Positions 1 to 64,000 of a stretch of DNA of 64,000 nt are shown one piece after another. The notes beneath the pieces are model-generated. The model did no database searches. It was not told the DNA's origin and saw only the letters and a list, made by a program, of their open reading frames with translations. A program made the translations under genes and the position numbers. Source of the stretch: Thiobacillus sp. (GTDB lineage: Bacteria > Pseudomonadota > Gammaproteobacteria > Burkholderiales > Thiobacillaceae); contig JAABQU010000255.1 of the NCBI GenBank assembly GCA_011391285.1, positions 28,538 through 92,537 on the forward strand, given 5' to 3'. Each line of letters opens with the position of its first letter. The stretch's first letter is position 1.

Positions 1-2
1 AG

Positions 3-140
3 CTCATCCCACCGGCTGCGATCCAGTTGTGGGCGGAGCAGCAGAAGCTTGCAGTGAAAACCATTCCCGACGCCGGCCACTTTTTCCACGGCAAGCTTAA
101 GGAACTGAAGCAGGCGTTTCTGGAGGCCTGCCCGTGCTGA
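3..140 (+). CDS. Alpha/beta hydrolase, C-terminal fragment
   Basis: The reading frame is open from the window edge to a TGA at 138-140. The last 45 residues include the stretch [10 protein letters not shown], which carries the catalytic histidine region seen in the small COG2945-type alpha/beta hydrolases. The nucleophile and most of the protein lie before the window, so the substrate cannot be judged. The stop codon overlaps the GTG start of the next ABC transporter gene, which suggests co-transcription. Family assignment rests on one motif only. Confidence 0.6.
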
Positions 141-1039
141 AGGTACACGGCCTGACCAAGCGCTATGGCGACACCGAGGTGGTGCGTGGCATCGACCTCA
201 AGGTGCGGCGCGGCGAATGCTTCGGCCTTTTGGGCCCCAACGGCGCCGGCAAGACGACCACGCTGCGACTGCTGCTGGGCCTGATCGAACCCGACGCCGG
301 CAGCATCGAACTGGCCGGCATCGCGGTGCCGCAGCACGCCCGCGAGGCGCGCATGAAGGTTGGCGTGGTGCCGCAGATGGACAACCTCGACCCGGACTTT
401 ACGGTGCGCGAAAACCTGCTCGCCTACGGCCGCTACTTCGGCATGGACAAGGCCGCGATCGCCGCGCGCGTGCCGCAGCTGCTGGAATTTGCCGGCCTCG
501 CCAGCAAGGCCGACGCGCACATCGCGCAGCTGTCGGGCGGCATGAAGCGGCGGCTGACGCTGGCGCGCGCGCTGGTGCACGATCCCGACATCCTGTTTCT
601 CGACGAGCCCACCACCGGCCTCGACCCGCAGGCCCGCCACCTGATCTGGCAGGGCCTGAGGCGCCTGATCGCGGACGGCAAGACCATCGTGCTGACCACG
701 CATTTCATGGACGAGGCCGAGCGGCTGGCCGACCGGCTGGCGATTCTCGACCACGGCCGCGTCGTCGTCGAGGGCGCGCCGCGCGCGCTGATCGAGTCGC
801 ACATCGAGCCGGCGGTGGTCGAAGTCTTCGGTGAAGGCCTGGATGCCTGGACGCAGGCCCACGCCAGTGCAGTCTGCCAGCGCTTCGAGACCGTCGGCGA
901 GACGCTCTTCTGCTACACCGACAATGCCGATCGCGTGATCGACGCGCTGAATCACGCGAGCACCCTGCGCTATGTGCACCGGCCGTCGAACCTGGAAGAC
1001 GTATTCCTCAAGTTGACCGGAAGGGACCTGCGTGATTAG
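134..1039 (+). CDS. ABC-2 type transporter ATP-binding protein, NodI-like
   Basis: This 301-residue protein is the nucleotide-binding subunit of an ABC-2 exporter. It shows a Walker A motif (GPNGAGKTT), a signature LSGGMKRRL, and a Walker [13 protein letters not shown] followed by an H-loop region ([12 protein letters not shown]). A C-terminal extension of about 80 residues is typical of the NodI/DrrA group. The start is a GTG that overlaps the stop of the preceding hydrolase. The 3' end overlaps the permease gene by 8 bases, so the two are translationally coupled. NodI-like proteins occur widely outside rhizobia, so export of a Nod factor should not be assumed; the substrate is unknown. Confidence 0.9.
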
Positions 1040-1817
1040 GCATCTGCGACTGCCCCTTCTGTCATGGCGCTTCATCCCGGTATGGCACCGCAACTACCTG
1101 GTGTGGAAAAAGCTCGCCATTCCGTCCATCCTCGGCAACCTGGCTGACCCGATGCTGTACATGCTAGGCCTGGGCTACGGCCTCGGCAGCCTGCTGCCCG
1201 ACGTGGCCGGCATGCCTTACCTTACCTTCCTCGCCGCCGGCACCGTGGCCTACAGCACGATGAACGCCGCCACCTTCGAGGTGCTGTATTCGAGCTTCTC
1301 GCGCATGCACGTGCAGCGCACCTGGGACGCCATCATGAACGCGCCGCTCACGCTCGACGACGTGATGCTCGGCGAACTGACCTGGGCGGTGGCGAAGAGC
1401 CTGCTGTCGGGGCTGGCGATCCTGGCGGTGATCTGGGGGCTTGGGCTGTACGGCAACTTCTGGATGACGCTGTGGATCATCCCGGTGGTGGCGCTGGTCG
1501 GCTTCTGCTTCGGCGGCCTGGGGCTGGTGATGAATGCGGTGTCTCCGAGCTACGACTTCTTTCTCTACTACTTCACCCTGGTGATCACGCCGATGGTGCT
1601 CTTGTGCGGTGTGTTCTTCCCGGTGTCGCAACTTCCCGTTCCGGTGCAGGCTGTGTCGGCCTGGCTGCCGCTGACCCACGCCATCGATCTGGCGCGCCCG
1701 CTGGTGGTCGGCAACGTGCCCGACAACATCGCACTGCATGTCGCCGGGCTGCTGATTTATGGCAGCCTGGGTTATGTCATCGCGCTGGCGCTGACGCGCA
1801 GGCGGCTTTTGAAATGA
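1032..1817 (+). CDS. ABC-2 type transporter permease, NodJ-like
   Basis: The 261-residue protein is hydrophobic with about six predicted membrane segments, as expected for an ABC-2 permease of the inner membrane. It pairs with the ATPase directly upstream, which it overlaps by 8 bases, and starts with GTG. The segment around [13 protein letters not shown] and the later [18 protein letters not shown] resemble NodJ-type permeases. Its stop codon abuts the stop codon of lipA on the opposite strand without any spacer. The transported molecule cannot be inferred. Confidence 0.88.
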
Positions 1818-2744
1818 TCAGACCCCGGCCGCCTGCTGGTCGGCGTGATAACTCGACCGCACCATCGGCCCGCAGGCCGCATGTTTGAAGCCCATCGCCA
1901 GCGCCTCCTGCTCGAACTGGGCGAAGCGCTCCGGCGTAACGAAGCGCAGCACCGGCAGATGGTGCTGCGAGGGTTGCAGGTACTGGCCCAAGGTCAGCAT
2001 GTCGACGTCGTGCGCGCGCAGGTCGCGCATCACCTGCAGGATCTCGTCGTCCTCTTCGCCCAAGCCCAGCATCAGGCCGGACTTGGTGGGAATATCGGGA
2101 TGGCGCCGCTTGAAATCCTTCAGCAGTTTCAGCGAGTGCGCGTAGTCGGCGCCCGGGCGCGCGGCCTTGTACAGGCGCGGCACGGTTTCCAGATTGTGGT
2201 TCATCACGTCGGGCGGCGCGGTGTCGAGCATGTCCAGCGCCTTGTCGAGCCGGCCGCGGAAATCCGGGGTGAGGATTTCGATGCGGGTGGCCGGCGACTG
2301 TTCCCGCACCGCGGCGATACACAGCGCGAAATGCTCGGCGCCGCCGTCACGCAGGTCGTCACGGTCGACGCTGGTGATCACCACGTATTTCAGCGCCATT
2401 TGCGCAATGGTTTCCGCCAGGTGGCGCGGCTCGTCCACATCGGGCGGCGACGGGGTGCCGTGGCCAACGTCGCAGAATGGGCAGCGCCGCGTGCACAGGT
2501 CGCCCAGGATCATGAAAGTCGCGGTGCCGTGGCCGAAGCATTCGCCCAGGTTGGGGCACGAGGCTTCCTCGCACACGGTGTGCAGCTTCGCCTCGCGCAG
2601 GATGCCTTTAAGCCGCGCGACGTTGGGCACGTTGGGCGACTTGGCGCGAATCCACGACGGCAAGCGCATGCGCGGCTGCGGCACGATCTTGATCGGGATG
2701 CGGGCGGTTTTCGCGGCGCCTTTGTGCTGGATGGGGTCTGCCAT
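1818..2744 (-). CDS. lipA: Lipoyl synthase
   Basis: LipA is a radical SAM enzyme that inserts two sulfur atoms into octanoyl groups on lipoyl domains. Both iron-sulfur cluster motifs are visible: the auxiliary-cluster cysteines in [12 protein letters not shown] and the radical-SAM CxxxCxxC in CTRRCPFC. The C-terminal RSSYHAD contains the conserved serine ligand region. At 308 residues it has normal length. It is separated from lipB (about 3 kb away on the same strand) by four unrelated genes, whereas in Escherichia coli the two lie closer. It is convergent with the ABC permease and divergent from the small secreted protein at 2792. Confidence 0.97.
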
Positions 2745-2791
2745 AATGTGTTCGGAACTGCGTTGGGAATTTCAAAACGAGATTTTAGCCT

Positions 2792-3352
2792 ATGCGACGA
2801 CTGACCCTGACCCTGCTGGCGGCGTGGCCGCTGGCCGCCCTCGCTTCCGAGCCCGGCATCGACCCGGAATCCGGGCTGGCCACCTGGCAAGCCGAAACCC
2901 GCGGCATCCAAGTGCGACTGACCCAGATCGGTCCGGACCAGATACGCGGCTTCTACCTGGCGCGCGGTTTTTCGCCGGAGGCGACGGAACGCTACGCCCG
3001 CGAGTGCGTCTTCATGACGGTGGTGCGCAACATCGGCGAGGCGCCCATCTGGCACGACCTGGCCAACTGGCGCTACGTTTCGGCGGACCAGCCGCCGCGC
3101 ACCATACGCAGCAAGGTGGCGTGGGAGCATCTGTGGAAACGGCAGGGCGTGTCCGAATCCGCGCGCATCGCGTTTACCTGGGCGCAGTTTCCTGCCGTCC
3201 AGGTCTTTGCACCGGGCGACTGGAACCAGGGGATGACGAGTTACAGCGTACCGCGCGGTGGCCATTTCGACCTGAGCTTCGTGTGGCACGCCGACGGCAG
3301 GACCCATTCCGGAAAACTCGAACAGGTGAGGTGTGCAGATGAAAATTCGTGA
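2792..3352 (+). CDS. Secreted protein of unknown function
   Basis: I do not recognise this 186-residue protein. It starts with a clear Sec signal peptide (MRRLTLTLLAAWPLAALAS), so the mature protein is periplasmic. The rest is soluble, rich in aromatic residues and has two central to C-terminal cysteines. Its 3' end overlaps the start of the TlpA-like thioredoxin gene by 14 bases, so the two are probably co-expressed and may act together, for example in periplasmic redox chemistry. It is divergent from lipA with 47 bases between the start codons, enough for overlapping promoters. Confidence 0.75.
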   Translation: MRRLTLTLLAAWPLAALASEPGIDPESGLATWQAETRGIQVRLTQIGPDQIRGFYLARGFSPEATERYARECVFMTVVRNIGEAPIWHDLANWRYVSADQPPRTIRSKVAWEHLWKRQGVSESARIAFTWAQFPAVQVFAPGDWNQGMTSYSVPRGGHFDLSFVWHADGRTHSGKLEQVRCADENS

Positions 3353-3881
3353 TCACATATTACGCGCGGCGCTGGTCGCCTGCTGTGCATTCGTGCCGGC
3401 AGCGGCACACGCTGCGGATCTGCCGCCACTGTCACACAGCCTGACGATGCAGGCGCCGAAGCCTGCACCTGCATTGAAGCTGAAGGATCTCGACGGCAAG
3501 ACGCTCGATCTGGCTCAGCTCAAGGGCAAGGTTGTGCTGATCAATTTCTGGGCCACCTGGTGCCCGCCCTGCCGCCGCGAAATGCCTTCGATGGAGCGCC
3601 TGTCGCGGGCATTCAAGGGCCAGCCGCTGGCTGTGCTGGCGGTGGACGTCGGCGAGGACCCCGACACCATCGATGCCTTCACCAGCCAGTTGGACACGAT
3701 GCCGACCTTCCCCATCCTGCTCGACACCCGCAGCCACACCATGCAGAGTTGGAAAGTGGCCGGGCTGCCGACCACTTTCCTGGTCGACAAGCAGGGACGC
3801 ATCGTCGCCACTGCGATCGGCGGGCGCGAGTTCGATCACCCGGAAATCATCCGGGCAATCATGGAATTGCTCAGGAAATAA
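3339..3881 (+). CDS. TlpA/ResA-like periplasmic thioredoxin
   Basis: The protein has an N-terminal signal peptide of about 27 residues ending near AHA, followed by a thioredoxin fold with the active site WATWCPPCRRE. The CPPC dithiol and the later GLPTTFLVDKQG (cis-proline region) are typical of TlpA/ResA thiol-disulfide oxidoreductases, which reduce periplasmic disulfides, often in cytochrome or oxidase assembly. I chose the ATG at 3339 over a GTG two codons upstream because AGGTGAG lies about 8 bases before it. It overlaps the preceding secreted-protein gene. Confidence 0.88.
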   Translation: MKIRDHILRAALVACCAFVPAAAHAADLPPLSHSLTMQAPKPAPALKLKDLDGKTLDLAQLKGKVVLINFWATWCPPCRREMPSMERLSRAFKGQPLAVLAVDVGEDPDTIDAFTSQLDTMPTFPILLDTRSHTMQSWKVAGLPTTFLVDKQGRIVATAIGGREFDHPEIIRAIMELLRK

Positions 3882-4190
3882 TCAGGCCTTGACCCATACC
3901 TGCCCGGCCTCGACTTTCACCGGGTAGGTCCTGATCGGCTGGTCGGCGGGGTCGCAGGTGGGCTGGCCGGTGACGAGATCGAAGTAGCTGCCGTGCAGCG
4001 AGCACTTGATCTTGCCGTCCTTGATGCAGCCCAGGTACAGCGAGTAGTCCTCGTGGCTGCACATTTCGTCGACGACGTAATGGGTGCCGCCGGCATTGCA
4101 CAAGAGCAGCCTGCGGCCAGACACGACGACGCGCTTCATTTCGGCCGGCTTGAGTTCGTCGGCGGCGGCGATGGCAACGGATTCGCTCAT
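3882..4190 (-). CDS. Rieske [2Fe-2S] ferredoxin-like protein
   Basis: This 102-residue soluble protein has the two Rieske cluster-binding boxes: C-S-H near residue 40 and C-S-L-H about 18 residues later. It lacks a signal peptide, so it is cytoplasmic, and it resembles the ferredoxins of aromatic dioxygenases and the small subunit of assimilatory nitrite reductase. Its ATG shares one base with the TGA of the upstream TrpD-like gene, so translation is coupled. No oxygenase or nitrite reductase is nearby; the likely partner is the TrpD-like protein, but the reaction is unknown. Its end abuts the convergent TlpA-like gene. Confidence 0.88.
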   Translation of the reverse strand: MSESVAIAAADELKPAEMKRVVVSGRRLLLCNAGGTHYVVDEMCSHEDYSLYLGCIKDGKIKCSLHGSYFDLVTGQPTCDPADQPIRTYPVKVEAGQVWVKA

Positions 4191-5305
4191 CACTGCACCC
4201 GTGCGACGGCGCGGCCGGAATCCAGCACGGCGCGGATTTGCGCTGCGGCGTCGGCGACGCTGGGGGCACGGCCGACGTGGTGCAGGACGATGGAGCCCGC
4301 CAGCACCAGCGAATCGTAGGTCGCGCCCTTGTCACCCTTCAGCGCCAAAATGCCGGCCTCGGCAGCGGCGTGCGCGGTGGCCTTGATGTCGATGGCGGCG
4401 ACGATCTCGTCCTCGCCGGCGTCGGCGGCAACCGCCCCGGGCAGGGGCACGGCACGCACCGGCTGGTCGATCCCGAGCGCCACCGGGTCGATGCTCGCTT
4501 CGATTTCGGCGCCGCGGTCGTGGTAGTGGAAATACTTGCCGGTCTGGCGCAGCGACGGGATCACGCCACCCTCGACGCCACGCACGATGCATGCGGTGTC
4601 GAAGCCGGCTTCGCGGGCGAGGTCGGCGTATACCGGCGGATACGGCTTGTGCACGTAGCCGGTGACGAAATGGGTCAGCTTTTTGCCGGCGATGGGCTTG
4701 GACAGCACTTCGACCGTGGTCAGCACCTGGCGCTTGATCATCTGCGTGCGCAGGGGAATGAGCTTGTGCATGCCGGGGTTGGACTGCGCCTGATCGACGT
4801 AGGTCCAGCCGATCGCCGCGTCGGCCAGACGTTCGGCCGCTTGTGACGGAGTCAGGTTCACCGGCACGCCGGCGGCTTCCAGCACGTGGCGCGCGGTGAC
4901 GCCGTATTTGGGGCCGACCTTGTCGAGACCGTGGCTCACCACATGCACGCCGAACTCGGCCAGCAGCGGGCCGAGGAAAGGTGCGGCCGGCAGGCAGCGC
5001 GTGTAGCCGTCGTAGGGATCGCCGATGTCGACCACTTCGTCGACGTCTGCGGTCACGCGCTGGGTGGTTTCCAGCACCGCATCCAGCACCCCGCGGTTTT
5101 CGTCCATCGTCTCGCGCTTCATGCGCAGCGCGATGAAGTAGATGCCCACCTGGACCGGATCGATGACGTTGTCGATGATCGCCTTGGTGCCCAGATGCGC
5201 CTCGGTGCGGCTGATGTTCTTGGACAGGTCGGGGCCGGTGGCGATGCGCTGGATGATCGAGCGCATCAGGAGCTTGGGGTCGGTCGGCAGGGTATCGGTG
5301 CTCAC
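4190..5305 (-). CDS. Divergent TrpD-like (glycosyltransferase family 3) protein
   Basis: The 371-residue protein resembles anthranilate phosphoribosyltransferase along its length: a helical N-terminus, the stretch VVSHGLDKVGPKYG resembling the KHGNRxxSSxxG loop, and a region NPGMHKLIPLR resembling the HPAMKHVAPVR segment. However, the glycine-rich PRPP loop (GTGGD in TrpD) reads GDPYDGYTR, so tryptophan synthesis is doubtful. It probably acts on a different nucleotide or base. The GTG start has GGAG six bases upstream. It is coupled to the Rieske gene downstream, and no trp genes are nearby. Confidence 0.72.
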   Translation of the reverse strand: MSTDTLPTDPKLLMRSIIQRIATGPDLSKNISRTEAHLGTKAIIDNVIDPVQVGIYFIALRMKRETMDENRGVLDAVLETTQRVTADVDEVVDIGDPYDGYTRCLPAAPFLGPLLAEFGVHVVSHGLDKVGPKYGVTARHVLEAAGVPVNLTPSQAAERLADAAIGWTYVDQAQSNPGMHKLIPLRTQMIKRQVLTTVEVLSKPIAGKKLTHFVTGYVHKPYPPVYADLAREAGFDTACIVRGVEGGVIPSLRQTGKYFHYHDRGAEIEASIDPVALGIDQPVRAVPLPGAVAADAGEDEIVAAIDIKATAHAAAEAGILALKGDKGATYDSLVLAGSIVLHHVGRAPSVADAAAQIRAVLDSGRAVARVQ

Positions 5306-5328
5306 GGGTCACTCCATTAGAAGTTCCA

Positions 5329-5358
5329 AGAATACTAATATCCGAGTAAATCAGTCAA
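5329..5358 (-). promoter_or_regulatory. Probable sigma-70 promoter of the TrpD-like/Rieske pair
   Basis: On the minus strand TTGACT (5358-5353) and TATTCT (5334-5329) are separated by 18 bases, and the TrpD-like start lies 24 bases further on. The -35 box overlaps the lipB stop codon. This suggests the pair can be transcribed independently of the upstream elongation operon. Confidence 0.45.
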
Positions 5359-5978
5359 GAATAGATCGTGGCCCGCAACGCCTGAGCAAGCGCCCGCTCC
5401 GCCTGCTGCAAGGTCAGCGTCACGCCGAGATCGCGGCATTGGGTGACCCGCATGCCGGCGTAGCCGCAGGGATTGATGGCGGCATAAGGCGCCAGGTCCA
5501 TGTCGACGTTGAATGCCAGGCCGTGATAGGTGCAGCCGTGCTTCACGCGCAGGCCGAGCGCGGCGATTTTGGCACCGTCGACGTAGACGCCGGGCGCGCC
5601 GGCGAGGCGCGCAGCGGTCACCCCGTGTGCTGCCAGCAGGTCGATCACGGCCTGTTCCATGCGCGTCACCAACTCGCGGATGCCATAGCCGCGCCGACGC
5701 AGGTCGACCAGCACGTAGGCCACGACCTGACCCGGCCCGTGATAGGTGATCTGGCCGCCGCGGTCGATCGGCACAATGGGAATGTCGGTGGCGGCGATCA
5801 GGTGTTCGGCGCGACCGGCCTGCCCCTGGGTGTAGACCGGCGGATGTTCCAGCAGCCAGAGTTCGTCCGGCGTGTCGGGCGCGCGCTGCGCAGTGAAGTC
5901 CTGCATCGCCCGCCAGGTCGCTTCGTACTCGACCCGCCCCAAGTGGCGGATCAGTGCCCGCCCTTCGCGCTCCGTCAC
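5355..5978 (-). CDS. lipB: Octanoyl-[acyl-carrier-protein]:protein N-octanoyltransferase
   Basis: LipB moves octanoyl groups from acyl carrier protein to lipoyl domains, providing the substrate for LipA. The conserved GGQITYHGPGQVVAY stretch and the KIAALGLRVKHGCTYHG segment with the catalytic cysteine and lysine are present. I chose the GTG at 5978, which overlaps the DUF493 stop as GTGA and gives 207 residues; a GTG at 5996 would add six residues. It is the last gene of the mreB-to-lipB run. Confidence 0.95.
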   Translation of the reverse strand: MTEREGRALIRHLGRVEYEATWRAMQDFTAQRAPDTPDELWLLEHPPVYTQGQAGRAEHLIAATDIPIVPIDRGGQITYHGPGQVVAYVLVDLRRRGYGIRELVTRMEQAVIDLLAAHGVTAARLAGAPGVYVDGAKIAALGLRVKHGCTYHGLAFNVDMDLAPYAAINPCGYAGMRVTQCRDLGVTLTLQQAERALAQALRATIYS

Positions 5979-6241
5979 AATGCCATCTTCACCCACGGAT
6001 GCGACGTGATCTCGCGATACAGCGCGTCGAGCTGGGCTTTGGACGTGGCACGCACCACGCAGGTCACAGACAGGTAATTGCCGCTGCTCGACGCCCGCAT
6101 CTCGACCGTTTCGGCCCTGAAATCGGGCGCGTGGCGCTGCACCAGTTCGACCATGGTTTGCGCGAAGTCGTCGCGCCGCTCGCCCATGATCTTGACGGGA
6201 AAGTCGGTGGGGAACACCAGCAACGTTTCTTCTTCGCTCAT
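5975..6241 (-). CDS. DUF493 (YbeD-like) protein
   Basis: This 88-residue protein belongs to the YbeD/DUF493 family, a small ACT-like fold of unclear function. The segment LLVFPTDFPVKIMGE and the C-terminal HPWVKMAL are characteristic. In many proteobacteria it sits between dacA and lipB, as here, although a class IV aminotransferase has been inserted before it. Both ends overlap neighbouring genes by 4 bases (ATGA with the aminotransferase, GTGA with lipB), indicating tight translational coupling. A role in lipoylation is only suggested by position. Confidence 0.9.
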   Translation of the reverse strand: MSEEETLLVFPTDFPVKIMGERRDDFAQTMVELVQRHAPDFRAETVEMRASSSGNYLSVTCVVRATSKAQLDALYREITSHPWVKMAL

Positions 6242-7101
6242 GTGCGCATCACCTGCTGCTTGAAGGTTTGATACAAGCCGTCCATCCGCTGCGCCAGCGG
6301 ACCCGGCACCCCGGCGCCGACCGGGGTGCCGTCGAGCTTCACGATTGCCATGATTTCCTTGGTGGACGAAGTCATCCACAACTCGTCGGCAGCGCGCACC
6401 TCGGCCTCGGATATCGGCCGAATCTCGCGCGGGATGCCGTGCGCCGCGGCGACTTCCAGCACCACGTCGTAGGTCACGCCTGTCAGCATCAGGCTGGATG
6501 GCGGCGGCGTCATCAGCACGCCATCCTTCACCACGAAGATGTTGCTTGCCGCGCCTTCGGTCAGAAAGCCGTCGCGCAGCATGACGGTTTCGGCGCATTC
6601 GACGTCGATCGCCTGCTGCCGCAACAGGATATTGGCGAGGAGCGAGATGGCCTTGATGTTGCAGCGCAACCAGCGGTTGTCGACGGCGGTGACCGCGCAC
6701 ACGCCAGCCGCCTTCTGCTCGGGCGTGGACGTCACCAATGGCTGGGAGAACATGAACACGGTTGGCGCCACATCCTTGGGGAAGGCGTGGTCGCGCGGCG
6801 GCTGCCCCTCATCAGGCGTGCCGCGGGTAACCTGGATATAGAGCGATTGGTCGGTAAAGTGCTGCAGCGCGATCAGCTGCAGGATGCGGTCGCGCCATTC
6901 ATCGATGCTGTGCGGATTGGCGAGGCGGATGTTGTCGAGGCTGCCTTGCAGGCGGCGCAGGTGTTCGTCGAGGCGGAACGGCTTCTTCGAATACACCGGC
7001 ACCAACTCGTAGACACCGTCGCCGAAGACGAAACCACGGTCGAGCACCGAGATTTTCGCATCGGCAAGCGGCAGGAACTGGCCGTTCAGATAGGCGTTCA
7101 T
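6238..7101 (-). CDS. dat: D-amino acid aminotransferase (class IV)
   Basis: The 287-residue PLP enzyme belongs to fold type IV. The N-terminal NGQFLPLADAKISVLDRGF and the SVLDRGFVFGDGVYE region are typical of D-alanine transaminases; the lysine in CNIKAISLLANI is the likely PLP Schiff-base residue, and TEGAASNIFVV binds the cofactor phosphate. It interconverts D-alanine and D-glutamate with their keto acids, which fits its place among peptidoglycan genes. It overlaps dacA upstream and DUF493 downstream by ATGA. A branched-chain or aminodeoxychorismate-lyase role is less likely. Confidence 0.88.
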   Translation of the reverse strand: MNAYLNGQFLPLADAKISVLDRGFVFGDGVYELVPVYSKKPFRLDEHLRRLQGSLDNIRLANPHSIDEWRDRILQLIALQHFTDQSLYIQVTRGTPDEGQPPRDHAFPKDVAPTVFMFSQPLVTSTPEQKAAGVCAVTAVDNRWLRCNIKAISLLANILLRQQAIDVECAETVMLRDGFLTEGAASNIFVVKDGVLMTPPPSSLMLTGVTYDVVLEVAAAHGIPREIRPISEAEVRAADELWMTSSTKEIMAIVKLDGTPVGAGVPGPLAQRMDGLYQTFKQQVMRT

Positions 7102-8213
7102 TGGCCGAAGAATAGCCGGATCGAATCCCAGCCGCGACCGAAGACGCCCGCCACCGAGACATCGTGCAGCGCGACCAGCGGGTAGTCGCCGAGCGGGGCG
7201 CCATCGAGTATCAGCCGCAGCGTGCCCAGGCGCTGGCCCCGCCGAACCGGCGCCATCAGCGGCTGCTGGGTGATGAGTTCGGCCTTGACGCGAGCGGCGG
7301 CGCCACGCGGCAACAGCAGGTGAAAGTCCCGCAAAAAGCCCATGCTTACCGACGCACGCGCACCACGATAGAGGCTGGCCACCTTGACCGGCTGCTGCGC
7401 ACGATAAAGCAGCACACTGTCGAAGTTTTCAAATCCGTAATTCAGCAAGCGCAGCGTATCCTGGGTACGCTGCGCATCGGTCCGCCCCCCCAACACCACG
7501 GCGATGCGTTGCTGGTCCCCGCGTTGCGCCGACGCCGCCATGCAGTAGCCAGCCTCGGCGGTGCGCCCGACCTTGAGGCCGGTCACCGTGCTGTCGCGCC
7601 ACAACAGGCGGTTGCTGTTGTAATAGGTGATGCCCCTGAAATCGAGTTCCTTCTGCCTGAAGAAAGCCTGCCGTTCGGGAAAGTCGCGTGCCAGCGCACG
7701 TCCCAGCAGGGCAAGGTCGCGCGCGCTCGATGCATGTCCCGGCTCGGTCAGTCCGGTCGCGTTCCTGAAACGGGTTTTGCTCATGCCGAGCCGCGCGGCT
7801 TCGCCGTTCATGCGTTCGACGAATGCCGCTTCACTGCCGTCGGTTGCCGTCACCAGCGCGAGCGTGGCATCGCCAGCCGAATGCACCAGCATCGCCTGCA
7901 TCAGGGTGTCGACGCTGACCTGGTCGCCCGCCTTGAGGAACACACGCGCGCCATCGACCTGGGTCGCGGCCTCCGGCACGGTCAACGACTCGCCGAGGCT
8001 CAGCTTGTTCTTGCGAATGTCGCCCAGGAGCACGTAGGCGGTCATCAACTGCGTCAGCGACGCCGGCGCCAACGGCAGATCGGCCTGATGCGAAGCCAGC
8101 TCCTGTCCGCTTGCCTGGTCGATCAGCACCCAGGCACGCGCCGCGATTCCGCTGGGGACCGCCCAGGCCGACGCGGAGAACAGCAACGCCAGCCCAAACC
8201 CAATCCATTTCAT
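7098..8213 (-). CDS. dacA: DacA-like (PBP5 family) protein with degenerate active site
   Basis: By position (between rlpA and the DUF493/lipB pair) and full-length similarity this is the orthologue of the D,D-carboxypeptidase PBP5, which trims the terminal D-alanine of peptidoglycan. It has a signal peptide, a peptidase S11 domain and a C-terminal PBP5-type beta domain ending in a possible amphipathic anchor (SIRLFFGQ). All three signature motifs differ from the family: SxxK reads SLTQ (residues 52-55), SxN reads SAG (112-114) and KTG reads KVG (214-216). Loss of the general-base lysine suggests that it is inactive or rewired. I chose the ATG at 8213, with AAAGG 7 bases upstream, over a TTG at 8231. 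Confidence 0.88.
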   Translation of the reverse strand: MKWIGFGLALLFSASAWAVPSGIAARAWVLIDQASGQELASHQADLPLAPASLTQLMTAYVLLGDIRKNKLSLGESLTVPEAATQVDGARVFLKAGDQVSVDTLMQAMLVHSAGDATLALVTATDGSEAAFVERMNGEAARLGMSKTRFRNATGLTEPGHASSARDLALLGRALARDFPERQAFFRQKELDFRGITYYNSNRLLWRDSTVTGLKVGRTAEAGYCMAASAQRGDQQRIAVVLGGRTDAQRTQDTLRLLNYGFENFDSVLLYRAQQPVKVASLYRGARASVSMGFLRDFHLLLPRGAAARVKAELITQQPLMAPVRRGQRLGTLRLILDGAPLGDYPLVALHDVSVAGVFGRGWDSIRLFFGQ

Positions 8214-8227
8214 CCTGAAACCTTTAA

Positions 8228-9046
8228 TCAATTGACTCTGACCAGGACTGAATTCAGCGCGAGACGTTCCCGCACCCGCTCACGATCCACATGCGCATCT
8301 TCATCGCTCGGATACGGCCCGAGCTGGACGCGGTGCAGCGAATTGTCGAGCACCAGGCGCGTGCGGGACGGGTCGATCCGAAGCTCGCGCGTCAGACGGT
8401 CGCGAAGTTTCTGCGCATTCTCGGCATTCGAAAATGCGCCCAGCTGGACATACACCCCTTCCCGGATTGCTTCGCCCTGCGTGTCGTATGCGGCGGAATC
8501 CAGGCTTTCCACCCGCACCCGCGTGCTGCCCTGCTTCAGGTAATCGAGTTTATGGGCGGCGGTATACGACAGATCGATGACGCGCTTGCTGTGGAACGGA
8601 CCCCGGTCGTTGATGCGCACCACCACGGACTTGCCGTTGTTGAGTGCCGTGACCCGCGCGTAACTCGGAATCGGCAGGGTGGGATGCGCAGCGGTCATGG
8701 CATACATGTCGTAGGGCTCGCCCGACGCAGTTTTCCTGCCGTGGAAACGACGGCCGTACCACGACGCCAGCCCCTCTTCGCTATGAGCGCGCCGCTTGGT
8801 CTGCGGTGTGTAGGTGTTGCCCAGCGCGACATAGGTGCGATTGGCAAAACGGTGCAAGGGCTCCTCGCGCGGCACGGCATCGGGAACGGTGTCCAGGTCG
8901 GCCGGCGGGTTGGCCTCGGGGCCATCGTCCAGATAATATCCACCACCTTGCGGCGCCTTGGAGACTTGTTTGGCGGGGGGCGCGCTGCCGCAACCGGCAA
9001 GCGCGAGACCCAAGGCCGCCGCGATCAGAATCGGAATTACATTCAT
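8228..9046 (-). CDS. rlpA: RlpA septal ring lytic transglycosylase lipoprotein
   Basis: The N-terminus is a lipoprotein signal with lipobox LAGC, so the protein is anchored in the outer membrane. A double-psi beta-barrel domain follows (EEGLASWYGRRFHGRKTASGE is visible in part, with the conserved YDMYAMTAAHPTLP and later VVVRINDRGPF). The C-terminal 80 residues form a SPOR domain (VYVQLGAFSNAENA) that binds denuded glycan strands. The protein cleaves naked glycan in Pseudomonas. It lies between rodA and dacA as in other proteobacteria, 14 bases upstream of dacA. Confidence 0.94.
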   Translation of the reverse strand: MNVIPILIAAALGLALAGCGSAPPAKQVSKAPQGGGYYLDDGPEANPPADLDTVPDAVPREEPLHRFANRTYVALGNTYTPQTKRRAHSEEGLASWYGRRFHGRKTASGEPYDMYAMTAAHPTLPIPSYARVTALNNGKSVVVRINDRGPFHSKRVIDLSYTAAHKLDYLKQGSTRVRVESLDSAAYDTQGEAIREGVYVQLGAFSNAENAQKLRDRLTRELRIDPSRTRLVLDNSLHRVQLGPYPSDEDAHVDRERVRERLALNSVLVRVN

Positions 9047-9063
9047 ACGAATATTTTAGCCTG

Positions 9064-10164
9064 TCAGGTTTTGTTGAGCTGGCGATGCGTCGCCACGCTC
9101 ATCACGATGCCCATTCCCAGCAGCAGCGTGATCAGCGCCGTTCCACCATAGCTCATCAGCGGCAGCGGCACCCCCACCACCGGCAGGATGCCGGACACCA
9201 TGCCCATGTTGACGAACACGTAGGTGAAGAGATTGAGGCTCAGCGTGGCGGCCATCAGCCGTCCGAACGGAGTGGGCGCGCGAGCGGCGATGACCAGGCC
9301 GCGCGCGACGATGGCCAGATACAGCCCCACCAGAAAAATGGCGCCGACATAGCCGAATTCCTCGCCGAAGACGGCGAAGATGAAGTCGGTGGTGCGCTCG
9401 GGAATGAAGTCGAGCTGCGTTTGCGTGCCCTGCATCCAGCCCTTGCCGAACAGGCCGCCCGAGCCGATCGCGATGGTGGCCTGAATGATGTGGTAGCCGG
9501 AGCCGAGTGGATCAGCGGAGGGGTCGAGCAGGGTCAGCACGCGGCGCTGCTGGTAGTCGTGCAACAGCCCCCAAATGACCGGCAGGCTCGCCGCACCCAG
9601 AACGCCGCCGCCCAGGATCACCTTCCAGGGCAGGCCAGCGAAGAACAACAGGTAGAAGCCCGACGCCCCGATCATCAGCGCCGTGCCCAGATCAGGCTGG
9701 CGCAGGATCAGCAGGAACGGCACCAGCAACAGCACGCCGCCCACCAGGAAATGCCTGGCGCGCAGCACCGCCTCGTTGCGCTGAAAATACCAGGCCAGCA
9801 TCAGGGGCAGCGCCAGCTTCAGCAGTTCGGACGGCTGAAACGCCATGAACCCCAGATCCAGCCAGCGTCGCGAGCCGTTCCGGACCTCGCCGAACAGCGC
9901 CACCGCGATCAGCAACACCACGCCAGCGACATACAGCGGCAGCCCCACCTTGGACAGCAGATGCGGCGGCACGTTGGCAACCACCACCATCACCCCCAGG
10001 GCCAGCCCGATGTTGATCAAATGACCGGTCATGCGCGCGGGACTCTGCCCCGATGCGCTCGCCACGGCTGCCAGGCTGATGCCCAGCAGCACGAGCACGA
10101 GGAGCAGCAGAATGCCATCCAGATGGCTCAGCCTGCGAATGATCCAATGGCTAGTCCGCGGCAC
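9064..10164 (-). CDS. rodA: Rod shape-determining glycosyltransferase RodA
   Basis: RodA is the SEDS-family peptidoglycan polymerase of the elongation complex and works with PBP2, encoded just upstream. The 366-residue protein has about ten membrane segments. Characteristic stretches are RQPDLGTALMI, the FIPERTTDFIFAVFGEEFG region and the C-terminal VGVPLPLMSYGGTAL. The start is a GTG that overlaps the end of mrdA by 14 bases. It is followed after 17 bases by rlpA. Confidence 0.96.
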   Translation of the reverse strand: MPRTSHWIIRRLSHLDGILLLLVLVLLGISLAAVASASGQSPARMTGHLINIGLALGVMVVVANVPPHLLSKVGLPLYVAGVVLLIAVALFGEVRNGSRRWLDLGFMAFQPSELLKLALPLMLAWYFQRNEAVLRARHFLVGGVLLLVPFLLILRQPDLGTALMIGASGFYLLFFAGLPWKVILGGGVLGAASLPVIWGLLHDYQQRRVLTLLDPSADPLGSGYHIIQATIAIGSGGLFGKGWMQGTQTQLDFIPERTTDFIFAVFGEEFGYVGAIFLVGLYLAIVARGLVIAARAPTPFGRLMAATLSLNLFTYVFVNMGMVSGILPVVGVPLPLMSYGGTALITLLLGMGIVMSVATHRQLNKT

Positions 10165-12040
10165 TTTCCGTCTCCAATGGCAAGTCTCCAGGGCGTTTCC
10201 CGGTCAGGTAATAATCAAATACCGCGCGCGCGATCGGCGCGGCCGTGCCGCTGCCCGAGCCGCCGTTTTCCACCATCACCGCCACCACGATGGTGGGATT
10301 CGCGGCCGGCGCATAGGCGATGAACAGCGCGTGATCTCGATGCTCGCGCGCCAACCGGCTGGCGTCGTACTTTGCGCCCTGCTTGATGCCGACCACCTGA
10401 GCGGTGCCGGTCTTGCCGGCGATGGCATAGGGCGCGCCGGCTGCAGATCTGGCTGCGGTACCCCCCGGACGCATCACGTCCATCATGCCTTCGCGTACCA
10501 GGGCAAGGTGCGCCGGGGTGATCGGCACCTGGCCACGCACCACGCCAGGAATAGGCTGCCAGTCCTGGGCCAGCGGCTCGCGCATCGCCTGCACCAGCCG
10601 CGGCTCGATCCGCTTGCCGCCGTTGGCCAGCATGGCGGCCGCCGTTGCCAGCTGCAGCGGCGTGGTCAGATGGTAGCCCTGGCCAATGCCCGCAATCACC
10701 GTCTCGCCGGGATACCAGGGCTGCTTGAAGCGGCGCCGCTTCCAATCGCGGGAGGGAAGCAGACCGGCCGACTCGCCGTCGAGATCGATGCCCGTTTTTT
10801 CGCCCAGGCCGAACTGCGCCAGATAGTCGTGCATGCGGTCGATCCCCATGTCCACCGCCAGCTTGTAATAATAGGTATCGCAGGACTGCGAAATGGACCG
10901 GCGCAGATCGACCACGCCATGGCCGCCGCGCTTCCAGTCGCGAAACTGGTGCCTGCTGTTGGGCAGGCTGAAATGGCCCGGATCGACGATGCTGTCCGTG
11001 GGCTTGCGCAACCCCAGCTCCAGCCCGGCCAGCGCCATCAGCGGCTTGATGGTCGAGCCGGGCGGATAGACGCCGCGCAGCGCGCGGTTCACCATCGGGC
11101 GATCGGGCGATTCGTTGAGCGACTTCCAGGTTTCCGGATCGATGCCGTCGACGAACAGGTTGGGATCGAATCCCGGTTTTGAGACCAGCGCCAGCACCCC
11201 GCCGGTATTGGGATCGAGCGCCACCAGTCCACCCAGGAAATCGCCGAACGCCTGCTCGGCCACCGCCTGCAGTTCCGCATCGAGATGCAGGCGCAAATCC
11301 TTGCCAGGCACCGGTGGGATCCGCGACAGCATGCGCACCGCACGGCCGCTGGCGTCGGTCTCCATCTGGTCGAAACCGGTGCGGCCGTGCAGCAGGGCTT
11401 CATAACTCTGTTCCAGCCCGGTCTTGCCGATGTAAGCGCTGCCGCGGTAATTCCGCTCGATGTTCTGCTCGCGCAGGCGTTCCAGGTCGCGATCGTTGAT
11501 GCGTCCAATGAAGCCCACCACATGCGCCATACCGGGCCCGGCTTGGTAGTTGCGGAACAGCCGCGCCTTCACCTCGACGCCCGGCAGTCGATAGCGGTTG
11601 GCGGCCAGAATCGCCACCTCCTCGTCGGTCAGCTTGCTTTTCAGCGGCACCGTTTCGAATTCGTGCGATTCGGAAAGCAGGCGCCGAAAACGCCGCACTT
11701 GGCCGGGGGTGATCTCGATCAGTTCGCCCAGTTCGGTCAGCGTGGTTTCGAGGTCAGCCGTCCTGGCCCGCGTGATTTCGAGCGTGTAGGCGGAATAGTT
11801 CTCCGCCAGGATGCGGCCGTTGCGGTCCAGGATCAGGCCGCGATTGGGCGCGGTGGGCACCAGCGAGATGCGGTTGCTCTCGGCGCGCTCGATGTAGTGT
11901 TCATGCTGTATGACCTGCAGATAAAACGCACGCCCCAGCAGGATGATCGCCAGCATCGCAACAAAGGCCCCACCAGCCTTGAGCCGGCCGTGAAAACGCG
12001 CCAGCTCGCTGTCGAGATTCTTCAGGGGGGTCAGCCTCAC
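10151..12040 (-). CDS. mrdA: Penicillin-binding protein 2
   Basis: PBP2 is the transpeptidase of cell elongation. The order is a short cytoplasmic tail, one membrane anchor (near residues 20-40), a pedestal domain and a transpeptidase domain. All catalytic motifs are intact: SxxK in GSTIK, SxD in SQSCD and KTG in GKTGTAQV, in contrast to the DacA protein of the same operon. I chose the GTG at 12040, which overlaps the mreD stop as GTGA, giving 629 residues, the usual length. Confidence 0.96.
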   Translation of the reverse strand: MRLTPLKNLDSELARFHGRLKAGGAFVAMLAIILLGRAFYLQVIQHEHYIERAESNRISLVPTAPNRGLILDRNGRILAENYSAYTLEITRARTADLETTLTELGELIEITPGQVRRFRRLLSESHEFETVPLKSKLTDEEVAILAANRYRLPGVEVKARLFRNYQAGPGMAHVVGFIGRINDRDLERLREQNIERNYRGSAYIGKTGLEQSYEALLHGRTGFDQMETDASGRAVRMLSRIPPVPGKDLRLHLDAELQAVAEQAFGDFLGGLVALDPNTGGVLALVSKPGFDPNLFVDGIDPETWKSLNESPDRPMVNRALRGVYPPGSTIKPLMALAGLELGLRKPTDSIVDPGHFSLPNSRHQFRDWKRGGHGVVDLRRSISQSCDTYYYKLAVDMGIDRMHDYLAQFGLGEKTGIDLDGESAGLLPSRDWKRRRFKQPWYPGETVIAGIGQGYHLTTPLQLATAAAMLANGGKRIEPRLVQAMREPLAQDWQPIPGVVRGQVPITPAHLALVREGMMDVMRPGGTAARSAAGAPYAIAGKTGTAQVVGIKQGAKYDASRLAREHRDHALFIAYAPAANPTIVVAVMVENGGSGSGTAAPIARAVFDYYLTGKRPGDLPLETESAAD

Positions 12041-12537
12041 GCGCGATCCTGCATTCCCTTGCCGTGCCACAGCCTCTGAAAACCTGCCACCAGATACCAC
12101 AGCACGGTGCCACTGATCACCGGCAGCAGCACGGCCAAGTCGGCCGGCGGATTGACCGCCAGCCAACCCACCAGCAGCACGGTCAGTTGCACCGTCAGCA
12201 GAATGGGGAACAGCTGCCCGGCCTGGCGCAACGGATCGAACTGCAGCAGCCGCAGGCGCAAAAACAGCAGCAGATACACGCCGACCACATAGCCGATGGC
12301 ATGCTGGCCGAACACCACGCCATCCTGAAAGTCGGCCAGCAATCCCAGAAAGAAGGCCGTTGTAAAGCCGATGCGCGCAGGCTGGTGCAGGGACCAGAAC
12401 AGGACGCCGACCAGCACAAAATCGGGACGCAGGGCCAAGGCCCAGCCCGTCCAGGGCATTTGCTCCAGCAGCACGGCCAGGAACAGCGTACCGAGAATGC
12501 GGCGCCAGCTTCCGTGGTTCGGGTCAGTCGGACTCAT
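12037..12537 (-). CDS. mreD: Rod shape-determining protein MreD
   Basis: This 166-residue integral membrane protein has five or six membrane segments and lies between mreC and mrdA, as in most rod-shaped proteobacteria. Segments such as LRPDFVLVGVLFWSL and the GLLADFQDGVVFGQHAIGY region match MreD. The ATG at 12537 overlaps the mreC stop (ATGA). It connects the MreB filament system to the peptidoglycan synthases RodA and PBP2. Confidence 0.93.
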   Translation of the reverse strand: MSPTDPNHGSWRRILGTLFLAVLLEQMPWTGWALALRPDFVLVGVLFWSLHQPARIGFTTAFFLGLLADFQDGVVFGQHAIGYVVGVYLLLFLRLRLLQFDPLRQAGQLFPILLTVQLTVLLVGWLAVNPPADLAVLLPVISGTVLWYLVAGFQRLWHGKGMQDRA

Positions 12538-13379
12538 GGCTTTGTGACCTGCGGATCGGCAACCAGCACCAGCACGGCACGGGAATGCTCGAGGCCCGCC
12601 AACGGCACGCATTCCACCCGTAGATAAGGACTGGATTGCGAACGGGAAACCCGGCCGACCCGCGCCACCGGTATGCCGGCCGGATACACCCGGTCGATGC
12701 CCGAGGTCAGCAAGCGATCGCCGACCTGGATATCGGTCTGCGCCGGCATGTAGCGCAATTCCAGTTGTCCCTGCCCGCCGCCGGCAGCCAGGCCGCGCTG
12801 GCCGGTGCGCTCGACAACCACCGGCGTAAGGTGCCCCGGGCTGCTTACCAGCGTGACATCGCTCGAGCCCGGATACACCCGACTCAACTGCCCCACCAGC
12901 CCCTCCGCATCGACCACCGGCAGACCGCTGCGCAAGCCGGTTCCGGCGCCCTGGTCCAGGGTAATACGCTGGGAAAACCAGTCATGTCCCTTGTATAACA
13001 GGGCGGCACGCACCACCTGCTGGCCGGGGCGGGTCTGCAGTTGCAGCAGCGTGCGCAATTCGGCATTTTCGCGGCCCAGATCCCGTGCCGCGTTCACCCC
13101 GAGCATCAGCTGTGCACGTTCGGCCAGCAGGGCATCGCGTTCTTTTTGCAGAAGGCGGTGGCGGGTAAAGAATCCGCCGAGTTCGGCGACGATATCGCCG
13201 GGGGCGCGCATGGCCTCGCGCACCGGTTGCAGCAGCACCGAGAACCCGCTGCGCAAGCCGTCGAGTGCCCGATAGCGCACATCGAGCACCACGAAAGACA
13301 AGCCTATGAGCAGCCAGATGAGCAGGCGGGCCGTCGGACCCAGCCCGCGGGCGAACATGAGCTGGCCTGGCGTCGCCAT
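12534..13379 (-). CDS. mreC: Rod shape-determining protein MreC
   Basis: MreC is a bitopic periplasmic scaffold. It has one membrane segment near residues 15-35, a coiled-coil region (RHRLLQKERDALLAERAQLM) and two beta-barrel lobes with the typical GLVGQLSRVYPGSSDV and TSGIDRVYPAGIPVA stretches. The ATG at 13379 gives 281 residues; a second in-frame ATG seven codons later is possible. It follows mreB after 37 bases and overlaps mreD. Confidence 0.95.
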   Translation of the reverse strand: MATPGQLMFARGLGPTARLLIWLLIGLSFVVLDVRYRALDGLRSGFSVLLQPVREAMRAPGDIVAELGGFFTRHRLLQKERDALLAERAQLMLGVNAARDLGRENAELRTLLQLQTRPGQQVVRAALLYKGHDWFSQRITLDQGAGTGLRSGLPVVDAEGLVGQLSRVYPGSSDVTLVSSPGHLTPVVVERTGQRGLAAGGGQGQLELRYMPAQTDIQVGDRLLTSGIDRVYPAGIPVARVGRVSRSQSSPYLRVECVPLAGLEHSRAVLVLVADPQVTKP

Positions 13380-13416
13380 CAGCCGTCCCTGCCAGCAGAA
13401 CCGAGTGCCGCCGCGT

Positions 13417-14561
<1,145 letters not shown>

Positions 14562-14849
14562 ATGTCCTTAAGTCCGGACGACGTCAAGCGCATCGCCCGC
14601 CTTGCGCGCATAGAAACCAGCGATGCCGAGGCGCAGGCCACGCAGGTCCAGCTCAACACCATTTTCGACCTCATCGCGACCATGCAGGCGGTGGACACCA
14701 CCGGCATCGCGCCCATGGCGCACGCGCAGGAGGTCTATCAGCGCCTGCGCGACGACGTCGTGACCGAGACCGACCGCCACGTCGCCTTCCAGGCCGTGGC
14801 TCCTGCGGTTGAGAACGGCCTGTATCTCGTGCCCAAAGTCATCGAGTAA
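14562..14849 (+). CDS. gatC: Aspartyl/glutamyl-tRNA amidotransferase subunit C
   Basis: GatC is the small chaperone-like subunit that holds GatA and GatB together in the enzyme that converts Asp-tRNA(Asn) or Glu-tRNA(Gln) to the amidated forms. The 95-residue length and the N-terminal [17 protein letters not shown] are characteristic. It is the first gene of gatCAB, but a spacer of 158 bases with two inverted repeats separates it from gatA, unusual in an otherwise overlapping gene set. A stop codon TAA forms the first bases of the first repeat. Confidence 0.95.
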
Positions 14850-14897
14850 TTGAGGCGGCATGAAAATGTGTCAAAAGCCCTCGCGCCGCCTCAATTA
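14847..14897. repeat. Perfect 13-base inverted repeat after gatC
   Basis: TAATTGAGGCGGC (14847-14859) pairs perfectly with GCCGCCTCAATTA (14885-14897) around a 25-base loop. The repeat begins in the gatC stop codon. There is no T-run after the stem, so it is not a standard intrinsic terminator; it could be an attenuator, an RNA-processing or stability element. Confidence 0.6.
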
Positions 14898-14913
14898 CCA
14901 GCTGTTTGTAATG

Positions 14914-15004
14914 GTTATTGATTCAGCACGCAGCGGGTTACCTGCGGTGCGCAAGGTGCCTGAATTCCGTAACGCTTCCAACTTCGTCGTGCCGAATCAA
15001 TAAC
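14914..15004. repeat. 17-base inverted repeat flanking the gatA leader
   Basis: GTTATTGATTCAGCACG (14914-14930) pairs with CGTGCCGAATCAATAAC (14988-15004) at 16 of 17 positions. Inside, GTTAC and GTAAC can extend a second stem. The right arm ends three bases before the gatA ATG and no Shine-Dalgarno sequence is visible there, so the structure could control gatA translation. It could also be a small mobile repeat. Confidence 0.6.
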
Positions 15005-15007
15005 GCC

Positions 15008-16465
15008 ATGCCCGAAACTTCCCTTTCCGCGCTTGCCGCCCAGCTTGCCGCCAAACAGATTTCCAGCCGCGAACTGGCCCAGCAGTATCTCGACCGCATT
15101 GCCGGGCTGAATCCAACCATCAATGCCTTTATCACGGTCGATGCCGACAAGACGCTGGCCGAGGCCGCTGTCGCCGACGCCCAGATCGCCGCCGGGCAGG
15201 CCGGCCCGCTCACCGGCGTACCGATTGCCCACAAGGACATTTTCTGCACCGACGGCTGGCTCACCACCTGCGGCTCGAAGATGCTGCACAACTTCGTGGC
15301 GCCCTATGACGCGCACGTGATCCAGCGCTTCAAGGCTGCCGGCATGCCCAGCCTCGGCAAGACCAACATGGACGAGTTCGCCATGGGGTCCTCCAACGAG
15401 ACCAGTTATTTCGGCGCAGTAAAAAATCCGTGGAACACCACCTACGTGCCCGGCGGTTCGTCCGGCGGCGCGGCGGCGTGCGTGGCCGCCCGCATGGCGC
15501 CCGCGGCCACCGGCACCGACACCGGCGGCTCGATCCGCCAGCCGGCCGCCTTGTGCGGTATCACGGGGCTCAAGCCAACCTACGGCCTGGTGTCGCGCTA
15601 CGGCATGATCGCGTTCGCCTCGAGCCTCGACCAGGCGGGGCCGATGGCGCCGTCGGCCGAGGACTGTGCGCTGCTCTTGAACGTGATGACCGGCTTCGAC
15701 CCCAAGGACTCGACCAGTCTGGAGCGCGAGAAGGAAGACTACACGCGCGATCTGGAGAAGCCGCTGGCCGGCCTGCGCGTCGGGCTGCCGAAAGAGTTCT
15801 TCGCCGAAGGGCTCAACAACGAAGTCGCCGCAGCGGTGGAAGCGGCCGTGGCCGAACTGAAGAAACTCGGCGCCATCACGGTCGAGATCTCGCTCGCCAA
15901 CTCGAAACTCGCGATTCCTGTGTATTACGTGCTGGCCCCGGCCGAAGCCTCGTCCAACCTGTCCCGCTTCGACGGCGTGCGCTACGGCTACCGCGCACCG
16001 GAATATGGCAGCCTCGACGACATGTACTGCAAGACCCGCGCGCAGGGCTTCGGCGCGGAAGTGAAGCGCCGCATCATGATCGGCGCCTATGTGCTCTCGC
16101 ACGGTTACTACGACGCCTATTACCTGCAGGCGCAGAAGATCCGCCGTCTGATCGCCGATGATTTCAGCGCAGCCTTCAAGAGCTGCGACGTCATCCTCGG
16201 CCCCACCGCGCCCGGCACCGCGTTTGCACTCGGCGAGAAATCCGACGATCCGGTCGAGATGTATCTCAACGACCTCTACACCATTCCTGCCAACCTCGCG
16301 GGCCTGCCCGGCATGAGCTTGCCCTGCGGCTTCGACGCCAAGGGCCTGCCGATCGGCCTGCAACTGGTCGGCAATTATTTTTCCGAAGCGAAGATGCTCA
16401 ACGTCGCCCATCAGTACCAATGCGCCACCGACTGGCACAGCCGCCAACCGGAGGGTCTGAAATGA
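15008..16465 (+). CDS. gatA: Aspartyl/glutamyl-tRNA amidotransferase subunit A
   Basis: GatA is the amidase that releases ammonia from glutamine for the GatB reaction. It has the amidase-signature catalytic set: lysine in AHKDIF, the serine of GSSNETS/GGSSGG, and the [13 protein letters not shown] loop. The ATG at 15008 gives 485 residues, the usual length; a TTG at 14918 would add an unlikely tail lying within the inverted repeat. The stop overlaps the gatB start (ATGA). Confidence 0.97.
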
Positions 16466-17889
16466 AGTGGGAGACCGTCATTGGGCTGGAAGTCCACACC
16501 CAGCTCGCCACCCAGTCGAAAATCTTTTCAGGGAGCAGCACCGCATTCGGCGCCGCGCCCAATACGCAGGCGAGCGCGGTCGACATCGCGCTGCCCGGCG
16601 TGCTGCCGGTACTGAATCGCGGAGCGGTGGAATGCGCGATCAAGTTCGGCCTGGCCATCGACGCCACACTCAATCGCGTCAACGTGTTCGACCGCAAGAA
16701 CTACTTCTATCCCGACCTCCCCAAGGGCTACCAAATCAGCCAATTGGCGAAGCCCATCGTCGAGGGTGGCGCGCTGAAAATCGTGGTGGACGGCGAAGAA
16801 AAGACCGTCAGCCTCACCCGCGCCCACATGGAGGAGGATGCCGGCAAGTCGCTGCACGAGGACTTCCACGGCATGACGGGAATCGACCTCAACCGCGCCG
16901 GCACGCCGCTGCTGGAAATCGTCTCCGAACCCGAAATGCGTTCCAGCGCCGAGGCCGTGGCCTACGCCCGCGCGCTTCATACGCTGGTGACCTGGATCGG
17001 CATTTGTGACGGCAACATGCAGGAAGGCAGCTTCCGCGTCGACGCCAACGTCTCGGTGCGTCCGGTGGGTCAGGCCGAATTCGGCACCCGCCGCGAGATC
17101 AAGAACCTCAACTCCTTCAAGTTTCTGCAGCAGGCCATCGACTACGAAGTGCGCTGGCAGATCGAGACGCTGGAAGACGGCGGCCGCATCGAGCAGGCCA
17201 CGGTGCTGTTCGACCCCGACACCGGCGAGACGCGCATGATGCGCAGCAAGGAAGAGGCGCACGACTATCGCTACTTCCCCGACCCTGACCTGTTGCCGGT
17301 GAAGCTCGACGAGGACTGGATCGAGCAGGTGCGCGCAACGCTGCCCGAACTGCCGGCCGCCATGCAGGCGCGCTTCCAGAGCGACTACGGCGTGTCGCCC
17401 TACGACGCGTCGGTGCTCACGGGCTCGCGCGCGCTCGCCGACTACTTCGAGGCTGCAGCGAAAGCCTGCGGCCAGGGCAAGCTCGCCGCCAACTGGGTGA
17501 TGGGTGAGCTTTCAGCCGCGCTCAACAAGGCCGAGCTCGACATCGCGGCGAGCCCGGTGTCGGCCGCCCAACTCGGCACGCTGATCGCGCGCATCCAGGA
17601 TGGCACGCTGTCCGGCAAGCTCGCCAAGCAGGTGTTCGAGGGCTTGTGGGAAGGCGCCGGCGAAGTCGACGCCATCATCGAGGCACGCGGCCTCAGGCAG
17701 ATGTCGGATTCCGGAGAACTGGAAAAGATCATCGACGAGGTGCTGGCTGCGAACCAGAAATCCGTCGAGGAATTCCGTTCCGGCAAGGACAAGGCGTTCA
17801 ACGCGCTGGTCGGCCAGGTGATGAAGGCCAGCCGCGGCAAAGCCAACCCGGCACAGGTCAACGACCTGCTGAAGAAGAAGCTGGGCTGA
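16462..17889 (+). CDS. gatB: Aspartyl/glutamyl-tRNA amidotransferase subunit B
   Basis: GatB activates the tRNA-bound Asp or Glu and carries out the transamidation. The N-terminal [15 protein letters not shown], the central [20 protein letters not shown] stretch (here beginning DRKNYFYPD) and the C-terminal GatB/YqeY helical domain are clear. The ATG at 16462 overlaps the gatA stop. At 475 residues it is full length. With gatC and gatA it forms the complete heterotrimer. Confidence 0.97.
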
Positions 17890-17905
17890 GGCGCGCCATC
17901 CGGCG

Positions 17906-18484
17906 TCAGCCGAACACCAGCCACGCGATCAAGGCCCACACGATCAGCGTGCCAATCAGGTTGCGCGCGCCGTGGCAGTTTCGAAACAGGCGTTTGTCCC
18001 AGAAAGCAAGCGTGCCGTTGCTGCAGGGCGTCAGGCGCGGCAGAAAGGGGCGCACTTCCGCGCAGTAGTCCGCATAGCTCTGGCCGAACACGTCCTTCAG
18101 CAGCGCCTCTTCGCGTTTGACCCGGTTCACCATGTAGAACCAGTAGATCACGGTGTAGCCGATGATGACCGGCAGCCTCCCCTGGTCGAGCAGCAGCAGC
18201 AATCCCAGGACGATGAAGTAGCGCCCCAGATACATGGGATTGCGCACCAGCGAATACGGGCCGCGGAAAGCCAGGTTCGCGTTCTTGTCGAGCGAGGCGA
18301 AACACCAGAGCTGGATGAACTCGCCCGCCATGGACACCGCAAAGGCCAGCCAGAAATGCTCTGCCCGCCAGCCCAGCTGCCAGAACAGCAGCGCCACGAG
18401 CGCAATGCCCAGCACAATGCGGTAGCGCACCAGGAATTTTCGCAGCGCGGCGTTATTGAATACGGCATGGATGGGCTCGAACAT
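17906..18484 (-). CDS. Isoprenylcysteine methyltransferase-like membrane protein
   Basis: This 192-residue integral membrane protein belongs to the ICMT/PEMT-like methyltransferases. The diagnostic SLVRNPMYLGRYFIVLG is the SAM-binding start, and YWFYMVNRVKREEALLKDVFG followed by YADYC is the usual C-terminal element. About five membrane segments are present. Bacterial members methylate small lipophilic acceptors; the substrate here is unknown. It is convergent with gatB and ends only 16 bases after the gatB stop. Confidence 0.82.
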   Translation of the reverse strand: MFEPIHAVFNNAALRKFLVRYRIVLGIALVALLFWQLGWRAEHFWLAFAVSMAGEFIQLWCFASLDKNANLAFRGPYSLVRNPMYLGRYFIVLGLLLLLDQGRLPVIIGYTVIYWFYMVNRVKREEALLKDVFGQSYADYCAEVRPFLPRLTPCSNGTLAFWDKRLFRNCHGARNLIGTLIVWALIAWLVFG

Positions 18485-18520
18485 GGACGGGGAACTCCGG
18501 AGAAAGGGGATTGATTGAGT

Positions 18521-19195
18521 TTAACGACGGCGGCGACGGCCCGCCAGGCGGCCCATCCCGAGATAACCTTTTAATACCCACCATTTCCGCCGGGCATTCA
18601 CGCTGTCCAGCAGGCTCTGGCGCGTCTCATCCAGCGTGCCGGGCAGGCTTTTATTCCAGGCCTTGTAGACGCCGGACAGATCGATCTTCTCAAGGTATCG
18701 CGCCAGCGGGGGAATCCAGCGCGGCAACACCACATACGACTGGAAGTCGATCAGCACCGGCTGCCCGCCCGTACCGACCAGCACGTTGCCGCGATTGCGC
18801 AGGTCGAGATGGGCAATTCCACGCGCATGCATGCGTTTCACCGTGCTTTCCAGCGCCCGAAAAAAGTCCTCCGACGGCTGCCCCTGATGGAATTCATTCA
18901 ACGGACGGCCCTCGACATACCCATATGCAAGGGCGAAGGCATCCACGCGCACGGGATTTTCCGCAATCCCGGGAATGCCCTGCAGGCGTTTCAGGGCCTT
19001 CAATTCGCGGCGGATGAACCAGCGGCCTACGGTGTGGCGCACCCAGACCGGGCACGACAGGAAGTCCTTGACCACCCAGCGCCTGCCCCCGCACTCGACC
19101 AGCCAGACATCCGCATTGGCAAGTCGGCCCCGAGCCAGATAATGAGGCGGCATCACTTGAAGCAGATCGCGCGTAGGCGCATCGGAAGGCAGCAT
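18521..19195 (-). CDS. Small protein kinase-like / lipopolysaccharide kinase-family protein
   Basis: The 224-residue protein has a compact kinase fold. A lysine in RWVVKDF is the probable ATP-binding residue, HLDLRNRGNVL matches the HxDxxxxN catalytic loop, and the metal-binding DFG is replaced by DFQ in VLIDFQSYV. Such compact kinases (InaA/WaaP/RIO-like) phosphorylate lipopolysaccharide core sugars or proteins. It is 36 bases upstream of the methyltransferase on the same strand. The C-terminus ends in an arginine cluster. The substrate is unknown. Confidence 0.7.
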   Translation of the reverse strand: MLPSDAPTRDLLQVMPPHYLARGRLANADVWLVECGGRRWVVKDFLSCPVWVRHTVGRWFIRRELKALKRLQGIPGIAENPVRVDAFALAYGYVEGRPLNEFHQGQPSEDFFRALESTVKRMHARGIAHLDLRNRGNVLVGTGGQPVLIDFQSYVVLPRWIPPLARYLEKIDLSGVYKAWNKSLPGTLDETRQSLLDSVNARRKWWVLKGYLGMGRLAGRRRRR

Positions 19196-19354
19196 GAATC
19201 GGTCGGATCAGGCAAGGATGGCGCCTGCCCGAACGGTCAGGGCAAGGCGCATGAAGCGGCGGATTTTACCACCAGATCATGGCCGTCCCGGGAGGCTCAC
19301 CCTACCAGCCGACACAGGGCAAGAACCGCGGAGCCCGACTGCGGATAGCGCAGA

Positions 19355-20005
19355 TTACCGCTGGGTGGTCGTCAAGACCTTGAATCGCGCTTTGTCAGCA
19401 GCATACTTGTCGCGCACGTTCTGCATGGCTTCCTCGTTGTTCAGAATGGTGCGCTTCAACTCGAGACTTTCACGGGTGGCCTGATCCAGCTGCTCGGTGA
19501 GGCCTGGGCCCACCTGTTTCCCGGCATTCTCGATCGCGGCGATACGGGCTTTCAGATCGGAGATCGTGGCCTTCACCGCCTCGGCGCGAATTTCCGCCCC
19601 CCTGATCGCCAGCTTGTGATGTTCAAGCGCACGGTCGCGCGCCAGGTCGATTTCCGCTTCGTTCGTATAGGTCTGGGTCAACGCCCGATCGAGCTGCGCC
19701 TGCTTCTGCCGCTCCATCTGTACCTGCTTCTCCGCTTCGAGGCGCTCGGCCTCAGCCCGGCGCTCGGCCTCGGATTGCGTGCGCTTGATCACCACTCCCT
19801 GCTTGCTCATCTCGGCGCCGCCACTTTTCTGGAAGGTCGTTGGCGGCGTATCGCTGTAGTGCACGCGGCCGTTGCCGTCGACCCAGCGGTACATCTGCGC
19901 CTGTGCCGTGCCCGCCGCCACCAGCAGCGCGGCCGCCAACCCGCTAAACGCCATACCTTTCACGGTAAGCGGCCACAGCCTGCAATTCTTGTTGTCTCTT
20001 TGCAT
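19355..20005 (-). CDS. Secreted DUF4124 coiled-coil protein
   Basis: After a signal peptide ending at AQA the mature protein starts with a DUF4124 domain ([18 protein letters not shown]), a short envelope-associated module. A long charged coiled coil follows ([17 protein letters not shown]). The gene overlaps the 3' end of pyrE. I chose the ATG at 20005, which has GGA six bases upstream and supplies a positively charged n-region; an ATG at 19954 would leave no positive charge before the hydrophobic core. No specific function is known. Confidence 0.78.
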
Positions 20006-20582
20006 CGCGTTCCAAAAATCCCACCAGATTATCCAAGGTGACCACCGCCACCACTGGAATGCCATATTGCTCACGTACTTCCTGCACCGCAGACTTTTCG
20101 CCCGTGCCGCGCTCCATCCGGTCCAGCGCGATCACCACCCCCGCCGGCTCGGCACCCGCGCCGCGGATCAGCTCCACCGACTCGCGCACCGAGGTGCCGG
20201 CGGAAATCACGTCGTCGACGATCAGCACGCGGCCCGCGAGCGCCGCGCCGACCACCGTGCCGCCCTCGCCGTGATCCTTGGCTTCCTTGCGGTTGTAGGC
20301 GTACGGCACGTTCCTGCCCATGCCCGCCAGCGCAATCGCAATGCTTGCCGCCAGCGGAATCCCCTTGTAAGCCGGCCCGAACAGTACGTCGAAGGCGATG
20401 CCCGAGTCGAGGATGGCTTTCGCGTAAAATTCGCCCAGCCGTTTCAGCTTGTCGCCGTCGTTGAACAGCCCCGCATTAAAAAAGTAGGGGCTCATGCGCC
20501 CCGCCTTGGTCTTGAACTCGCCAAAACACAGCACCTTCGAGACAATGGCGAATTCCACAAACTCGGCTTTGTAATCGGACAT
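19944..20582 (-). CDS. pyrE: Orotate phosphoribosyltransferase
   Basis: PyrE transfers ribose phosphate from PRPP to orotate in pyrimidine synthesis. The PRPP loop [21 protein letters not shown] and the [10 protein letters not shown] stretch are clear, and the N-terminal [22 protein letters not shown] is the usual PyrE start. The ATG at 20582 gives 212 residues. It is divergent from the exonuclease III gene with only 28 bases between the two start codons, and overlaps the DUF4124 gene downstream. Confidence 0.97.
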
Positions 20583-20610
20583 TTTTCGGGATTTCTTGAA
20601 TAAAAACGCA

Positions 20611-21390
20611 ATGCGAATTATATCGGCCAACCTCAACGGCATCCGCTCCGCTGCCACCAAGGGATTTTTCGACTGGCTGCCCACACAGGGCGCCGACGTC
20701 GTCTGCGTGCAGGAACTCAAGGCGCAGGCCGCCGACCTCAAGCCCGAATTCATCCGGTGCGACGGCCTGACCGGCGCCTTCCACTACGCCGATAAAAAAG
20801 GCTACAGCGGCGTCGGCGTCTACACCCGCCAGGCGCCGCAGCAGATCATCGAGGGCCTCGGCGTCCCGGAGTTCGATGCCGAAGGCCGCTACATCGAGGC
20901 GGACTACGGCCATCTCGCCGTCATCTCGCTCTACCAGCCCTCCGGATCAAGCTCCGAAGAACGCCAGCAGGCCAAATTTCGCTTCATGGACGTCTTCTTC
21001 CCCCACCTCCAGGCGCTGATCAAGTCCGGCCGCGAAATCGTCATCTGCGGCGACTGGAACATCGCCCACCAGGAAATCGACCTCAAGAACTGGAAATCCA
21101 ACCAGAAGAACTCTGGCTTCCTGCCCGAGGAGCGCGCCTGGATGACGCGGCTGTTCGACGAACTCGGCTGGGTCGACGTCTACCGCAGCCTCTATCCCGA
21201 ACACACCGGCGAGGCCTACACCTGGTGGAGCAACCGCGGCCAGGCCTGGGCCAAGAATGTCGGCTGGCGCATCGACTATCAGATCGCCACGCCGGGCATC
21301 GCAAAGACCGCCCGATCCGCCAGCGTCTACAAGGACCAGCGCTTTTCCGACCACGCGCCGCTGATTGTGGATTACGACTACACTCCGTAG
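20611..21390 (+). CDS. xth: Exodeoxyribonuclease III (AP endonuclease)
   Basis: The 259-residue protein belongs to the exonuclease III/AP endonuclease family that repairs abasic sites. The metal and catalytic residues lie in [31 protein letters not shown] and [10 protein letters not shown]. The ATG at 20611 is preferred; a TTG at 20596 would add five residues. The pyrE-xth divergent pair is common in betaproteobacteria. The IIG restriction gene starts 2 bases after its stop, so it may be read through from here. Confidence 0.95.
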
Positions 21391-21392
21391 CC

Positions 21393-24185
21393 ATGCCGCT
21401 TTCCTGGAACGAGATCAAATCCCGCGCGTTATCGTTCTCGCGCGAATGGGCCGACGCTGCCAACGAAGACAGCGAGGCCAAGCCGTTCTGGATCGCCTTC
21501 TTCGAAATCTTCGGCATCACCAACAAGCGCGTCGCCACCTTCGAGCACGCGGTCAAGAAATTCGGCGGCGACCAAGGCTATGTCGACCTGTTCTGGCCCG
21601 GCGTGTTGCTGGTCGAGCAGAAGTCGCGTGGCAAGAATCTCGACCGTGCCTTCAATCAGGCGCTGGACTACTTCCCCGGCATCAAGGAACGCGACCTGCC
21701 GCGCCACATCGTCGTGTGCGACTTCGCCCGCTTCCGCCTCCACGACCTGGAGACCGGCGACACCCGCGAATTCGCGCTGAGGGACCTGCACAAGCACATC
21801 CGCCACTTCGGCTTCATCGCCGGCTATGAAACGCAGGAAATCAAGCCGCAAAACCCGGTCAACATCCAGGCCGCCGAACGCATGGGTCGGCTGCACGATG
21901 CGCTGAAGGCCGCCGGGTTCGGGGGGCATGCGCTCGAAGTGCTGCTGGTGCGCCTGCTGTTCTGCCTGTTCGCCGACGACACCGGCATCTTCCAGCCCGC
22001 CCAGGCGCTGCGTACCTATATAGAAGAACGCACCCGCGACGACGGTTCCGACCTCGGCCCGCTGCTTGCACAACTGTTCCAGGTGTTGAACACCCCGGAA
22101 GCCAGGCGCGGCAAGGTGCTGGACGATCAACTCGCCGCCTTCCCCTATATCAACGGCAAGCTGTTCGAAGAAGCCATCCCTATCGCTGATTTCGATTCAG
22201 CCATGCGCGAGGCGCTGCTCGATGCCTGCGCGCTCGACTGGGCGGCGATTTCGCCGGCCATCTTCGGCGCGCTGTTCCAGAGCATCATGGACAGGCAGGC
22301 GCGCCGTAATCTCGGCGCGCACTACACCAGCGAGGAGAACATCCTCAAGCTCATCAAGCCACTGTTTCTCGACGCCCTGTGGGCCGAGTTCGACAAGGTC
22401 AAGCGGCACAGCAACAAGCTGTTCGAGTTCCACCAGAAACTGCGCGGGCTCACCTTCTTCGACCCCGCCTGCGGCTGCGGCAACTTCCTCGTCATCGCCT
22501 ACCGCGAACTGCGCCTGCTGGAACTGGAAATCCTGCGCGCCTCGCTCGTGCTGGAGCGCGAGTTCAAGCAGTCGCTGATCGACATCTTCCAACTGCTCTC
22601 AATCGATGTCGACCAGTTCCACGGCATCGAGATCGAGGAATTCCCCGCGCAGATCGCCCAGGTTGCGCTATGGCTGGTCGACCACCAGATGAACCTCAAG
22701 GTGAGCGAGGAATTCGGCATGTATTTCGCCCGCATTCCGTTGACGACCAGCCCGCACATCGTCCACGGCAACGCACTCACCTTGGACTGGAGCAGCGTGC
22801 TGCCGGCGGAGCGGGCGAGCTATGTGATGGGGAATCCGCCGTTTGTGGGCGCAATGGTGATGAATGATGGCCAGAGAGATGACATGGCCACAGTGTTTAC
22901 CAATCTTAAAGGCTATGGCGTTCTAGACTACGTCAGTTGCTGGTACTGGAAAGCAGCCAACTACATGCAGGGTAACGCAGTGCAGTGCGCATTTGTCTCA
23001 ACCAACTCCATTACCCAAGGCGAACAGGTTGGATTGTTGTGGGCGCCCCTGATGCAGCAATTTGGACTTCACATTACTTTTGCCCATAGAACTTTTCGCT
23101 GGTCAAACGAAGCTCGTGGCATCGCTGCCGTGCACTGCGTAATAGTGGGATTCGCACACGAGGCTCTTCCTAAACGCCGTTTGTTCGAATACGACGATGT
23201 CAACAGCGAACCACACGAGGTAGTTGCAGACAACATCAACGCCTATCTCGTCGACGCGCCAAATGTTTTTTTGGCGAACCGAGATGTGCCGATCTGTGCG
23301 GTTCCCCGCATGCGCTTCGGAAGCATGCCGCGCGACGGCGGGCATCTGGTTCTCGAACAGTCCGAGCGTGACGAGTTGCAACGTCTTGAACCTGATGCCA
23401 CGCGTTGGATTCGCTCATACGTAGGCGCCCAGGAATTCATCAACGGCAAGTGGAGATTCTGTCTATGGTTGCCAGGGGCTTCGCCGTCTGATTTGCGAGC
23501 ACTGCCGCATGTCATGCAACGCATTGAGGCGGTGCGAAAGTTTCGGCTAGCGAGTAAAGCCGCTTCGACACGACGTTTCGCGGCTACGCCAACGCTTTTC
23601 TGCCAAATTGCGCAACCCGAAAGCGACTATCTCCTTATGCCCGGGGTTTCCTCTGAACGCCGTACATTTATTCCCGTTGGGTTCATGAACCCAGAGGTCA
23701 TAGCGAGCAACCTGGTGTTTGTAATACCTGACGCCAAGCTATTTCACTTCGGTGTATTGGTGTCGACAATGCACAACGCTTGGGCACGCTATACATGTGG
23801 GCGGCTAAAAAGCGATTTCCGCTACTCGAAAGATATCGTCTACAACAACTTCCCATGGCCAGACGTCCCCGACGATAAGCCCCGGCAGGCCATCGAAGGC
23901 GCCGCGCAGGTCGTGCTCGACGCCCGCGCCGCTTTCCCCGGCGCCTCGCTAGCCGACCTCTACGACCCGCTGACCATGCCGCCCACGCTGCTGAAAGCGC
24001 ACCAGAAGCTCGACGCCGCGGTGGACAAGGCCTACGGCAAAACCAGCTTCAAGTCCGACGCCGAGCGGGTGGCGTTCCTGTTCCAGCGCTATCAGGCGCT
24101 GACGTCGCTGCTGCCTCAGGCGCCGGTGAAAAAGCGCACTAGCAAGGCAAAAACGCTCCGGGAAGAAAGCACGATTGCCCCATGA
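21393..24185 (+). CDS. MmeI-like type IIG restriction-modification enzyme
   Basis: This 930-residue protein combines cutting and methylation in one chain. An N-terminal nuclease has D65-X9-E75-X-K77, the same spacing as in the MmeI family. A helical spacer follows, then an adenine methyltransferase domain with motif I FFDPACGCGNFL (around 356) and motif IV NPPF (481), a target-recognition domain and a C-terminal domain. Bases 22850-23870, covering the recognition region, are near 50% GC in sampled lines against about 68% before it, which suggests exchange of the specificity domain. It starts 2 bases after xth and overlaps the DUF3800 gene by ATGA. Confidence 0.9.
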   Translation: MPLSWNEIKSRALSFSREWADAANEDSEAKPFWIAFFEIFGITNKRVATFEHAVKKFGGDQGYVDLFWPGVLLVEQKSRGKNLDRAFNQALDYFPGIKERDLPRHIVVCDFARFRLHDLETGDTREFALRDLHKHIRHFGFIAGYETQEIKPQNPVNIQAAERMGRLHDALKAAGFGGHALEVLLVRLLFCLFADDTGIFQPAQALRTYIEERTRDDGSDLGPLLAQLFQVLNTPEARRGKVLDDQLAAFPYINGKLFEEAIPIADFDSAMREALLDACALDWAAISPAIFGALFQSIMDRQARRNLGAHYTSEENILKLIKPLFLDALWAEFDKVKRHSNKLFEFHQKLRGLTFFDPACGCGNFLVIAYRELRLLELEILRASLVLEREFKQSLIDIFQLLSIDVDQFHGIEIEEFPAQIAQVALWLVDHQMNLKVSEEFGMYFARIPLTTSPHIVHGNALTLDWSSVLPAERASYVMGNPPFVGAMVMNDGQRDDMATVFTNLKGYGVLDYVSCWYWKAANYMQGNAVQCAFVSTNSITQGEQVGLLWAPLMQQFGLHITFAHRTFRWSNEARGIAAVHCVIVGFAHEALPKRRLFEYDDVNSEPHEVVADNINAYLVDAPNVFLANRDVPICAVPRMRFGSMPRDGGHLVLEQSERDELQRLEPDATRWIRSYVGAQEFINGKWRFCLWLPGASPSDLRALPHVMQRIEAVRKFRLASKAASTRRFAATPTLFCQIAQPESDYLLMPGVSSERRTFIPVGFMNPEVIASNLVFVIPDAKLFHFGVLVSTMHNAWARYTCGRLKSDFRYSKDIVYNNFPWPDVPDDKPRQAIEGAAQVVLDARAAFPGASLADLYDPLTMPPTLLKAHQKLDAAVDKAYGKTSFKSDAERVAFLFQRYQALTSLLPQAPVKKRTSKAKTLREESTIAP

Positions 24186-24922
24186 AGACGCCCTTCAGCG
24201 ACTACATCGTCTATGTGGACGAGAGCGGCGACCACAGCCTGGAATCGATCAACCCGGAATATCCGTTATTCGTGCTGTCGTTTTGCATTTTCCACAAAGA
24301 TGCCTATGCGAGCACCATGACACCCGCGGTACGCAAGCTGAAATTCGAAACCTTCGGCCACGACATGGTTGTGCTGCATGAGATCGACATCCGCAAGAAA
24401 AAGGGTGCGTTCGCCAAGCTGGGAAAGGAAGCACGCGAAGCTTTTTTGAACAGGTTGACCGACATCATCCAGGCGGAAGATTTCAAACTGGTTGCCGTGG
24501 TGATCGACAAGAACAAGCTAAAGGCCCGCTACTCGAATCCCGGCCATCCCTACCACCTGGCCATGGAGTTTGGCCTGGAACGTATCTATCGCTACCTGCA
24601 GAGCATGGGCCAGGATGACAGGCTCACTCACTTGGTCTGCGAAGCGCGTGGCGCGAAGGAAGATGCGGAACTAGAACTCGAATTTCGCCGGATTCGGGAC
24701 GGCAGCAATTACTTCCACAAGCCCTTGCCCTTCGAGTTGATGATTGCGGACAAGAAAACCAATTCGGAAGGGATGCAGCTTGCCGATCTGACAGCACGCC
24801 CCATCGGGTTATCCGTATTGCGCCCGGATCAGGAAAACCGGGCCTTGGCTGTACTGGAGAAAAAGTTTTGCCGTGGAGAAACGGGTAGAAAGGACGGGGT
24901 TGGATTGAAAATCTTCCCCTAG
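24182..24922 (+). CDS. DUF3800 domain protein
   Basis: The 246-residue protein has the DUF3800 hallmarks: YVDESGDHS near the N-terminus, acidic residues through the middle, and MQLADLTARPIG near the C-terminus. The fold is thought to be RNase H-like with conserved acidic residues, which would make it a candidate nuclease, and members are often found in defence or mobile contexts. Its start overlaps the stop of the type IIG enzyme, so the two are made together. It may be an accessory nuclease or toxin-like partner; this is inference. Confidence 0.82.
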   Translation: MKTPFSDYIVYVDESGDHSLESINPEYPLFVLSFCIFHKDAYASTMTPAVRKLKFETFGHDMVVLHEIDIRKKKGAFAKLGKEAREAFLNRLTDIIQAEDFKLVAVVIDKNKLKARYSNPGHPYHLAMEFGLERIYRYLQSMGQDDRLTHLVCEARGAKEDAELELEFRRIRDGSNYFHKPLPFELMIADKKTNSEGMQLADLTARPIGLSVLRPDQENRALAVLEKKFCRGETGRKDGVGLKIFP

Positions 24923-24938
24923 AAAGCAGAAGGGCCTC

Positions 24939-24978
24939 CGGGTAGTCCCAGAAGCCCAGCGCCGATCGGGTAGTCCCA
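24939..24978. repeat. Direct repeat behind the restriction unit
   Basis: CGGGTAGTCCCA occurs at 24939-24950 and again at 24967-24978, 28 bases apart, in the 108-base gap between the DUF3800 gene and ampG. It may be a trace of the insertion that brought the restriction genes or a regulatory repeat. The rest of the gap is AT-rich (TTGTTTACTTAAAG) and may hold the ampG promoter. Confidence 0.5.
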
Positions 24979-25030
24979 ATCCACTTGCAGCCAATATAAA
25001 CAACTTGTTTACTTAAAGTCAAACAAACTT

Positions 25031-26401
25031 ATGCCCCCCCTTACTACAAGTCACCCCTGGCTTGCCGCCCTTGCGGTCTACACCCACCCGCGCGTCGTCG
25101 GCATGCTGTTCCTCGGCTTTTCGGCCGGGCTGCCGCTGCTGCTGGTGCTGGGCACGCTGTCGTTCTGGCTGTCGGAGGCGGGCATCGCGCGGGCGACGAT
25201 CGGGCATCTCTCCTGGGTGGGGCTGGCGTATGGCTTCAAGTTCCTGTGGTCGCCGCTGGTGGACCGGCTGCCGCTGCCTTTCCTGACCGCACGGCTGGGC
25301 AAGCGGCGAGCATGGCTGCTGCTGTCGCAGGTCTGCATCGCGCTGGCGCTGCTGGGGATGGCGAACACCGACCCGGTGCTGAATCTCACGCACATGGTGT
25401 TCTTCGCCTTGGCGGTGGCATTTGCCTCGGCGACGCAGGACATCGCCCTCGACGCCTACCGCATCGAAGCTGTGGAAATCGAGAAGCAGGGTGCGATGGC
25501 GGCGACCTACCAGGCTGGCTACCGCATCGCGATGATCACCGCCGGCGCGGGCGCGCTGTGGATCGCGGCGGCCTTCGACCCCAGCGAAGCGACCTACGAC
25601 TTCCGCCCCTGGCAGGTGGCCTACACGGTGATGGCGGCGCTGATGGCGGTCGGCATCCTCACCACGCTGACCATCCGCGAGCCGGAAAAGAAGATTTCCC
25701 TCACCACCACCGAGCGCGAGGCTCACACGCGGGAACGCTTTGCCGCAGCCGGTCTCACGGGCTGGCTGCTGACCGCCACGGCATGGTTCCACAGCGCGGT
25801 GCTGGCGCCCTTCATCGATTTCATCCAGCGCTACAAGTGGCAGGCCGTGCTGATGCTGGCGCTGATTGCAGTCTACCGCATCTCCGACGTGGTGATGGGA
25901 GTGATGAGCAATCCCTTCTACCAGGAAATGGGCTTCACCAAGGACGAAGTCGCGACCGTGTCCAAGGTGTACGGCGTGGTCATGACCATAATCGGCGCCG
26001 GCCTTGGCGGCCTGCTGGTGATGCGCATGGGGGTGATGCGCACCCTGTTTCTCGGCGCGGTGCTGTCGGCGGTGACCAACCTGCTGTTCGTCTGGCTGGC
26101 CGGGCGCGGCCACGACGTCGGCGCGCTGGTGTTCACCGTATCTGCCGACAACCTCTCCGCCGGCATCGCCTCCAGCGCCTTCGTCGCCTATCTCTCGAGC
26201 CTGGTCAACCAGGCGTATTCGGCCACGCAGTACGCGCTGTTCACCTCGGTGATGCTGCTATTGCCCAAGTTCATCGCCGGCTTTTCCGGCGAGTTCGTTG
26301 ATGCGTTCGGCTGGGCGAATTTCTTTACCGGCACCGCGCTGATCGGGATTCCCGTGCTGCTACTGGTGTGGCTCGTATCCCGAAACCACAAGCAAGCATG
26401 A
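25031..26401 (+). CDS. ampG: AmpG-like muropeptide permease
   Basis: This 456-residue major-facilitator protein has 12-14 membrane segments. The N-terminal GMLFLGFSAGLPLLLVLGTLSFWLSEAGI (in part), GYAFGFKF-like WVGLAYGFKFLWSPL and FASATQDIALDAYRIE stretches are typical of AmpG, which imports anhydromuropeptides for cell-wall recycling. This fits the wall-synthesis genes in the window but it lies in a separate transcription unit. Its stop overlaps the next gene (ATGA). Confidence 0.88.
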   Translation: MPPLTTSHPWLAALAVYTHPRVVGMLFLGFSAGLPLLLVLGTLSFWLSEAGIARATIGHLSWVGLAYGFKFLWSPLVDRLPLPFLTARLGKRRAWLLLSQVCIALALLGMANTDPVLNLTHMVFFALAVAFASATQDIALDAYRIEAVEIEKQGAMAATYQAGYRIAMITAGAGALWIAAAFDPSEATYDFRPWQVAYTVMAALMAVGILTTLTIREPEKKISLTTTEREAHTRERFAAAGLTGWLLTATAWFHSAVLAPFIDFIQRYKWQAVLMLALIAVYRISDVVMGVMSNPFYQEMGFTKDEVATVSKVYGVVMTIIGAGLGGLLVMRMGVMRTLFLGAVLSAVTNLLFVWLAGRGHDVGALVFTVSADNLSAGIASSAFVAYLSSLVNQAYSATQYALFTSVMLLLPKFIAGFSGEFVDAFGWANFFTGTALIGIPVLLLVWLVSRNHKQA

Positions 26402-27078
26402 TCGAATTTTCCCTGCTCACCGCCCTGCTCGCCGGTTTGCTCGGTGGCGTGCATTGCGTCGGCATGTGCGGCGGCATCGTTGCGGCGCTTTCCTTCCGTG
26501 CCGACGGGACGCATCCTCCGTTCAGGATGCACCTGGCCTACAACCTGGGGCGGGTGGGTTCGTATGTGCTGTTCGGCGCGCTGGCGGGCGCGCTTGGCGC
26601 CTCGCTCAAGCTGGCAGAGTTCATGCCGGTGCAGACGCTGCTCTATGTCCTGGCGCAGGTCGTGATGATCCTGCTCGGCCTCTACCTGGCCGGGTTCAAC
26701 CAGTGGGTGCTGGTGTTCGAGCGCGCCGGCGGTGCCTTGTGGCGCAAGGTGAAGCCGCTGTTCCAGAAACTGTTGCCGGTGAAGTCCCTGCCACAGGCAG
26801 TGCTGGCCGGCATGGCGTGGGGCTGGCTGCCGTGCGGGCTGGTGTATTCGGTGCTGGTGTCCGCTGTTGCGGCAGGCAGCGCCACCTCGGGCGCCGCACT
26901 GATGCTGGCGTTCGGCGTCGGCACTCTGCCCAACCTATTGGGAATGGGCCTGTTCGCACGGCAGATCCAGCCTTTCATGCAGCAGCTGTGGGTGCGCCGC
27001 ACAGCGGGGCTGACGGTGGCGGGCTTCGGCGTATGGGGGCTGATGACGCTGGCGTATTCGGCCTTTTCGAAGGTGTGA
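26398..27078 (+). CDS. SafE/UreH-type membrane protein (COG2836-like)
   Basis: The 226-residue protein has six predicted membrane segments and two metal- or thiol-like motifs: GGVHCVGMCGGI at the N-terminus and WGWLPCGLVYS in the second half. These mark the sulfite exporter TauE/SafE-like family that includes proteins found beside copper oxidases and cytochrome assembly genes. A role in metal or reductant transport across the inner membrane is possible. It is coupled to ampG through ATGA. Function not established. Confidence 0.78.
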   Translation: MIEFSLLTALLAGLLGGVHCVGMCGGIVAALSFRADGTHPPFRMHLAYNLGRVGSYVLFGALAGALGASLKLAEFMPVQTLLYVLAQVVMILLGLYLAGFNQWVLVFERAGGALWRKVKPLFQKLLPVKSLPQAVLAGMAWGWLPCGLVYSVLVSAVAAGSATSGAALMLAFGVGTLPNLLGMGLFARQIQPFMQQLWVRRTAGLTVAGFGVWGLMTLAYSAFSKV

Positions 27079-27106
27079 ATCCAGGCCCCGTCAATCCCGC
27101 ATGAAA

Positions 27107-27132
27107 AAGCAGCCCCGGATCCGGGGCTGCTT
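27107..27132. terminator. Bidirectional intrinsic terminator
   Basis: A perfect 26-base palindrome has arms AAGCAGCCCCGG and CCGGGGCTGCTT around a central AT. On the minus strand it is followed by TTTTT, making a strong terminator for the 27143-27571 gene. On the plus strand it may also stop transcription from ampG, although the T-run there is short. Confidence 0.8.
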
Positions 27133-27142
27133 GGGTTCGGGC

Positions 27143-27571
27143 CTACTTGTAGAACTTCTGGCTGAAGACGATCTCGCGCTTCGGTTCGCCGGCCGTTTCT
27201 ACGGTAGCGGTGAATCTCAGCGTGTCGGGCGGGGTGACCCGGAACTCGCCCAGATAGTAAATCGCGGAGCCCTCGTTGATCTCGCGCATGTCCACGTTCG
27301 ATAGTTGCTGGCTCAGATTGGTGGCATAGATCGAGATCTTGGCCGGCACCGGCGTCAGCACGCCAAGCTTGTTCGGCATCAGCACCGACATGGTGACCAG
27401 CCCGCGCGTCTTGCTGCGTTCGATCTTGTAGGCGCGCGCCACTTCAGGCAGCAGCTCGTCGGTAGTCAGGGCGTTGTAGTGGATTTCCAGCGTGCCGAAT
27501 TTCTGCGAAATTTCGGCGTGGGCGACAGCAGCGACGGAACACAGGAACAGGGCGGCAAGCAGGCGCTTCAT
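27143..27571 (-). CDS. DUF4426 periplasmic protein
   Basis: The 142-residue protein has a signal peptide (MKRLLAALFLCSVAAVAHA) and a DUF4426 domain, recognised by EISQKFGTLEIHYNAL and the C-terminal REIVFSQKFYK. The family is secreted and of unknown function, common in gamma- and betaproteobacteria. A good ribosome site (GAGAGA) precedes the ATG. It is the last gene of the minus-strand run that includes the lipid transporter, 47 bases after it. Confidence 0.82.
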   Translation of the reverse strand: MKRLLAALFLCSVAAVAHAEISQKFGTLEIHYNALTTDELLPEVARAYKIERSKTRGLVTMSVLMPNKLGVLTPVPAKISIYATNLSQQLSNVDMREINEGSAIYYLGEFRVTPPDTLRFTATVETAGEPKREIVFSQKFYK

Positions 27572-27618
27572 GATCTCTCTCCTCTTGTTGTGGGTGACGC
27601 CTTTTTGATTGTAGGCGC

Positions 27619-28221
27619 TTATTGCAGCGAGGCCAGCCAGGCCGTCAACTCGTCGAGCGCCTGGCTGACGGCCTGGCTGGACGCCTGAGCGGCACCGGCT
27701 GCGTCATAGGTCGCCAATGCCACCTGCTGTTCGAAGACCCGGCGCCCCAGCAGCCTGCGCTGTTTCAGGTCCACCAGTTCGGCGCGCAGCACCAGCCGTA
27801 CCTGTCCCGGCTGGCTGACGGCATCGTGATAGAACTCGATCAGTTCGGTGTCCAGCAGCATATCTCCGCGCACATAGCCGCCGGCGGCGCTGACATGCCA
27901 AGCGCCCTGGCGGTCGAGCCGGACCCGCATGAGTTCGGCGAAACGCTTGCCGGGGCGCTCGGTCCAGCGTGCAAACTGGTACTGGCCGCGCGTGCCGGGG
28001 CCGTTGCTGAAGATGAGTTGCTCGGTGTCGTAAAAGCTGCCGGTGGCCGTGTCGAGCACCAGCAGGGTGGGGGCCCCGGCGCGGACGGGCATGACCACAG
28101 TGGGGGGAGCGGGGTCGTTCAGAACGTAGTACACCACCGCGGGGGTCTCGCTGCGAGAACCCAAATTGACGCAGCCGGCCAACGCCAGACTTAATACAGC
28201 AAGGGTAAGGCCTCGTTTCAT
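27619..28221 (-). CDS. PqiC-like ABC transporter auxiliary lipoprotein
   Basis: The 200-residue protein has a lipoprotein signal with lipobox LAGC and matches the ABC-type transport auxiliary lipoproteins (PqiC/YmbA-like). Such proteins sit in the outer membrane and receive lipid from MCE tunnels. The start overlaps the end of the MCE gene by ATGA. The stretch YYVLNDPAPP near the N-terminus is typical. With the MCE protein, ATPase and permease it completes a four-part lipid transport system. Confidence 0.85.
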   Translation of the reverse strand: MKRGLTLAVLSLALAGCVNLGSRSETPAVVYYVLNDPAPPTVVMPVRAGAPTLLVLDTATGSFYDTEQLIFSNGPGTRGQYQFARWTERPGKRFAELMRVRLDRQGAWHVSAAGGYVRGDMLLDTELIEFYHDAVSQPGQVRLVLRAELVDLKQRRLLGRRVFEQQVALATYDAAGAAQASSQAVSQALDELTAWLASLQ

Positions 28222-29165
28222 GGCATTGTTTCTCCGGGGCCGAGTTGCTGCTGGCCAGGACCGAACAGGATGGTGCGCGGATTGGACAGTCGCTGCCCAG
28301 CCGTGGTGAGGGTGTCGGAACTGGTGCGGATATCGCGGCTGACGTTGGTCAGCTCCAGCGTGCCGGCTTCGGTGAGTTGCTGGATTTGTCCGGAAATCAG
28401 GCTGGCCTCGGTCTGCAGTTTTTCCATCGCCACGGTGGCCTCCTTCAGTGCGACGTCGGCGTTTTCGCCGATGCTGGCGATGCTCCCCTCGGCGCGGGTG
28501 GCGGCCTGGCTGATGCTGGCGCCGGCGAAACGGAATTCGTCGGAAGCATCGCGGATACCCTGCACCACGGCGTCGAGGCTCTGCTTGTTGGCGGCCAGAT
28601 GGGTGGACAGTTCGTTGAGGTTGGCCAGCGTCTGGCGGATGGCAAGCTGGTTTTCGTCCGACAGCAGGGTGTTCATGCGTTCCAGCACCTGCGCACCGTT
28701 TTCCGCCATGCGGGACACCGCGGTCGCGACCTTGTCGATGTCGGAGCTGCCCTCGGCGATCACCGGATAGCGTTCCCCCTGGGGCACCACGTCAAGCAAA
28801 GCCGCGTCGGCCGGGCCGTTGTTGATTTCAACCGACGCAATGCCGGTCACCAGGTTGCGCTTGATGTAGGCCTCGGCGCCGGCATGCACCGGCACGCCCT
28901 CATCGATGCGTGCGGTGACGCTGACGGCTTCCTCGTTGCCCTTGGCAAAACGATAGCTGTCGACCACGCCGACCTTGATCCCGCGAATCTTCACCGGGCT
29001 GCCGACCGTCAACCCGTCGAGCGACTGCTGCTTGAAATAGAGGGTGTAGCTCTGATAGGCGACGCGGTCGGCAAAGCCCGTCAGCCACACGACGGACACG
29101 ATCATCAGCGCAATCACCGCCAGCACCAGGGTGCCTACCAGGGTGTAGCGACCTTCAGTTTCCAT
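28218..29165 (-). CDS. MCE/MlaD-like lipid transport protein
   Basis: This 315-residue protein is anchored by one N-terminal membrane helix (TLVGTLVLAVIALMIVSVVW) and has an MCE domain with the marker LTVGSPVKIRGIKVG. A long coiled-coil C-terminal half follows, longer than in MlaD itself, so it resembles the PqiB/LetB-like or plant-TGD2-like tunnels. It probably carries phospholipids across the periplasm. The ATG at 29165 has GGAG about 9 bases upstream and overlaps the ATPase gene by 11 bases. Confidence 0.87.
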   Translation of the reverse strand: METEGRYTLVGTLVLAVIALMIVSVVWLTGFADRVAYQSYTLYFKQQSLDGLTVGSPVKIRGIKVGVVDSYRFAKGNEEAVSVTARIDEGVPVHAGAEAYIKRNLVTGIASVEINNGPADAALLDVVPQGERYPVIAEGSSDIDKVATAVSRMAENGAQVLERMNTLLSDENQLAIRQTLANLNELSTHLAANKQSLDAVVQGIRDASDEFRFAGASISQAATRAEGSIASIGENADVALKEATVAMEKLQTEASLISGQIQQLTEAGTLELTNVSRDIRTSSDTLTTAGQRLSNPRTILFGPGQQQLGPGETMP

Positions 29166-29922
29166 GCGCGGTTTCTCCTTCCGACGCCCGTGCGGCAAAG
29201 TAGTCCCTGAGCCACGGATCGTCGATATGTTTCAGTTCGGCCACGGTGCCGCTGCCAAGCACGCGGCCATCCGACAGCACGATGACGCGGTCGATAATCG
29301 AAAACAGTGTATCCAAGTCGTGGGTGACGAGGAATACGGTGAGACCGAGGCTGTCGGCCAGCAGCCTGATCAGGGAATCGAAGGCGCGTGCCGAAGTCGG
29401 ATCAAGGCCGGAGGTAGGCTCGTCGAGAAACAGCAGTTCGGGGTCCAGCGCCAGCGCGCGCGCCAGCGCCACCCGCTTGCGCATGCCGCCTGACAGTTCG
29501 CTCGGGCGCTTTTTGGCGGCGTCCGGCGGCAACCCGGCCAGCGCGAGTTTCAGCCGCGCCAGCTGGCGGCAGGTGGTGTGGGGCAGGTCGGTATGCTCGA
29601 ACAAGGGCGTGGCAACGTTGTCCTCCACATTCATCGAGGAAAACAGCGCACCATCCTGGAACAACACGCCAAAGCGCTGACGCAGCTGGTTCATCTGCGC
29701 GGGCGTGCTGTCCAAAACCGACTGCCCGAAAAGCTCGATGCGGCCGGCCTGCGGCTTCAGCAGACCAATGATTTCGCGCAGCAGCACCGATTTTCCGGAG
29801 CCGCTGCCGCCGATCAGCGCGACCACTTCGCCGCGCGCCACGCTCAGTTCAAGGCCGAGGTGGATGGCATGTCCACCCAGCGTGGTGTAAAGGTCACGGA
29901 CGTCGATCACGTTATCCGTCAT
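29155..29922 (-). CDS. MlaF-like ABC transporter ATP-binding protein
   Basis: The ATPase of a lipid-type ABC transporter: Walker A GGSGSGKS, signature LSGGMRKRVALARAL, Walker B LLFLDEPTSGLDP. The 255-residue length and the Mla-like LGLELSVARGEVVALIGG are consistent with MlaF. It shares one base of its start with the stop of the permease gene (TGATG). It energises lipid movement by the MlaE-like permease and MCE protein encoded on either side. Confidence 0.92.
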   Translation of the reverse strand: MTDNVIDVRDLYTTLGGHAIHLGLELSVARGEVVALIGGSGSGKSVLLREIIGLLKPQAGRIELFGQSVLDSTPAQMNQLRQRFGVLFQDGALFSSMNVEDNVATPLFEHTDLPHTTCRQLARLKLALAGLPPDAAKKRPSELSGGMRKRVALARALALDPELLFLDEPTSGLDPTSARAFDSLIRLLADSLGLTVFLVTHDLDTLFSIIDRVIVLSDGRVLGSGTVAELKHIDDPWLRDYFAARASEGETAHGN

Positions 29923-31016
29923 CAGATCCCCAGCTCCACGAACATGATGGCAAAAATTGCGTTGATGACGATGATGGCGACCAGGCTCTGCACCACGGTG
30001 GAGGTGGTGTTGGCGCCGACACTGCGCGCGTCGCGAGTGACCGAAAGCCCCATGCGGCAGGCGATGAGGGCGATGAAGATGGCGAACACCGGCGCCTTGC
30101 CCAGTCCCACCAGCAGGGTTTTCAGGTCTAGAACCTCAGCCACCCGGTCGATGAACATGGAATAGGAAATATCCAGCTGCTGCTGCGTCACCAGCATGCC
30201 GCCAACCATCCCGGCGATGTCGCCGATGAATACAAGAAGCGGCAGGGCGAGCACCAGGGCCAGGATGCGCGGAATCACCAGCACCGCCAGCGGCGACAGG
30301 CCGAGCGTGGTGATGGCATCGATTTCCTCGGTCACTTTCATGGTGCCGATCTGCGCGGTAATGGCAGCACCGGTGCGCCCGGCTACCAGTACCGCAACGA
30401 TGATCGGCGAGACCTCGCGCAGGATCGCCAGCAGCAGGCCGTCGATGACAAAGATGCTGGCGCCGTATTGCTGCGCCTGTGAACCGAGCAGGTAGGCGAA
30501 CACCACACCGAGCAGGAACAGCATGCCAATCACGATGGGAATCGCGCCGACGAACACCGCGCTCACCTGGGCGCCAAATTCACGCCAGCGCCAGCGCCCC
30601 GGTTTGCCTATCAATGTTGTCAGTTCGATGACTAAGTGGCCGACGAAGTTGAGCAGGCCGACCACATGGCCCCACACTGCGATGCTGCCGCGCCCGGTGA
30701 GTGCGAGCACGCCTTCGCTGCGCGGTTCGGGTTGAGCGGCAGTGTCTGCGCGGTGCTGCGCCACCAGATTGAACATCGCCAGGTGCTGCGACTGAAAGCC
30801 GCGCAGTTCTGGCACCGGATCGCTTGCATTAGGGCTGGCAGCAGTGAGCAACAGCCACGCGCCGTTGGTGTCGAGTTGGGTGACGCCGGTGCCATCGATG
30901 ATGCGCACGGTCTCACCGCTCAGGTTTGGCAGCGCGGCGGCGGCTTCGGCCTGCCAGACGCCGCTGGCAATCAGCGCCCCCTGTTCCTCGTCGAAGTGCG
31001 CGCCTGCTTCGGTCAC
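29922..31016 (-). CDS. MlaE-like permease with N-terminal STAS-like domain
   Basis: The protein has an N-terminal soluble part of about 120 residues that looks like a STAS domain (GETVRIIDGTGVTQLDTNGAW in part), fused to a MlaE-type permease with the conserved GRTGAAITAQIGTMKVTEEIDA core (in part) and five or six membrane segments. In Escherichia coli the STAS partner (MlaB) is a separate protein; fusion is common in other bacteria. The GTG start overlaps the metA stop as GTGA, an unusual coupling of amino acid and lipid genes. Confidence 0.88.
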   Translation of the reverse strand: MTEAGAHFDEEQGALIASGVWQAEAAAALPNLSGETVRIIDGTGVTQLDTNGAWLLLTAASPNASDPVPELRGFQSQHLAMFNLVAQHRADTAAQPEPRSEGVLALTGRGSIAVWGHVVGLLNFVGHLVIELTTLIGKPGRWRWREFGAQVSAVFVGAIPIVIGMLFLLGVVFAYLLGSQAQQYGASIFVIDGLLLAILREVSPIIVAVLVAGRTGAAITAQIGTMKVTEEIDAITTLGLSPLAVLVIPRILALVLALPLLVFIGDIAGMVGGMLVTQQQLDISYSMFIDRVAEVLDLKTLLVGLGKAPVFAIFIALIACRMGLSVTRDARSVGANTTSTVVQSLVAIIVINAIFAIMFVELGI

Positions 31017-32065
31017 ACCAGCCCTAAAGGATTGTTTGGATCGATGCCCGGCATGAAGGGCAGGCCGCGTTCGGAATGAGTGACCTGGTAGACGCAGCCG
31101 ATCCAGTTGCCGATCACCGCCTCGGCGGTGTCATGCCATGTGTTGTCGAGCAGCGGAAGCAGGTGCGCCTCGGGAAAGCCCAGCGCTTCGCCGGCGCGCA
31201 TGCGGCTGCCGAATTCGGCCAGCAGTGCCTGCGCCTGATGGTTGAAGTAGCGATGCGGGAAGGGTGGAAACGCGGGCAGCTTGCCGGCTGCGGCCAACAG
31301 CAGGTCGCGCTTGTATTCCTTCAGGAGCGACACCGTGTCGTATTCCGGATGCCCCTGGAAGAAGACGGTCCTGAGGCCGTCGTGGCTCACCGCCAGGTGC
31401 ACGCCGGCCTCCGCGCTTTCGACCAGCACCTTGACCCCGGCCGCCTCGAACTGCGCGCGCGCGACGTTGTTCCAGCGTGAATGCGGCACGTCGAAGCGGG
31501 TGTTGACGTCGGCCACCAGCGGGTGGCAGCCGTCGGTGACGCGATGCTCGAACACGCCCCATATTTTCTGTGGCTGCTTCACCCGCGTCTGGCCGTGGCG
31601 GAACTGCATCACCGCGTGGGTGGCCAGGCACGAGCACAGGGTCGAGGTCACGTTGTCCCAGGCCCAGTCGATCACCTCGATCAGCGGCTCCCAGAAGGCC
31701 TCGTCGGCCAGATTGGGGTGGCTGACGTTGGCGCCGGTGATGATGAGCGCATCCAGCCCCGCCGCGCGGATGTCCTCGAAGCTTTCGTAGTATTGAGCGA
31801 TATGCGCCCGCGCCGCCTCGCCGCGTGGCAGCGTCGGCAGGGTGAAGGGATGCATGTAGAACTGCGCGATCGGGTTGGACTCGCCGACCAGGCGATAGAA
31901 CTGCCGCTCGGTCGCCTCCAGCGCGGCATCCGGCATCATGTTCAGGAGGCCGACATGCAGCTCGCGGATTTCCTGCTTGGCCGCGCGTTCGGTCGACAGC
32001 ACCGTGATGCCGTCGCGGCGCAGGCGGTCGAAGGTGGGCAGCGTGTTGTGCGCGACCAGCGGCAT
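31013..32065 (-). CDS. metA: Homoserine O-acyltransferase, MetA family
   Basis: MetA activates homoserine in methionine synthesis. The 350-residue protein shows the MetA fold: VGLLNMMPDAALEATERQF near the N-terminus, the catalytic cysteine C146 in STLCSCLATHA, and the His/Glu pair in FFQGHPEYD. PHSRW corresponds to the substrate-binding PHSRY. Whether it uses succinyl- or acetyl-CoA cannot be decided by eye. It lies one base after the orphan kinase gene and overlaps the lipid permease gene, so it is in the middle of an operon. Confidence 0.88.
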   Translation of the reverse strand: MPLVAHNTLPTFDRLRRDGITVLSTERAAKQEIRELHVGLLNMMPDAALEATERQFYRLVGESNPIAQFYMHPFTLPTLPRGEAARAHIAQYYESFEDIRAAGLDALIITGANVSHPNLADEAFWEPLIEVIDWAWDNVTSTLCSCLATHAVMQFRHGQTRVKQPQKIWGVFEHRVTDGCHPLVADVNTRFDVPHSRWNNVARAQFEAAGVKVLVESAEAGVHLAVSHDGLRTVFFQGHPEYDTVSLLKEYKRDLLLAAAGKLPAFPPFPHRYFNHQAQALLAEFGSRMRAGEALGFPEAHLLPLLDNTWHDTAEAVIGNWIGCVYQVTHSERGLPFMPGIDPNNPLGLV

Positions 32066-32066
32066 G

Positions 32067-32918
32067 TCAGCGTTCCTTGCGCGCGATCGCGGTTTCCAGC
32101 AGCGCCAGGAAATCGCGCTCGTCGCGCACCTGCGCCACTTCCTGCGAGGTCACCGTGTAGCCGTGCGGCTTCGCAATCGCCTCGTAGCGGGGGATGCGCG
32201 AATGGAACAGGCGCGGAAACACCCAGCGGGCGAAATCGTCCGGCTCGATTTGTGCCACATATTCCAGGCCCTTTTCCTGCAGATAGACCGGCAGGTGTTC
32301 GGCGAGGAAGGCGGGGCGGAAATACAGCGGCTTGGGATCGGACTGCGCGCGCTTGATCAGCGTGTCCTCCTCCTCGCGGGTGGTGGTCTGGATGTAGAGA
32401 ATCAGCGTGTGCTCGGCCAGCAACTCGACCACGCCGGGCGCGTCGAGCTCGCACAGGCTGCCGCCGACGTCGTTGACGAAGTGCGGATAGCCGTAGATTT
32501 CCTGGCCCTTGCGGATGAAGCTCGGTACGTCCTTCATGGCGGCAATCTCGCCGTCGCGATACGCAGCCTGCCGGAGCGAGAACTCGTCCAGCGAAAGTCC
32601 ACCCCACTCCGGACCGCCGAGCTTGCCGACGAAGGTCAGCACCGGGCCAAGGTCATGGATTTTGATGTTGTTCTTGATGTCGATCCAGTCGTTGCGCAGC
32701 AAATCGCGCAAAAACGGCACCTGCATCGCCTGCTGCTTGATGATGTCGAGAATCGGCTCGTCGAGGTAGCGCGTGCCGATACGGTAGTCGCCGGAAAAGT
32801 GGAACCAGTCGTGGCCGCGCAGCATGGTCGAGATGTGCGTCTTGCCGACGCCGGACATGCCGAGCAGGGTAATGCGCTTGGTCGGCCAGGCGCGGAAGGT
32901 TTCAGGCGTGAAGTGCAT
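32067..32918 (-). CDS. Orphan P-loop small-molecule kinase-like ATPase
   Basis: This 283-residue protein has a P-loop GMSGVGKTHIS near residue 20, like shikimate- or nucleotide-kinase folds, but the rest (for example HFSGDYRIGTRYLDEPI and TTTREEEDTL) is not one I can assign. It is 1 base upstream of metA, so its product is probably made with MetA. It may phosphorylate a metabolite linked to methionine synthesis, or act as a regulator. The ATG at 32918 begins MHFTPETFRAWPTKRIT. Confidence 0.72.
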   Translation of the reverse strand: MHFTPETFRAWPTKRITLLGMSGVGKTHISTMLRGHDWFHFSGDYRIGTRYLDEPILDIIKQQAMQVPFLRDLLRNDWIDIKNNIKIHDLGPVLTFVGKLGGPEWGGLSLDEFSLRQAAYRDGEIAAMKDVPSFIRKGQEIYGYPHFVNDVGGSLCELDAPGVVELLAEHTLILYIQTTTREEEDTLIKRAQSDPKPLYFRPAFLAEHLPVYLQEKGLEYVAQIEPDDFARWVFPRLFHSRIPRYEAIAKPHGYTVTSQEVAQVRDERDFLALLETAIARKER

Positions 32919-33251
32919 GGGGTCGGTTTTCGTATGATTAGCGCGAAGCCTACCGAAAAGCCATGCAATTAAAAAGGTTCTTCGCGCCTTTGGGGTAAGT
33001 TGGGTTGACGGGATAGAGGTTGGTAAATTGGCCGTCGCCAAACCATCCAACCCAACCAACCAACCCCGTCGTGCAAGATGTTATGTCTGGCATGGTCTTC
33101 TGGGAGGGCCATATCGTTCAATCCGTTCACGAGCAAGCCGATGGTTCACTGCCCATCGACTCATCCGAATGATCCGAAGACCCCAACCATACGGCAATCT
33201 GCGGTCAGTGCGGCCGGCCCTGCGTGCTGGTGCACGACCGACGCCGGCGCC
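32919..33251. other. Intergenic region with low-complexity inverted repeat
   Basis: These 333 bases hold no gene I can support. AGTTGGGTTG near 33000 and a CCAACCCAACCAACCAAC tract near 33046-33063 are partly complementary and could fold. The region probably contains the promoter of the kinase-metA operon and, at its 3' end, decayed sequence upstream of the transposase remnant. Confidence 0.5.
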
Positions 33252-33647
33252 ATGGACATGAACACGGCCTTCGATCTGGACGTACAGCAGGGTGTCAAAC
33301 TCGATGAACTGCTTGCCGCCAATGCGCCGCTGGCGACAGTCAGCCTGCTGAAGACCGCGTTGAAGGAAGTCCGGTTTGCCCCCAGCGTGGCGGAGGACGT
33401 CAGGCGATGGCGGGAGTGGTATCGCCTGACCATCGACAGCGGGCTCACCCCCGCCATCGTGTTCGCCGAGCAACTGAAGAAATACCTGCGCGGCATACTC
33501 GCCTCAGCCATCTTCGCGATGAACACCAGCATCCTCGAAGGGGTGAACAACCGCATCAAGGTCATCAAGCGCATGGCTTAGGAACTCCGCAATTCAGCCT
33601 ACTTCTTCCTCAAAATCAAGGCCGCCTTCCCCGGGAAAGTGCGATGA
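33252..33647 (+). pseudogene. ISL3-family transposase remnant
   Basis: The reading frame begins with MDMNTAFDLDVQQ, a transposase core segment, then jumps directly to the C-terminal region (KLDELLAANAPLATV, later SILEGVNNRIKVIKRMA), so the middle of the DDE domain has been deleted. An in-frame TAG at 33579-33581 replaces the expected tyrosine after RMA, after which the frame continues as NSAYFFLKIKAAFPGKVR to a TGA. The 5' part is absent. It cannot be functional. No clear terminal inverted repeats were found. Confidence 0.85.
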
Positions 33648-33742
33648 ACCTTTTTTATGCAGTCCCGTGGCACGCATCGTTTGGTTCCGCATCGACGAAC
33701 CGTGAAGCTGTCTATATTGCAAACCGTATAAAGGAATTGTCG

Positions 33743-34303
33743 ATGCGAAGAGCAATACGCAGCCTGGCCGGCATGGCTGTCGCGCTTGTCATGGTGGACC
33801 GGCTCGCTTGGGCCGCGGAAAGGAGCACGACCATGGAACTGACCTCGAGTACATTCACCCAGAATGCGGATATCCCCAGCCTGTACACCTGCGAAGGAAG
33901 CGACCAGTCGCCGCCACTGGCATGGTCCGGCGTGCCCTCCGACAGCCAAAGCCTCGCGCTGATCATCGACGACCCCGACGCACCCGATCCGGCGGCGCCG
34001 AAGATGACCTGGGTGCACTGGGTGGTCTACAACCTGCCAGCCGACACCACCGGGCTTGCGGCCGGCGCATCGCGCACGAACCTGCCCGCCGGTGCGCGAG
34101 AAGGCCTCAACGACTGGCAGCGCGAAGGCTATGGCGGGCCCTGCCCGCCCAGCGGCCGCCATCGCTATGTCCACAAGCTGTATGCACTCGACACCGTGCT
34201 GCCGGTTTTGAAACCGGCGACCAAGGCGGCCCTGGAAAGGGCAATGCAGGGGCACATCCTGGCGAAGGCTGAACTGGTGGGGTATTACGAGAAGAGGAAA
34301 TAA
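33743..34303 (+). CDS. YbhB/YbcL-type PEBP family protein, secreted
   Basis: The 186-residue protein has a probable signal peptide (MRRAIRSLAGMAVALVMV) and a phosphatidylethanolamine-binding-protein fold with DDPDAPDPAAPKMTWVHWVVYN, GGPCPPSGRHRY and HILAKAELVGYY landmarks (each shown in part). Bacterial members bind small anions or lipids and their roles are mostly unknown. AAAGGA lies 8 bases before the ATG. It follows the transposase remnant by 95 bases. Confidence 0.9.
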   Translation: MRRAIRSLAGMAVALVMVDRLAWAAERSTTMELTSSTFTQNADIPSLYTCEGSDQSPPLAWSGVPSDSQSLALIIDDPDAPDPAAPKMTWVHWVVYNLPADTTGLAAGASRTNLPAGAREGLNDWQREGYGGPCPPSGRHRYVHKLYALDTVLPVLKPATKAALERAMQGHILAKAELVGYYEKRK

Positions 34304-34396
34304 ACCGGCGTTGCGATGCCGCGAGGGTCACGCCTGGACGGCTGAATTCAATCCGGCAAGGAAGCGCCAGTCGTAAAGACAGGCTGACCTTGTCGC

Positions 34397-34402
34397 TATA
34401 AT
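34397..34402 (+). promoter_or_regulatory. Candidate -10 box upstream of the LtaS-like gene
   Basis: A perfect TATAAT lies 99 bases before the ATG at 34501, in the 197-base gap after the PEBP gene. No clear -35 hexamer sits 17 bases upstream (the best is weak), so confidence is limited. The rest of the gap shows nothing else I can name. Confidence 0.4.
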
Positions 34403-34500
34403 GGCCAAGCCGGCGGATTCGCGGACAAGCCTCCGGGTTGCATCGATCCGGAGCGTCCGGGGATCCACTAACTCAGACGCGTCCAATCCCACCCCCCTTC

Positions 34501-36441
34501 ATGAAATCGCCCTTGTCCCGTTTCGCGCCCTTGCCTTTTCTGCCTTACATCTTGTTGTTCCTGGGCGTCGCCAGCCTGACGCGCCTCGGCCTGGCGCTGC
34601 AGACCGGCCTCGACAAGACCCCACTGACCCTGTGGCCCAACCTGATGCTGCGCGGCGTCGGATTTGACCTGGCGGTGCTGGCCTGGCTACTCGCGCCCAT
34701 GCTGCTGTGGGCCGCGCTGTGGCCGACACGCTGGCGCAACACACGCTGGCAGGGTGGGCTGCGACTGGCGGTTTTCGTCCTGATGGCGGCGGTCCTGCTC
34801 TTCGGCGCGCTGTCGGAATGGGTTTTCTGGGAGGAATTCGAGACCCGCTTCAATTTCATCGCCGTGGACTACCTGGTCTACACGCGTGAAGTGCTCGGCA
34901 ACATCGTCGAATCCTATCCGGTGGTTCCCCTGATTGCGGGTGTGGCCGCGCTGGCGACCTTGCCAACCTGGCTGTTTCGGGCGCGCATCCGCGCCGCGCA
35001 CGCCCCTGCGACGCAGGCCGGCTGGCGCGTGCTGTACGCCGCGCTGGCGTTTGCGCTGCCGTGGGGTGCCTGGCATCTGGCGGATATCGACCAGATGCAA
35101 TTTTCCGGCAACGCCTATGCCAATGAACTGTCCGGCAACGGCCTGATGACTTTCGTCACCGCCTTCCGGCGCAACGAACTGGATTACCCGCGTTTTTATG
35201 CAACGCTGCCCGCGGCGCAGGCGGAGCGCATCCTGGCCGAACTCGGCGTCGAACGCCACCCCCTCTCGAAAGCGCTTGACCCCGGCCCGGAAGAAGTCGA
35301 GCGCTTCGATCCGCGGCGCGTACCGTTCAAGCGCCCGCCGCGCAACGTGGTGCTGATTTCGGTGGAAAGCCTGTCCGCCAAGTTTCTCGGCAGCTTCGGC
35401 AATCCGGCGGGGCTGACCCCGCGACTCGATGCGCTGGCCCGGGACGGCCTCTTGTTCACCCAACTGTATGCCACCGGCACCCGCACCGTGCGTGGGCTGG
35501 AGGCCTTGTCGCTCGGAACGCCGCCGATCCCCGGCCAGGCCATCGTGCGCCGGCCCGGCAATGAGCATCTGGCGACGGTCGGCGAAATCCTGCGTCGGCA
35601 GGGCTACGAGACGCTGTTCCTGTATGGCGGCTACGGCTATTTCGACAACATGAACGCCTATTTCGCCGGCAACGACTATCGCGTCGTCGACCGTACCGAT
35701 TTCCCGAAGGCCTCCGTCGGCTTTGCCAATGTCTGGGGCGTGGCCGACGAGTTCCTGTTCGACAACAGCCTGGTGCAACTCGACAAAACGCATGCCGCCG
35801 GCAAACCTTTCATGGCGCAAATCATGACCACCTCCAACCACCGGCCCTTCACCTATCCGGATGGCCGTATCGACATCCCCTCGCCGGGCAAGCGCGATGG
35901 CGGCGTCAAATACACCGATTACGCAATCGGCCGTTTCATCGACCAGGCACGAAAAAAACCCTGGTTCGACGACACCCTGTTCGTCATCGTCGCCGACCAT
36001 TGCGCCTCCGCCGCCGGCAGGACCAAGCTGCCGGTGCCGGGCTATCACATCCCGCTGATTCTCTACGCACCGGCCTTGCTGAAGCCGGGACGCGATGACC
36101 GTCTGGCCAGCCAGATTGACATTCCGCCGACCCTGCTCGATGCACTGGGCCTGCCCGGCGACGACCACTTCTTCGGCCTGTCGTTGTTCGAGCAGGGCGC
36201 AGAAGGCCGGCGTGCCTTCATCAGCAACTACCAGGAGCTGGGTTATCTGAAGGCGGGCAAGCTGGTCGTGTTGGGTCCCAAGCAGCGGGTCGACATCTTC
36301 AGCATCGATGCCGACGGAGACGCCCTCCCGGCCGCGCCGGATCCGCGCCTGCGCGACGAGGCCGTGGCCTACTACCAGACCGCGTTCAAGGCATTCAGGG
36401 AAGGCGCGCTGAAGATGCGCGGCACCGGGATGGCACCATAA
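34501..36441 (+). CDS. LtaS-like sulfatase-fold phosphotransferase
   Basis: The 646-residue protein has about five N-terminal membrane segments and a large periplasmic sulfatase-fold domain. The nucleophile is probably the threonine in YATGTRTVRGLEAL; metal-binding residues are in VVLISVESLSAKFLG and FVIVADHCA. This is the architecture of LTA synthases and of OpgB-type phosphoglycerol transferases. In a Gram-negative cell a role in decorating periplasmic glucans or envelope lipids is likely, and a cyclic-glucan synthase lies in this window, although 25 kb away. Confidence 0.85.
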   Translation: MKSPLSRFAPLPFLPYILLFLGVASLTRLGLALQTGLDKTPLTLWPNLMLRGVGFDLAVLAWLLAPMLLWAALWPTRWRNTRWQGGLRLAVFVLMAAVLLFGALSEWVFWEEFETRFNFIAVDYLVYTREVLGNIVESYPVVPLIAGVAALATLPTWLFRARIRAAHAPATQAGWRVLYAALAFALPWGAWHLADIDQMQFSGNAYANELSGNGLMTFVTAFRRNELDYPRFYATLPAAQAERILAELGVERHPLSKALDPGPEEVERFDPRRVPFKRPPRNVVLISVESLSAKFLGSFGNPAGLTPRLDALARDGLLFTQLYATGTRTVRGLEALSLGTPPIPGQAIVRRPGNEHLATVGEILRRQGYETLFLYGGYGYFDNMNAYFAGNDYRVVDRTDFPKASVGFANVWGVADEFLFDNSLVQLDKTHAAGKPFMAQIMTTSNHRPFTYPDGRIDIPSPGKRDGGVKYTDYAIGRFIDQARKKPWFDDTLFVIVADHCASAAGRTKLPVPGYHIPLILYAPALLKPGRDDRLASQIDIPPTLLDALGLPGDDHFFGLSLFEQGAEGRRAFISNYQELGYLKAGKLVVLGPKQRVDIFSIDADGDALPAAPDPRLRDEAVAYYQTAFKAFREGALKMRGTGMAP

Positions 36442-36465
36442 ACGGCGCAAGTGGACTGCGCAGCA

Positions 36466-38268
36466 TCATCGCGGCCCATTCACCCCAGCAGCCAGCCACG
36501 CCCGCCAGCCGCCATAGGCCGTGATGTCCTGCGCATCAAGCACGCCGATGCCCTCGCAGATAAACCCGTTCACGACTGATCCATCGGCCAGTTCCAGCTT
36601 GCCGATTCCCAGTGGTGCGGGAATGCCGGCGACGAAGGAGCCGAACTGGCTGGCGGGCATTTCCCAGACTTCGCAGGCGATCGCGGCACCCCCTTCGTGC
36701 ACTTTGACAAGGCCGGGGCGCTTGCCGTCGGGAAGGGCATAAAAGCGGTATGTGGGCGCGGTCTGCATCACGCTCACCCGGCGCGCGTTGCGCTCGGTGA
36801 GCTGGTGATTGAGCGGCAGGCCGCTCAAGTGGGCGCCGACGACGGCAACGCGCACCTGGCCATCCGGCAGCAGGCGCAGTGATTCGGCAGGCGGCAGCGC
36901 GTGATCGGTGGCACCCATCTTGGCGCCCAGCGCCTGCTGCATTCTTGAGGCCAGGTGCAGCAGCGGCGCGTCCTGATGCGGCGGCGTGATGAGGGTGACG
37001 CCAGACGGCAGGCCGTCGCGCTGGAACCCGGCCGGCACCGCGGTGGCGGCGAGGTCGAGCAGGTTCATGAAGTTGGTGTAGTAGCCGAGGTTGGCGTTGA
37101 GGCGGATGGGGTCGGCCTGCATGTCCTCGATGCGATAGATCGTCCCGGCGGTGGGCGTGAGCATCACGTCGATGTCGTTCCACACGGCATCGCACACCCG
37201 TTTGGCCGCGCGCAGCTTGTAGAGATGGGCGAAGGTGTCGGCAGCGCTGTAATCCCGTCCGCCGGCGATGATTTCGCGCACCGGCGGAAAGACCTTGGCG
37301 GACTGTGCATCGAAGAATTCGCGGATGGCGAGATAGCGCTCGGCCACCCAGGGGCCACCATAGAGCAGTCGCGCGGTTTCGAGGAAGGGGGCGAGGTCGA
37401 CTTCCACCGGCGTGCCGCCGAGCGATTTCATCCTGGCCACCGCTTCGCCGAAAAGCCGTTCCGCCTCGGCGTTGCCGAAGAACTCCAGGTCCTTTTGCAT
37501 CGGCACACCGAAACGGAAGCCGGCCGCGCGGCCGAAGTCGAAGCCGTGTGGCGCCAGTTGCCGCGAATATTCATCCTCGGCATCGAAGCCGGAGGCGACC
37601 GCCAGCACGCGCTCGGCGTCCTCGGCGGTGAGCGCAAAGATTGACACCGCATCGAGCGAGCGGCAGGCCGGCACCACGCCACGAGTCGACAGCGCGCCGC
37701 AGCTTGGCTTGTGGCCGACGAGGTTGTTGAAGGCGGCGGGCACGCGGCCGGAGCCGGCGGTGTCGGTGCCGAGCGAGAAGCTCGCCAGGCCGAGCGCCAC
37801 GGCGACGGCCGAACCGGAACTGGAACCGCCCGAAATGAAATCGGGATTGAAGGCGTTGCGGCAGGCACCGTAGGGCGAGCGCGTGCCGTTCAAGCCGGTG
37901 GCGAACTGGTCGAGGTTGGTCTTGCCCAGGGGGATCGCGCCGGCGTCGATCAGGCGCTGCACCACGGTGGCACTGCGTTCCGGCGCGTAGGCATATTCGG
38001 GACAGCCAGCGGTGGTGGGCAGGCCGGCGAGATCGATGTTGTCCTTGATGGCGAACGGAACGCCGTAGAGCGGAAGCGTTGTGATATCCCAGCCTTCGAG
38101 TTTACTTGCGTAGGCGCGCAGCGCGTCGGCGTCGAGGCGACTGATCCAGATGTGGTGATTGTCTTCGCTGGCCAGACGGTCGAGCAGGTCGTCCACCAGT
38201 GCAAGCGGCGTGAGTTCGCCGGACTGATAGCGCTGGCGCAGGGTGGCGATGTCGAGCGATGGTTTCAT
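36466..38268 (-). CDS. atzF: Allophanate hydrolase
   Basis: The enzyme splits allophanate to two ammonia and two carbon dioxide. The N-terminal 450 residues form an amidase-signature domain with catalytic Lys in GVPFAIKDNI, the Ser-cisSer-Lys set around GGSSSGSAVAVALG and GTDTAGSGRVPAA. The C-terminal 150 residues are the extra domain found in AtzF/Dur1 proteins that cleaves the intermediate. It is the last gene of the urea/guanidine operon, 10 bases after the carboxylase. Confidence 0.93.
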   Translation of the reverse strand: MKPSLDIATLRQRYQSGELTPLALVDDLLDRLASEDNHHIWISRLDADALRAYASKLEGWDITTLPLYGVPFAIKDNIDLAGLPTTAGCPEYAYAPERSATVVQRLIDAGAIPLGKTNLDQFATGLNGTRSPYGACRNAFNPDFISGGSSSGSAVAVALGLASFSLGTDTAGSGRVPAAFNNLVGHKPSCGALSTRGVVPACRSLDAVSIFALTAEDAERVLAVASGFDAEDEYSRQLAPHGFDFGRAAGFRFGVPMQKDLEFFGNAEAERLFGEAVARMKSLGGTPVEVDLAPFLETARLLYGGPWVAERYLAIREFFDAQSAKVFPPVREIIAGGRDYSAADTFAHLYKLRAAKRVCDAVWNDIDVMLTPTAGTIYRIEDMQADPIRLNANLGYYTNFMNLLDLAATAVPAGFQRDGLPSGVTLITPPHQDAPLLHLASRMQQALGAKMGATDHALPPAESLRLLPDGQVRVAVVGAHLSGLPLNHQLTERNARRVSVMQTAPTYRFYALPDGKRPGLVKVHEGGAAIACEVWEMPASQFGSFVAGIPAPLGIGKLELADGSVVNGFICEGIGVLDAQDITAYGGWRAWLAAGVNGPR

Positions 38269-38278
38269 TTTCTATTTC

Positions 38279-41200
38279 TCACTCGCTCACCAGCACCAAC
38301 AGATCCTGCCCGGCGCTCACCTGCCCGCCTTCGCGGCAGAACACCTTGTGGATGCGGCCGTCGCACGGCGCCAGCACGGCGAATTCCATCTTCATCGATT
38401 CGACGATGACCAGCGGGTCGCCCTGCTTCACTGCGGCGCCCTCATCCACTTCCACCTTCCACACGTTGCCGGCAACGTGGCTGGCGATGGCGCGGCCGTT
38501 TTCCGGCAGATCGAGTTCGCTGTCGGGCGCGGCTTCGGCCACGGTCAGGTCGCTGGCGTATTCGGCCTGGCCGCTTTCGCGCCAGCGTTCGCGCTCGGCG
38601 TCGAACGAGGCCTGCTGCTGCGTCTTAAAGGCGGCGATGGACGCGTTGTTGTCGGCGAGGAACTGGTTGTATTCGCGCAGGCTGAAGGTGGTCTCTTCCA
38701 CTTTCAATTGGTAGCGGCCGAGCGGGAAATCCTCGCGGATTTTCAGCAACTCTTCCTCGCTCACTGGGAAGAAGCGCACCTGGTCGAAGAAGCGCAGCAG
38801 CCACGGCTTGCCGTCGGTGAAGTTGGCGGTCTGCCGCCAGCGGTTCCACATCTGCAGGGTGCGGCCGACGAACTGGTAGCCGCCGGGGCCTTCCATGCCG
38901 TACACGCACATATAGGCGCCGCCGATGCCGACGGCGTTTTCCGGGGTCCAGGTACGGGCGGGGTTGTACTTGGTGGTGACGAGGCGATGGCGCGGGTCGA
39001 CCGGGGTGGCCACCGGCGCGCCGAGGTAGACGTCGCCCAGGCCCATCACCAGGTAGCTTGCGTCGAAGACGATGCGCTTCACGTCTTCGATGGATTCGAG
39101 GCCGTTGATGCGTCGGATGAACTCGATGTTGCTCGGGCACCAGGGCGCGTCCTTGCGCACCGACTGCATGTATTTCTCTATGGCCAGTTTGGTGGCGGCG
39201 TCGTCCCACGACAGTGGAATGTGCACAATGCGGGTGGGAACCTGCATGTCCTCGATCGCGGGCAGCGCCTTCTCCGCCGCCAGCAGAATATCCATCAACC
39301 GGGACAGCGGCAGCACGCGCGAATCGTAGTGCACCTGCAGCGAGCGGATGCCGGGTGTGAGATCGAGAATGCCCGGCACGGCATCGGCCTGCAGCTGCGT
39401 CATCAGTGCATGCACGCGGAAGCGCAGGTTGAGGTCGAGCACCAGCGGGCCGTATTCGACGAGCAGGTACTTGTCGCCGGCGCGACGGTACACCACGGCG
39501 ACGGGGTTGTCGGTTTCGGGCGTGCGGTGCAGCACGGGTTCGGCGAGCGGACCGCCGTCGGAGACGAGCGCTGGCGCGGCCGGGGCAGCGAGACCGGATA
39601 TGACGGCATCCTGCGCCGCTTCCATCCGTTCGGCCTGCGCCTGCGAGAGGCGCTTGAAGCGCACCGTGTCGCCGGGACGCAGCTGCCCCATCTTCCACAG
39701 TTCGGCTTGCACGATGGTGGCGGGGCAGACGAAGCCACCGAGGCTGGGGCCGTCCGGACCGAGGATCACCGGCATGTCGCCGGTGAAGTCGACCGCACCG
39801 ATGGCGTAGGCGTTGTCGTGGATGTTCGACGGATGCAGGCCGGCCTCGCCGCCGTCCTTGCGCGCCCACTGCGGGCGCGGTCCGATCAGGCGCACGCCGG
39901 TGCGGCTGGAGTTGTAATGCACTTCCCAGTCGGTGGCGAAGAACATCTCGATGTCGGCGTCCGTGAAGAAATCCGGTGCGCCGTGCGGGCCGTAGAGCAC
40001 GCCGATTTCCCAGGCGTGGCTGTAACCAGGAATCAGCGCGGGGGGCAGCGCGGGCCCGATGTCCGAGGCTTCTGCTGCCTCGATATGCAGCACGTCGCCG
40101 ACCCGCAACGTGCGCCCGGCGTGGCCGCCGAACTGGCCGAGGGTGAAGGTGGCTTTGCTGCCGAGGTAATCCGGCACGTCGAAGCCGCCGCGCACCGCGA
40201 GGTAGGCGCGGCAGCCGGCGTCCTTGATCGCGCCGAGCTTGAGCAAGCTGCCGGCTTTCACGGCATGGGCGGCCCAGTTGGCGAGCGGCTGGCCGTCGAG
40301 CTCGGCGCCCATATCGGCGCCGGCGAACGCGATCACGCTATCGCAGTTGAAGCGCAGCGTGGGGCCGGCCACCGTCAGTTCGAGGGCGGCCGCGCCCTCT
40401 TCATTGCCAGCTAGCTTGTTGGCAAGCCGCAGGGCCAGCGCATCCATCGGCCCCGACGGCGGCACGCCGACGTCCCAGTAACCGGTGCGGCCCGGCCAGT
40501 CCTGGATGCTGCTCTGCACACCGGGTTCGATGACGTCGAGGCTTGCAGGGCGGTAGTGGAAGGCATTCAGATAGCGCGTGGTCTGGCGCCCTTCCATGAA
40601 GGTGTCGTCGCGCACGATCTGGCCGAGGTAGCCGAGGTTGGTCTCGATGCCGGCGACGCGGGTATTCGCCAGGACCTGCTGCATCTTGCTCAGCGCTTCG
40701 GCGCGGTCGCTGCCCTTGACGATGATCTTGGCCACCATGGGATCGTAGAACGGCGGCACGTCGGCACCGCGCTCGACCCAGGTTTCGATGCGCGCGTCGG
40801 CCGGGAACGCGACTTCGGTCAGCACGCCGGCGGCAGGCTGGAAGTCCTTGCCCGGGTCTTCGGCGTAGAGGCGCACCTGCATCGATGCACCTTTTGGATC
40901 GGCCTTGAAGCCGGACAAGTCCAGTTCGCCGGCAGCCTCGCGCACCATCCACTCGACCAGATCGACACCAGTGACTTCCTCGGTGACGCCGTGCTCGACC
41001 TGCAGGCGGGTGTTCACTTCCAGGAAGTAGAACTGACCGCTCAAGGTGTCGTAGACGAACTCGACCGTGCCGGCGGAGCGGTAGCCGACCGCCTCGCCCA
41101 GACGCACGGCGGTGGCGAGCAGGCTCGACCGCTGGGCATCGGTGAGGCCGGGCGCCGGCGTTTCCTCGATGACTTTCTGGTTGCGCCGCTGCACCGAGCA

Positions 41201-41881
41201 GTCGCGCTCGCCCAGCGCGACCACATGACCCTTGCCGTCGCCGAAGATCTGCACCTCGATGTGACGCGCGTGCTCGACGTACTTCTCGAGGAAGATGCCG
41301 GCTTCCTTGAAGTTGGCGCGCGCCAGCCGCTCGACCGACCGGAAGGCTTCGACCAGTTCGTCGGCGCTCCAGATCAAACGCATGCCGATGCCGCCGCCGC
41401 CGGCGGTGCTCTTCAGCATCACCGGGTAGCCGATGCGCGCGGCTTCGGCCTGGGCGTGGCCTGCGTCACTCAAGAGGCCGGAGCCCAGCAAGAGCGGCAC
41501 CTTGTTGTGTTCGGCCAGATCGCGCGCGGTGTGCTTCAAGCCGAAGGCACGCATCTGATCCGGGCTGGGGCCGATGAAAGCGATACCGGCGGCAGCGCAG
41601 TCCTCGGCGAAACCGGGGTTCTCGGAGAGAAAGCCGTAGCCGGGGTGGATCGCCTGGGCGCCGGTGGCTTTCGCCGCTTCCAGGATTTTCTCGGCGCGCA
41701 GGTAGCTCTGCGCCGCCGGCGCCGGACCGATCTCGACCGCTTCGTCGGCGAGGCGTACGTGCAGCGAATGGCGGTCCGCCTCGGAATAGACGGCGACCGA
41801 CTTCACCCCCATTTGGCGCAGGGTGCGGATGATGCGGCAGGCGATGGCGCCGCGGTTGGCGATCAGGACTTTCTTGAACAT
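38279..41881 (-). CDS. Biotin-dependent urea/guanidine carboxylase
   Basis: This 1200-residue protein has, in order, a biotin carboxylase half (MFKKVLIANRGAIACRI start), two KipA/KipI-like carboxyltransferase domains (around 460-780 and 830-1040) and a C-terminal biotinyl domain with the lysine in ESMKMEFAV. It is annotated as urea carboxylase by family, but neighbours typical of guanidine degradation (two DUF1989 proteins) make guanidine carboxylase more likely. AGGTG lies 6 bases before the ATG. The substrate-determining residue was not resolved by me. Confidence 0.9.
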   Translation of the reverse strand: MFKKVLIANRGAIACRIIRTLRQMGVKSVAVYSEADRHSLHVRLADEAVEIGPAPAAQSYLRAEKILEAAKATGAQAIHPGYGFLSENPGFAEDCAAAGIAFIGPSPDQMRAFGLKHTARDLAEHNKVPLLLGSGLLSDAGHAQAEAARIGYPVMLKSTAGGGGIGMRLIWSADELVEAFRSVERLARANFKEAGIFLEKYVEHARHIEVQIFGDGKGHVVALGERDCSVQRRNQKVIEETPAPGLTDAQRSSLLATAVRLGEAVGYRSAGTVEFVYDTLSGQFYFLEVNTRLQVEHGVTEEVTGVDLVEWMVREAAGELDLSGFKADPKGASMQVRLYAEDPGKDFQPAAGVLTEVAFPADARIETWVERGADVPPFYDPMVAKIIVKGSDRAEALSKMQQVLANTRVAGIETNLGYLGQIVRDDTFMEGRQTTRYLNAFHYRPASLDVIEPGVQSSIQDWPGRTGYWDVGVPPSGPMDALALRLANKLAGNEEGAAALELTVAGPTLRFNCDSVIAFAGADMGAELDGQPLANWAAHAVKAGSLLKLGAIKDAGCRAYLAVRGGFDVPDYLGSKATFTLGQFGGHAGRTLRVGDVLHIEAAEASDIGPALPPALIPGYSHAWEIGVLYGPHGAPDFFTDADIEMFFATDWEVHYNSSRTGVRLIGPRPQWARKDGGEAGLHPSNIHDNAYAIGAVDFTGDMPVILGPDGPSLGGFVCPATIVQAELWKMGQLRPGDTVRFKRLSQAQAERMEAAQDAVISGLAAPAAPALVSDGGPLAEPVLHRTPETDNPVAVVYRRAGDKYLLVEYGPLVLDLNLRFRVHALMTQLQADAVPGILDLTPGIRSLQVHYDSRVLPLSRLMDILLAAEKALPAIEDMQVPTRIVHIPLSWDDAATKLAIEKYMQSVRKDAPWCPSNIEFIRRINGLESIEDVKRIVFDASYLVMGLGDVYLGAPVATPVDPRHRLVTTKYNPARTWTPENAVGIGGAYMCVYGMEGPGGYQFVGRTLQMWNRWRQTANFTDGKPWLLRFFDQVRFFPVSEEELLKIREDFPLGRYQLKVEETTFSLREYNQFLADNNASIAAFKTQQQASFDAERERWRESGQAEYASDLTVAEAAPDSELDLPENGRAIASHVAGNVWKVEVDEGAAVKQGDPLVIVESMKMEFAVLAPCDGRIHKVFCREGGQVSAGQDLLVLVSE

Positions 41882-41945
41882 GGTTCACCTGGTGCGGGGC
41901 GTCCCGCATCTTTACACGGCCGGCCCGGGTCGTCCCGGGCCAGAG

Positions 41946-42605
41946 TTATTGCGGGTTCCAGAGGAGGAAGCGGGCCGGCGTCGGGTTGTAGGCGTTGCAT
42001 GGATTGTTCAGCTGGGGACAGTTCGAGACCAGCATCCGCAAGTTCATTTCGGCGCGCAACTCAACGTACTTGCCCGGCGCCGAAACACCATCCGCGAAGC
42101 TCAGGTCACCCGATTCGGTCACCGGCACGTTCATGAAGAAGTTGATGTTGGGTACCAGATCGCGCTTGCCGAGGCCGATGTCTGCGTGCTGCAGCGCAGT
42201 CAGGTAGTTGTCACGACAGTTGTGCATGAATTTCTTCTGCAATGCGTAGCGCACCGTGTTGCTCTCGGCCGCGCAGGCACCGCCCAGGGTGTCGTGGCGG
42301 CCGCAGGTGTCGGCGACGATGGTGAGCATGGGATTGCCGTCGTCGCTGTACAGTACCGAGCCCGTGGTCAGGTAGATGCCGCCCTGGCGCAGCAGGGTTT
42401 CGGTGGCGCTGTAGTGCTCGGCGCCGTCGTCTCGGTTGTAGAAGATGACATCGACGGCCTGGTTGCCTTCGAGGTCGACGATGCGCAGCGTCTGGCCCTT
42501 GTCGATCGCCAGCAGGTAGGGCTCGCCGGCGGGCAGGGTGTGGTCGAGCACGGCAGCCTCGGGGGCGAGCGTGCTTTCCTGGATGCGTATGGCGGTAGCA
42601 GTCAT
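41946..42605 (-). CDS. DUF1989 protein, probable carboxyguanidine deiminase subunit
   Basis: The 219-residue protein matches the urea-carboxylase-associated (DUF1989) family: GNQAVDVIFYN, CGRHDTLGGACAAESN and NINFFMNVPV are typical. In several bacteria two such proteins form CgdAB, which deiminates carboxyguanidine to allophanate. The second subunit is encoded 11 bases upstream. The ATG at 42605 has GAGG 9 bases upstream; a second ATG at 42611 is too close to it. The CxH-type residues may bind metal. Confidence 0.85.
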   Translation of the reverse strand: MTATAIRIQESTLAPEAAVLDHTLPAGEPYLLAIDKGQTLRIVDLEGNQAVDVIFYNRDDGAEHYSATETLLRQGGIYLTTGSVLYSDDGNPMLTIVADTCGRHDTLGGACAAESNTVRYALQKKFMHNCRDNYLTALQHADIGLGKRDLVPNINFFMNVPVTESGDLSFADGVSAPGKYVELRAEMNLRMLVSNCPQLNNPCNAYNPTPARFLLWNPQ

Positions 42606-42616
42606 GGCCATGTTCC

Positions 42617-43423
42617 TCAGGTCAGGTAGAGCATGTCGGAATTGTGCAGGGCGCGCGCGTTTTCCGGGCGGAAGGCGCGGCAGTAGTCGTCTCTGGGCGC
42701 GGGGCCTGACCGCCACACGGCCAGGCCGACCTTGCAGGCCGGATAGACCGGCGCGGGGTTGAGCGGATGCGGCGCAGCGGAAAAGGCGACGAGCACATCC
42801 ATGTCCATGCGCAGGTCGACATGATCACCGGCCCTGGCATGGTCGGGCACATAGCGGAAGCGGCCCTCCGCGTCGACAGTGATCTTGCTGAAGAAATTCA
42901 CTGGGGCCACCAGGTCGCGCTTGGCCAGGCCGTACTTGCCGATCTCGATCAGCAGTCCGTCGCGGCCGGAGCGGATCATGCCGTTGCGGTTGGCCTGGTA
43001 GGCGTGTTCGCCGTACTTCTCGTGCATCAGCCTGTTGTCGAGCAGCAGGCCGAGCGGGTCGTGCCAGCCCAGACTGTCGGCGGTGATCGACGCCATGGCC
43101 CGACCCATGTCGCTCATCAGCACGTGGCCGCGGGTGTAGCGCGCGGTGTGCTGGGCCTTGAGGGAATCGGGCATGTTGTAGCGTTCCAGCTTCTCCTGCG
43201 CCGAATAGAGCACCAGCGACAGGTTGGCCCCGGCGTCCAGCGCGGTGATCCGCAGCGTGGTGCCGCGCGGCAAGCGGTAGGACCAGTGGCCGCCGCCGGG
43301 CACCAGCTCGGAGAACAGCACCTTGTCCTCGGCCAGATCCGGGGCGAAGCGGCGCCAGTGTTCGGGCGTGTCGACCGGTGCCGAAGCAGCCGGGTTGTCG
43401 ATGAGAAGTTCGGGATGATCCAT
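42617..43423 (-). CDS. DUF1989 protein, probable second carboxyguanidine deiminase subunit
   Basis: The 268-residue protein is a divergent paralogue of the next gene, with the same fold (RLPRGTTLRITALDAGANLSLVLY in part, GRAMASITADSLGWHDPLGL in part, VNFFSKITVD). Together they would convert carboxyguanidine to allophanate and ammonia between the carboxylase and allophanate hydrolase. It starts 2 bases after the NikR-like regulator gene. Previously such genes were named urea carboxylase-associated proteins 1 and 2. Confidence 0.85.
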   Translation of the reverse strand: MDHPELLIDNPAASAPVDTPEHWRRFAPDLAEDKVLFSELVPGGGHWSYRLPRGTTLRITALDAGANLSLVLYSAQEKLERYNMPDSLKAQHTARYTRGHVLMSDMGRAMASITADSLGWHDPLGLLLDNRLMHEKYGEHAYQANRNGMIRSGRDGLLIEIGKYGLAKRDLVAPVNFFSKITVDAEGRFRYVPDHARAGDHVDLRMDMDVLVAFSAAPHPLNPAPVYPACKVGLAVWRSGPAPRDDYCRAFRPENARALHNSDMLYLT

Positions 43424-43425
43424 GG

Positions 43426-43896
43426 CTATTCTTTCGTATCGCTTGCAGGGGCATGCAGGGGCGGAATGACCGCCGCCAGCAGTTTCAGGTGGCCGGTGAT
43501 GACGCCGCGCAGGGCAATCATCTCATCGGCGATGGCCTGGAGCGTGGCGGCCGGCCCCTGAACCAGCAGCACCTCCAGCATCTGGTCTTCGGAGAGATGC
43601 ACGTGCAGCGAGCTGATGACCTCGGCGATGTGCTGATACTGCGTGTCCGCCAGTCTACCCTGCAGGCCACGCGTGGCGCGGTTGTAGAGCAGCGTCAGCG
43701 TGCCGGCCATGACCTCGCCCCCAAGCGACCGCTTATGCTCGGCAAGCTGGTAGTTGACCATCTCGCCGATAGCCTGCGAGCGGCTGCCGTAGCCGCGGCT
43801 CTCGACCATGTGGTCGAGTTCCGCAAGCAGGTCAGGCGGCAGCGAGACGCTGATCCGGCTGACGAGGGTGGCGGGCTTTTCCAGGCTCATCTTCAT
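43426..43896 (-). CDS. NikR-like ribbon-helix-helix regulator with altered metal site
   Basis: The 156-residue protein has an N-terminal ribbon-helix-helix DNA-binding segment (RISVSLPPDLLAELDHMVES) and a C-terminal ACT-like NikR domain. Aligned by eye to Escherichia coli NikR, two nickel ligands remain (H98 and H100 in LHVHL) but the other two are Y87 (for H76) and M106 (for C95). Nickel sensing is therefore unlikely and another ligand is expected. It sits inside the operon between the type III glutamine synthetase and the DUF1989 genes and may regulate it. Confidence 0.85.
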   Translation of the reverse strand: MKMSLEKPATLVSRISVSLPPDLLAELDHMVESRGYGSRSQAIGEMVNYQLAEHKRSLGGEVMAGTLTLLYNRATRGLQGRLADTQYQHIAEVISSLHVHLSEDQMLEVLLVQGPAATLQAIADEMIALRGVITGHLKLLAAVIPPLHAPASDTKE

Positions 43897-43903
43897 GATC
43901 GGC

Positions 43904-45316
43904 TCAGAACATGTAGCTGTAGCGCTCCACTTCCCACTTGCTCACGGAGAGGTGGTAGGCCTCCCACTCCTCGGTCTTGTAACGGATGAATTCGTCGCGC
44001 AGTTCGCGGCCCAGGGTGGCCTCGACCAGCGGGTCGGCAGCAAACGCGGCGACCGCCTCCTGCAGGGTCTGCGGCAGGAACTCGATGCCGCGCGCGTTGC
44101 GCTCTTCCTCGCTGATCGCGTACAGGTTGTCCTCGTTCGGGTTACCCGGATTCAGCCCTTCGCGAACGCCTTCCAGTCCGGCGGCCAGGACAAGGGTCGC
44201 GGCCAGATAGGGGTTGACCGCGCCGTCGGCGTTGCGCGATTCGCAGCGGCCGCCACCGGCCGGGATCCGGACCGAGTTGGTGCGGTTGTTGGAGCCCCAG
44301 GAGTTGAACACCGGGGCCCATGAAAAGTAGCTCATGGCGCCGCGCCGGACCAGGCGCTTGTAGCTGTTCACCGTTGGCGCGAACACGGCGCACAGGGCGC
44401 GGCCGTGCTTGAGGATGCCGGCGACGAAGCTGTAGCCGAGCGGGGTCAGACCGATGCCGTGCGGGTCGTCCTCGGGTGCGCAGGCGAACAGGTTCTGGCC
44501 GCTCGCGAGGTCATAGAGCGACATGTTGAAGTGGGCGCCGTTGCCGGTCTTGTCCGCGAAGGGCTTCGGCATCATGGTGGCGAGCAGTCCTTCTTCCTTG
44601 GCGTAGTGCTTGGCCATGAAGCGGAAGAAGGTCAGACGGTCGCAGGTGGTCAGTGCGTCGGCGTAGTTGAAGTCGAACTCGAACTGGCCGTTGGCGTCTT
44701 CGTGGTCGAAGGAATACAGGTCCCAGCCGAGATCGTTGATGGAGGTGGCCACCTTGTCCAGCCAGGAAAAGTTGTCGACGAAGCCGCGCACGTCATAGCA
44801 GGGCTTGGTCAGCTTGTCGTCGGCAACGGGCACCGACAGGCTGCCGTCCTCGTTCTGCTTGAGCAGGAAGATCTCGCACTCGATGCCGAGGTTCAGGCCG
44901 TAGCCCAGCTTGGCCGCCTCGGCCAGCTGGTTCTTCAGCGCGACCCGGGTGTTCAGGGCGTAGGGCTTGCCCTGGAAATGGTTGTCGGCAGGAATCCAGG
45001 CGATTTTCGGCTCCCAGGGCAGCTGGATGGCCCGGTCAAGGTCGGGCACCGAAGTCAGCTCGTCGTCGTTGGGCGCCTGGCCGAGGCCGTCCAGCGCGTA
45101 GCCGGTGTAGCGCTCGGAACCCCGGGCCATCTGGCCGAGGTGGGCGATCGGCACGACCTTGGCCTTGGGCACGCCGTGGATGTCGACGTAGGCACCAATG
45201 CAGTATTTCACGCCCTTGTCGGTCAGCTCGCGCTGCAACTGCGCCGTCGCTTCGGCCGGGTGGTGGCTGCTGGTGTCCGGTTTTTCCAGCACGGCGGTGT
45301 CGTCGATCGTATTCAT
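43904..45316 (-). CDS. Type III glutamate-ammonia ligase (glutamine synthetase)
   Basis: The 470-residue protein has a glutamine synthetase fold with the catalytic sequences [12 protein letters not shown], the [19 protein letters not shown] region (in part) and [22 protein letters not shown] (in part). It belongs to the group annotated as type III glutamate-ammonia ligases, shorter than GlnN. In this operon it would capture ammonia released from allophanate, or act on an amine or guanidino compound. It starts 13 bases after the creatininase-family gene. Confidence 0.86.
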
Positions 45317-45329
45317 GATGCGTCCTTGT

Positions 45330-46106
45330 CTATCGGGTTGTGGCGGGGACGATGTCCCCGAAATAGGGATGGTCCAGCGGCGGCGTCTCGATGCTGCCCT
45401 TTTGAATCAGCGCGGCGAGGTCGGCCACCAGCCAGTCGAACCAGCGCGCGCCTTTCTCCGCCGTGGCGAGGCTCGGTGTGCCGGTGACGCCATTCAGGCT
45501 GGTGCGGTTGACCGGGTGGGCGAAGACGCAGCCGCAGGTGCGGTCCGGGTCGTCGGCATCAAGCAGCCTGTCCGGGCGCACGCCCTCGGGGGCGATGGCC
45601 AGCATGATCGAAGCTTCGGCATCGTTGGCGTGCCAGTCGGCGGCGTCGGCAGCGTGGAACTGGCGCACCCGCTCGCTCAGGGTCGCGGTATTGATCACCG
45701 CGACCATCAGGTCGTCATGCTCGGCGCGCAGCATTTCCAGGGCGCAGCGAAGCGGCGCAGCGTTGGTGACGTGGGCGTTGACGATGAACAGGCGGCGGAT
45801 GCCGCTGTGATACGCCCAGTCGCCGATCTGCTTGACGAGTTCGATGAGGGTAATGGGCTGCAGCGCGAGCGTGCCGGGCCAGCGCCGGCTGTGGCCGAGC
45901 GAACAGCCGTAGGGCAGCGTCGGCAGCATGGGCACACCGGTCTGCGCGGCGACGGCCGCACAGAGCTGCTCGGCGATCACGAAGTCGACGCCGCAGCCGA
46001 GATGCGGGCCGTGCTGCTCGGTGGCGCCCACCGGCAGGATGGCGGCCTGCCCGCAGCGAGCCAGCACGTCGGGGATTTCGGACCAGGTGAGATCGGACCA
46101 GCGCAT
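45330..46106 (-). CDS. Creatininase-family amidohydrolase
   Basis: The 258-residue protein belongs to the creatininase family of metal-dependent hydrolases. [16 protein letters not shown] and [10 protein letters not shown] carry the metal-binding Glu, His and Asp residues, and HANDAEAS carries another Glu. Members open creatinine or formamide-type and other amide bonds. In this operon it may release guanidine or urea from a guanidino compound. It is 11 bases downstream of the transporter ATPase gene. Confidence 0.85.
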
Positions 46107-46117
46107 GGTGGAGCCTC

Positions 46118-47029
46118 TTACTCGACGTTGTCGTTCACGTTGGTCAGCCGGATCAGGTGCGGCTTCACCGCCTGCTCGTCTTCCGGCAAGGGCTCCGGCG
46201 CGGGGTGGATCAGTTCTTCCAGCCGCGCTTTGGTGGCCAGGAATTCCGGCGTGTTGAACTGGCCCGGCGCGCGTGGACGCGGCACCGGCACCTCGATCAC
46301 TTCCTGCACCTCGCCCGGATGGGCCTTCAGCACCAGGATGCGGTCGGCCAGGTAGATCGCCTCGTCGAGATCGTGGGTGATGAACAGCACCGTGACGTCG
46401 ATGTTTTTCCAGATGTCGATCAGGTGCGACTGCATCTTCGACCGGGTCTGGGCGTCGAGCGCCCCGAAGGGCTCGTCCATGAGCAGGATGCGCGGCTCGT
46501 TGACCAGCGCACGGGCGATGGCGACGCGCTGGCGCATGCCGCCGGAAAGCTGATGCGGGTAGGCGTCGGCGAATTTTTCCAGGCCGACCAGATCGAGCCA
46601 CAGCAGGGCGTCACGCTCGGCCTCATCGTGGCCGCGGCCGTTCATCTGCGGCCCGAACATCACGTTCTTCTTCACCGTGAGCCAGGGGAACAGGGAGTAG
46701 CCCTGAAACACCATGCCGCGGTCCTGGCCCGGGCCGGTGACCGGCTTGCCGTCCAGCAGGACGTCGCCGGAAGTGTGACTTTCCAGGCCGGCGAGGATGC
46801 GGATCAGGGTCGACTTGCCGCAGCCGGAGGGACCGATGACGCAGACGAACTCGCGCCGGCGGACGCTGAAGTCGATGCCGCGCAGCGCCTCGGTCTCGCC
46901 TTGGGGCGAACGGTAGCGCTTGCCGAGGCCGCGCACTTCGAGAATGGTTTCGCGCTGGTTGATCCGGTCGAAGCGCGCCTTCACGGCCTCCGACTGGTCC
47001 AGGTAGCTGGGCAGGTTTCTGGGGTTCAT
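46118..47029 (-). CDS. ABC importer ATP-binding protein (nitrate/taurine type)
   Basis: The 303-residue ATPase has Walker [10 protein letters not shown], signature [16 protein letters not shown] and Walker [17 protein letters not shown], the combination found in nitrate, taurine and sulfonate importers. A C-terminal extension of about 40 residues is rich in Pro and Glu. It works with the permease and binding protein encoded upstream. In urea-carboxylase clusters this importer is thought to carry urea or guanidine. Confidence 0.92.
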
Positions 47030-47040
47030 GGCTTGCCCTC

Positions 47041-48003
47041 TCAGCGGCGATCCTGGGCGCGATCCCAGGGGAACAGGCGGCGACCGAAGCGGGCCAGGAT
47101 CAGATCCGTGCCGAAGCCGATGATGCCGATGATCATGATCGCCGCGTAGACATTGTCGAAGTGCTGGTAGCGGGCCTGCTGGGTGATGTAGAAGGTGATA
47201 CCGGAACTGGTGCCGATCAACTCGGCGACAATCAGGTAGGTCCAGGCCCAGCCCAGCAAAATGCGCTGATCGCGATAAAGGTCAGGCAGGATGCCGGGGA
47301 CCACCACCTTGGTCAGCAGCTTCACGCCACGCGTGCCCAGGGTGCGGGCGGCCTCGATGATGGTGACCTCCAGCTTGCGGGTGGTGTTCGCGATGATCAG
47401 CACCTGCTGGAACAGGGTGCCGATGACAATGATCGCGATCTTGGGGCCGTCGTAGATCCCGAGGATGGCCACCGCCAGTGCGCCAAAGGCCGGCGCCGGC
47501 AGGTAGCGGAAGTATTCGATGAAGGGCTCGCTCAAGCGGGCAAAGCTGGAATAGGTCCCGGCCAGGATGCCCAGCGGCACGCCGATGATCGAGGAGATCA
47601 GGAAGCCCCAGAAAATGATCTGGATGCTGTGCCACAGGCTCTCGTGCAGCCAGGGCGCGTCCTTTTGTGCCGGCTGCTTGGTGAAGCCGGTGTAGAACGC
47701 CTGCGCCACTTCGTGCGGCGCCGGCAGGTAAATGGGGTTGGCCGGCTTGCCGGCCGGGAGCGCCAGCTGCTGCTCCTTGGCATAGGCGGTCTCATCGTCG
47801 AACTGCGACTTGTCCACCAGCGTGCCGACCTGGAAATAGTCGACGCCACCGGGCGTAGTGACCTCGACCTTGGGATGCCAGATGAACGGTACGTAGCTCA
47901 CCAGGCACCAGACCAGCAAGGGCAGCAGAAATGAGCCGATTCCCAGCAGCGTGCGCTTGCGCGTCTCGCTGTCGGTGCCGGTCAGATGGGCGATCAGACT
48001 CAT
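47041..48003 (-). CDS. ABC importer permease
   Basis: The 320-residue protein has six membrane segments with the binding-protein-dependent permease loop [24 protein letters not shown] (in part). Between the first and second membrane segments lies a periplasmic insert of about 90 residues, longer than in TauC or SsuC. It is encoded 22 bases after the binding protein. Its substrate follows from the operon: urea, guanidine or a related cation. Confidence 0.9.
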
Positions 48004-48025
48004 TTCCGCTCCGTGCCTGTGATGC

Positions 48026-49024
48026 TTACTTGGCGTTGGTAAAGGACGAATCGAGATAGCTGTTCACGTCCTCGGCCTTCTTGTAGACGTCGTTGGCGAC
48101 GTTGAAGTCATCCGCGATCTTGGAAGAGCCATAGAGCGTCTTGAAGCCATCGCCCTTGACGTAGATCTTCTTCGCCTCGTCCAGGCTCAGCAGCTTGGTG
48201 CCCTTGAGCAGGGGCAGGTAAGTCTCAGGGGAAACGCCCACACGCGCAGCCATGATCTTCACGGCATCAGGCTGGGTCTTGGGATCGTTGATGTACTTCA
48301 CCACGCGGTCCCACACCTTCACGACCTTGACCCACTCGGCCTTGCGCTGCTTGGCGCTGGCGGGATTCACGGCGAGCACGTCGTAGATCAGGCCGGGCTC
48401 GTCGGCGGAGGTGTAGATGGGTTTGGCACCCGGCACGGACTTCATGGTCTGGCCGGCGATGGGTTGCCAGGCACCGACCGCGGCGACGTCGCCAGAGGCC
48501 AGCATTTGCGGCATCTCGTTGGTCTTGGCGTTCACCAGGGTGATATCGGACTCCTTCATGCCCGCTTTTTTCAGGCCGTTGAGCAGCAGCAGGTGCTCCA
48601 CGAAGCCCATTTCCACCGCCACCTTCTTGCCCTTCAGGTCTTTGATGGAGCGGACACCTGGCTTGCCGATGATCATGTCGTTGCCGTTGGAATAGTCGGT
48701 GAGCATGATCATGACGCTCTTGCCGCCGGCCGCGCCGGTGACCAGCGCATCGCCGTTGGTCATGGTGACGGCGTCGATCTTGCCGGCGGAGAAGGCATCC
48801 ATGGAGGCCGAGTAATCGAACCACTCGAAGATCACCGGCACACCCGCCTCCTTGAACCATCCCTTGTCTATGGCGACCTGCCAGGCAACCCAGCCGGGCC
48901 AGTCGCTGTAGCCGATCTTGAGGGGTTGGGCGGCGTGGGCCGAGATGCTCATGGCCGCAACGGCAGGAATCACCAGCCGCGAGAACAGAGTCTTGAGGGT
49001 GCTTCCGATGTGCTTCACATTCAT
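48026..49024 (-). CDS. ABC importer substrate-binding protein
   Basis: The 332-residue protein has a signal peptide ending near AHA and an NMT1/THI5-like periplasmic-binding fold ([20 protein letters not shown], in part; [13 protein letters not shown]). It is the first gene of the operon, so it is transcribed most. Similar proteins are annotated as urea carboxylase-related or taurine-type binding proteins. A GGAG site lies a few bases before the ATG. It probably binds a urea-like or guanidino compound. Confidence 0.9.
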
Positions 49025-49056
49025 GGTGGGCTCCTAGCTGAAAAGTATTACCAAAA

Positions 49057-49075
49057 TGAATATTCGTAATATTCA
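49057..49075. promoter_or_regulatory. Palindromic operator at the predicted transcription start
   Basis: TGAATATTCGTAATATTCA is a perfect 8-base inverted repeat with a 3-base centre. It begins at the start point predicted from the sigma-54 promoter and ends 33 bases before the binding-protein ATG. A repressor bound here would block transcription or open complex formation. The NikR-like protein of the operon is a candidate binder. Confidence 0.65.
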
Positions 49076-49084
49076 CTCAGCAAT

Positions 49085-49101
49085 AAGCAACCACCGTGCC
49101 A
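49085..49101 (-). promoter_or_regulatory. Sigma-54 promoter of the urea/guanidine operon
   Basis: The minus strand reads TGGCACGGTGGTTGCTT, with a perfect -24 TGGCAC, five spacer bases and -12 TTGC. Transcription should start near 49075. A sigma-54 promoter implies an enhancer-binding activator such as NtrC and expression during nitrogen limitation. Confidence 0.85.
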
Positions 49102-49307
49102 CATAACATTTTCACGCATATCTGCATGATTAATCATCTATATTTCTGTTTACCTGCCTCTGCCAGCGAACCCACTCAAGCATTCTTTTGGTGCGCAGCC
49201 GCACCTTTTTAGCCGGCTCAAAAAAACGAAATCCCAGGCAACACATCCCTCCTGGTCGCGCTTGCCGAAGTGCGACATCAAGGCTCCGAGCAATCCAGTC
49301 AGGCAAT

Positions 49308-49334
49308 AAAAAGGGGCGCCCTGCAGAGCGCCCC
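49308..49334 (-). terminator. Intrinsic terminator of the torF-glnK-amtB operon
   Basis: On the minus strand a 7-base GC-rich stem (GGGGCGC with GCGCCCC) and a short loop are followed by TTTTT. It lies 27 bases after the amtB stop codon and separates the two nitrogen operons. Confidence 0.85.
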
Positions 49335-49360
49335 AACATCCTTCGGAGAAAGGTGTGTGT

Positions 49361-50779
49361 TTAGAGGTTGTAGGCCCGCTCGCCGTGGCTGGCGGTGTCG
49401 AGACCTTCGCGCTCCTGTTCTTCGGTGACGCGCAGACCCATGGTCATGTCGATCAGCTTGAAGGCAACCAGGCTGACCACACCCGACCAGACGATGGTGA
49501 TGAGCACGCCGGTAGCCTGCGTCACAACCTGGCCGGCCATCGAGTAGTCATCCACACCCACGCCGCCCAGAGCCGGCGAGACGAAGATGCCGGTGCCGAT
49601 GGCGCCGATGATGCCGCCGATGCCATGGATCCCGAACACGTCGAGCGAATCGTCGTAGCCCAGCGCCTTCTTCAGGCCGGTGACACCCCACAGGCAGATC
49701 ACGCCGGCCACCGCACCGAGGACGATCGCACCCATTGGGCCGACCAGGCCAGCCGCCGGAGTGACCGCCACCAGACCTGCGACCACACCGGATGCCAGAC
49801 CCAGCATGGAGGGCTTGCCGCGCAGCATCCACTCGGCCAGCATCCAGGCCATGCCTGCAGCCGCGGTTGCCAGAATGGTGTTGATGAAGGCCAGACCCGC
49901 ACCGCCGGTCGCTTCGAGGTTGGAGCCGGCGTTGAAGCCGAACCAGCCCACCCACAGCAGCGAGGCGCCGATCATGGTCATCGGCAGGCTGTGCGGGGGC
50001 ATCGCGTCGCGGCCGTAGCCGATGCGCTTGCCCAGCACGATGGCACCCACCAGCGCGGCGATACCGGCGTTGATGTGCACCACGGTGCCGCCCGCGAAGT
50101 CGAGGTCGCCCGCTTCGAACAGGTAGCCGCCGGTTGCCCACACCATGTGCGTGATCGGCAGGTAGGAGAAGGTGAACCACAGCGCGCCGAACACCATCAG
50201 GGCAGAGAACTTCACCCGCTCGGCGAGGCCGCCGACGATCAGCGCCACGGTGATGGCGGCAAAGGTCAGCTGGAAGGCGACGAACACCAGTTCAGGAATC
50301 ACCACGCCGTCGGTAAAGGTCGCAGCCGTGCTGTCCGCGGTAATGCCGGCCAGGAAAAGTTTCGACAAGTCGCCGATCGCCCAGTTGAGGCTGCCGCCAT
50401 CGCCGAACGCCAGCGAGTAACCGTACACCGCCCACAGGATCGAGATCAGGCAGAAGATGGCCATCACCTGGGTCAGCACCGACAGCATGTTCTTGGCACG
50501 CACCAGGCCACCGTAGAACAGCGCCACCCCCGGGATGATCATCAGGATGACCAACAGGGTCGAGAGCATCATCCAGGCGGTATCGCCCTTGTCCGGCACC
50601 GGCGCAGCGGCTTCTTCCGGAGCGGCTGCTTCAGCCGCGACCGGCGCTTCCGCTGCAACAGCTTCCACCGTTTCAACCACCACGGCCTCTTCCACCGGCG
50701 CCGCAGCATCCTGCGCCAGCGTCAAGCCGGGAGACAACAGGGCAAACATCAGGCCCAACGAAGCAAATAGCTTTTTCAT
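49361..50779 (-). CDS. amtB: Ammonium transporter
   Basis: The Amt channel carries ammonium across the inner membrane and is closed by GlnK. The protein has a signal-like N-terminus, an unusual Ala/Glu-rich linker (about residues 25-60) and the eleven-helix Amt core. Typical stretches are DLDFAGGTVVHINAG, HSLPMTMIGASLLWVGWFGFN (in part) and DVFGIHGIGGIIG. I chose the ATG at 50779, seven bases after GGAG, over the one at 50785. It is directly downstream of glnK. Confidence 0.95.
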   Translation of the reverse strand: MKKLFASLGLMFALLSPGLTLAQDAAAPVEEAVVVETVEAVAAEAPVAAEAAAPEEAAAPVPDKGDTAWMMLSTLLVILMIIPGVALFYGGLVRAKNMLSVLTQVMAIFCLISILWAVYGYSLAFGDGGSLNWAIGDLSKLFLAGITADSTAATFTDGVVIPELVFVAFQLTFAAITVALIVGGLAERVKFSALMVFGALWFTFSYLPITHMVWATGGYLFEAGDLDFAGGTVVHINAGIAALVGAIVLGKRIGYGRDAMPPHSLPMTMIGASLLWVGWFGFNAGSNLEATGGAGLAFINTILATAAAGMAWMLAEWMLRGKPSMLGLASGVVAGLVAVTPAAGLVGPMGAIVLGAVAGVICLWGVTGLKKALGYDDSLDVFGIHGIGGIIGAIGTGIFVSPALGGVGVDDYSMAGQVVTQATGVLITIVWSGVVSLVAFKLIDMTMGLRVTEEQEREGLDTASHGERAYNL

Positions 50780-50790
50780 GTTCATGCTCC

Positions 50791-51189
<399 letters not shown>

Positions 51190-51197
51190 TCAAGCGA

Positions 51198-51971
51198 TTA
51201 AAAAGCCTTGGAAACCCAGAAGGTGGTCGTGCCATCACCCAGGAACTCACTGTTGGGGGCAGGTTCAGTCCAAAAACCCTCTTCAGCGTTGGTATCGGTG
51301 TACTTCAAGCCAACGGTCACGCCTCCGGCAACCGGGCTCAGCTTGCCCATGTCGTAGGTCGCGCTGACACTCCAGTCGTCGTAATCAGCAGCAGGAGTAT
51401 TGTCGAAATTGAACGTGCCCCAGCTCGCACCCAGGGTCAGGCCGGTTTCGCCGACGGGCAGGCTGCCGGAAATAGCCAAGTAGTCGCCGCCATCAGATGG
51501 GATGCCGAACACTTCATCACTCAGGTAGTAGGAATATTTGACGGTGAACCACTTCCAGCCCAGGGCACCGTAGATTTCGCTGGTATCGGCATCCGGCACC
51601 CCAGCCGGTTTGTCACCGGGGTAGTAGTACTGGATCGCACCCACGTCGAAGGTGAAATCGCTCGCGCCGATGTTGCCGCGGAAACCACCGTACAGGTCGA
51701 TCTCCATATTGCCCTTGTCGTAAAGCTGGAAATCCTCGATCCAGCCAACGTTGGACGCCCAAGTGCCAAGGTAGAAACCGCTGCTGTGCGTGTAGTCGAA
51801 GCCGCCCTGAATGGCGGGGTCGCCGCCGGTCTGGGAAATGCCGCGGAAAATGTAGTCGCTGTACAGCCCAACGTTGGCGCTTAATTTATGGGGGCTTTCC
51901 TCCGCAGCAAGTGCAACGGCAGGCACGCCCACCAGACCGGTCAGAACCAAAGCGTTCAAAAGTTTTTTCAT
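51198..51971 (-). CDS. TorF-family putative outer-membrane porin
   Basis: The 257-residue protein has a signal peptide (MKKLLNALVLTGLVGVPAVALA) and alternating beta-strand sequence ending in phenylalanine, as in outer-membrane barrels. LSANVGLYSDYIFRGISQT is the TorF-family start. It is commonly encoded with glnK and amtB in beta- and gammaproteobacteria and may pass nitrogen compounds across the outer membrane. The ATG at 51971 is 34 bases after the predicted sigma-54 start. Confidence 0.86.
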   Translation of the reverse strand: MKKLLNALVLTGLVGVPAVALAAEESPHKLSANVGLYSDYIFRGISQTGGDPAIQGGFDYTHSSGFYLGTWASNVGWIEDFQLYDKGNMEIDLYGGFRGNIGASDFTFDVGAIQYYYPGDKPAGVPDADTSEIYGALGWKWFTVKYSYYLSDEVFGIPSDGGDYLAISGSLPVGETGLTLGASWGTFNFDNTPAADYDDWSVSATYDMGKLSPVAGGVTVGLKYTDTNAEEGFWTEPAPNSEFLGDGTTTFWVSKAF

Positions 51972-52015
51972 GAGTGTCTCCGAAAGGAAGTCGCGCAAAA
52001 TTGCACTGGTCATCC

Positions 52016-52031
52016 AGCACAAGCTGTGCCA
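52016..52031 (-). promoter_or_regulatory. Sigma-54 promoter of torF-glnK-amtB
   Basis: The minus strand reads TGGCACAGCTTGTGCT: the GG and GC pairs have the correct 12-base spacing and only one base of the -12 TTGC is changed. Transcription would start near 52005. It is supported by the two NtrC-like sites upstream. Confidence 0.75.
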
Positions 52032-52092
52032 GCTTTTTTTCACATACAAATCAATGCTTTATTATTAGTGCTCCGTAAAACCCAGCATAGAC

Positions 52093-52140
52093 TGCACTTT
52101 CATGGTGCGCCACAAAATCGTCATGCACCCTATTTGTGCT
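52093..52140. promoter_or_regulatory. Tandem NtrC-type enhancer sites
   Basis: TGCACTTTCATGGTGCG (52093-52109) matches the NtrC consensus TGCACC-N5-GGTGCA at most positions, and TGCACCCTATTTGTGCT (52124-52140) is a weaker second copy. Their centres are 31 bases apart, about three helical turns, and lie roughly 97 and 128 bases upstream of the predicted torF start. This is the classic enhancer arrangement. Confidence 0.7.
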
Positions 52141-52213
52141 GGTCGCCGCAGCGGGGTGCCCGTTACCCCGGCGCACAGGGCGCGCTACACTCCCCGCTTG
52201 ACTGGAGGTCGTC

Positions 52214-52477
52214 ATGAACCCGAATCCGAAATTCCCCAATCCCGCTTTCATCAACGATCTGGTAGGCAAACTGGGCGAGATGTTGAAACAGTCGCCCGCC
52301 AAGGACATCGAGCAGAACCTCAAGGCCGGGGTGACCTCGATGCTCGGCAAGCTGGACATGGTGAGCCGCGAGGAATTCGACGTGCAGACCGAAGTGCTGG
52401 CGCGTACACGCGAGAAGCTGGCGCAACTGGAAGCGCGCTTGGCCGAACTGGAAAAGCAGCAGCGCGAAGAAGACTAA
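52214..52477 (+). CDS. ubiK: Ubiquinone biosynthesis accessory factor UbiK
   Basis: The 87-residue protein is of the BMFP/UbiK family, which helps the ubiquinone biosynthesis complex and consists of a helix hairpin with a coiled-coil C-terminus (EVLARTREKLAQLEARLAEL). The N-terminal FINDLVGKLGEML is typical. It is followed without a gap by the comM gene and is divergent from torF, so its promoter lies among the NtrC sites. Confidence 0.88.
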   Translation: MNPNPKFPNPAFINDLVGKLGEMLKQSPAKDIEQNLKAGVTSMLGKLDMVSREEFDVQTEVLARTREKLAQLEARLAELEKQQREED

Positions 52478-53968
52478 GTGGCCGTCGCCGTCGTCAAAAG
52501 TCGTGCCTTGAACGGCATGGATGCGCCCGAAGTGGTGGTGGAGGCGCATCTGGCCAACGGCCTGCCGGCGTTCACATTGGTGGGCTTGCCCGAAACCGAG
52601 GTCAAGGAAGCGCGCGACCGCGTGCGTGCGGCGATCCAGAACGCGCGCTTCGAATTCCCGGCGCGGCGCATAACGGTCAACCTCGCGCCGGCCGACCTGC
52701 CCAAGGAATCCGGGCGATTCGACCTGCCGATCGCGCTGGCGATCCTGGCCGCGTCCGGGCAGGTTCCCGCAGACAAGTTCAAGCAGGCCGAATTCGCTGG
52801 CGAGCTCGCGCTGACCGGCGAACTGCGCCCGGTGCGTGGCGCGCTGGCGATGGCACTCGCCACCCGCAGCGCCGGACGGCTGCTGGTGCTGCCCGCCGCA
52901 TCGGCCGGAGAAGCTGCGCTCGCCAGCGGAGTCGAGACGCTCGGCGCGACCAGCCTGCTGGAAGTGTGCGCGTGGCTGGCCGGTCAGGGCTCACTGCGCG
53001 AACCGGTCTCGGACCCCACCCATGCTGCGCCGGCCTACCCCGACTTTGCCGATGTAAAAGGCCAGGCCGCCACCCGGCGCGCGCTCGAAGTGGCCGCAGC
53101 GGGCGGCCATTCGGTGCTGATGGCGGGGCCGCCCGGAACCGGCAAGTCGATGCTCGCCGCGCGCTTTCCCGGCATCCTGCCGGCGATGAACGAGGACGAA
53201 GCGCTGGAGGCCGCCGCGGTGCAATCGCTCAACGGCGGCTTTCGCTTCGAGCACTGGAAGCGCCGCCCCTTCCGTTCGCCGCACCACACCGCGTCCGCGG
53301 TGGCATTGGTCGGCGGCGGCGGCAACCCGCGCCCGGGCGAGATTTCGCTGGCGCACCACGGCGTCCTGTTCCTCGACGAACTGCCCGAGTTTTCGCGGCA
53401 GGTGCTGGAAGTGCTGCGCGAACCGCTGGAGACCGGCCACATCACGATTTCGCGCGCCGCGCGTCAGGCTGATTTTCCGGCGCGCTTCCAACTGGTGGCG
53501 GCGATGAACCCCTGTCCCTGCGGCTACCTCGGCCACCCCACCCAGGCCTGCCGCGACACACCGGACCAGATCACACGCTACCGCGGGCGCATATCCGGGC
53601 CGCTGCTCGACCGCATCGACATCCAGATCAGCGTGCCGGCGCTGACCGAGGACGAGCTGATGCAGGCCGGCGCGGGCGAGGCCACCTCTCCGATCCGCGA
53701 TCGCGTGCAGGCCGCGCGCGACCGCCAGATGGCCCGCCAGGGCAAACCCAACGCCGCGCTCGGCACGCAGGAGATCGACCGGCACTGCGCACTGGATGCA
53801 GCGGGCGAGTCCCTGCTGAAGCAGGCGATCGTGCGTCTGAACCTGTCGGCGCGCGCCTATCACCGCGTGCTCAAGCTTGCACGCAGCGTGGCCGATCTGG
53901 CGGGAAGCGAGTTCATTACCTCCACGCATCTCGCCGAGGCGATCCAGTACCGGAGACAGGCGGCATGA
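52478..53968 (+). CDS. comM: YifB/ComM-type AAA+ ATPase
   Basis: The 496-residue protein has an N-terminal Lon-like domain and a Mg-chelatase-like AAA+ core: Walker A GPPGTGKSM, Walker B VLFLDELPEF. ComM is a hexameric helicase that helps branch migration during natural transformation. It starts with GTG directly after the ubiK stop. Its stop overlaps the start of the VIT1-type transporter gene (ATGA). Confidence 0.93.
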   Translation: MAVAVVKSRALNGMDAPEVVVEAHLANGLPAFTLVGLPETEVKEARDRVRAAIQNARFEFPARRITVNLAPADLPKESGRFDLPIALAILAASGQVPADKFKQAEFAGELALTGELRPVRGALAMALATRSAGRLLVLPAASAGEAALASGVETLGATSLLEVCAWLAGQGSLREPVSDPTHAAPAYPDFADVKGQAATRRALEVAAAGGHSVLMAGPPGTGKSMLAARFPGILPAMNEDEALEAAAVQSLNGGFRFEHWKRRPFRSPHHTASAVALVGGGGNPRPGEISLAHHGVLFLDELPEFSRQVLEVLREPLETGHITISRAARQADFPARFQLVAAMNPCPCGYLGHPTQACRDTPDQITRYRGRISGPLLDRIDIQISVPALTEDELMQAGAGEATSPIRDRVQAARDRQMARQGKPNAALGTQEIDRHCALDAAGESLLKQAIVRLNLSARAYHRVLKLARSVADLAGSEFITSTHLAEAIQYRRQAA

Positions 53969-54996
53969 GCGACCCCTACGAATCCTGGCGCGAAGAAAAG
54001 CAGTCGGCCTGGCTCTACCGCGTGGTGGCCGACTGCGAGCGCGGCACCCCGCGCGCAGCCCTGTTCGACGAACTGGCACAGGCGGCCGACGACCAGGCCG
54101 AGATCTGGCTGGCCGCCATCACCCAGAAAGGCGGCCCGGCACCCGCGCCGTTCCAGCCAGACCTGCGCACCCGCGTCGTCGCCCGCCTCACCCGCACCTT
54201 CAAGCCGCGCGCCATGCGCGGCGTGCTGGCGGCGATGAAGGTGCGCGGCATGGTGCTCTATACGCAAGCGCCGCCGCACGGCATGCCGACCCGTGTGGAC
54301 GAGATCGGCAAGCGCCACCAGAGCGGCGGCGCCGGCAATGCCCTGCGCGCAGGCGTATTCGGCGTCAACGACGGGCTGGTGTCGAATGCGGCGCTGATCT
54401 ATGGCGTCGCCGGTGCGGCGCAGGAACCGTCGGTCATCCTGCTGACCGGCGTCGCCGGCCTGCTGGCGGGCGCCTTCTCGATGGCGGCGGGCGAATACGT
54501 ATCGGTGCGTTCGCAGCGCGAAATGTTCGAATACCAGATCGGTCTGGAACGCGACGAGCTGGAAACCTACCCTGACGAGGAAGCCGCCGAACTGGCGCTG
54601 ATCTATGCCGCCAAGGGCATGCCCATGGATGAAGCGCGGCGCGTGGCCGACACTCTGATGCTGGACCCCGAGCGCGCACTGGACACGCTGGCGCGCGAGG
54701 AACTCGGGCTCAACCCCGACGAACTCGGCTCGCCGTGGCTGGCGGCGATCTCCTCGTTCACAGCCTTCACCGTCGGTGCGGCGCTGCCGCTGGCACCCTT
54801 CCTGTTCGGCCACGGCGAAGCGCTAACCACGTCGATCGCACTCACCGCGCTAGGCCTGTTCGCCGTCGGCGCCAGCATGAGCCTGTTCACCGGCCGCCAC
54901 GCCCTGCTCTCCGGCCTGCGCATGCTCGGCATCGGCGGTGCGGCGGGGCTGGCGACCTATTTCATCGGCGCCTGGCTGGGGGTGTCGCTGGCTTAG
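53965..54996 (+). CDS. VIT1/CCC1-type iron/manganese transporter
   Basis: The 343-residue protein has a VIT1/CCC1 transporter domain with about five membrane segments in its C-terminal two thirds (GVFGVNDGLVSNAALIYGV in part; LLAGAFSMAAGEYVSVRSQ in part). An extra N-terminal domain of about 110 residues may bind metal or be ferritin-like. It probably exports or stores Fe(II) or Mn(II). The start overlaps the comM stop by ATGA. Confidence 0.88.
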   Translation: MSDPYESWREEKQSAWLYRVVADCERGTPRAALFDELAQAADDQAEIWLAAITQKGGPAPAPFQPDLRTRVVARLTRTFKPRAMRGVLAAMKVRGMVLYTQAPPHGMPTRVDEIGKRHQSGGAGNALRAGVFGVNDGLVSNAALIYGVAGAAQEPSVILLTGVAGLLAGAFSMAAGEYVSVRSQREMFEYQIGLERDELETYPDEEAAELALIYAAKGMPMDEARRVADTLMLDPERALDTLAREELGLNPDELGSPWLAAISSFTAFTVGAALPLAPFLFGHGEALTTSIALTALGLFAVGASMSLFTGRHALLSGLRMLGIGGAAGLATYFIGAWLGVSLA

Positions 54997-55092
54997 CGCA
55001 CCCGCACGCCCCCCCCCCGATCGCCGGGGCGGCCCGCAGGAAGCGGCGTGCAGGCCGCATCGGTCGTGATAACCCCGCATCGCTGACCGGAT

Positions 55093-55112
55093 TATGTGTG
55101 CCAGCGCACAGA
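55093..55112. promoter_or_regulatory. Shared dyad motif upstream of the hybrid kinase
   Basis: TATGTGTGCCAGCGCACAGA contains the near-palindrome TGTGTGCCAGCGCACA and matches the motif at 60505-60524 at 17 of 20 positions. It lies about 150 bases before the hybrid kinase. The whole gap 54997-55261 otherwise holds a run of ten C near 55010 and no gene I can support. Confidence 0.5.
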
Positions 55113-55261
55113 ACTGCACGCGAAAGACCGCGATGATCCATACTCTTCGCTGAAGAGACTGGGTCTCCTATCCGACTGCGGCGGCTTCACGCTTGTGTTG
55201 TCGCCCCCCACACACGCAGCCCCCCCCAGATGGCTGCACAGCATTTCACGGAAGCCCCACC

Positions 55262-57817
55262 ATGCCCGAAACAGGAAGCCCTTTCCCCCTTTCCGACGCT
55301 GTCGGCAAGGGGGAAGGCGGCAGTGAAGCGCAGCGCCAGGAAGCCTTGCTTAAAACGGGTGCCCTGCAGAGCGCGATTTTCAACAGCGCCAATTTCTCGA
55401 GCATCGCGACTGACGCCAAGGGCGTCATCCAGATCTTCAACGTCGGCGCCGAGCGCATGCTGGGCTACACGGCCGCCGACGTGATGAACAAGATCACGCC
55501 GGCCGACATTTCCGATCCTCAGGAAGTGATCGCGCGCGCCAAGGCGTTGAGCGTCGAACTCGGCACCCAGATCGAGCCAGGCTTCGAGGCCTTGGTGTTC
55601 AAAGCCTCGCGCGGCATCGAAGACATCTATGAGCTGACCTACATCCGCAAGGACGGCAGCCGCTTCCCGGCGGTCGTCTCGGTCACAGCGCTGCGCGATG
55701 CGCAAAACGCCATCATCGGCTACCTGCTGATCGGCACTGACAATACCGCGCGGAAGCAGGTCGAAGCTGAGCGACAGCATTTGCTCGAGATTCAGGCGGA
55801 AACGAACAAACAATTGCAGCAGACCAACCTCACCTTGCAGGTCAGCGAGGAAAGGCTCGCCGTTACGCTCAACTCCATCGGCGATGCAGTGATCGCCACT
55901 GATGCAAGCGCGCGCGTGACACTCCTGAATCCCCTTGCCGAACAGCTCACCGGTTGGACGCAGGCATCAGCCACCGGTCGCCCGGTAGACGAGATTTTTC
56001 ACATCATCAACAAGGAAACCCGCCTGCCCGCCGCCATCCCGGTAATGGACACCTTGGCGCATGGCACGATACAGGGCCTGGCCAACCACACCGTACTGAT
56101 TTCACGCGATGGCAGCGAGTGCGATATCGCCGACAGTTGCGCCCCGATTCGCGACCGCGACGGTCAAGTGATCGGCGCCGTGCTGGTGTTCCGCGATGTC
56201 ACCGGTGAATATGCAGTGCAGCAGGCCTTGCGCGACCAGCAGTTCTATACGCGCTCGCTCATCGAATCCAACATCGACGCGCTGATGACCACCGATCCGT
56301 CCGGCATCATTACCGACGTCAACCAACAGATGGTGGCGCTCACCGGTTGCACTCGCGACGAGTTGATCGGCGCGCCATTCAAGAACTACTTCACCGATCC
56401 GGAGCGGGCCGAGGCGGGGATCAAGCTGGTGTTGAGCGAAAAGAAGGTCACCGACTACGAGCTCACTGCACACGCCCGGGACGGTAAGGAAACGGTGGTG
56501 TCCTACAACGCGGCTACGCTCTACGACCGCGACGGCAAGCTACAGGGCGTGTTCGCCGCTGCGCGCGACATCACCGAACGCAAGCGACTGGATCAGGTGC
56601 TGCAGGACAAGAACACCGAACTGGAGAGCGCCAGGTTCGTGGCTGAAAAAGCCAACCTGGCGAAATCGAATTTCCTTTCCAGCATGAGCCATGAGCTGCG
56701 CACGCCGCTCAATGCCATCCTCGGCTTTGCCCAGTTGCTGGAGGCCGGTTCACCGCCGCCAACGCCCAGCCAGATTGTCAGGCTGCACCAGATCATCAAG
56801 GCAGGCTGGTATCTGCTGGAGCTGATCAACGAAATCCTCGATCTGGCGGTGATCGAGTCCGGCAGGCTGTCGCTGTCGCTGGAACCCTTGTCACTGTCCG
56901 AAGTGCTGCTCGAATGCCAGGCCATGATCGGGCCACAGGCGCAACAACGCGGCATCAACATCATCTTCGACAAAGTGGACCCCACCCTGTTTGCCCATGC
57001 CGACCACACCCGGGTCAAGCAGGCGCTGATCAACCTGCTTTCCAATGCAATCAAATACAACCGCGACCATGGAATGGTCGAGGTGAAGTGCGCCGCGATC
57101 AGCCCGGAACGCGTCCGCATCCGCATCAAGGACAGCGGTGCGGGTTTGCCTCGGGAAAAGCTGGCGCAGCTGTTTCAGCCTTTCAACCGTCTCGGTCAGG
57201 AGACCGGCACCGAGGAAGGGACGGGAATCGGCCTGGTGGTCACCAAGCAACTGGTCGAACTGATGGGCGGCACCATCGGGGTGGAAAGCACCGTCGACGT
57301 GGGCAGCGAATTCTGGATCGAACTGATCCGTGATGTGATGCCACAACTTTCCTCTGAACATACGATGACCGCCGAACTTGCACCACAAGCACAAGGAAAA
57401 ACGGCGCGGCGCACCCTGCTCTATGTGGAAGACAATCCGGCCAACCTGATGCTGGTCGAGCAAATCATCGAGGGCCACCCGCATGTCCGCATGCTGAGCG
57501 CACGGGATGCCGCGCTCGGCATCGCGCTGGCGCGTGCCCATCTCCCGGAGGTGATCCTGATGGACATCAATCTGCCTGGGATCAGCGGCATCCAGGCACT
57601 GAAAATCCTGCGTGAAGACCCGGCCACGGCGCACATCCCGGTGCTGGCCATCAGTGCCAATGCCATGCCACGCGATATCGAGAAAGGCCTGCAGGCAGGA
57701 TTCTTCCGCTATCTCACCAAACCGATCAAGGTCAACGAGTTCATGGATGCGCTGGATAGTGCGCTGGAACTGGCTGGGACCGAACTGGACGGCGCAATCA
57801 ACCCGGCTTCCCTGTGA
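55262..57817 (+). CDS. Hybrid PAS-sensor histidine kinase with receiver domain
   Basis: The 851-residue protein has three PAS domains (about 35-150, 185-310 and 320-440), a HisKA domain with phospho-acceptor H477 in SSMSHELRTPLNA, a HATPase domain and a C-terminal receiver with D768 in LMDINLPG. It lacks clear membrane segments, so it probably senses cytoplasmic signals. I chose the ATG at 55262. Its stop shares one base with the next start (TGATG), linking it to the response regulators. Confidence 0.93.
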   Translation: MPETGSPFPLSDAVGKGEGGSEAQRQEALLKTGALQSAIFNSANFSSIATDAKGVIQIFNVGAERMLGYTAADVMNKITPADISDPQEVIARAKALSVELGTQIEPGFEALVFKASRGIEDIYELTYIRKDGSRFPAVVSVTALRDAQNAIIGYLLIGTDNTARKQVEAERQHLLEIQAETNKQLQQTNLTLQVSEERLAVTLNSIGDAVIATDASARVTLLNPLAEQLTGWTQASATGRPVDEIFHIINKETRLPAAIPVMDTLAHGTIQGLANHTVLISRDGSECDIADSCAPIRDRDGQVIGAVLVFRDVTGEYAVQQALRDQQFYTRSLIESNIDALMTTDPSGIITDVNQQMVALTGCTRDELIGAPFKNYFTDPERAEAGIKLVLSEKKVTDYELTAHARDGKETVVSYNAATLYDRDGKLQGVFAAARDITERKRLDQVLQDKNTELESARFVAEKANLAKSNFLSSMSHELRTPLNAILGFAQLLEAGSPPPTPSQIVRLHQIIKAGWYLLELINEILDLAVIESGRLSLSLEPLSLSEVLLECQAMIGPQAQQRGINIIFDKVDPTLFAHADHTRVKQALINLLSNAIKYNRDHGMVEVKCAAISPERVRIRIKDSGAGLPREKLAQLFQPFNRLGQETGTEEGTGIGLVVTKQLVELMGGTIGVESTVDVGSEFWIELIRDVMPQLSSEHTMTAELAPQAQGKTARRTLLYVEDNPANLMLVEQIIEGHPHVRMLSARDAALGIALARAHLPEVILMDINLPGISGIQALKILREDPATAHIPVLAISANAMPRDIEKGLQAGFFRYLTKPIKVNEFMDALDSALELAGTELDGAINPASL

Positions 57818-58773
57818 TGGTGAATGCCGACGACATTCTGAATGCCAGCATTCTGATCGTGGATGATCAGGAAGCCAATGTGCAGTTGCTGGAACACATG
57901 CTGCGCGATATCGGCTATCGGTGCATTACGTCGACGATGGACCCGCAAGCTGTCTGCGCGCTGCATCGCGACAATCGCTACGACCTGATTCTGCTTGATC
58001 TGCAGATGCCGGGCATGGATGGCTTCCAGGTGATGGAAGGCCTGAAGGAAATCGAGACCGATGCTTACCTTCCCGTACTCGTGATTACGGCTCAGCCGGG
58101 CCACAAGCTGCGGGCGTTGAATGCCGGTGCGAAGGACTTCATCAGCAAACCCTTTGACCTGATGGAAGCCAGGACGCGCATCCACAACATGCTGGAAGTG
58201 CGCTTGCTGTACAGGCAGCTCGAGCAGTACAGCCGTGCACTGGAATCACTGGCGCTGCATGATGCGCTGACCGGTCTGCCGAACAGGCGGCTTTTATTTG
58301 ACCGACTTGCATTGGCCATCGCCCATGCGCACAGGAACAAAAGCACGATGGCGGTGATGGTCCTGGATCTGGACGGGTTCAAGCAGATCAACGATACCCT
58401 GGGGCACGATGCGGGCGACACGCTGTTGAGGATGGTCGCCGACCGCTTGGTTGCCGCAGTGCGTCAAGAGGACACGGTGGCGCGCCTGGGTGGCGATGAA
58501 TTCGTGATCGCGCTGTGGGAGTCAAATCACGCAGACGGGGTGGCCAGGCTGGTGTCAAAAGTGATCCGGGCCGTGTCACAACCCTATCGGATTCACGACC
58601 GCGACGTGAACATAACCGCCAGCGTCGGTGTCGGTATTTATCCCACGCATGGCGAGGAGGCGGAGACGCTGATGAAGAGCGCGGATCTGGCCTTGTATGA
58701 CGCCAAGCGTGCAGGCAAGAACAACTATCGCATCGCAGCGTGCGCCGTCCCGTTGGCGATGGTACGCAGTTGA
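57817..58773 (+). CDS. Response regulator with GGDEF diguanylate cyclase domain
   Basis: The 318-residue protein has a receiver domain with D61 in LILLDLQMPG and a GGDEF domain (GGDEF at 225-229) with an I-site RQED five residues before it. It should make cyclic di-GMP in response to phosphorylation and be inhibited by its product. The kinase encoded just upstream is the likely phosphodonor. The receiver is almost a duplicate of the one in the next gene. Confidence 0.93.
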   Translation: MVNADDILNASILIVDDQEANVQLLEHMLRDIGYRCITSTMDPQAVCALHRDNRYDLILLDLQMPGMDGFQVMEGLKEIETDAYLPVLVITAQPGHKLRALNAGAKDFISKPFDLMEARTRIHNMLEVRLLYRQLEQYSRALESLALHDALTGLPNRRLLFDRLALAIAHAHRNKSTMAVMVLDLDGFKQINDTLGHDAGDTLLRMVADRLVAAVRQEDTVARLGGDEFVIALWESNHADGVARLVSKVIRAVSQPYRIHDRDVNITASVGVGIYPTHGEEAETLMKSADLALYDAKRAGKNNYRIAACAVPLAMVRS

Positions 58774-58812
58774 CGTAACCGGTCCGGCAGGACCGAATAT
58801 CGGTACAAATGA

Positions 58813-59691
58813 ATGAAAGCGAATTTTATGGTGAGCAACGACGATATTCTTAACGCCGGCATTCTGATCGTGGACGATCAGGAAGCCAATGTGCAGTTGC
58901 TGGAGCAATTGCTGCGTGAAGCCGGCTACACCTGCGTGACCTCGACCATGAATCCGCACGAGGTGTTCGCGCTGCATCGCAAAAACCACTACGACCTGAT
59001 CCTGCTCGACCTGCAGATGCCCGGCATGGATGGATTCCAGGTGATGGAAGGCCTCAAGACCAACGATGCTGAAAGCTACCTTCCGGTGCTTGTGATCACC
59101 GCCCAGCCGGGACACAAGCTGCGTGCATTGCAAGCGGGCGCCAAGGATTTCATCAGCAAGCCGTTTGACCTGGTCGAAGCCAGGACACGCATCCACAACA
59201 TGCTGGAAGTGCGATTGCTGTACAAAAAGCTCGAGCAATACAACCAGGCGCTGGAACAAACGGTGCAGGAACGGACGGCCGAATTGCGCGAAAGCGAAGC
59301 CCGTTATCGCAGCCTGACCGAACTGGCCTCCGACTGGTACTGGGAGCAGGACGAGAACATGAATTTCACCAAGGTATCCGGTCCGGTCCTGGAAATGCTC
59401 GGCATCCGGGTCGGTGCCCTGGCAGGCGACGCCGGCGGTGACCCGATTACCGGCTGGGATGAAACTCAGCGCGAGTTGCTGCAGGCCACCATTGCCGCCC
59501 GCCAGCCCTTTCTGGATTTCATCTACAGCCGCGTCAATGCCGATGGCACGAAGCAGCAGTTCAGGGTCAGCGGCGAGCCGATGTTCACCCAGTCCTGCCG
59601 TTTTATCGGTTATCGTGGCATCGGAGTGGAAATCACCCCGGAAAACCTTGACCACAACAGCGCCAGACCCCGCGATGTCGACACGCAATAG
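58813..59691 (+). CDS. Response regulator with PAS domain
   Basis: The 292-residue protein has a receiver domain (D66 in LILLDLQMPG), a short coiled coil (QALEQTVQERTAELRESEAR) and a PAS domain (SDWYWEQDENMN). No output domain is present, so it may signal through protein contacts. Its receiver is nearly identical to that of the preceding gene, from which it is separated by 39 bases containing a GGTCC/GGACC hairpin. Another start at 58828 is possible. The last 17 bases overlap the Crp/Fnr gene. Confidence 0.88.
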   Translation: MKANFMVSNDDILNAGILIVDDQEANVQLLEQLLREAGYTCVTSTMNPHEVFALHRKNHYDLILLDLQMPGMDGFQVMEGLKTNDAESYLPVLVITAQPGHKLRALQAGAKDFISKPFDLVEARTRIHNMLEVRLLYKKLEQYNQALEQTVQERTAELRESEARYRSLTELASDWYWEQDENMNFTKVSGPVLEMLGIRVGALAGDAGGDPITGWDETQRELLQATIAARQPFLDFIYSRVNADGTKQQFRVSGEPMFTQSCRFIGYRGIGVEITPENLDHNSARPRDVDTQ

Positions 59692-60430
59692 TCCCAGCCA
59701 GAACCATCTTCTCGCGGCCCTGCCAGCGGCGGAATTCGAGTCCCTGGAACCGCATCTCGAACTCGTCCAGCTGCACCTCGGTGAAATGCTGTACGAGCCC
59801 GGCAGCCAGCTGAAGTATGCCTATTTCCCGACCACCGCCATCGTGTCGCTTCATTACGTCATGGAATCCGGCGCCTCGTCCGAATCCGCGGGCGTGGGCA
59901 ACGAGGGCGTCGTTGGCGTGTCCTTGTTCATGGGCGGCGACACCACGTCCAGTTCGGCCGTGGTGCAGACCGCGGGTTGCGCTTACCGCCTGGAAAGCCG
60001 CAAGCTGATGCAGGAGTTCAACCGGGGCGGTTTGTTCCAGCGTTTGTTGCTGCGCTACACCCAGGCGCTGATGACCCAGATGTCGCAGACCGCGGCGTGC
60101 AATCGGCACCACTCGGTGGAGCAGCAATTGTGCCGCTGGCTGTTGCTGACGCTGGATCGCTTGCCTTCGAACGAGTTGGTCATGACGCAGGAATTGATCG
60201 CCCACATGCTCGGGGTGCGACGCGAGGGCATCACCGAGGCTGCCGGAAAGTTGCAGCATGCGGGGGTGATCAGTTACCGCCGCGGCCACATCGCGGTACT
60301 CGATCGCGCCGGACTGGAAGCCCGCGTCTGCGAATGCTACGCCGTGGTGAAAACGGAATTGGACCGTCTGCTGTGTGACGTGAAATATCGCCAGGGCGCC
60401 CCCGACTCAAGGTCCGCCACCCCAGGGTGA
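59675..60430 (+). CDS. Crp/Fnr-family transcription regulator
   Basis: The 251-residue protein has an N-terminal cyclic-nucleotide-binding-like domain (VQLHLGEMLYEPGSQLKYAYFP, in part) and a C-terminal winged helix (TQELIAHMLGVRREGITEAAGKL, in part). There is no FNR-type cysteine cluster, so it does not look like an oxygen sensor. It overlaps the response regulator gene by 17 bases, which makes it the likely transcriptional output of this signalling set. Confidence 0.88.
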   Translation: MSTRNSPSQNHLLAALPAAEFESLEPHLELVQLHLGEMLYEPGSQLKYAYFPTTAIVSLHYVMESGASSESAGVGNEGVVGVSLFMGGDTTSSSAVVQTAGCAYRLESRKLMQEFNRGGLFQRLLLRYTQALMTQMSQTAACNRHHSVEQQLCRWLLLTLDRLPSNELVMTQELIAHMLGVRREGITEAAGKLQHAGVISYRRGHIAVLDRAGLEARVCECYAVVKTELDRLLCDVKYRQGAPDSRSATPG

Positions 60431-60504
60431 CTGCCAGCAATGTGTGGGCATGCTGCGCAGCGTTTGACTGCGGCGCTGGCGCGGCACACGTGATCGTTCA
60501 GGTC

Positions 60505-60524
60505 TATGTGCGCCAGCAGACAGA
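60505..60524. promoter_or_regulatory. Shared dyad motif upstream of the small envelope proteins
   Basis: TATGTGCGCCAGCAGACAGA lies about 174 bases before the glycine-zipper lipoprotein gene and matches the element at 55093-55112. The rest of the gap 60431-60697 contains no gene I can support. The regulator encoded just upstream is a candidate binder. Confidence 0.5.
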
Positions 60525-60697
60525 CGGCAACGGCTGCACTCCTTAAGCTTGCATTATCAGAGCCAGCCTGTGTGCGATGTCTGCATCGTGGCAATACGCG
60601 CACCCTGTAAATGGCAGCGCGCTTGGCGAAGAAAAGTGCTTGCCCGGCAGGGTTTGCCGAGGCATCCCTCCCAAGCCAAACCCATCAAAGGAATCCC

Positions 60698-60913
60698 ATG
60701 AAAACGCTACAACAATTCGCGCTTAGTGCCATTGCTACAACCCTGCTGCTCGGCTTGGGCGGATGTGCCGGCATGTCGTCGCAGGACAAGAGCACCGCGA
60801 TCGGTGCAGGTGTCGGTGCCGTCGGCGGTGCGGTCCTGACCGGCGGCAGCGCAATCGGGACCGTGGGCGGTGCCGCCGTCGGCGGCGTCATCGGCCACGA
60901 AGTCGGCGATTGA
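60698..60913 (+). CDS. Glycine-zipper lipoprotein
   Basis: The 71-residue precursor has a lipoprotein signal (lipobox LGGC near residue 22) and a mature part made of glycine-zipper repeats (AIGAGVGAVGGAVLTGG, IGTVGGAAVGGVIGHEVGD). Such proteins are Rick17kDa/SmpA-like outer-membrane lipoproteins often induced by stress. AAAGGA precedes the ATG. It is followed by two other tiny membrane proteins. Confidence 0.85.
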   Translation: MKTLQQFALSAIATTLLLGLGGCAGMSSQDKSTAIGAGVGAVGGAVLTGGSAIGTVGGAAVGGVIGHEVGD

Positions 60914-60995
60914 TGATCGACATGCGATGCGCCGGTCCCACCCGGTCGGCGCATCGCGGGCCCAGCAAAAAACCTACTTCTTGGGAGTCATGAAC

Positions 60996-61142
60996 ATGTT
61001 ACAAACCATTGCAATTATCCTGATCATTCTCTGGTTGCTGGGCTTGGTCTCGTCCTACACCATGGGTGGCTTCATCCACATCCTTCTGGTCGTCGCGGTC
61101 GTGATCATCCTGCTGCGGTTGATACAAGGTCGAGGCCTGTAA
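60996..61142 (+). CDS. Lmo0937-family small membrane protein
   Basis: This 48-residue protein has two membrane helices around SSYTMGGFIH, the mark of the Lmo0937 family. The ATG at 60996 gives the usual MLxTIAIIL start and lies 8 bases after GGAG; an ATG at 60990 would be too close. The function is unknown but the family often lies with stress or biofilm genes. Confidence 0.85.
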   Translation: MLQTIAIILIILWLLGLVSSYTMGGFIHILLVVAVVIILLRLIQGRGL

Positions 61143-61151
61143 AACAGGCCT
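61133..61151. repeat. Small hairpin across the Lmo0937-like stop codon
   Basis: AGGCCTGT (61133-61140) and ACAGGCCT (61144-61151) form an 8-base stem around AAA, overlapping the TAA stop. There is no T-run, so termination is uncertain. Confidence 0.5.
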
Positions 61152-61268
61152 GGAACCTTCTATGCTGGTTGGTGTGGGTGATCAATTCGATTGTTCATGA
61201 TTGCGGTTTACGCGGCTTGTTGGTTACTTATGGCGTGAGTCAAGAAAACCCCTATTGGAGAAAAAGAA

Positions 61269-61484
61269 ATGGATGCAATGAAAATGCTGGGCGTCGTTTT
61301 GATCGTGGCGGGTGGTCTGGGCTTGCTATATGGCGGATTCACCTACACGCAGGACACGCATGAAGCCAAGCTGGGCCCGATCGAACTTTCGATCAAGGAC
61401 AAGAAGACCGTCAACATCCCCATCTGGGCCGGTGTGGGCGCAATCGCGGCAGGTGCATTCCTGCTGATTGCGGGCAAAAAGTAG
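61269..61484 (+). CDS. Small two-helix membrane protein
   Basis: The 71-residue protein has two membrane helices (MLGVVLIVAGGLGLLYGGF and IWAGVGAIAAGAFLLIAGKK) with a soluble loop KLGPIELSIKDKKTVNIP between them. It resembles DUF3185-like small membrane proteins but I do not assign it firmly. GGAG lies 8 bases before the ATG. The 126-base gap before it holds no gene I can support. Confidence 0.75.
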   Translation: MDAMKMLGVVLIVAGGLGLLYGGFTYTQDTHEAKLGPIELSIKDKKTVNIPIWAGVGAIAAGAFLLIAGKK

Positions 61485-61499
61485 CGGTAGGCCCACACG

Positions 61500-61526
61500 C
61501 CGGCAGCCACCTGTCGTGGCTGCCGG
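61500..61526. repeat. Strong hairpin before the glucan synthase gene
   Basis: CCGGCAGCCAC (61500-61510) and GTGGCTGCCGG (61516-61526) form a perfect 11-base stem with a 5-base loop. No T-run follows. It may stop or attenuate transcription into the glucan synthase gene. The remaining bases to 61706 hold nothing I can name. Confidence 0.6.
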
Positions 61527-61706
61527 TCGTGACACGTTCGCTGCCCAAAGGGAGGCTGCTGAAAGCCCCTGCCCCTGCCCCTGCCAGATCAGCGTAAGCA
61601 AGTCGCGTTCGTATCAACCGCTCAAACGTGCCCGGTGTCAATGCCGGGCACAACTCATTAGGCCAGTGCCGCGCTGACCATCCTGAACTCAAGCAAGGAG
61701 CAGGTC

Positions 61707-64000
61707 ATCGACATCAAAGCGTTCGGATTATTTTCTCGTACACGGAATGCGCTGCGTCGCGACCGCGATACCGAGTTGCTGCGTTCGGAACTGTTCAGCA
61801 TCGAGCAGCTGAAGCGCCACGCGACCACGCTGGCCGGACAGCACCGAATCGATCCGCGTCCCGGGCCGGACAGGTTGCTGCCGCGGCTGGCCGACAATGC
61901 GCGGGTTCTGCTGGCGGCCTACGACGTCGTCACCGCCGCGGCGACGCCGGGACAACGCATCGTTCCGGCCGAGGCCTGGCTGCTCGACAACTTCTATCTG
62001 ATCGAGCAGCAGATCGGCCTGGCACGCCGGCATCTGCCGCGCGGCTACAGCCGGCAGTTGCCGCGTCTGGCCGACGGCCCGTCGGCCGGTTTCCCCCGCA
62101 TTTACGACCTGGCGCTGGAACTGATCTCCCATATGGACGGCCGCGTCGACAGCGACAACGCCACCCAGTTCGTCGCTGCCTACCAGACCGTCGAACCCTT
62201 GAAGCTGGGCGAACTGTGGGCCTTCCCCATCATGCTGCAGCTGGCGCTGCTGGAAAACCTGCGCCGCGTCGGCGTGCGCATCGCCCAGCGGCGCGAGGAG
62301 CGCGATGCCGCCACCACCTGGGCGGACCGCATGCTCGCCGCAGCCGAAAGCGAACCCAAACAGCTGATCCAGTTGCTGGCCGAATTTGCCAATGCCGACG
62401 TGCCGCTGACCGCGCCGTTTGTGGAGGAGTTCTACGACCGGCTGCAGGCGCAGGGGCCTGCCATGGCCTTCGTCCAGACCTGGGTCGAGCAGAAACTGCT
62501 GGAACAGGGGGTGACCGCCACCGAGCTGTCGGAGGCGGCCGGCCGCACGGCGGCGGCCAACCAGATTTCCATCGCCAACAGCATCGGCAGCCTGCGCTTC
62601 ATCGGCGCCATGGACTGGAAGCACTACGTCGAGTCGCTCAGCGTCGTCGAACAGACCTTGCGCGAAGACCCGATGGAAAGTTACGCCAGCCAGGATTTCG
62701 CCACCCGCGACCGCTACCGGCATGTCATCGAGGACGTGGCGCGTGGCAGCACGTGCAGCGAAATGGCGGTGGCACGCGAAGCCATCGTTCTGGCGCAGGC
62801 GGCTGCCGCGCAACGCATTCCACACGACCGCAGCGCGCATGTCGGCTACTACCTGATCGATCAGGGGCGGCAACGCCTGGAGCGTGCGGTCGGCTGCCAG
62901 CAGTCGTTGAGATCACGTGTCAGGCGGGCGAGCCGGCATATCCGCCTGCCGCTGTATCTCGGCCCGATCCTGTTGCTTACGCTGCTTGCGACAGCGGTCG
63001 TGCTGTCCGCACTCGGCGGGTTCGAAGCGGACGACATACGGATCGGGTTCCTGGCACTTCCCCTCGTTGTCGCTGCCTCGGCGCTGGCCGTCTCGCTGGT
63101 GAACCTTCTGGTCACGCTGATCCTGCCGCCGCGCGCGTTGCCCCGCATGGATTTTTCCAAGGGGATTCCGGACAGCCACCGCAGCATGGTGATCGTCCCC
63201 ACCCTGCTGGCAAGCCCGCAGGACGTCGACAATCTGCTCGAAGCCATGGAGATCCGCTATCTCGGCAATCGCGATCCCAATTTGTTCTTTGCCCTGCTGA
63301 CGGATTTTCGCGACGCGCCCGAAGAGACGCTGCCGGACGACGACGCCTTGCTCGCGTACGCGCGCGCCGCGGTCGAGGCACTCAACGAGACCTACAGCGA
63401 CGATCGCCCGTGCGTCTTCTATCTGTTTCACCGTCCCCGCGTATGGAACCCGTTCGAGCGGGTGTGGATGGGCTACGAGCGCAAGCGCGGCAAGCTGGAG
63501 CAGTTCAATGCCCGGCTGAGGGGCGAGGCACAATCGGCGTTCTCGGACATCGTCGGCGATCAGTCCCTCCTCGCTTCGATCCGGTACGTCATCACCCTGG
63601 ACACCGACACCCAGCTGCCGCGCGACGCGGCACGCACCCTGATCGGCAACCTCGCCCACCCACTCAACCGGCCGGTCTACGATGCCGTCAAGGGACGCAT
63701 CGTCGAAGGCTACGCAATCCTGCAACCGCGCGCCTCGATCAGCCTGACCAGCTCCAGTCAGTCACGCTTTACCAAGTTGTTTGCGGGTGACGCGGGGCTC
63801 GACCCGTACACGCGCGAAGTCTCGGACGTCTACCAGGATGTGTTCGGGGAAGGCTCGTTCATCGGCAAGGGCATCTACGACGTGGATGCGTTCCGCCAGG
63901 CCGTCGACGGACGCTTTCCGGAGAACCTCATCCTCAGTCACGATTTGCTGGAAAGCGGGTATGCGCGTTCGGCCCTGGTGACCGATGTCGACCTCATCGA
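61707..64000 (+). CDS. Cyclic beta-1,2-glucan synthase (NdvB-like), N-terminal part
   Basis: About 765 residues are present before the window ends. The protein shows an N-terminal domain (RSELFSIEQLKRHA), two membrane helices (LPLYLGPILLLTLLATAVVL, LVVAASALAVSLVNLLVTLI) and the GT84 domain (VPTLLASPQDVDN; YVITLDTDTQLPRDAARTL in part). It makes periplasmic cyclic glucans from UDP-glucose. The reading frame opens after TAG at 61659 and has no ATG, GTG or TTG until beyond the conserved start. AAGGAG (61695-61700) lies six bases before ATC at 61707, the likely non-standard start. Confidence 0.8.
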   Translation, partial: MDIKAFGLFSRTRNALRRDRDTELLRSELFSIEQLKRHATTLAGQHRIDPRPGPDRLLPRLADNARVLLAAYDVVTAAATPGQRIVPAEAWLLDNFYLIEQQIGLARRHLPRGYSRQLPRLADGPSAGFPRIYDLALELISHMDGRVDSDNATQFVAAYQTVEPLKLGELWAFPIMLQLALLENLRRVGVRIAQRREERDAATTWADRMLAAAESEPKQLIQLLAEFANADVPLTAPFVEEFYDRLQAQGPAMAFVQTWVEQKLLEQGVTATELSEAAGRTAAANQISIANSIGSLRFIGAMDWKHYVESLSVVEQTLREDPMESYASQDFATRDRYRHVIEDVARGSTCSEMAVAREAIVLAQAAAAQRIPHDRSAHVGYYLIDQGRQRLERAVGCQQSLRSRVRRASRHIRLPLYLGPILLLTLLATAVVLSALGGFEADDIRIGFLALPLVVAASALAVSLVNLLVTLILPPRALPRMDFSKGIPDSHRSMVIVPTLLASPQDVDNLLEAMEIRYLGNRDPNLFFALLTDFRDAPEETLPDDDALLAYARAAVEALNETYSDDRPCVFYLFHRPRVWNPFERVWMGYERKRGKLEQFNARLRGEAQSAFSDIVGDQSLLASIRYVITLDTDTQLPRDAARTLIGNLAHPLNRPVYDAVKGRIVEGYAILQPRASISLTSSSQSRFTKLFAGDAGLDPYTREVSDVYQDVFGEGSFIGKGIYDVDAFRQAVDGRFPENLILSHDLLESGYARSALVTDVDLI

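Follow-up and report, generated by a model that had tools for sequence, protein, structure and literature searches.

Why bacteria keep several seemingly redundant D,D-carboxypeptidases, one of which (PBP6a) is nearly inactive, is an open question, and a locus of Thiobacillus sp. poses it anew. In the window, by which we mean the whole 64,000-nucleotide stretch of DNA analysed here, the elongasome genes run in the order mreB-mreC-mreD-mrdA-rodA-rlpA-dacA-dat-DUF493-lipB, every gene on the minus strand, and the dacA stop codon shares letters with the start codon of the aminotransferase gene (ATGA). The original prediction, made from the letters of the window, held that the SxxK, SxN and KTG motifs of the dacA product (hereafter pseudo-DacA) have become SLTQ, SAG and KVG, and this was borne out when the minus-strand codons were re-read (TCG CTG ACG CAG at the first site). 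The SxxK Lys, the SxN Asn and the KTG Thr/Ser that mark an active DacA are all absent. What, then, does a DacA without these residues do among the genes of the elongasome?

Homology identifies the product of 7098-8213 as a PBP5-type S11 protein of full length (Table 1), with both of its domains above the gathering score (Peptidase_S11, 207.9 bits; PBP5_C, 58.7 bits). Its predicted structure has a pLDDT of 91.7 and the PBP5 fold; the match to E. coli PBP5 and PBP6 spans some 340-350 residues. In the C-terminal helix, R360, W362, D363 and L367 are conserved across all three DacA groups treated below, namely pseudo-DacA, the resident DacA of relatives, and a second DacA of the clade.

Table 1. 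Features of the elongasome locus, in positions of the window
Feature	Position	Strand	Basis
pseudo-DacA, S11/PBP5-type, 371 aa	7098..8213	-	domain search, structure model, structure matches
N-terminal signal-peptide-like helix, residues 1-18 (about)	8160..8213	-	sequence; model helix 2-16
SxxK site = SLTQ, residues 52-55	8049..8060	-	codons TCG CTG ACG CAG
SxN site = SAG, residues 112-114	7872..7880	-	codons read
KTG site = KVG-RT, residues 214-218	7560..7574	-	codons read
PBP5 C-terminal domain, residues 264-352	7158..7424	-	PF07943
C-terminal helix, probable membrane anchor, residues 357-369	7107..7145	-	model helix
D-amino-acid aminotransferase (dat)	6238..7101	-	start overlaps pseudo-DacA stop
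DUF493 gene	5975..6241	-	
lipB	5355..5996	-	
rlpA (DPBB + SPOR)	8228..9046	-	
rodA	9064..10164	-	
mrdA (PBP2)	10151..12166	-	
mreD	12037..12612	-	
mreC	12534..13478	-	
mreB	13417..14508	-	

Motif loss in the Thiobacillus-type clade

A database search with pseudo-DacA returned 7770 matches, of which the best 120, the window's own protein included, are 77-100% identical and carry SLTQ without exception (120/120). When 84,980 species genomes of a genome collection were scanned with two peptide patterns, 54 loci were recovered; one pattern contains SLTQ, and relatives with other replacements may therefore have been missed. Fifty-two of the 54 belong to a Thiobacillus-type clade that includes the isolates T. 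denitrificans RG (L006) and T. thioparus DSM 505 (L036). These clade loci, one of which (L052) had to be read in two pieces because of a frameshift, have SLTQ in 51 cases and SLTH in one, and none retains the SxN Asn or the KTG Thr. Two loci with other names, L012 (contig titled Rhizobium sp.) and L020 (Sulfuriferula multivorans), have pseudo-DacAs with a tree position within the Thiobacillus clade, and their contigs are probably misnamed or mixed MAGs.

For a residue-by-residue comparison, 51 clade loci (without L052) were pooled with the window's protein and 119 other proteins from the database; these 171 rows were reduced to 167 distinct relatives by removing rows contained in other rows. 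All three motifs are altered in 167/167, which answers in the positive the search of related genomes that the original prediction had proposed. The SxxK Lys (position 55) is Q in 166 and H in one, the SxN Asn (position 114) is S in 93, G in 67, V in 4, T in 2 and A in 1, and the KTG Thr (position 215) is V in 156 and A in 11. Position 217 has undergone a His-to-Arg change (R 163, H 4). An Arg at position 200, present in 55/57 resident and 56/56 second DacAs, is lost in 167/167 pseudo-DacAs (G 113, A 37, S 11, D 6). A reciprocal swap of Arg between positions 200 and 217 was considered and rejected, the two not being strictly coupled: His217 also occurs in two sequences whose position 200 is Gly or Ala. 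Invariant among the 167 are S52, R206, K214, G216, T218 and R249; S112 is found in 166 (T in one), and G88 is also kept.

Intact DacAs and the history of the locus

Outside the clade, the DacA at this locus is intact. We surveyed 117 genomes of one family (that of genome G002), 56 of them in the clade and 58 others; the remaining three (G011, G017 and G052) gave a weak match or none and were left unclassified. The locus DacA of the 58 relatives has SLTK in 57 and SMTK in one, SxN in all 58, and KTG in 57 and KSG in one. Their fetched stretches contain rlpA in 48 cases and dat in the other 10, indicating the same kind of locus, and it is because of its position in that locus that pseudo-DacA is identified as the resident DacA of its own clade.

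Within the clade, 53 of the 56 genomes have a full-length pseudo-DacA match of 655-771 bits, with an internal stop in 0/53; the motifs themselves were read in the 52 scan loci and the database proteins rather than in each of these 53 genomes. A true loss of the gene is unsupported in G090, where it runs off the contig end, and in G088, a genome assigned to the clade by its second DacA alone, where pseudo-DacA, dat and rodA matches are all absent and the assembly probably lacks the locus. In the third, the MAG G075, a frameshift near residues 182-207 splits pseudo-DacA (L052 = L140, 1085-2120), which may reflect either a genuine loss or a fault in the assembly.

The clade also has another DacA. 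The eight clade genomes searched first have three S11 genes each, namely pseudo-DacA, an intact DacA away from the locus (SLTK, SGN and KTGH in 8/8) and a PBP7-like protein (SITK, SDN and KTG in 8/8). In the wider survey the second intact DacA was found in 55/56 clade genomes, the exception being a MAG, G082. An intact S11 carboxypeptidase of the kind that the original prediction had suggested looking for is thus present, and the notion that the clade has no other active DacA is rejected. As a control, the 120 relatives listed for the second DacA were read: SLTK, SGN and KTG are present in 119, and the remaining sequence is cut before SxxK. The gene lies outside the elongasome locus, with neighbours that differ between the two genomes viewed (L125 and L128), and it appears to perform the carboxypeptidase chemistry. 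Having a second DacA is not in itself enough to bring about the loss of the first: G048, a relative, combines an intact DacA at the locus with a distant second intact DacA (L106).

In a quick tree of 173 rows, 51 pseudo-DacAs form one clade (SH-aLRT 100), as do 56 second DacAs from 55 genomes (SH-aLRT 100), and the pseudo-DacA clade has support of 100/100 in two smaller, careful trees of 34 and 46 rows. At the level of sequence, these trees show a single origin for the loss of catalytic residues in the Thiobacillus clade. The place of the second DacA varies among them. The 34-row tree joins pseudo- and resident DacAs to the exclusion of the second DacA (97/95), and the 173-row tree, in which long branches were flagged, joins the second DacA with 45/57 residents (SH-aLRT 88). 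A 46-row check tree, with distant rows omitted, groups pseudo-DacAs with residents (68/95) and does not reject a grouping of residents with the second DacA (p-AU 0.42). In a search of solved structures, the second DacA is most similar to Pseudomonas PBP5 and scores 536 bits against P. aeruginosa PBP5, compared with 313 bits for a resident DacA and 264 bits for pseudo-DacA. This similarity suggests a gammaproteobacterial origin for the second DacA; its best 120 proteins are mostly without organism name, and the named ones are mostly Thiobacillus. The second DacA may have been acquired or may be an old paralogue; the trees decide neither between these two histories nor on the order of its gain and the loss in pseudo-DacA. 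None of this history, neither the intact same-locus DacA of relatives nor the clade's second DacA, could be seen by the original prediction.

Selection and a separate Lys-to-Gln group

Selection was gauged by the median NG86 dN/dS over pairs with dS of 0.1-1.5, a crude measure at such dS values. Pseudo-DacA gave 0.199 (1181 pairs); the other genes of the locus gave 0.201 (rlpA), 0.121 (rodA), 0.151 (mrdA), 0.168 (dat), 0.197 (lipB), 0.214 (mreC) and 0.267 (mreD), and the intact groups 0.237 (second DacA) and 0.335 (resident DacAs of relatives). For the S11 domain the value is 0.175 in pseudo-DacA versus 0.176 in the second DacA; for the C-terminal domain it is 0.244, versus 0.472 in residents and 0.487 in the second DacA. 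The C-terminal helix of pseudo-DacA is strongly constrained, at 0.139. Seventy columns are invariant in both active groups, and pseudo-DacA keeps 53 of them and changes 17, from which we claim no enrichment of losses at catalytic positions. Judged by these substitution rates, pseudo-DacA is held by purifying selection, which together with the missing catalytic residues qualifies it as a putative pseudoenzyme.

A loss of the SxxK Lys was also met elsewhere. The scan locus L053, on a Sulfuricaulis-labelled contig outside the Thiobacillus clade, has SLTQ and keeps SAN and KTG. The family of its genome comprises 20 genomes, 18 with an S11 match, and 17 DacA-type proteins were read, 15 of which retain SxxK, SxN and KTG. 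The other two are the G118 DacA (L147 / L053; SLTQ, SAN, KTG) and the G132 DacA (L234 / L256), which has RLTQ, SAT and KAG, its nucleophile Ser replaced by Arg. Both altered genes adjoin rlpA; no second DacA was found in G132 or G118, both fragmented assemblies. In the 34-row tree the two do not group together, and both fall outside the Thiobacillus clade. The 120 top matches for G132 as query include P0242, which is the query's own protein, P0243, P0244 and P0245; these four have RLTQ, KLTQ, SLTQ and ALTQ, respectively, with Gln at position 249 in 4/4. P0319 has SLTQ as its sole change, and six further proteins have single or double odd KTG residues, one of the six being cut before SxxK. P0242-P0245 and P0319 were compared by motif reading. 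The change of the SxxK Lys to Gln has thus arisen separately from Thiobacillus, in a gammaproteobacterial group labelled Acidiferrobacteraceae. Two DacA-type proteins of 361 and 381 aa (P0300 and P0301), both named Sulfuricaulis limicola and on a 2,864,672-base contig, look like products of one genome and possibly of a duplication.

The gammaproteobacterial LTQ DacAs thus share with pseudo-DacA the replacement of the SxxK Lys by Gln and, in G132 and G118, the place beside rlpA. They differ in that P0242-P0245 also change at the nucleophile Ser position and at position 249. Ser52 and R249 are invariant in Thiobacillus, whereas in this group the Ser position drifts and position 249 is Gln, a contrast that rests on four proteins and from which we conclude that the Thiobacillus pocket is probably still in use.

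Candidate roles of a disarmed DacA

It is highly probable that the Thiobacillus elongasome locus encodes a conserved pseudoenzyme. That the motif codons were misread in sequencing or assembly (sequencing errors were named by the original prediction as what would refute it) is rejected and has a negligible probability, as the same kind of change is present in 167 distinct sequences and in the isolates L006 and L036. That the gene is a decaying relic, left after another DacA took over, is very improbable: the second intact DacA and the one frameshift-split MAG copy (G075, L052) would fit such decay, but the dN/dS of 0.20, the frame open in all 53 full-length matches and the fixation of specific new residues (Q55, R217, V215) speak against it, and the selection test and open frames rule it out as a general account. 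A pure scaffold, whose fold and anchor would partner RlpA, PBP2 or RodA structurally while the old pocket has no role, we regard as doubtful. The site of the gene between rlpA and dat, the constraint on the C-terminal helix and the loss of the catalytic Lys, Asn and Thr and of the Arg at 200 are what a scaffold would predict, but S52, K214, G216, T218 and R249 are invariant, and it is in the separate LTQ group that the Ser and position 249 change. Altered chemistry is unlikely; on this account a Lys-less S11 enzyme would act on some substrate through Ser52, Ser112 and Lys214 with the new Arg217. These residues are kept in 167, 166, 167 and 163 of the 167 sequences, and the S11 domain is constrained as much as that of the active second DacA. 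Against this, the general-base Lys, the SxN Asn and the KTG Thr are absent, and with 53/70 active-invariant columns retained anyway, some retention of residues is expected regardless.

The expectation that D,D-carboxypeptidase activity is unlikely in an otherwise intact protein has gained support from the clade-wide loss, the purifying selection and the intact second DacA. We infer that pseudo-DacA does not trim pentapeptides and that penicillin does not readily acylate it. Among the roles first proposed for it (a scaffold, a lectin-like pseudoenzyme or an enzyme with new chemistry), the data lean towards those in which the pocket is used and away from a pure scaffold. Our preferred reading, a disarmed and selected DacA that binds stem peptides or active DacA, we consider as a whole evenly poised between right and wrong, and if the protein is indeed a pseudoenzyme, a part as stem-peptide guard or DacA regulator has about an even chance. 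Pseudo-DacA, encoded with PBP2 and RodA, would use its C-terminal helix as an anchor in the inner membrane and would bind the stem peptides of nascent peptidoglycan, or active DacA, without hydrolysis; such binding would shield pentapeptide donors at the elongasome and tune the extent of trimming by active DacA. The residue evidence for a guard is mixed, since S52, G88 and R249 are kept, whereas the Arg at 200 is lost and 217 is changed; S52 and K214 may also have been conserved for structural reasons. Positions 200 and 217 align with Arg194 and T212 of E. coli PBP6, and the loss of such peptide contacts weakens the case for peptide binding; R194 salt-bridges the peptide in 3ITB (PMC9320039). 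A bolder form, which we advance only tentatively, is an elongasome D-Ala-D-Ala 'reader', whose cleft without a general base, its Ser-Ser-Lys core and new Arg fixed by selection, would bind nascent stem peptides, or react with them Lys-independently, and so control trimming by the second DacA, with such conversion of an elongasome DacA having occurred more than once.

The DacA/PBP5 family (PF00768 and PF07943; E. coli and P. aeruginosa PBP5) has the catalytic Lys, Asn and Thr that are replaced in the clade. The LytM fold is unrelated to the DacA fold. As in inactive LytM regulators such as DipM, a cell-wall hydrolase fold would have been reused as a non-catalytic regulator, although DipM, unlike pseudo-DacA, has reported partners (PMC10336132). 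A closer likeness is to E. coli PBP6a (DacC), a DacA-type protein that has little or no carboxypeptidase activity, whose presence accompanied more pentapeptides and which may protect them (PMC4916385, PMC5596342). PBP6 keeps S-L-T-K, S-G-N and K-T-G (PMC9320039), whereas the Thiobacillus loss is visible in sequence. PMC5596342 also describes self-interaction of DacA-type enzymes and active-site mutants with altered dimer form and cell shape, among them inactive E. coli PBP5(S44G), which shows a different self-interaction and altered shape. According to PMC2909392, the shape function of PBP5 requires the C-terminal anchor, and PBP5(S44G) lost midcell localisation, so that a dead DacA need not follow its substrate. 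In our literature search, covering titles and abstract openings among the matches listed and few subscription journals, no S11/DacA pseudoenzyme and no Thiobacillus DacA was found, and the nearest of the matches listed was the inactive-PBP6a proposal.

The 'intact but dead' reading is well supported: throughout the clade, a DacA pseudoenzyme accompanies an intact DacA that was possibly acquired. A clade with a disarmed but kept elongasome DacA and one active copy amounts to a natural separation-of-function experiment, in which a non-catalytic DacA role is testable by one gene deletion without loss of carboxypeptidase activity.

The other scan locus outside the clade, L054 / L152, encodes a distant S11 protein with SLTQ, SAN and KTG in the Rhizobium-labelled MAG G119, and this genome's two other S11 proteins (L146 and L155) retain the SxxK Lys.
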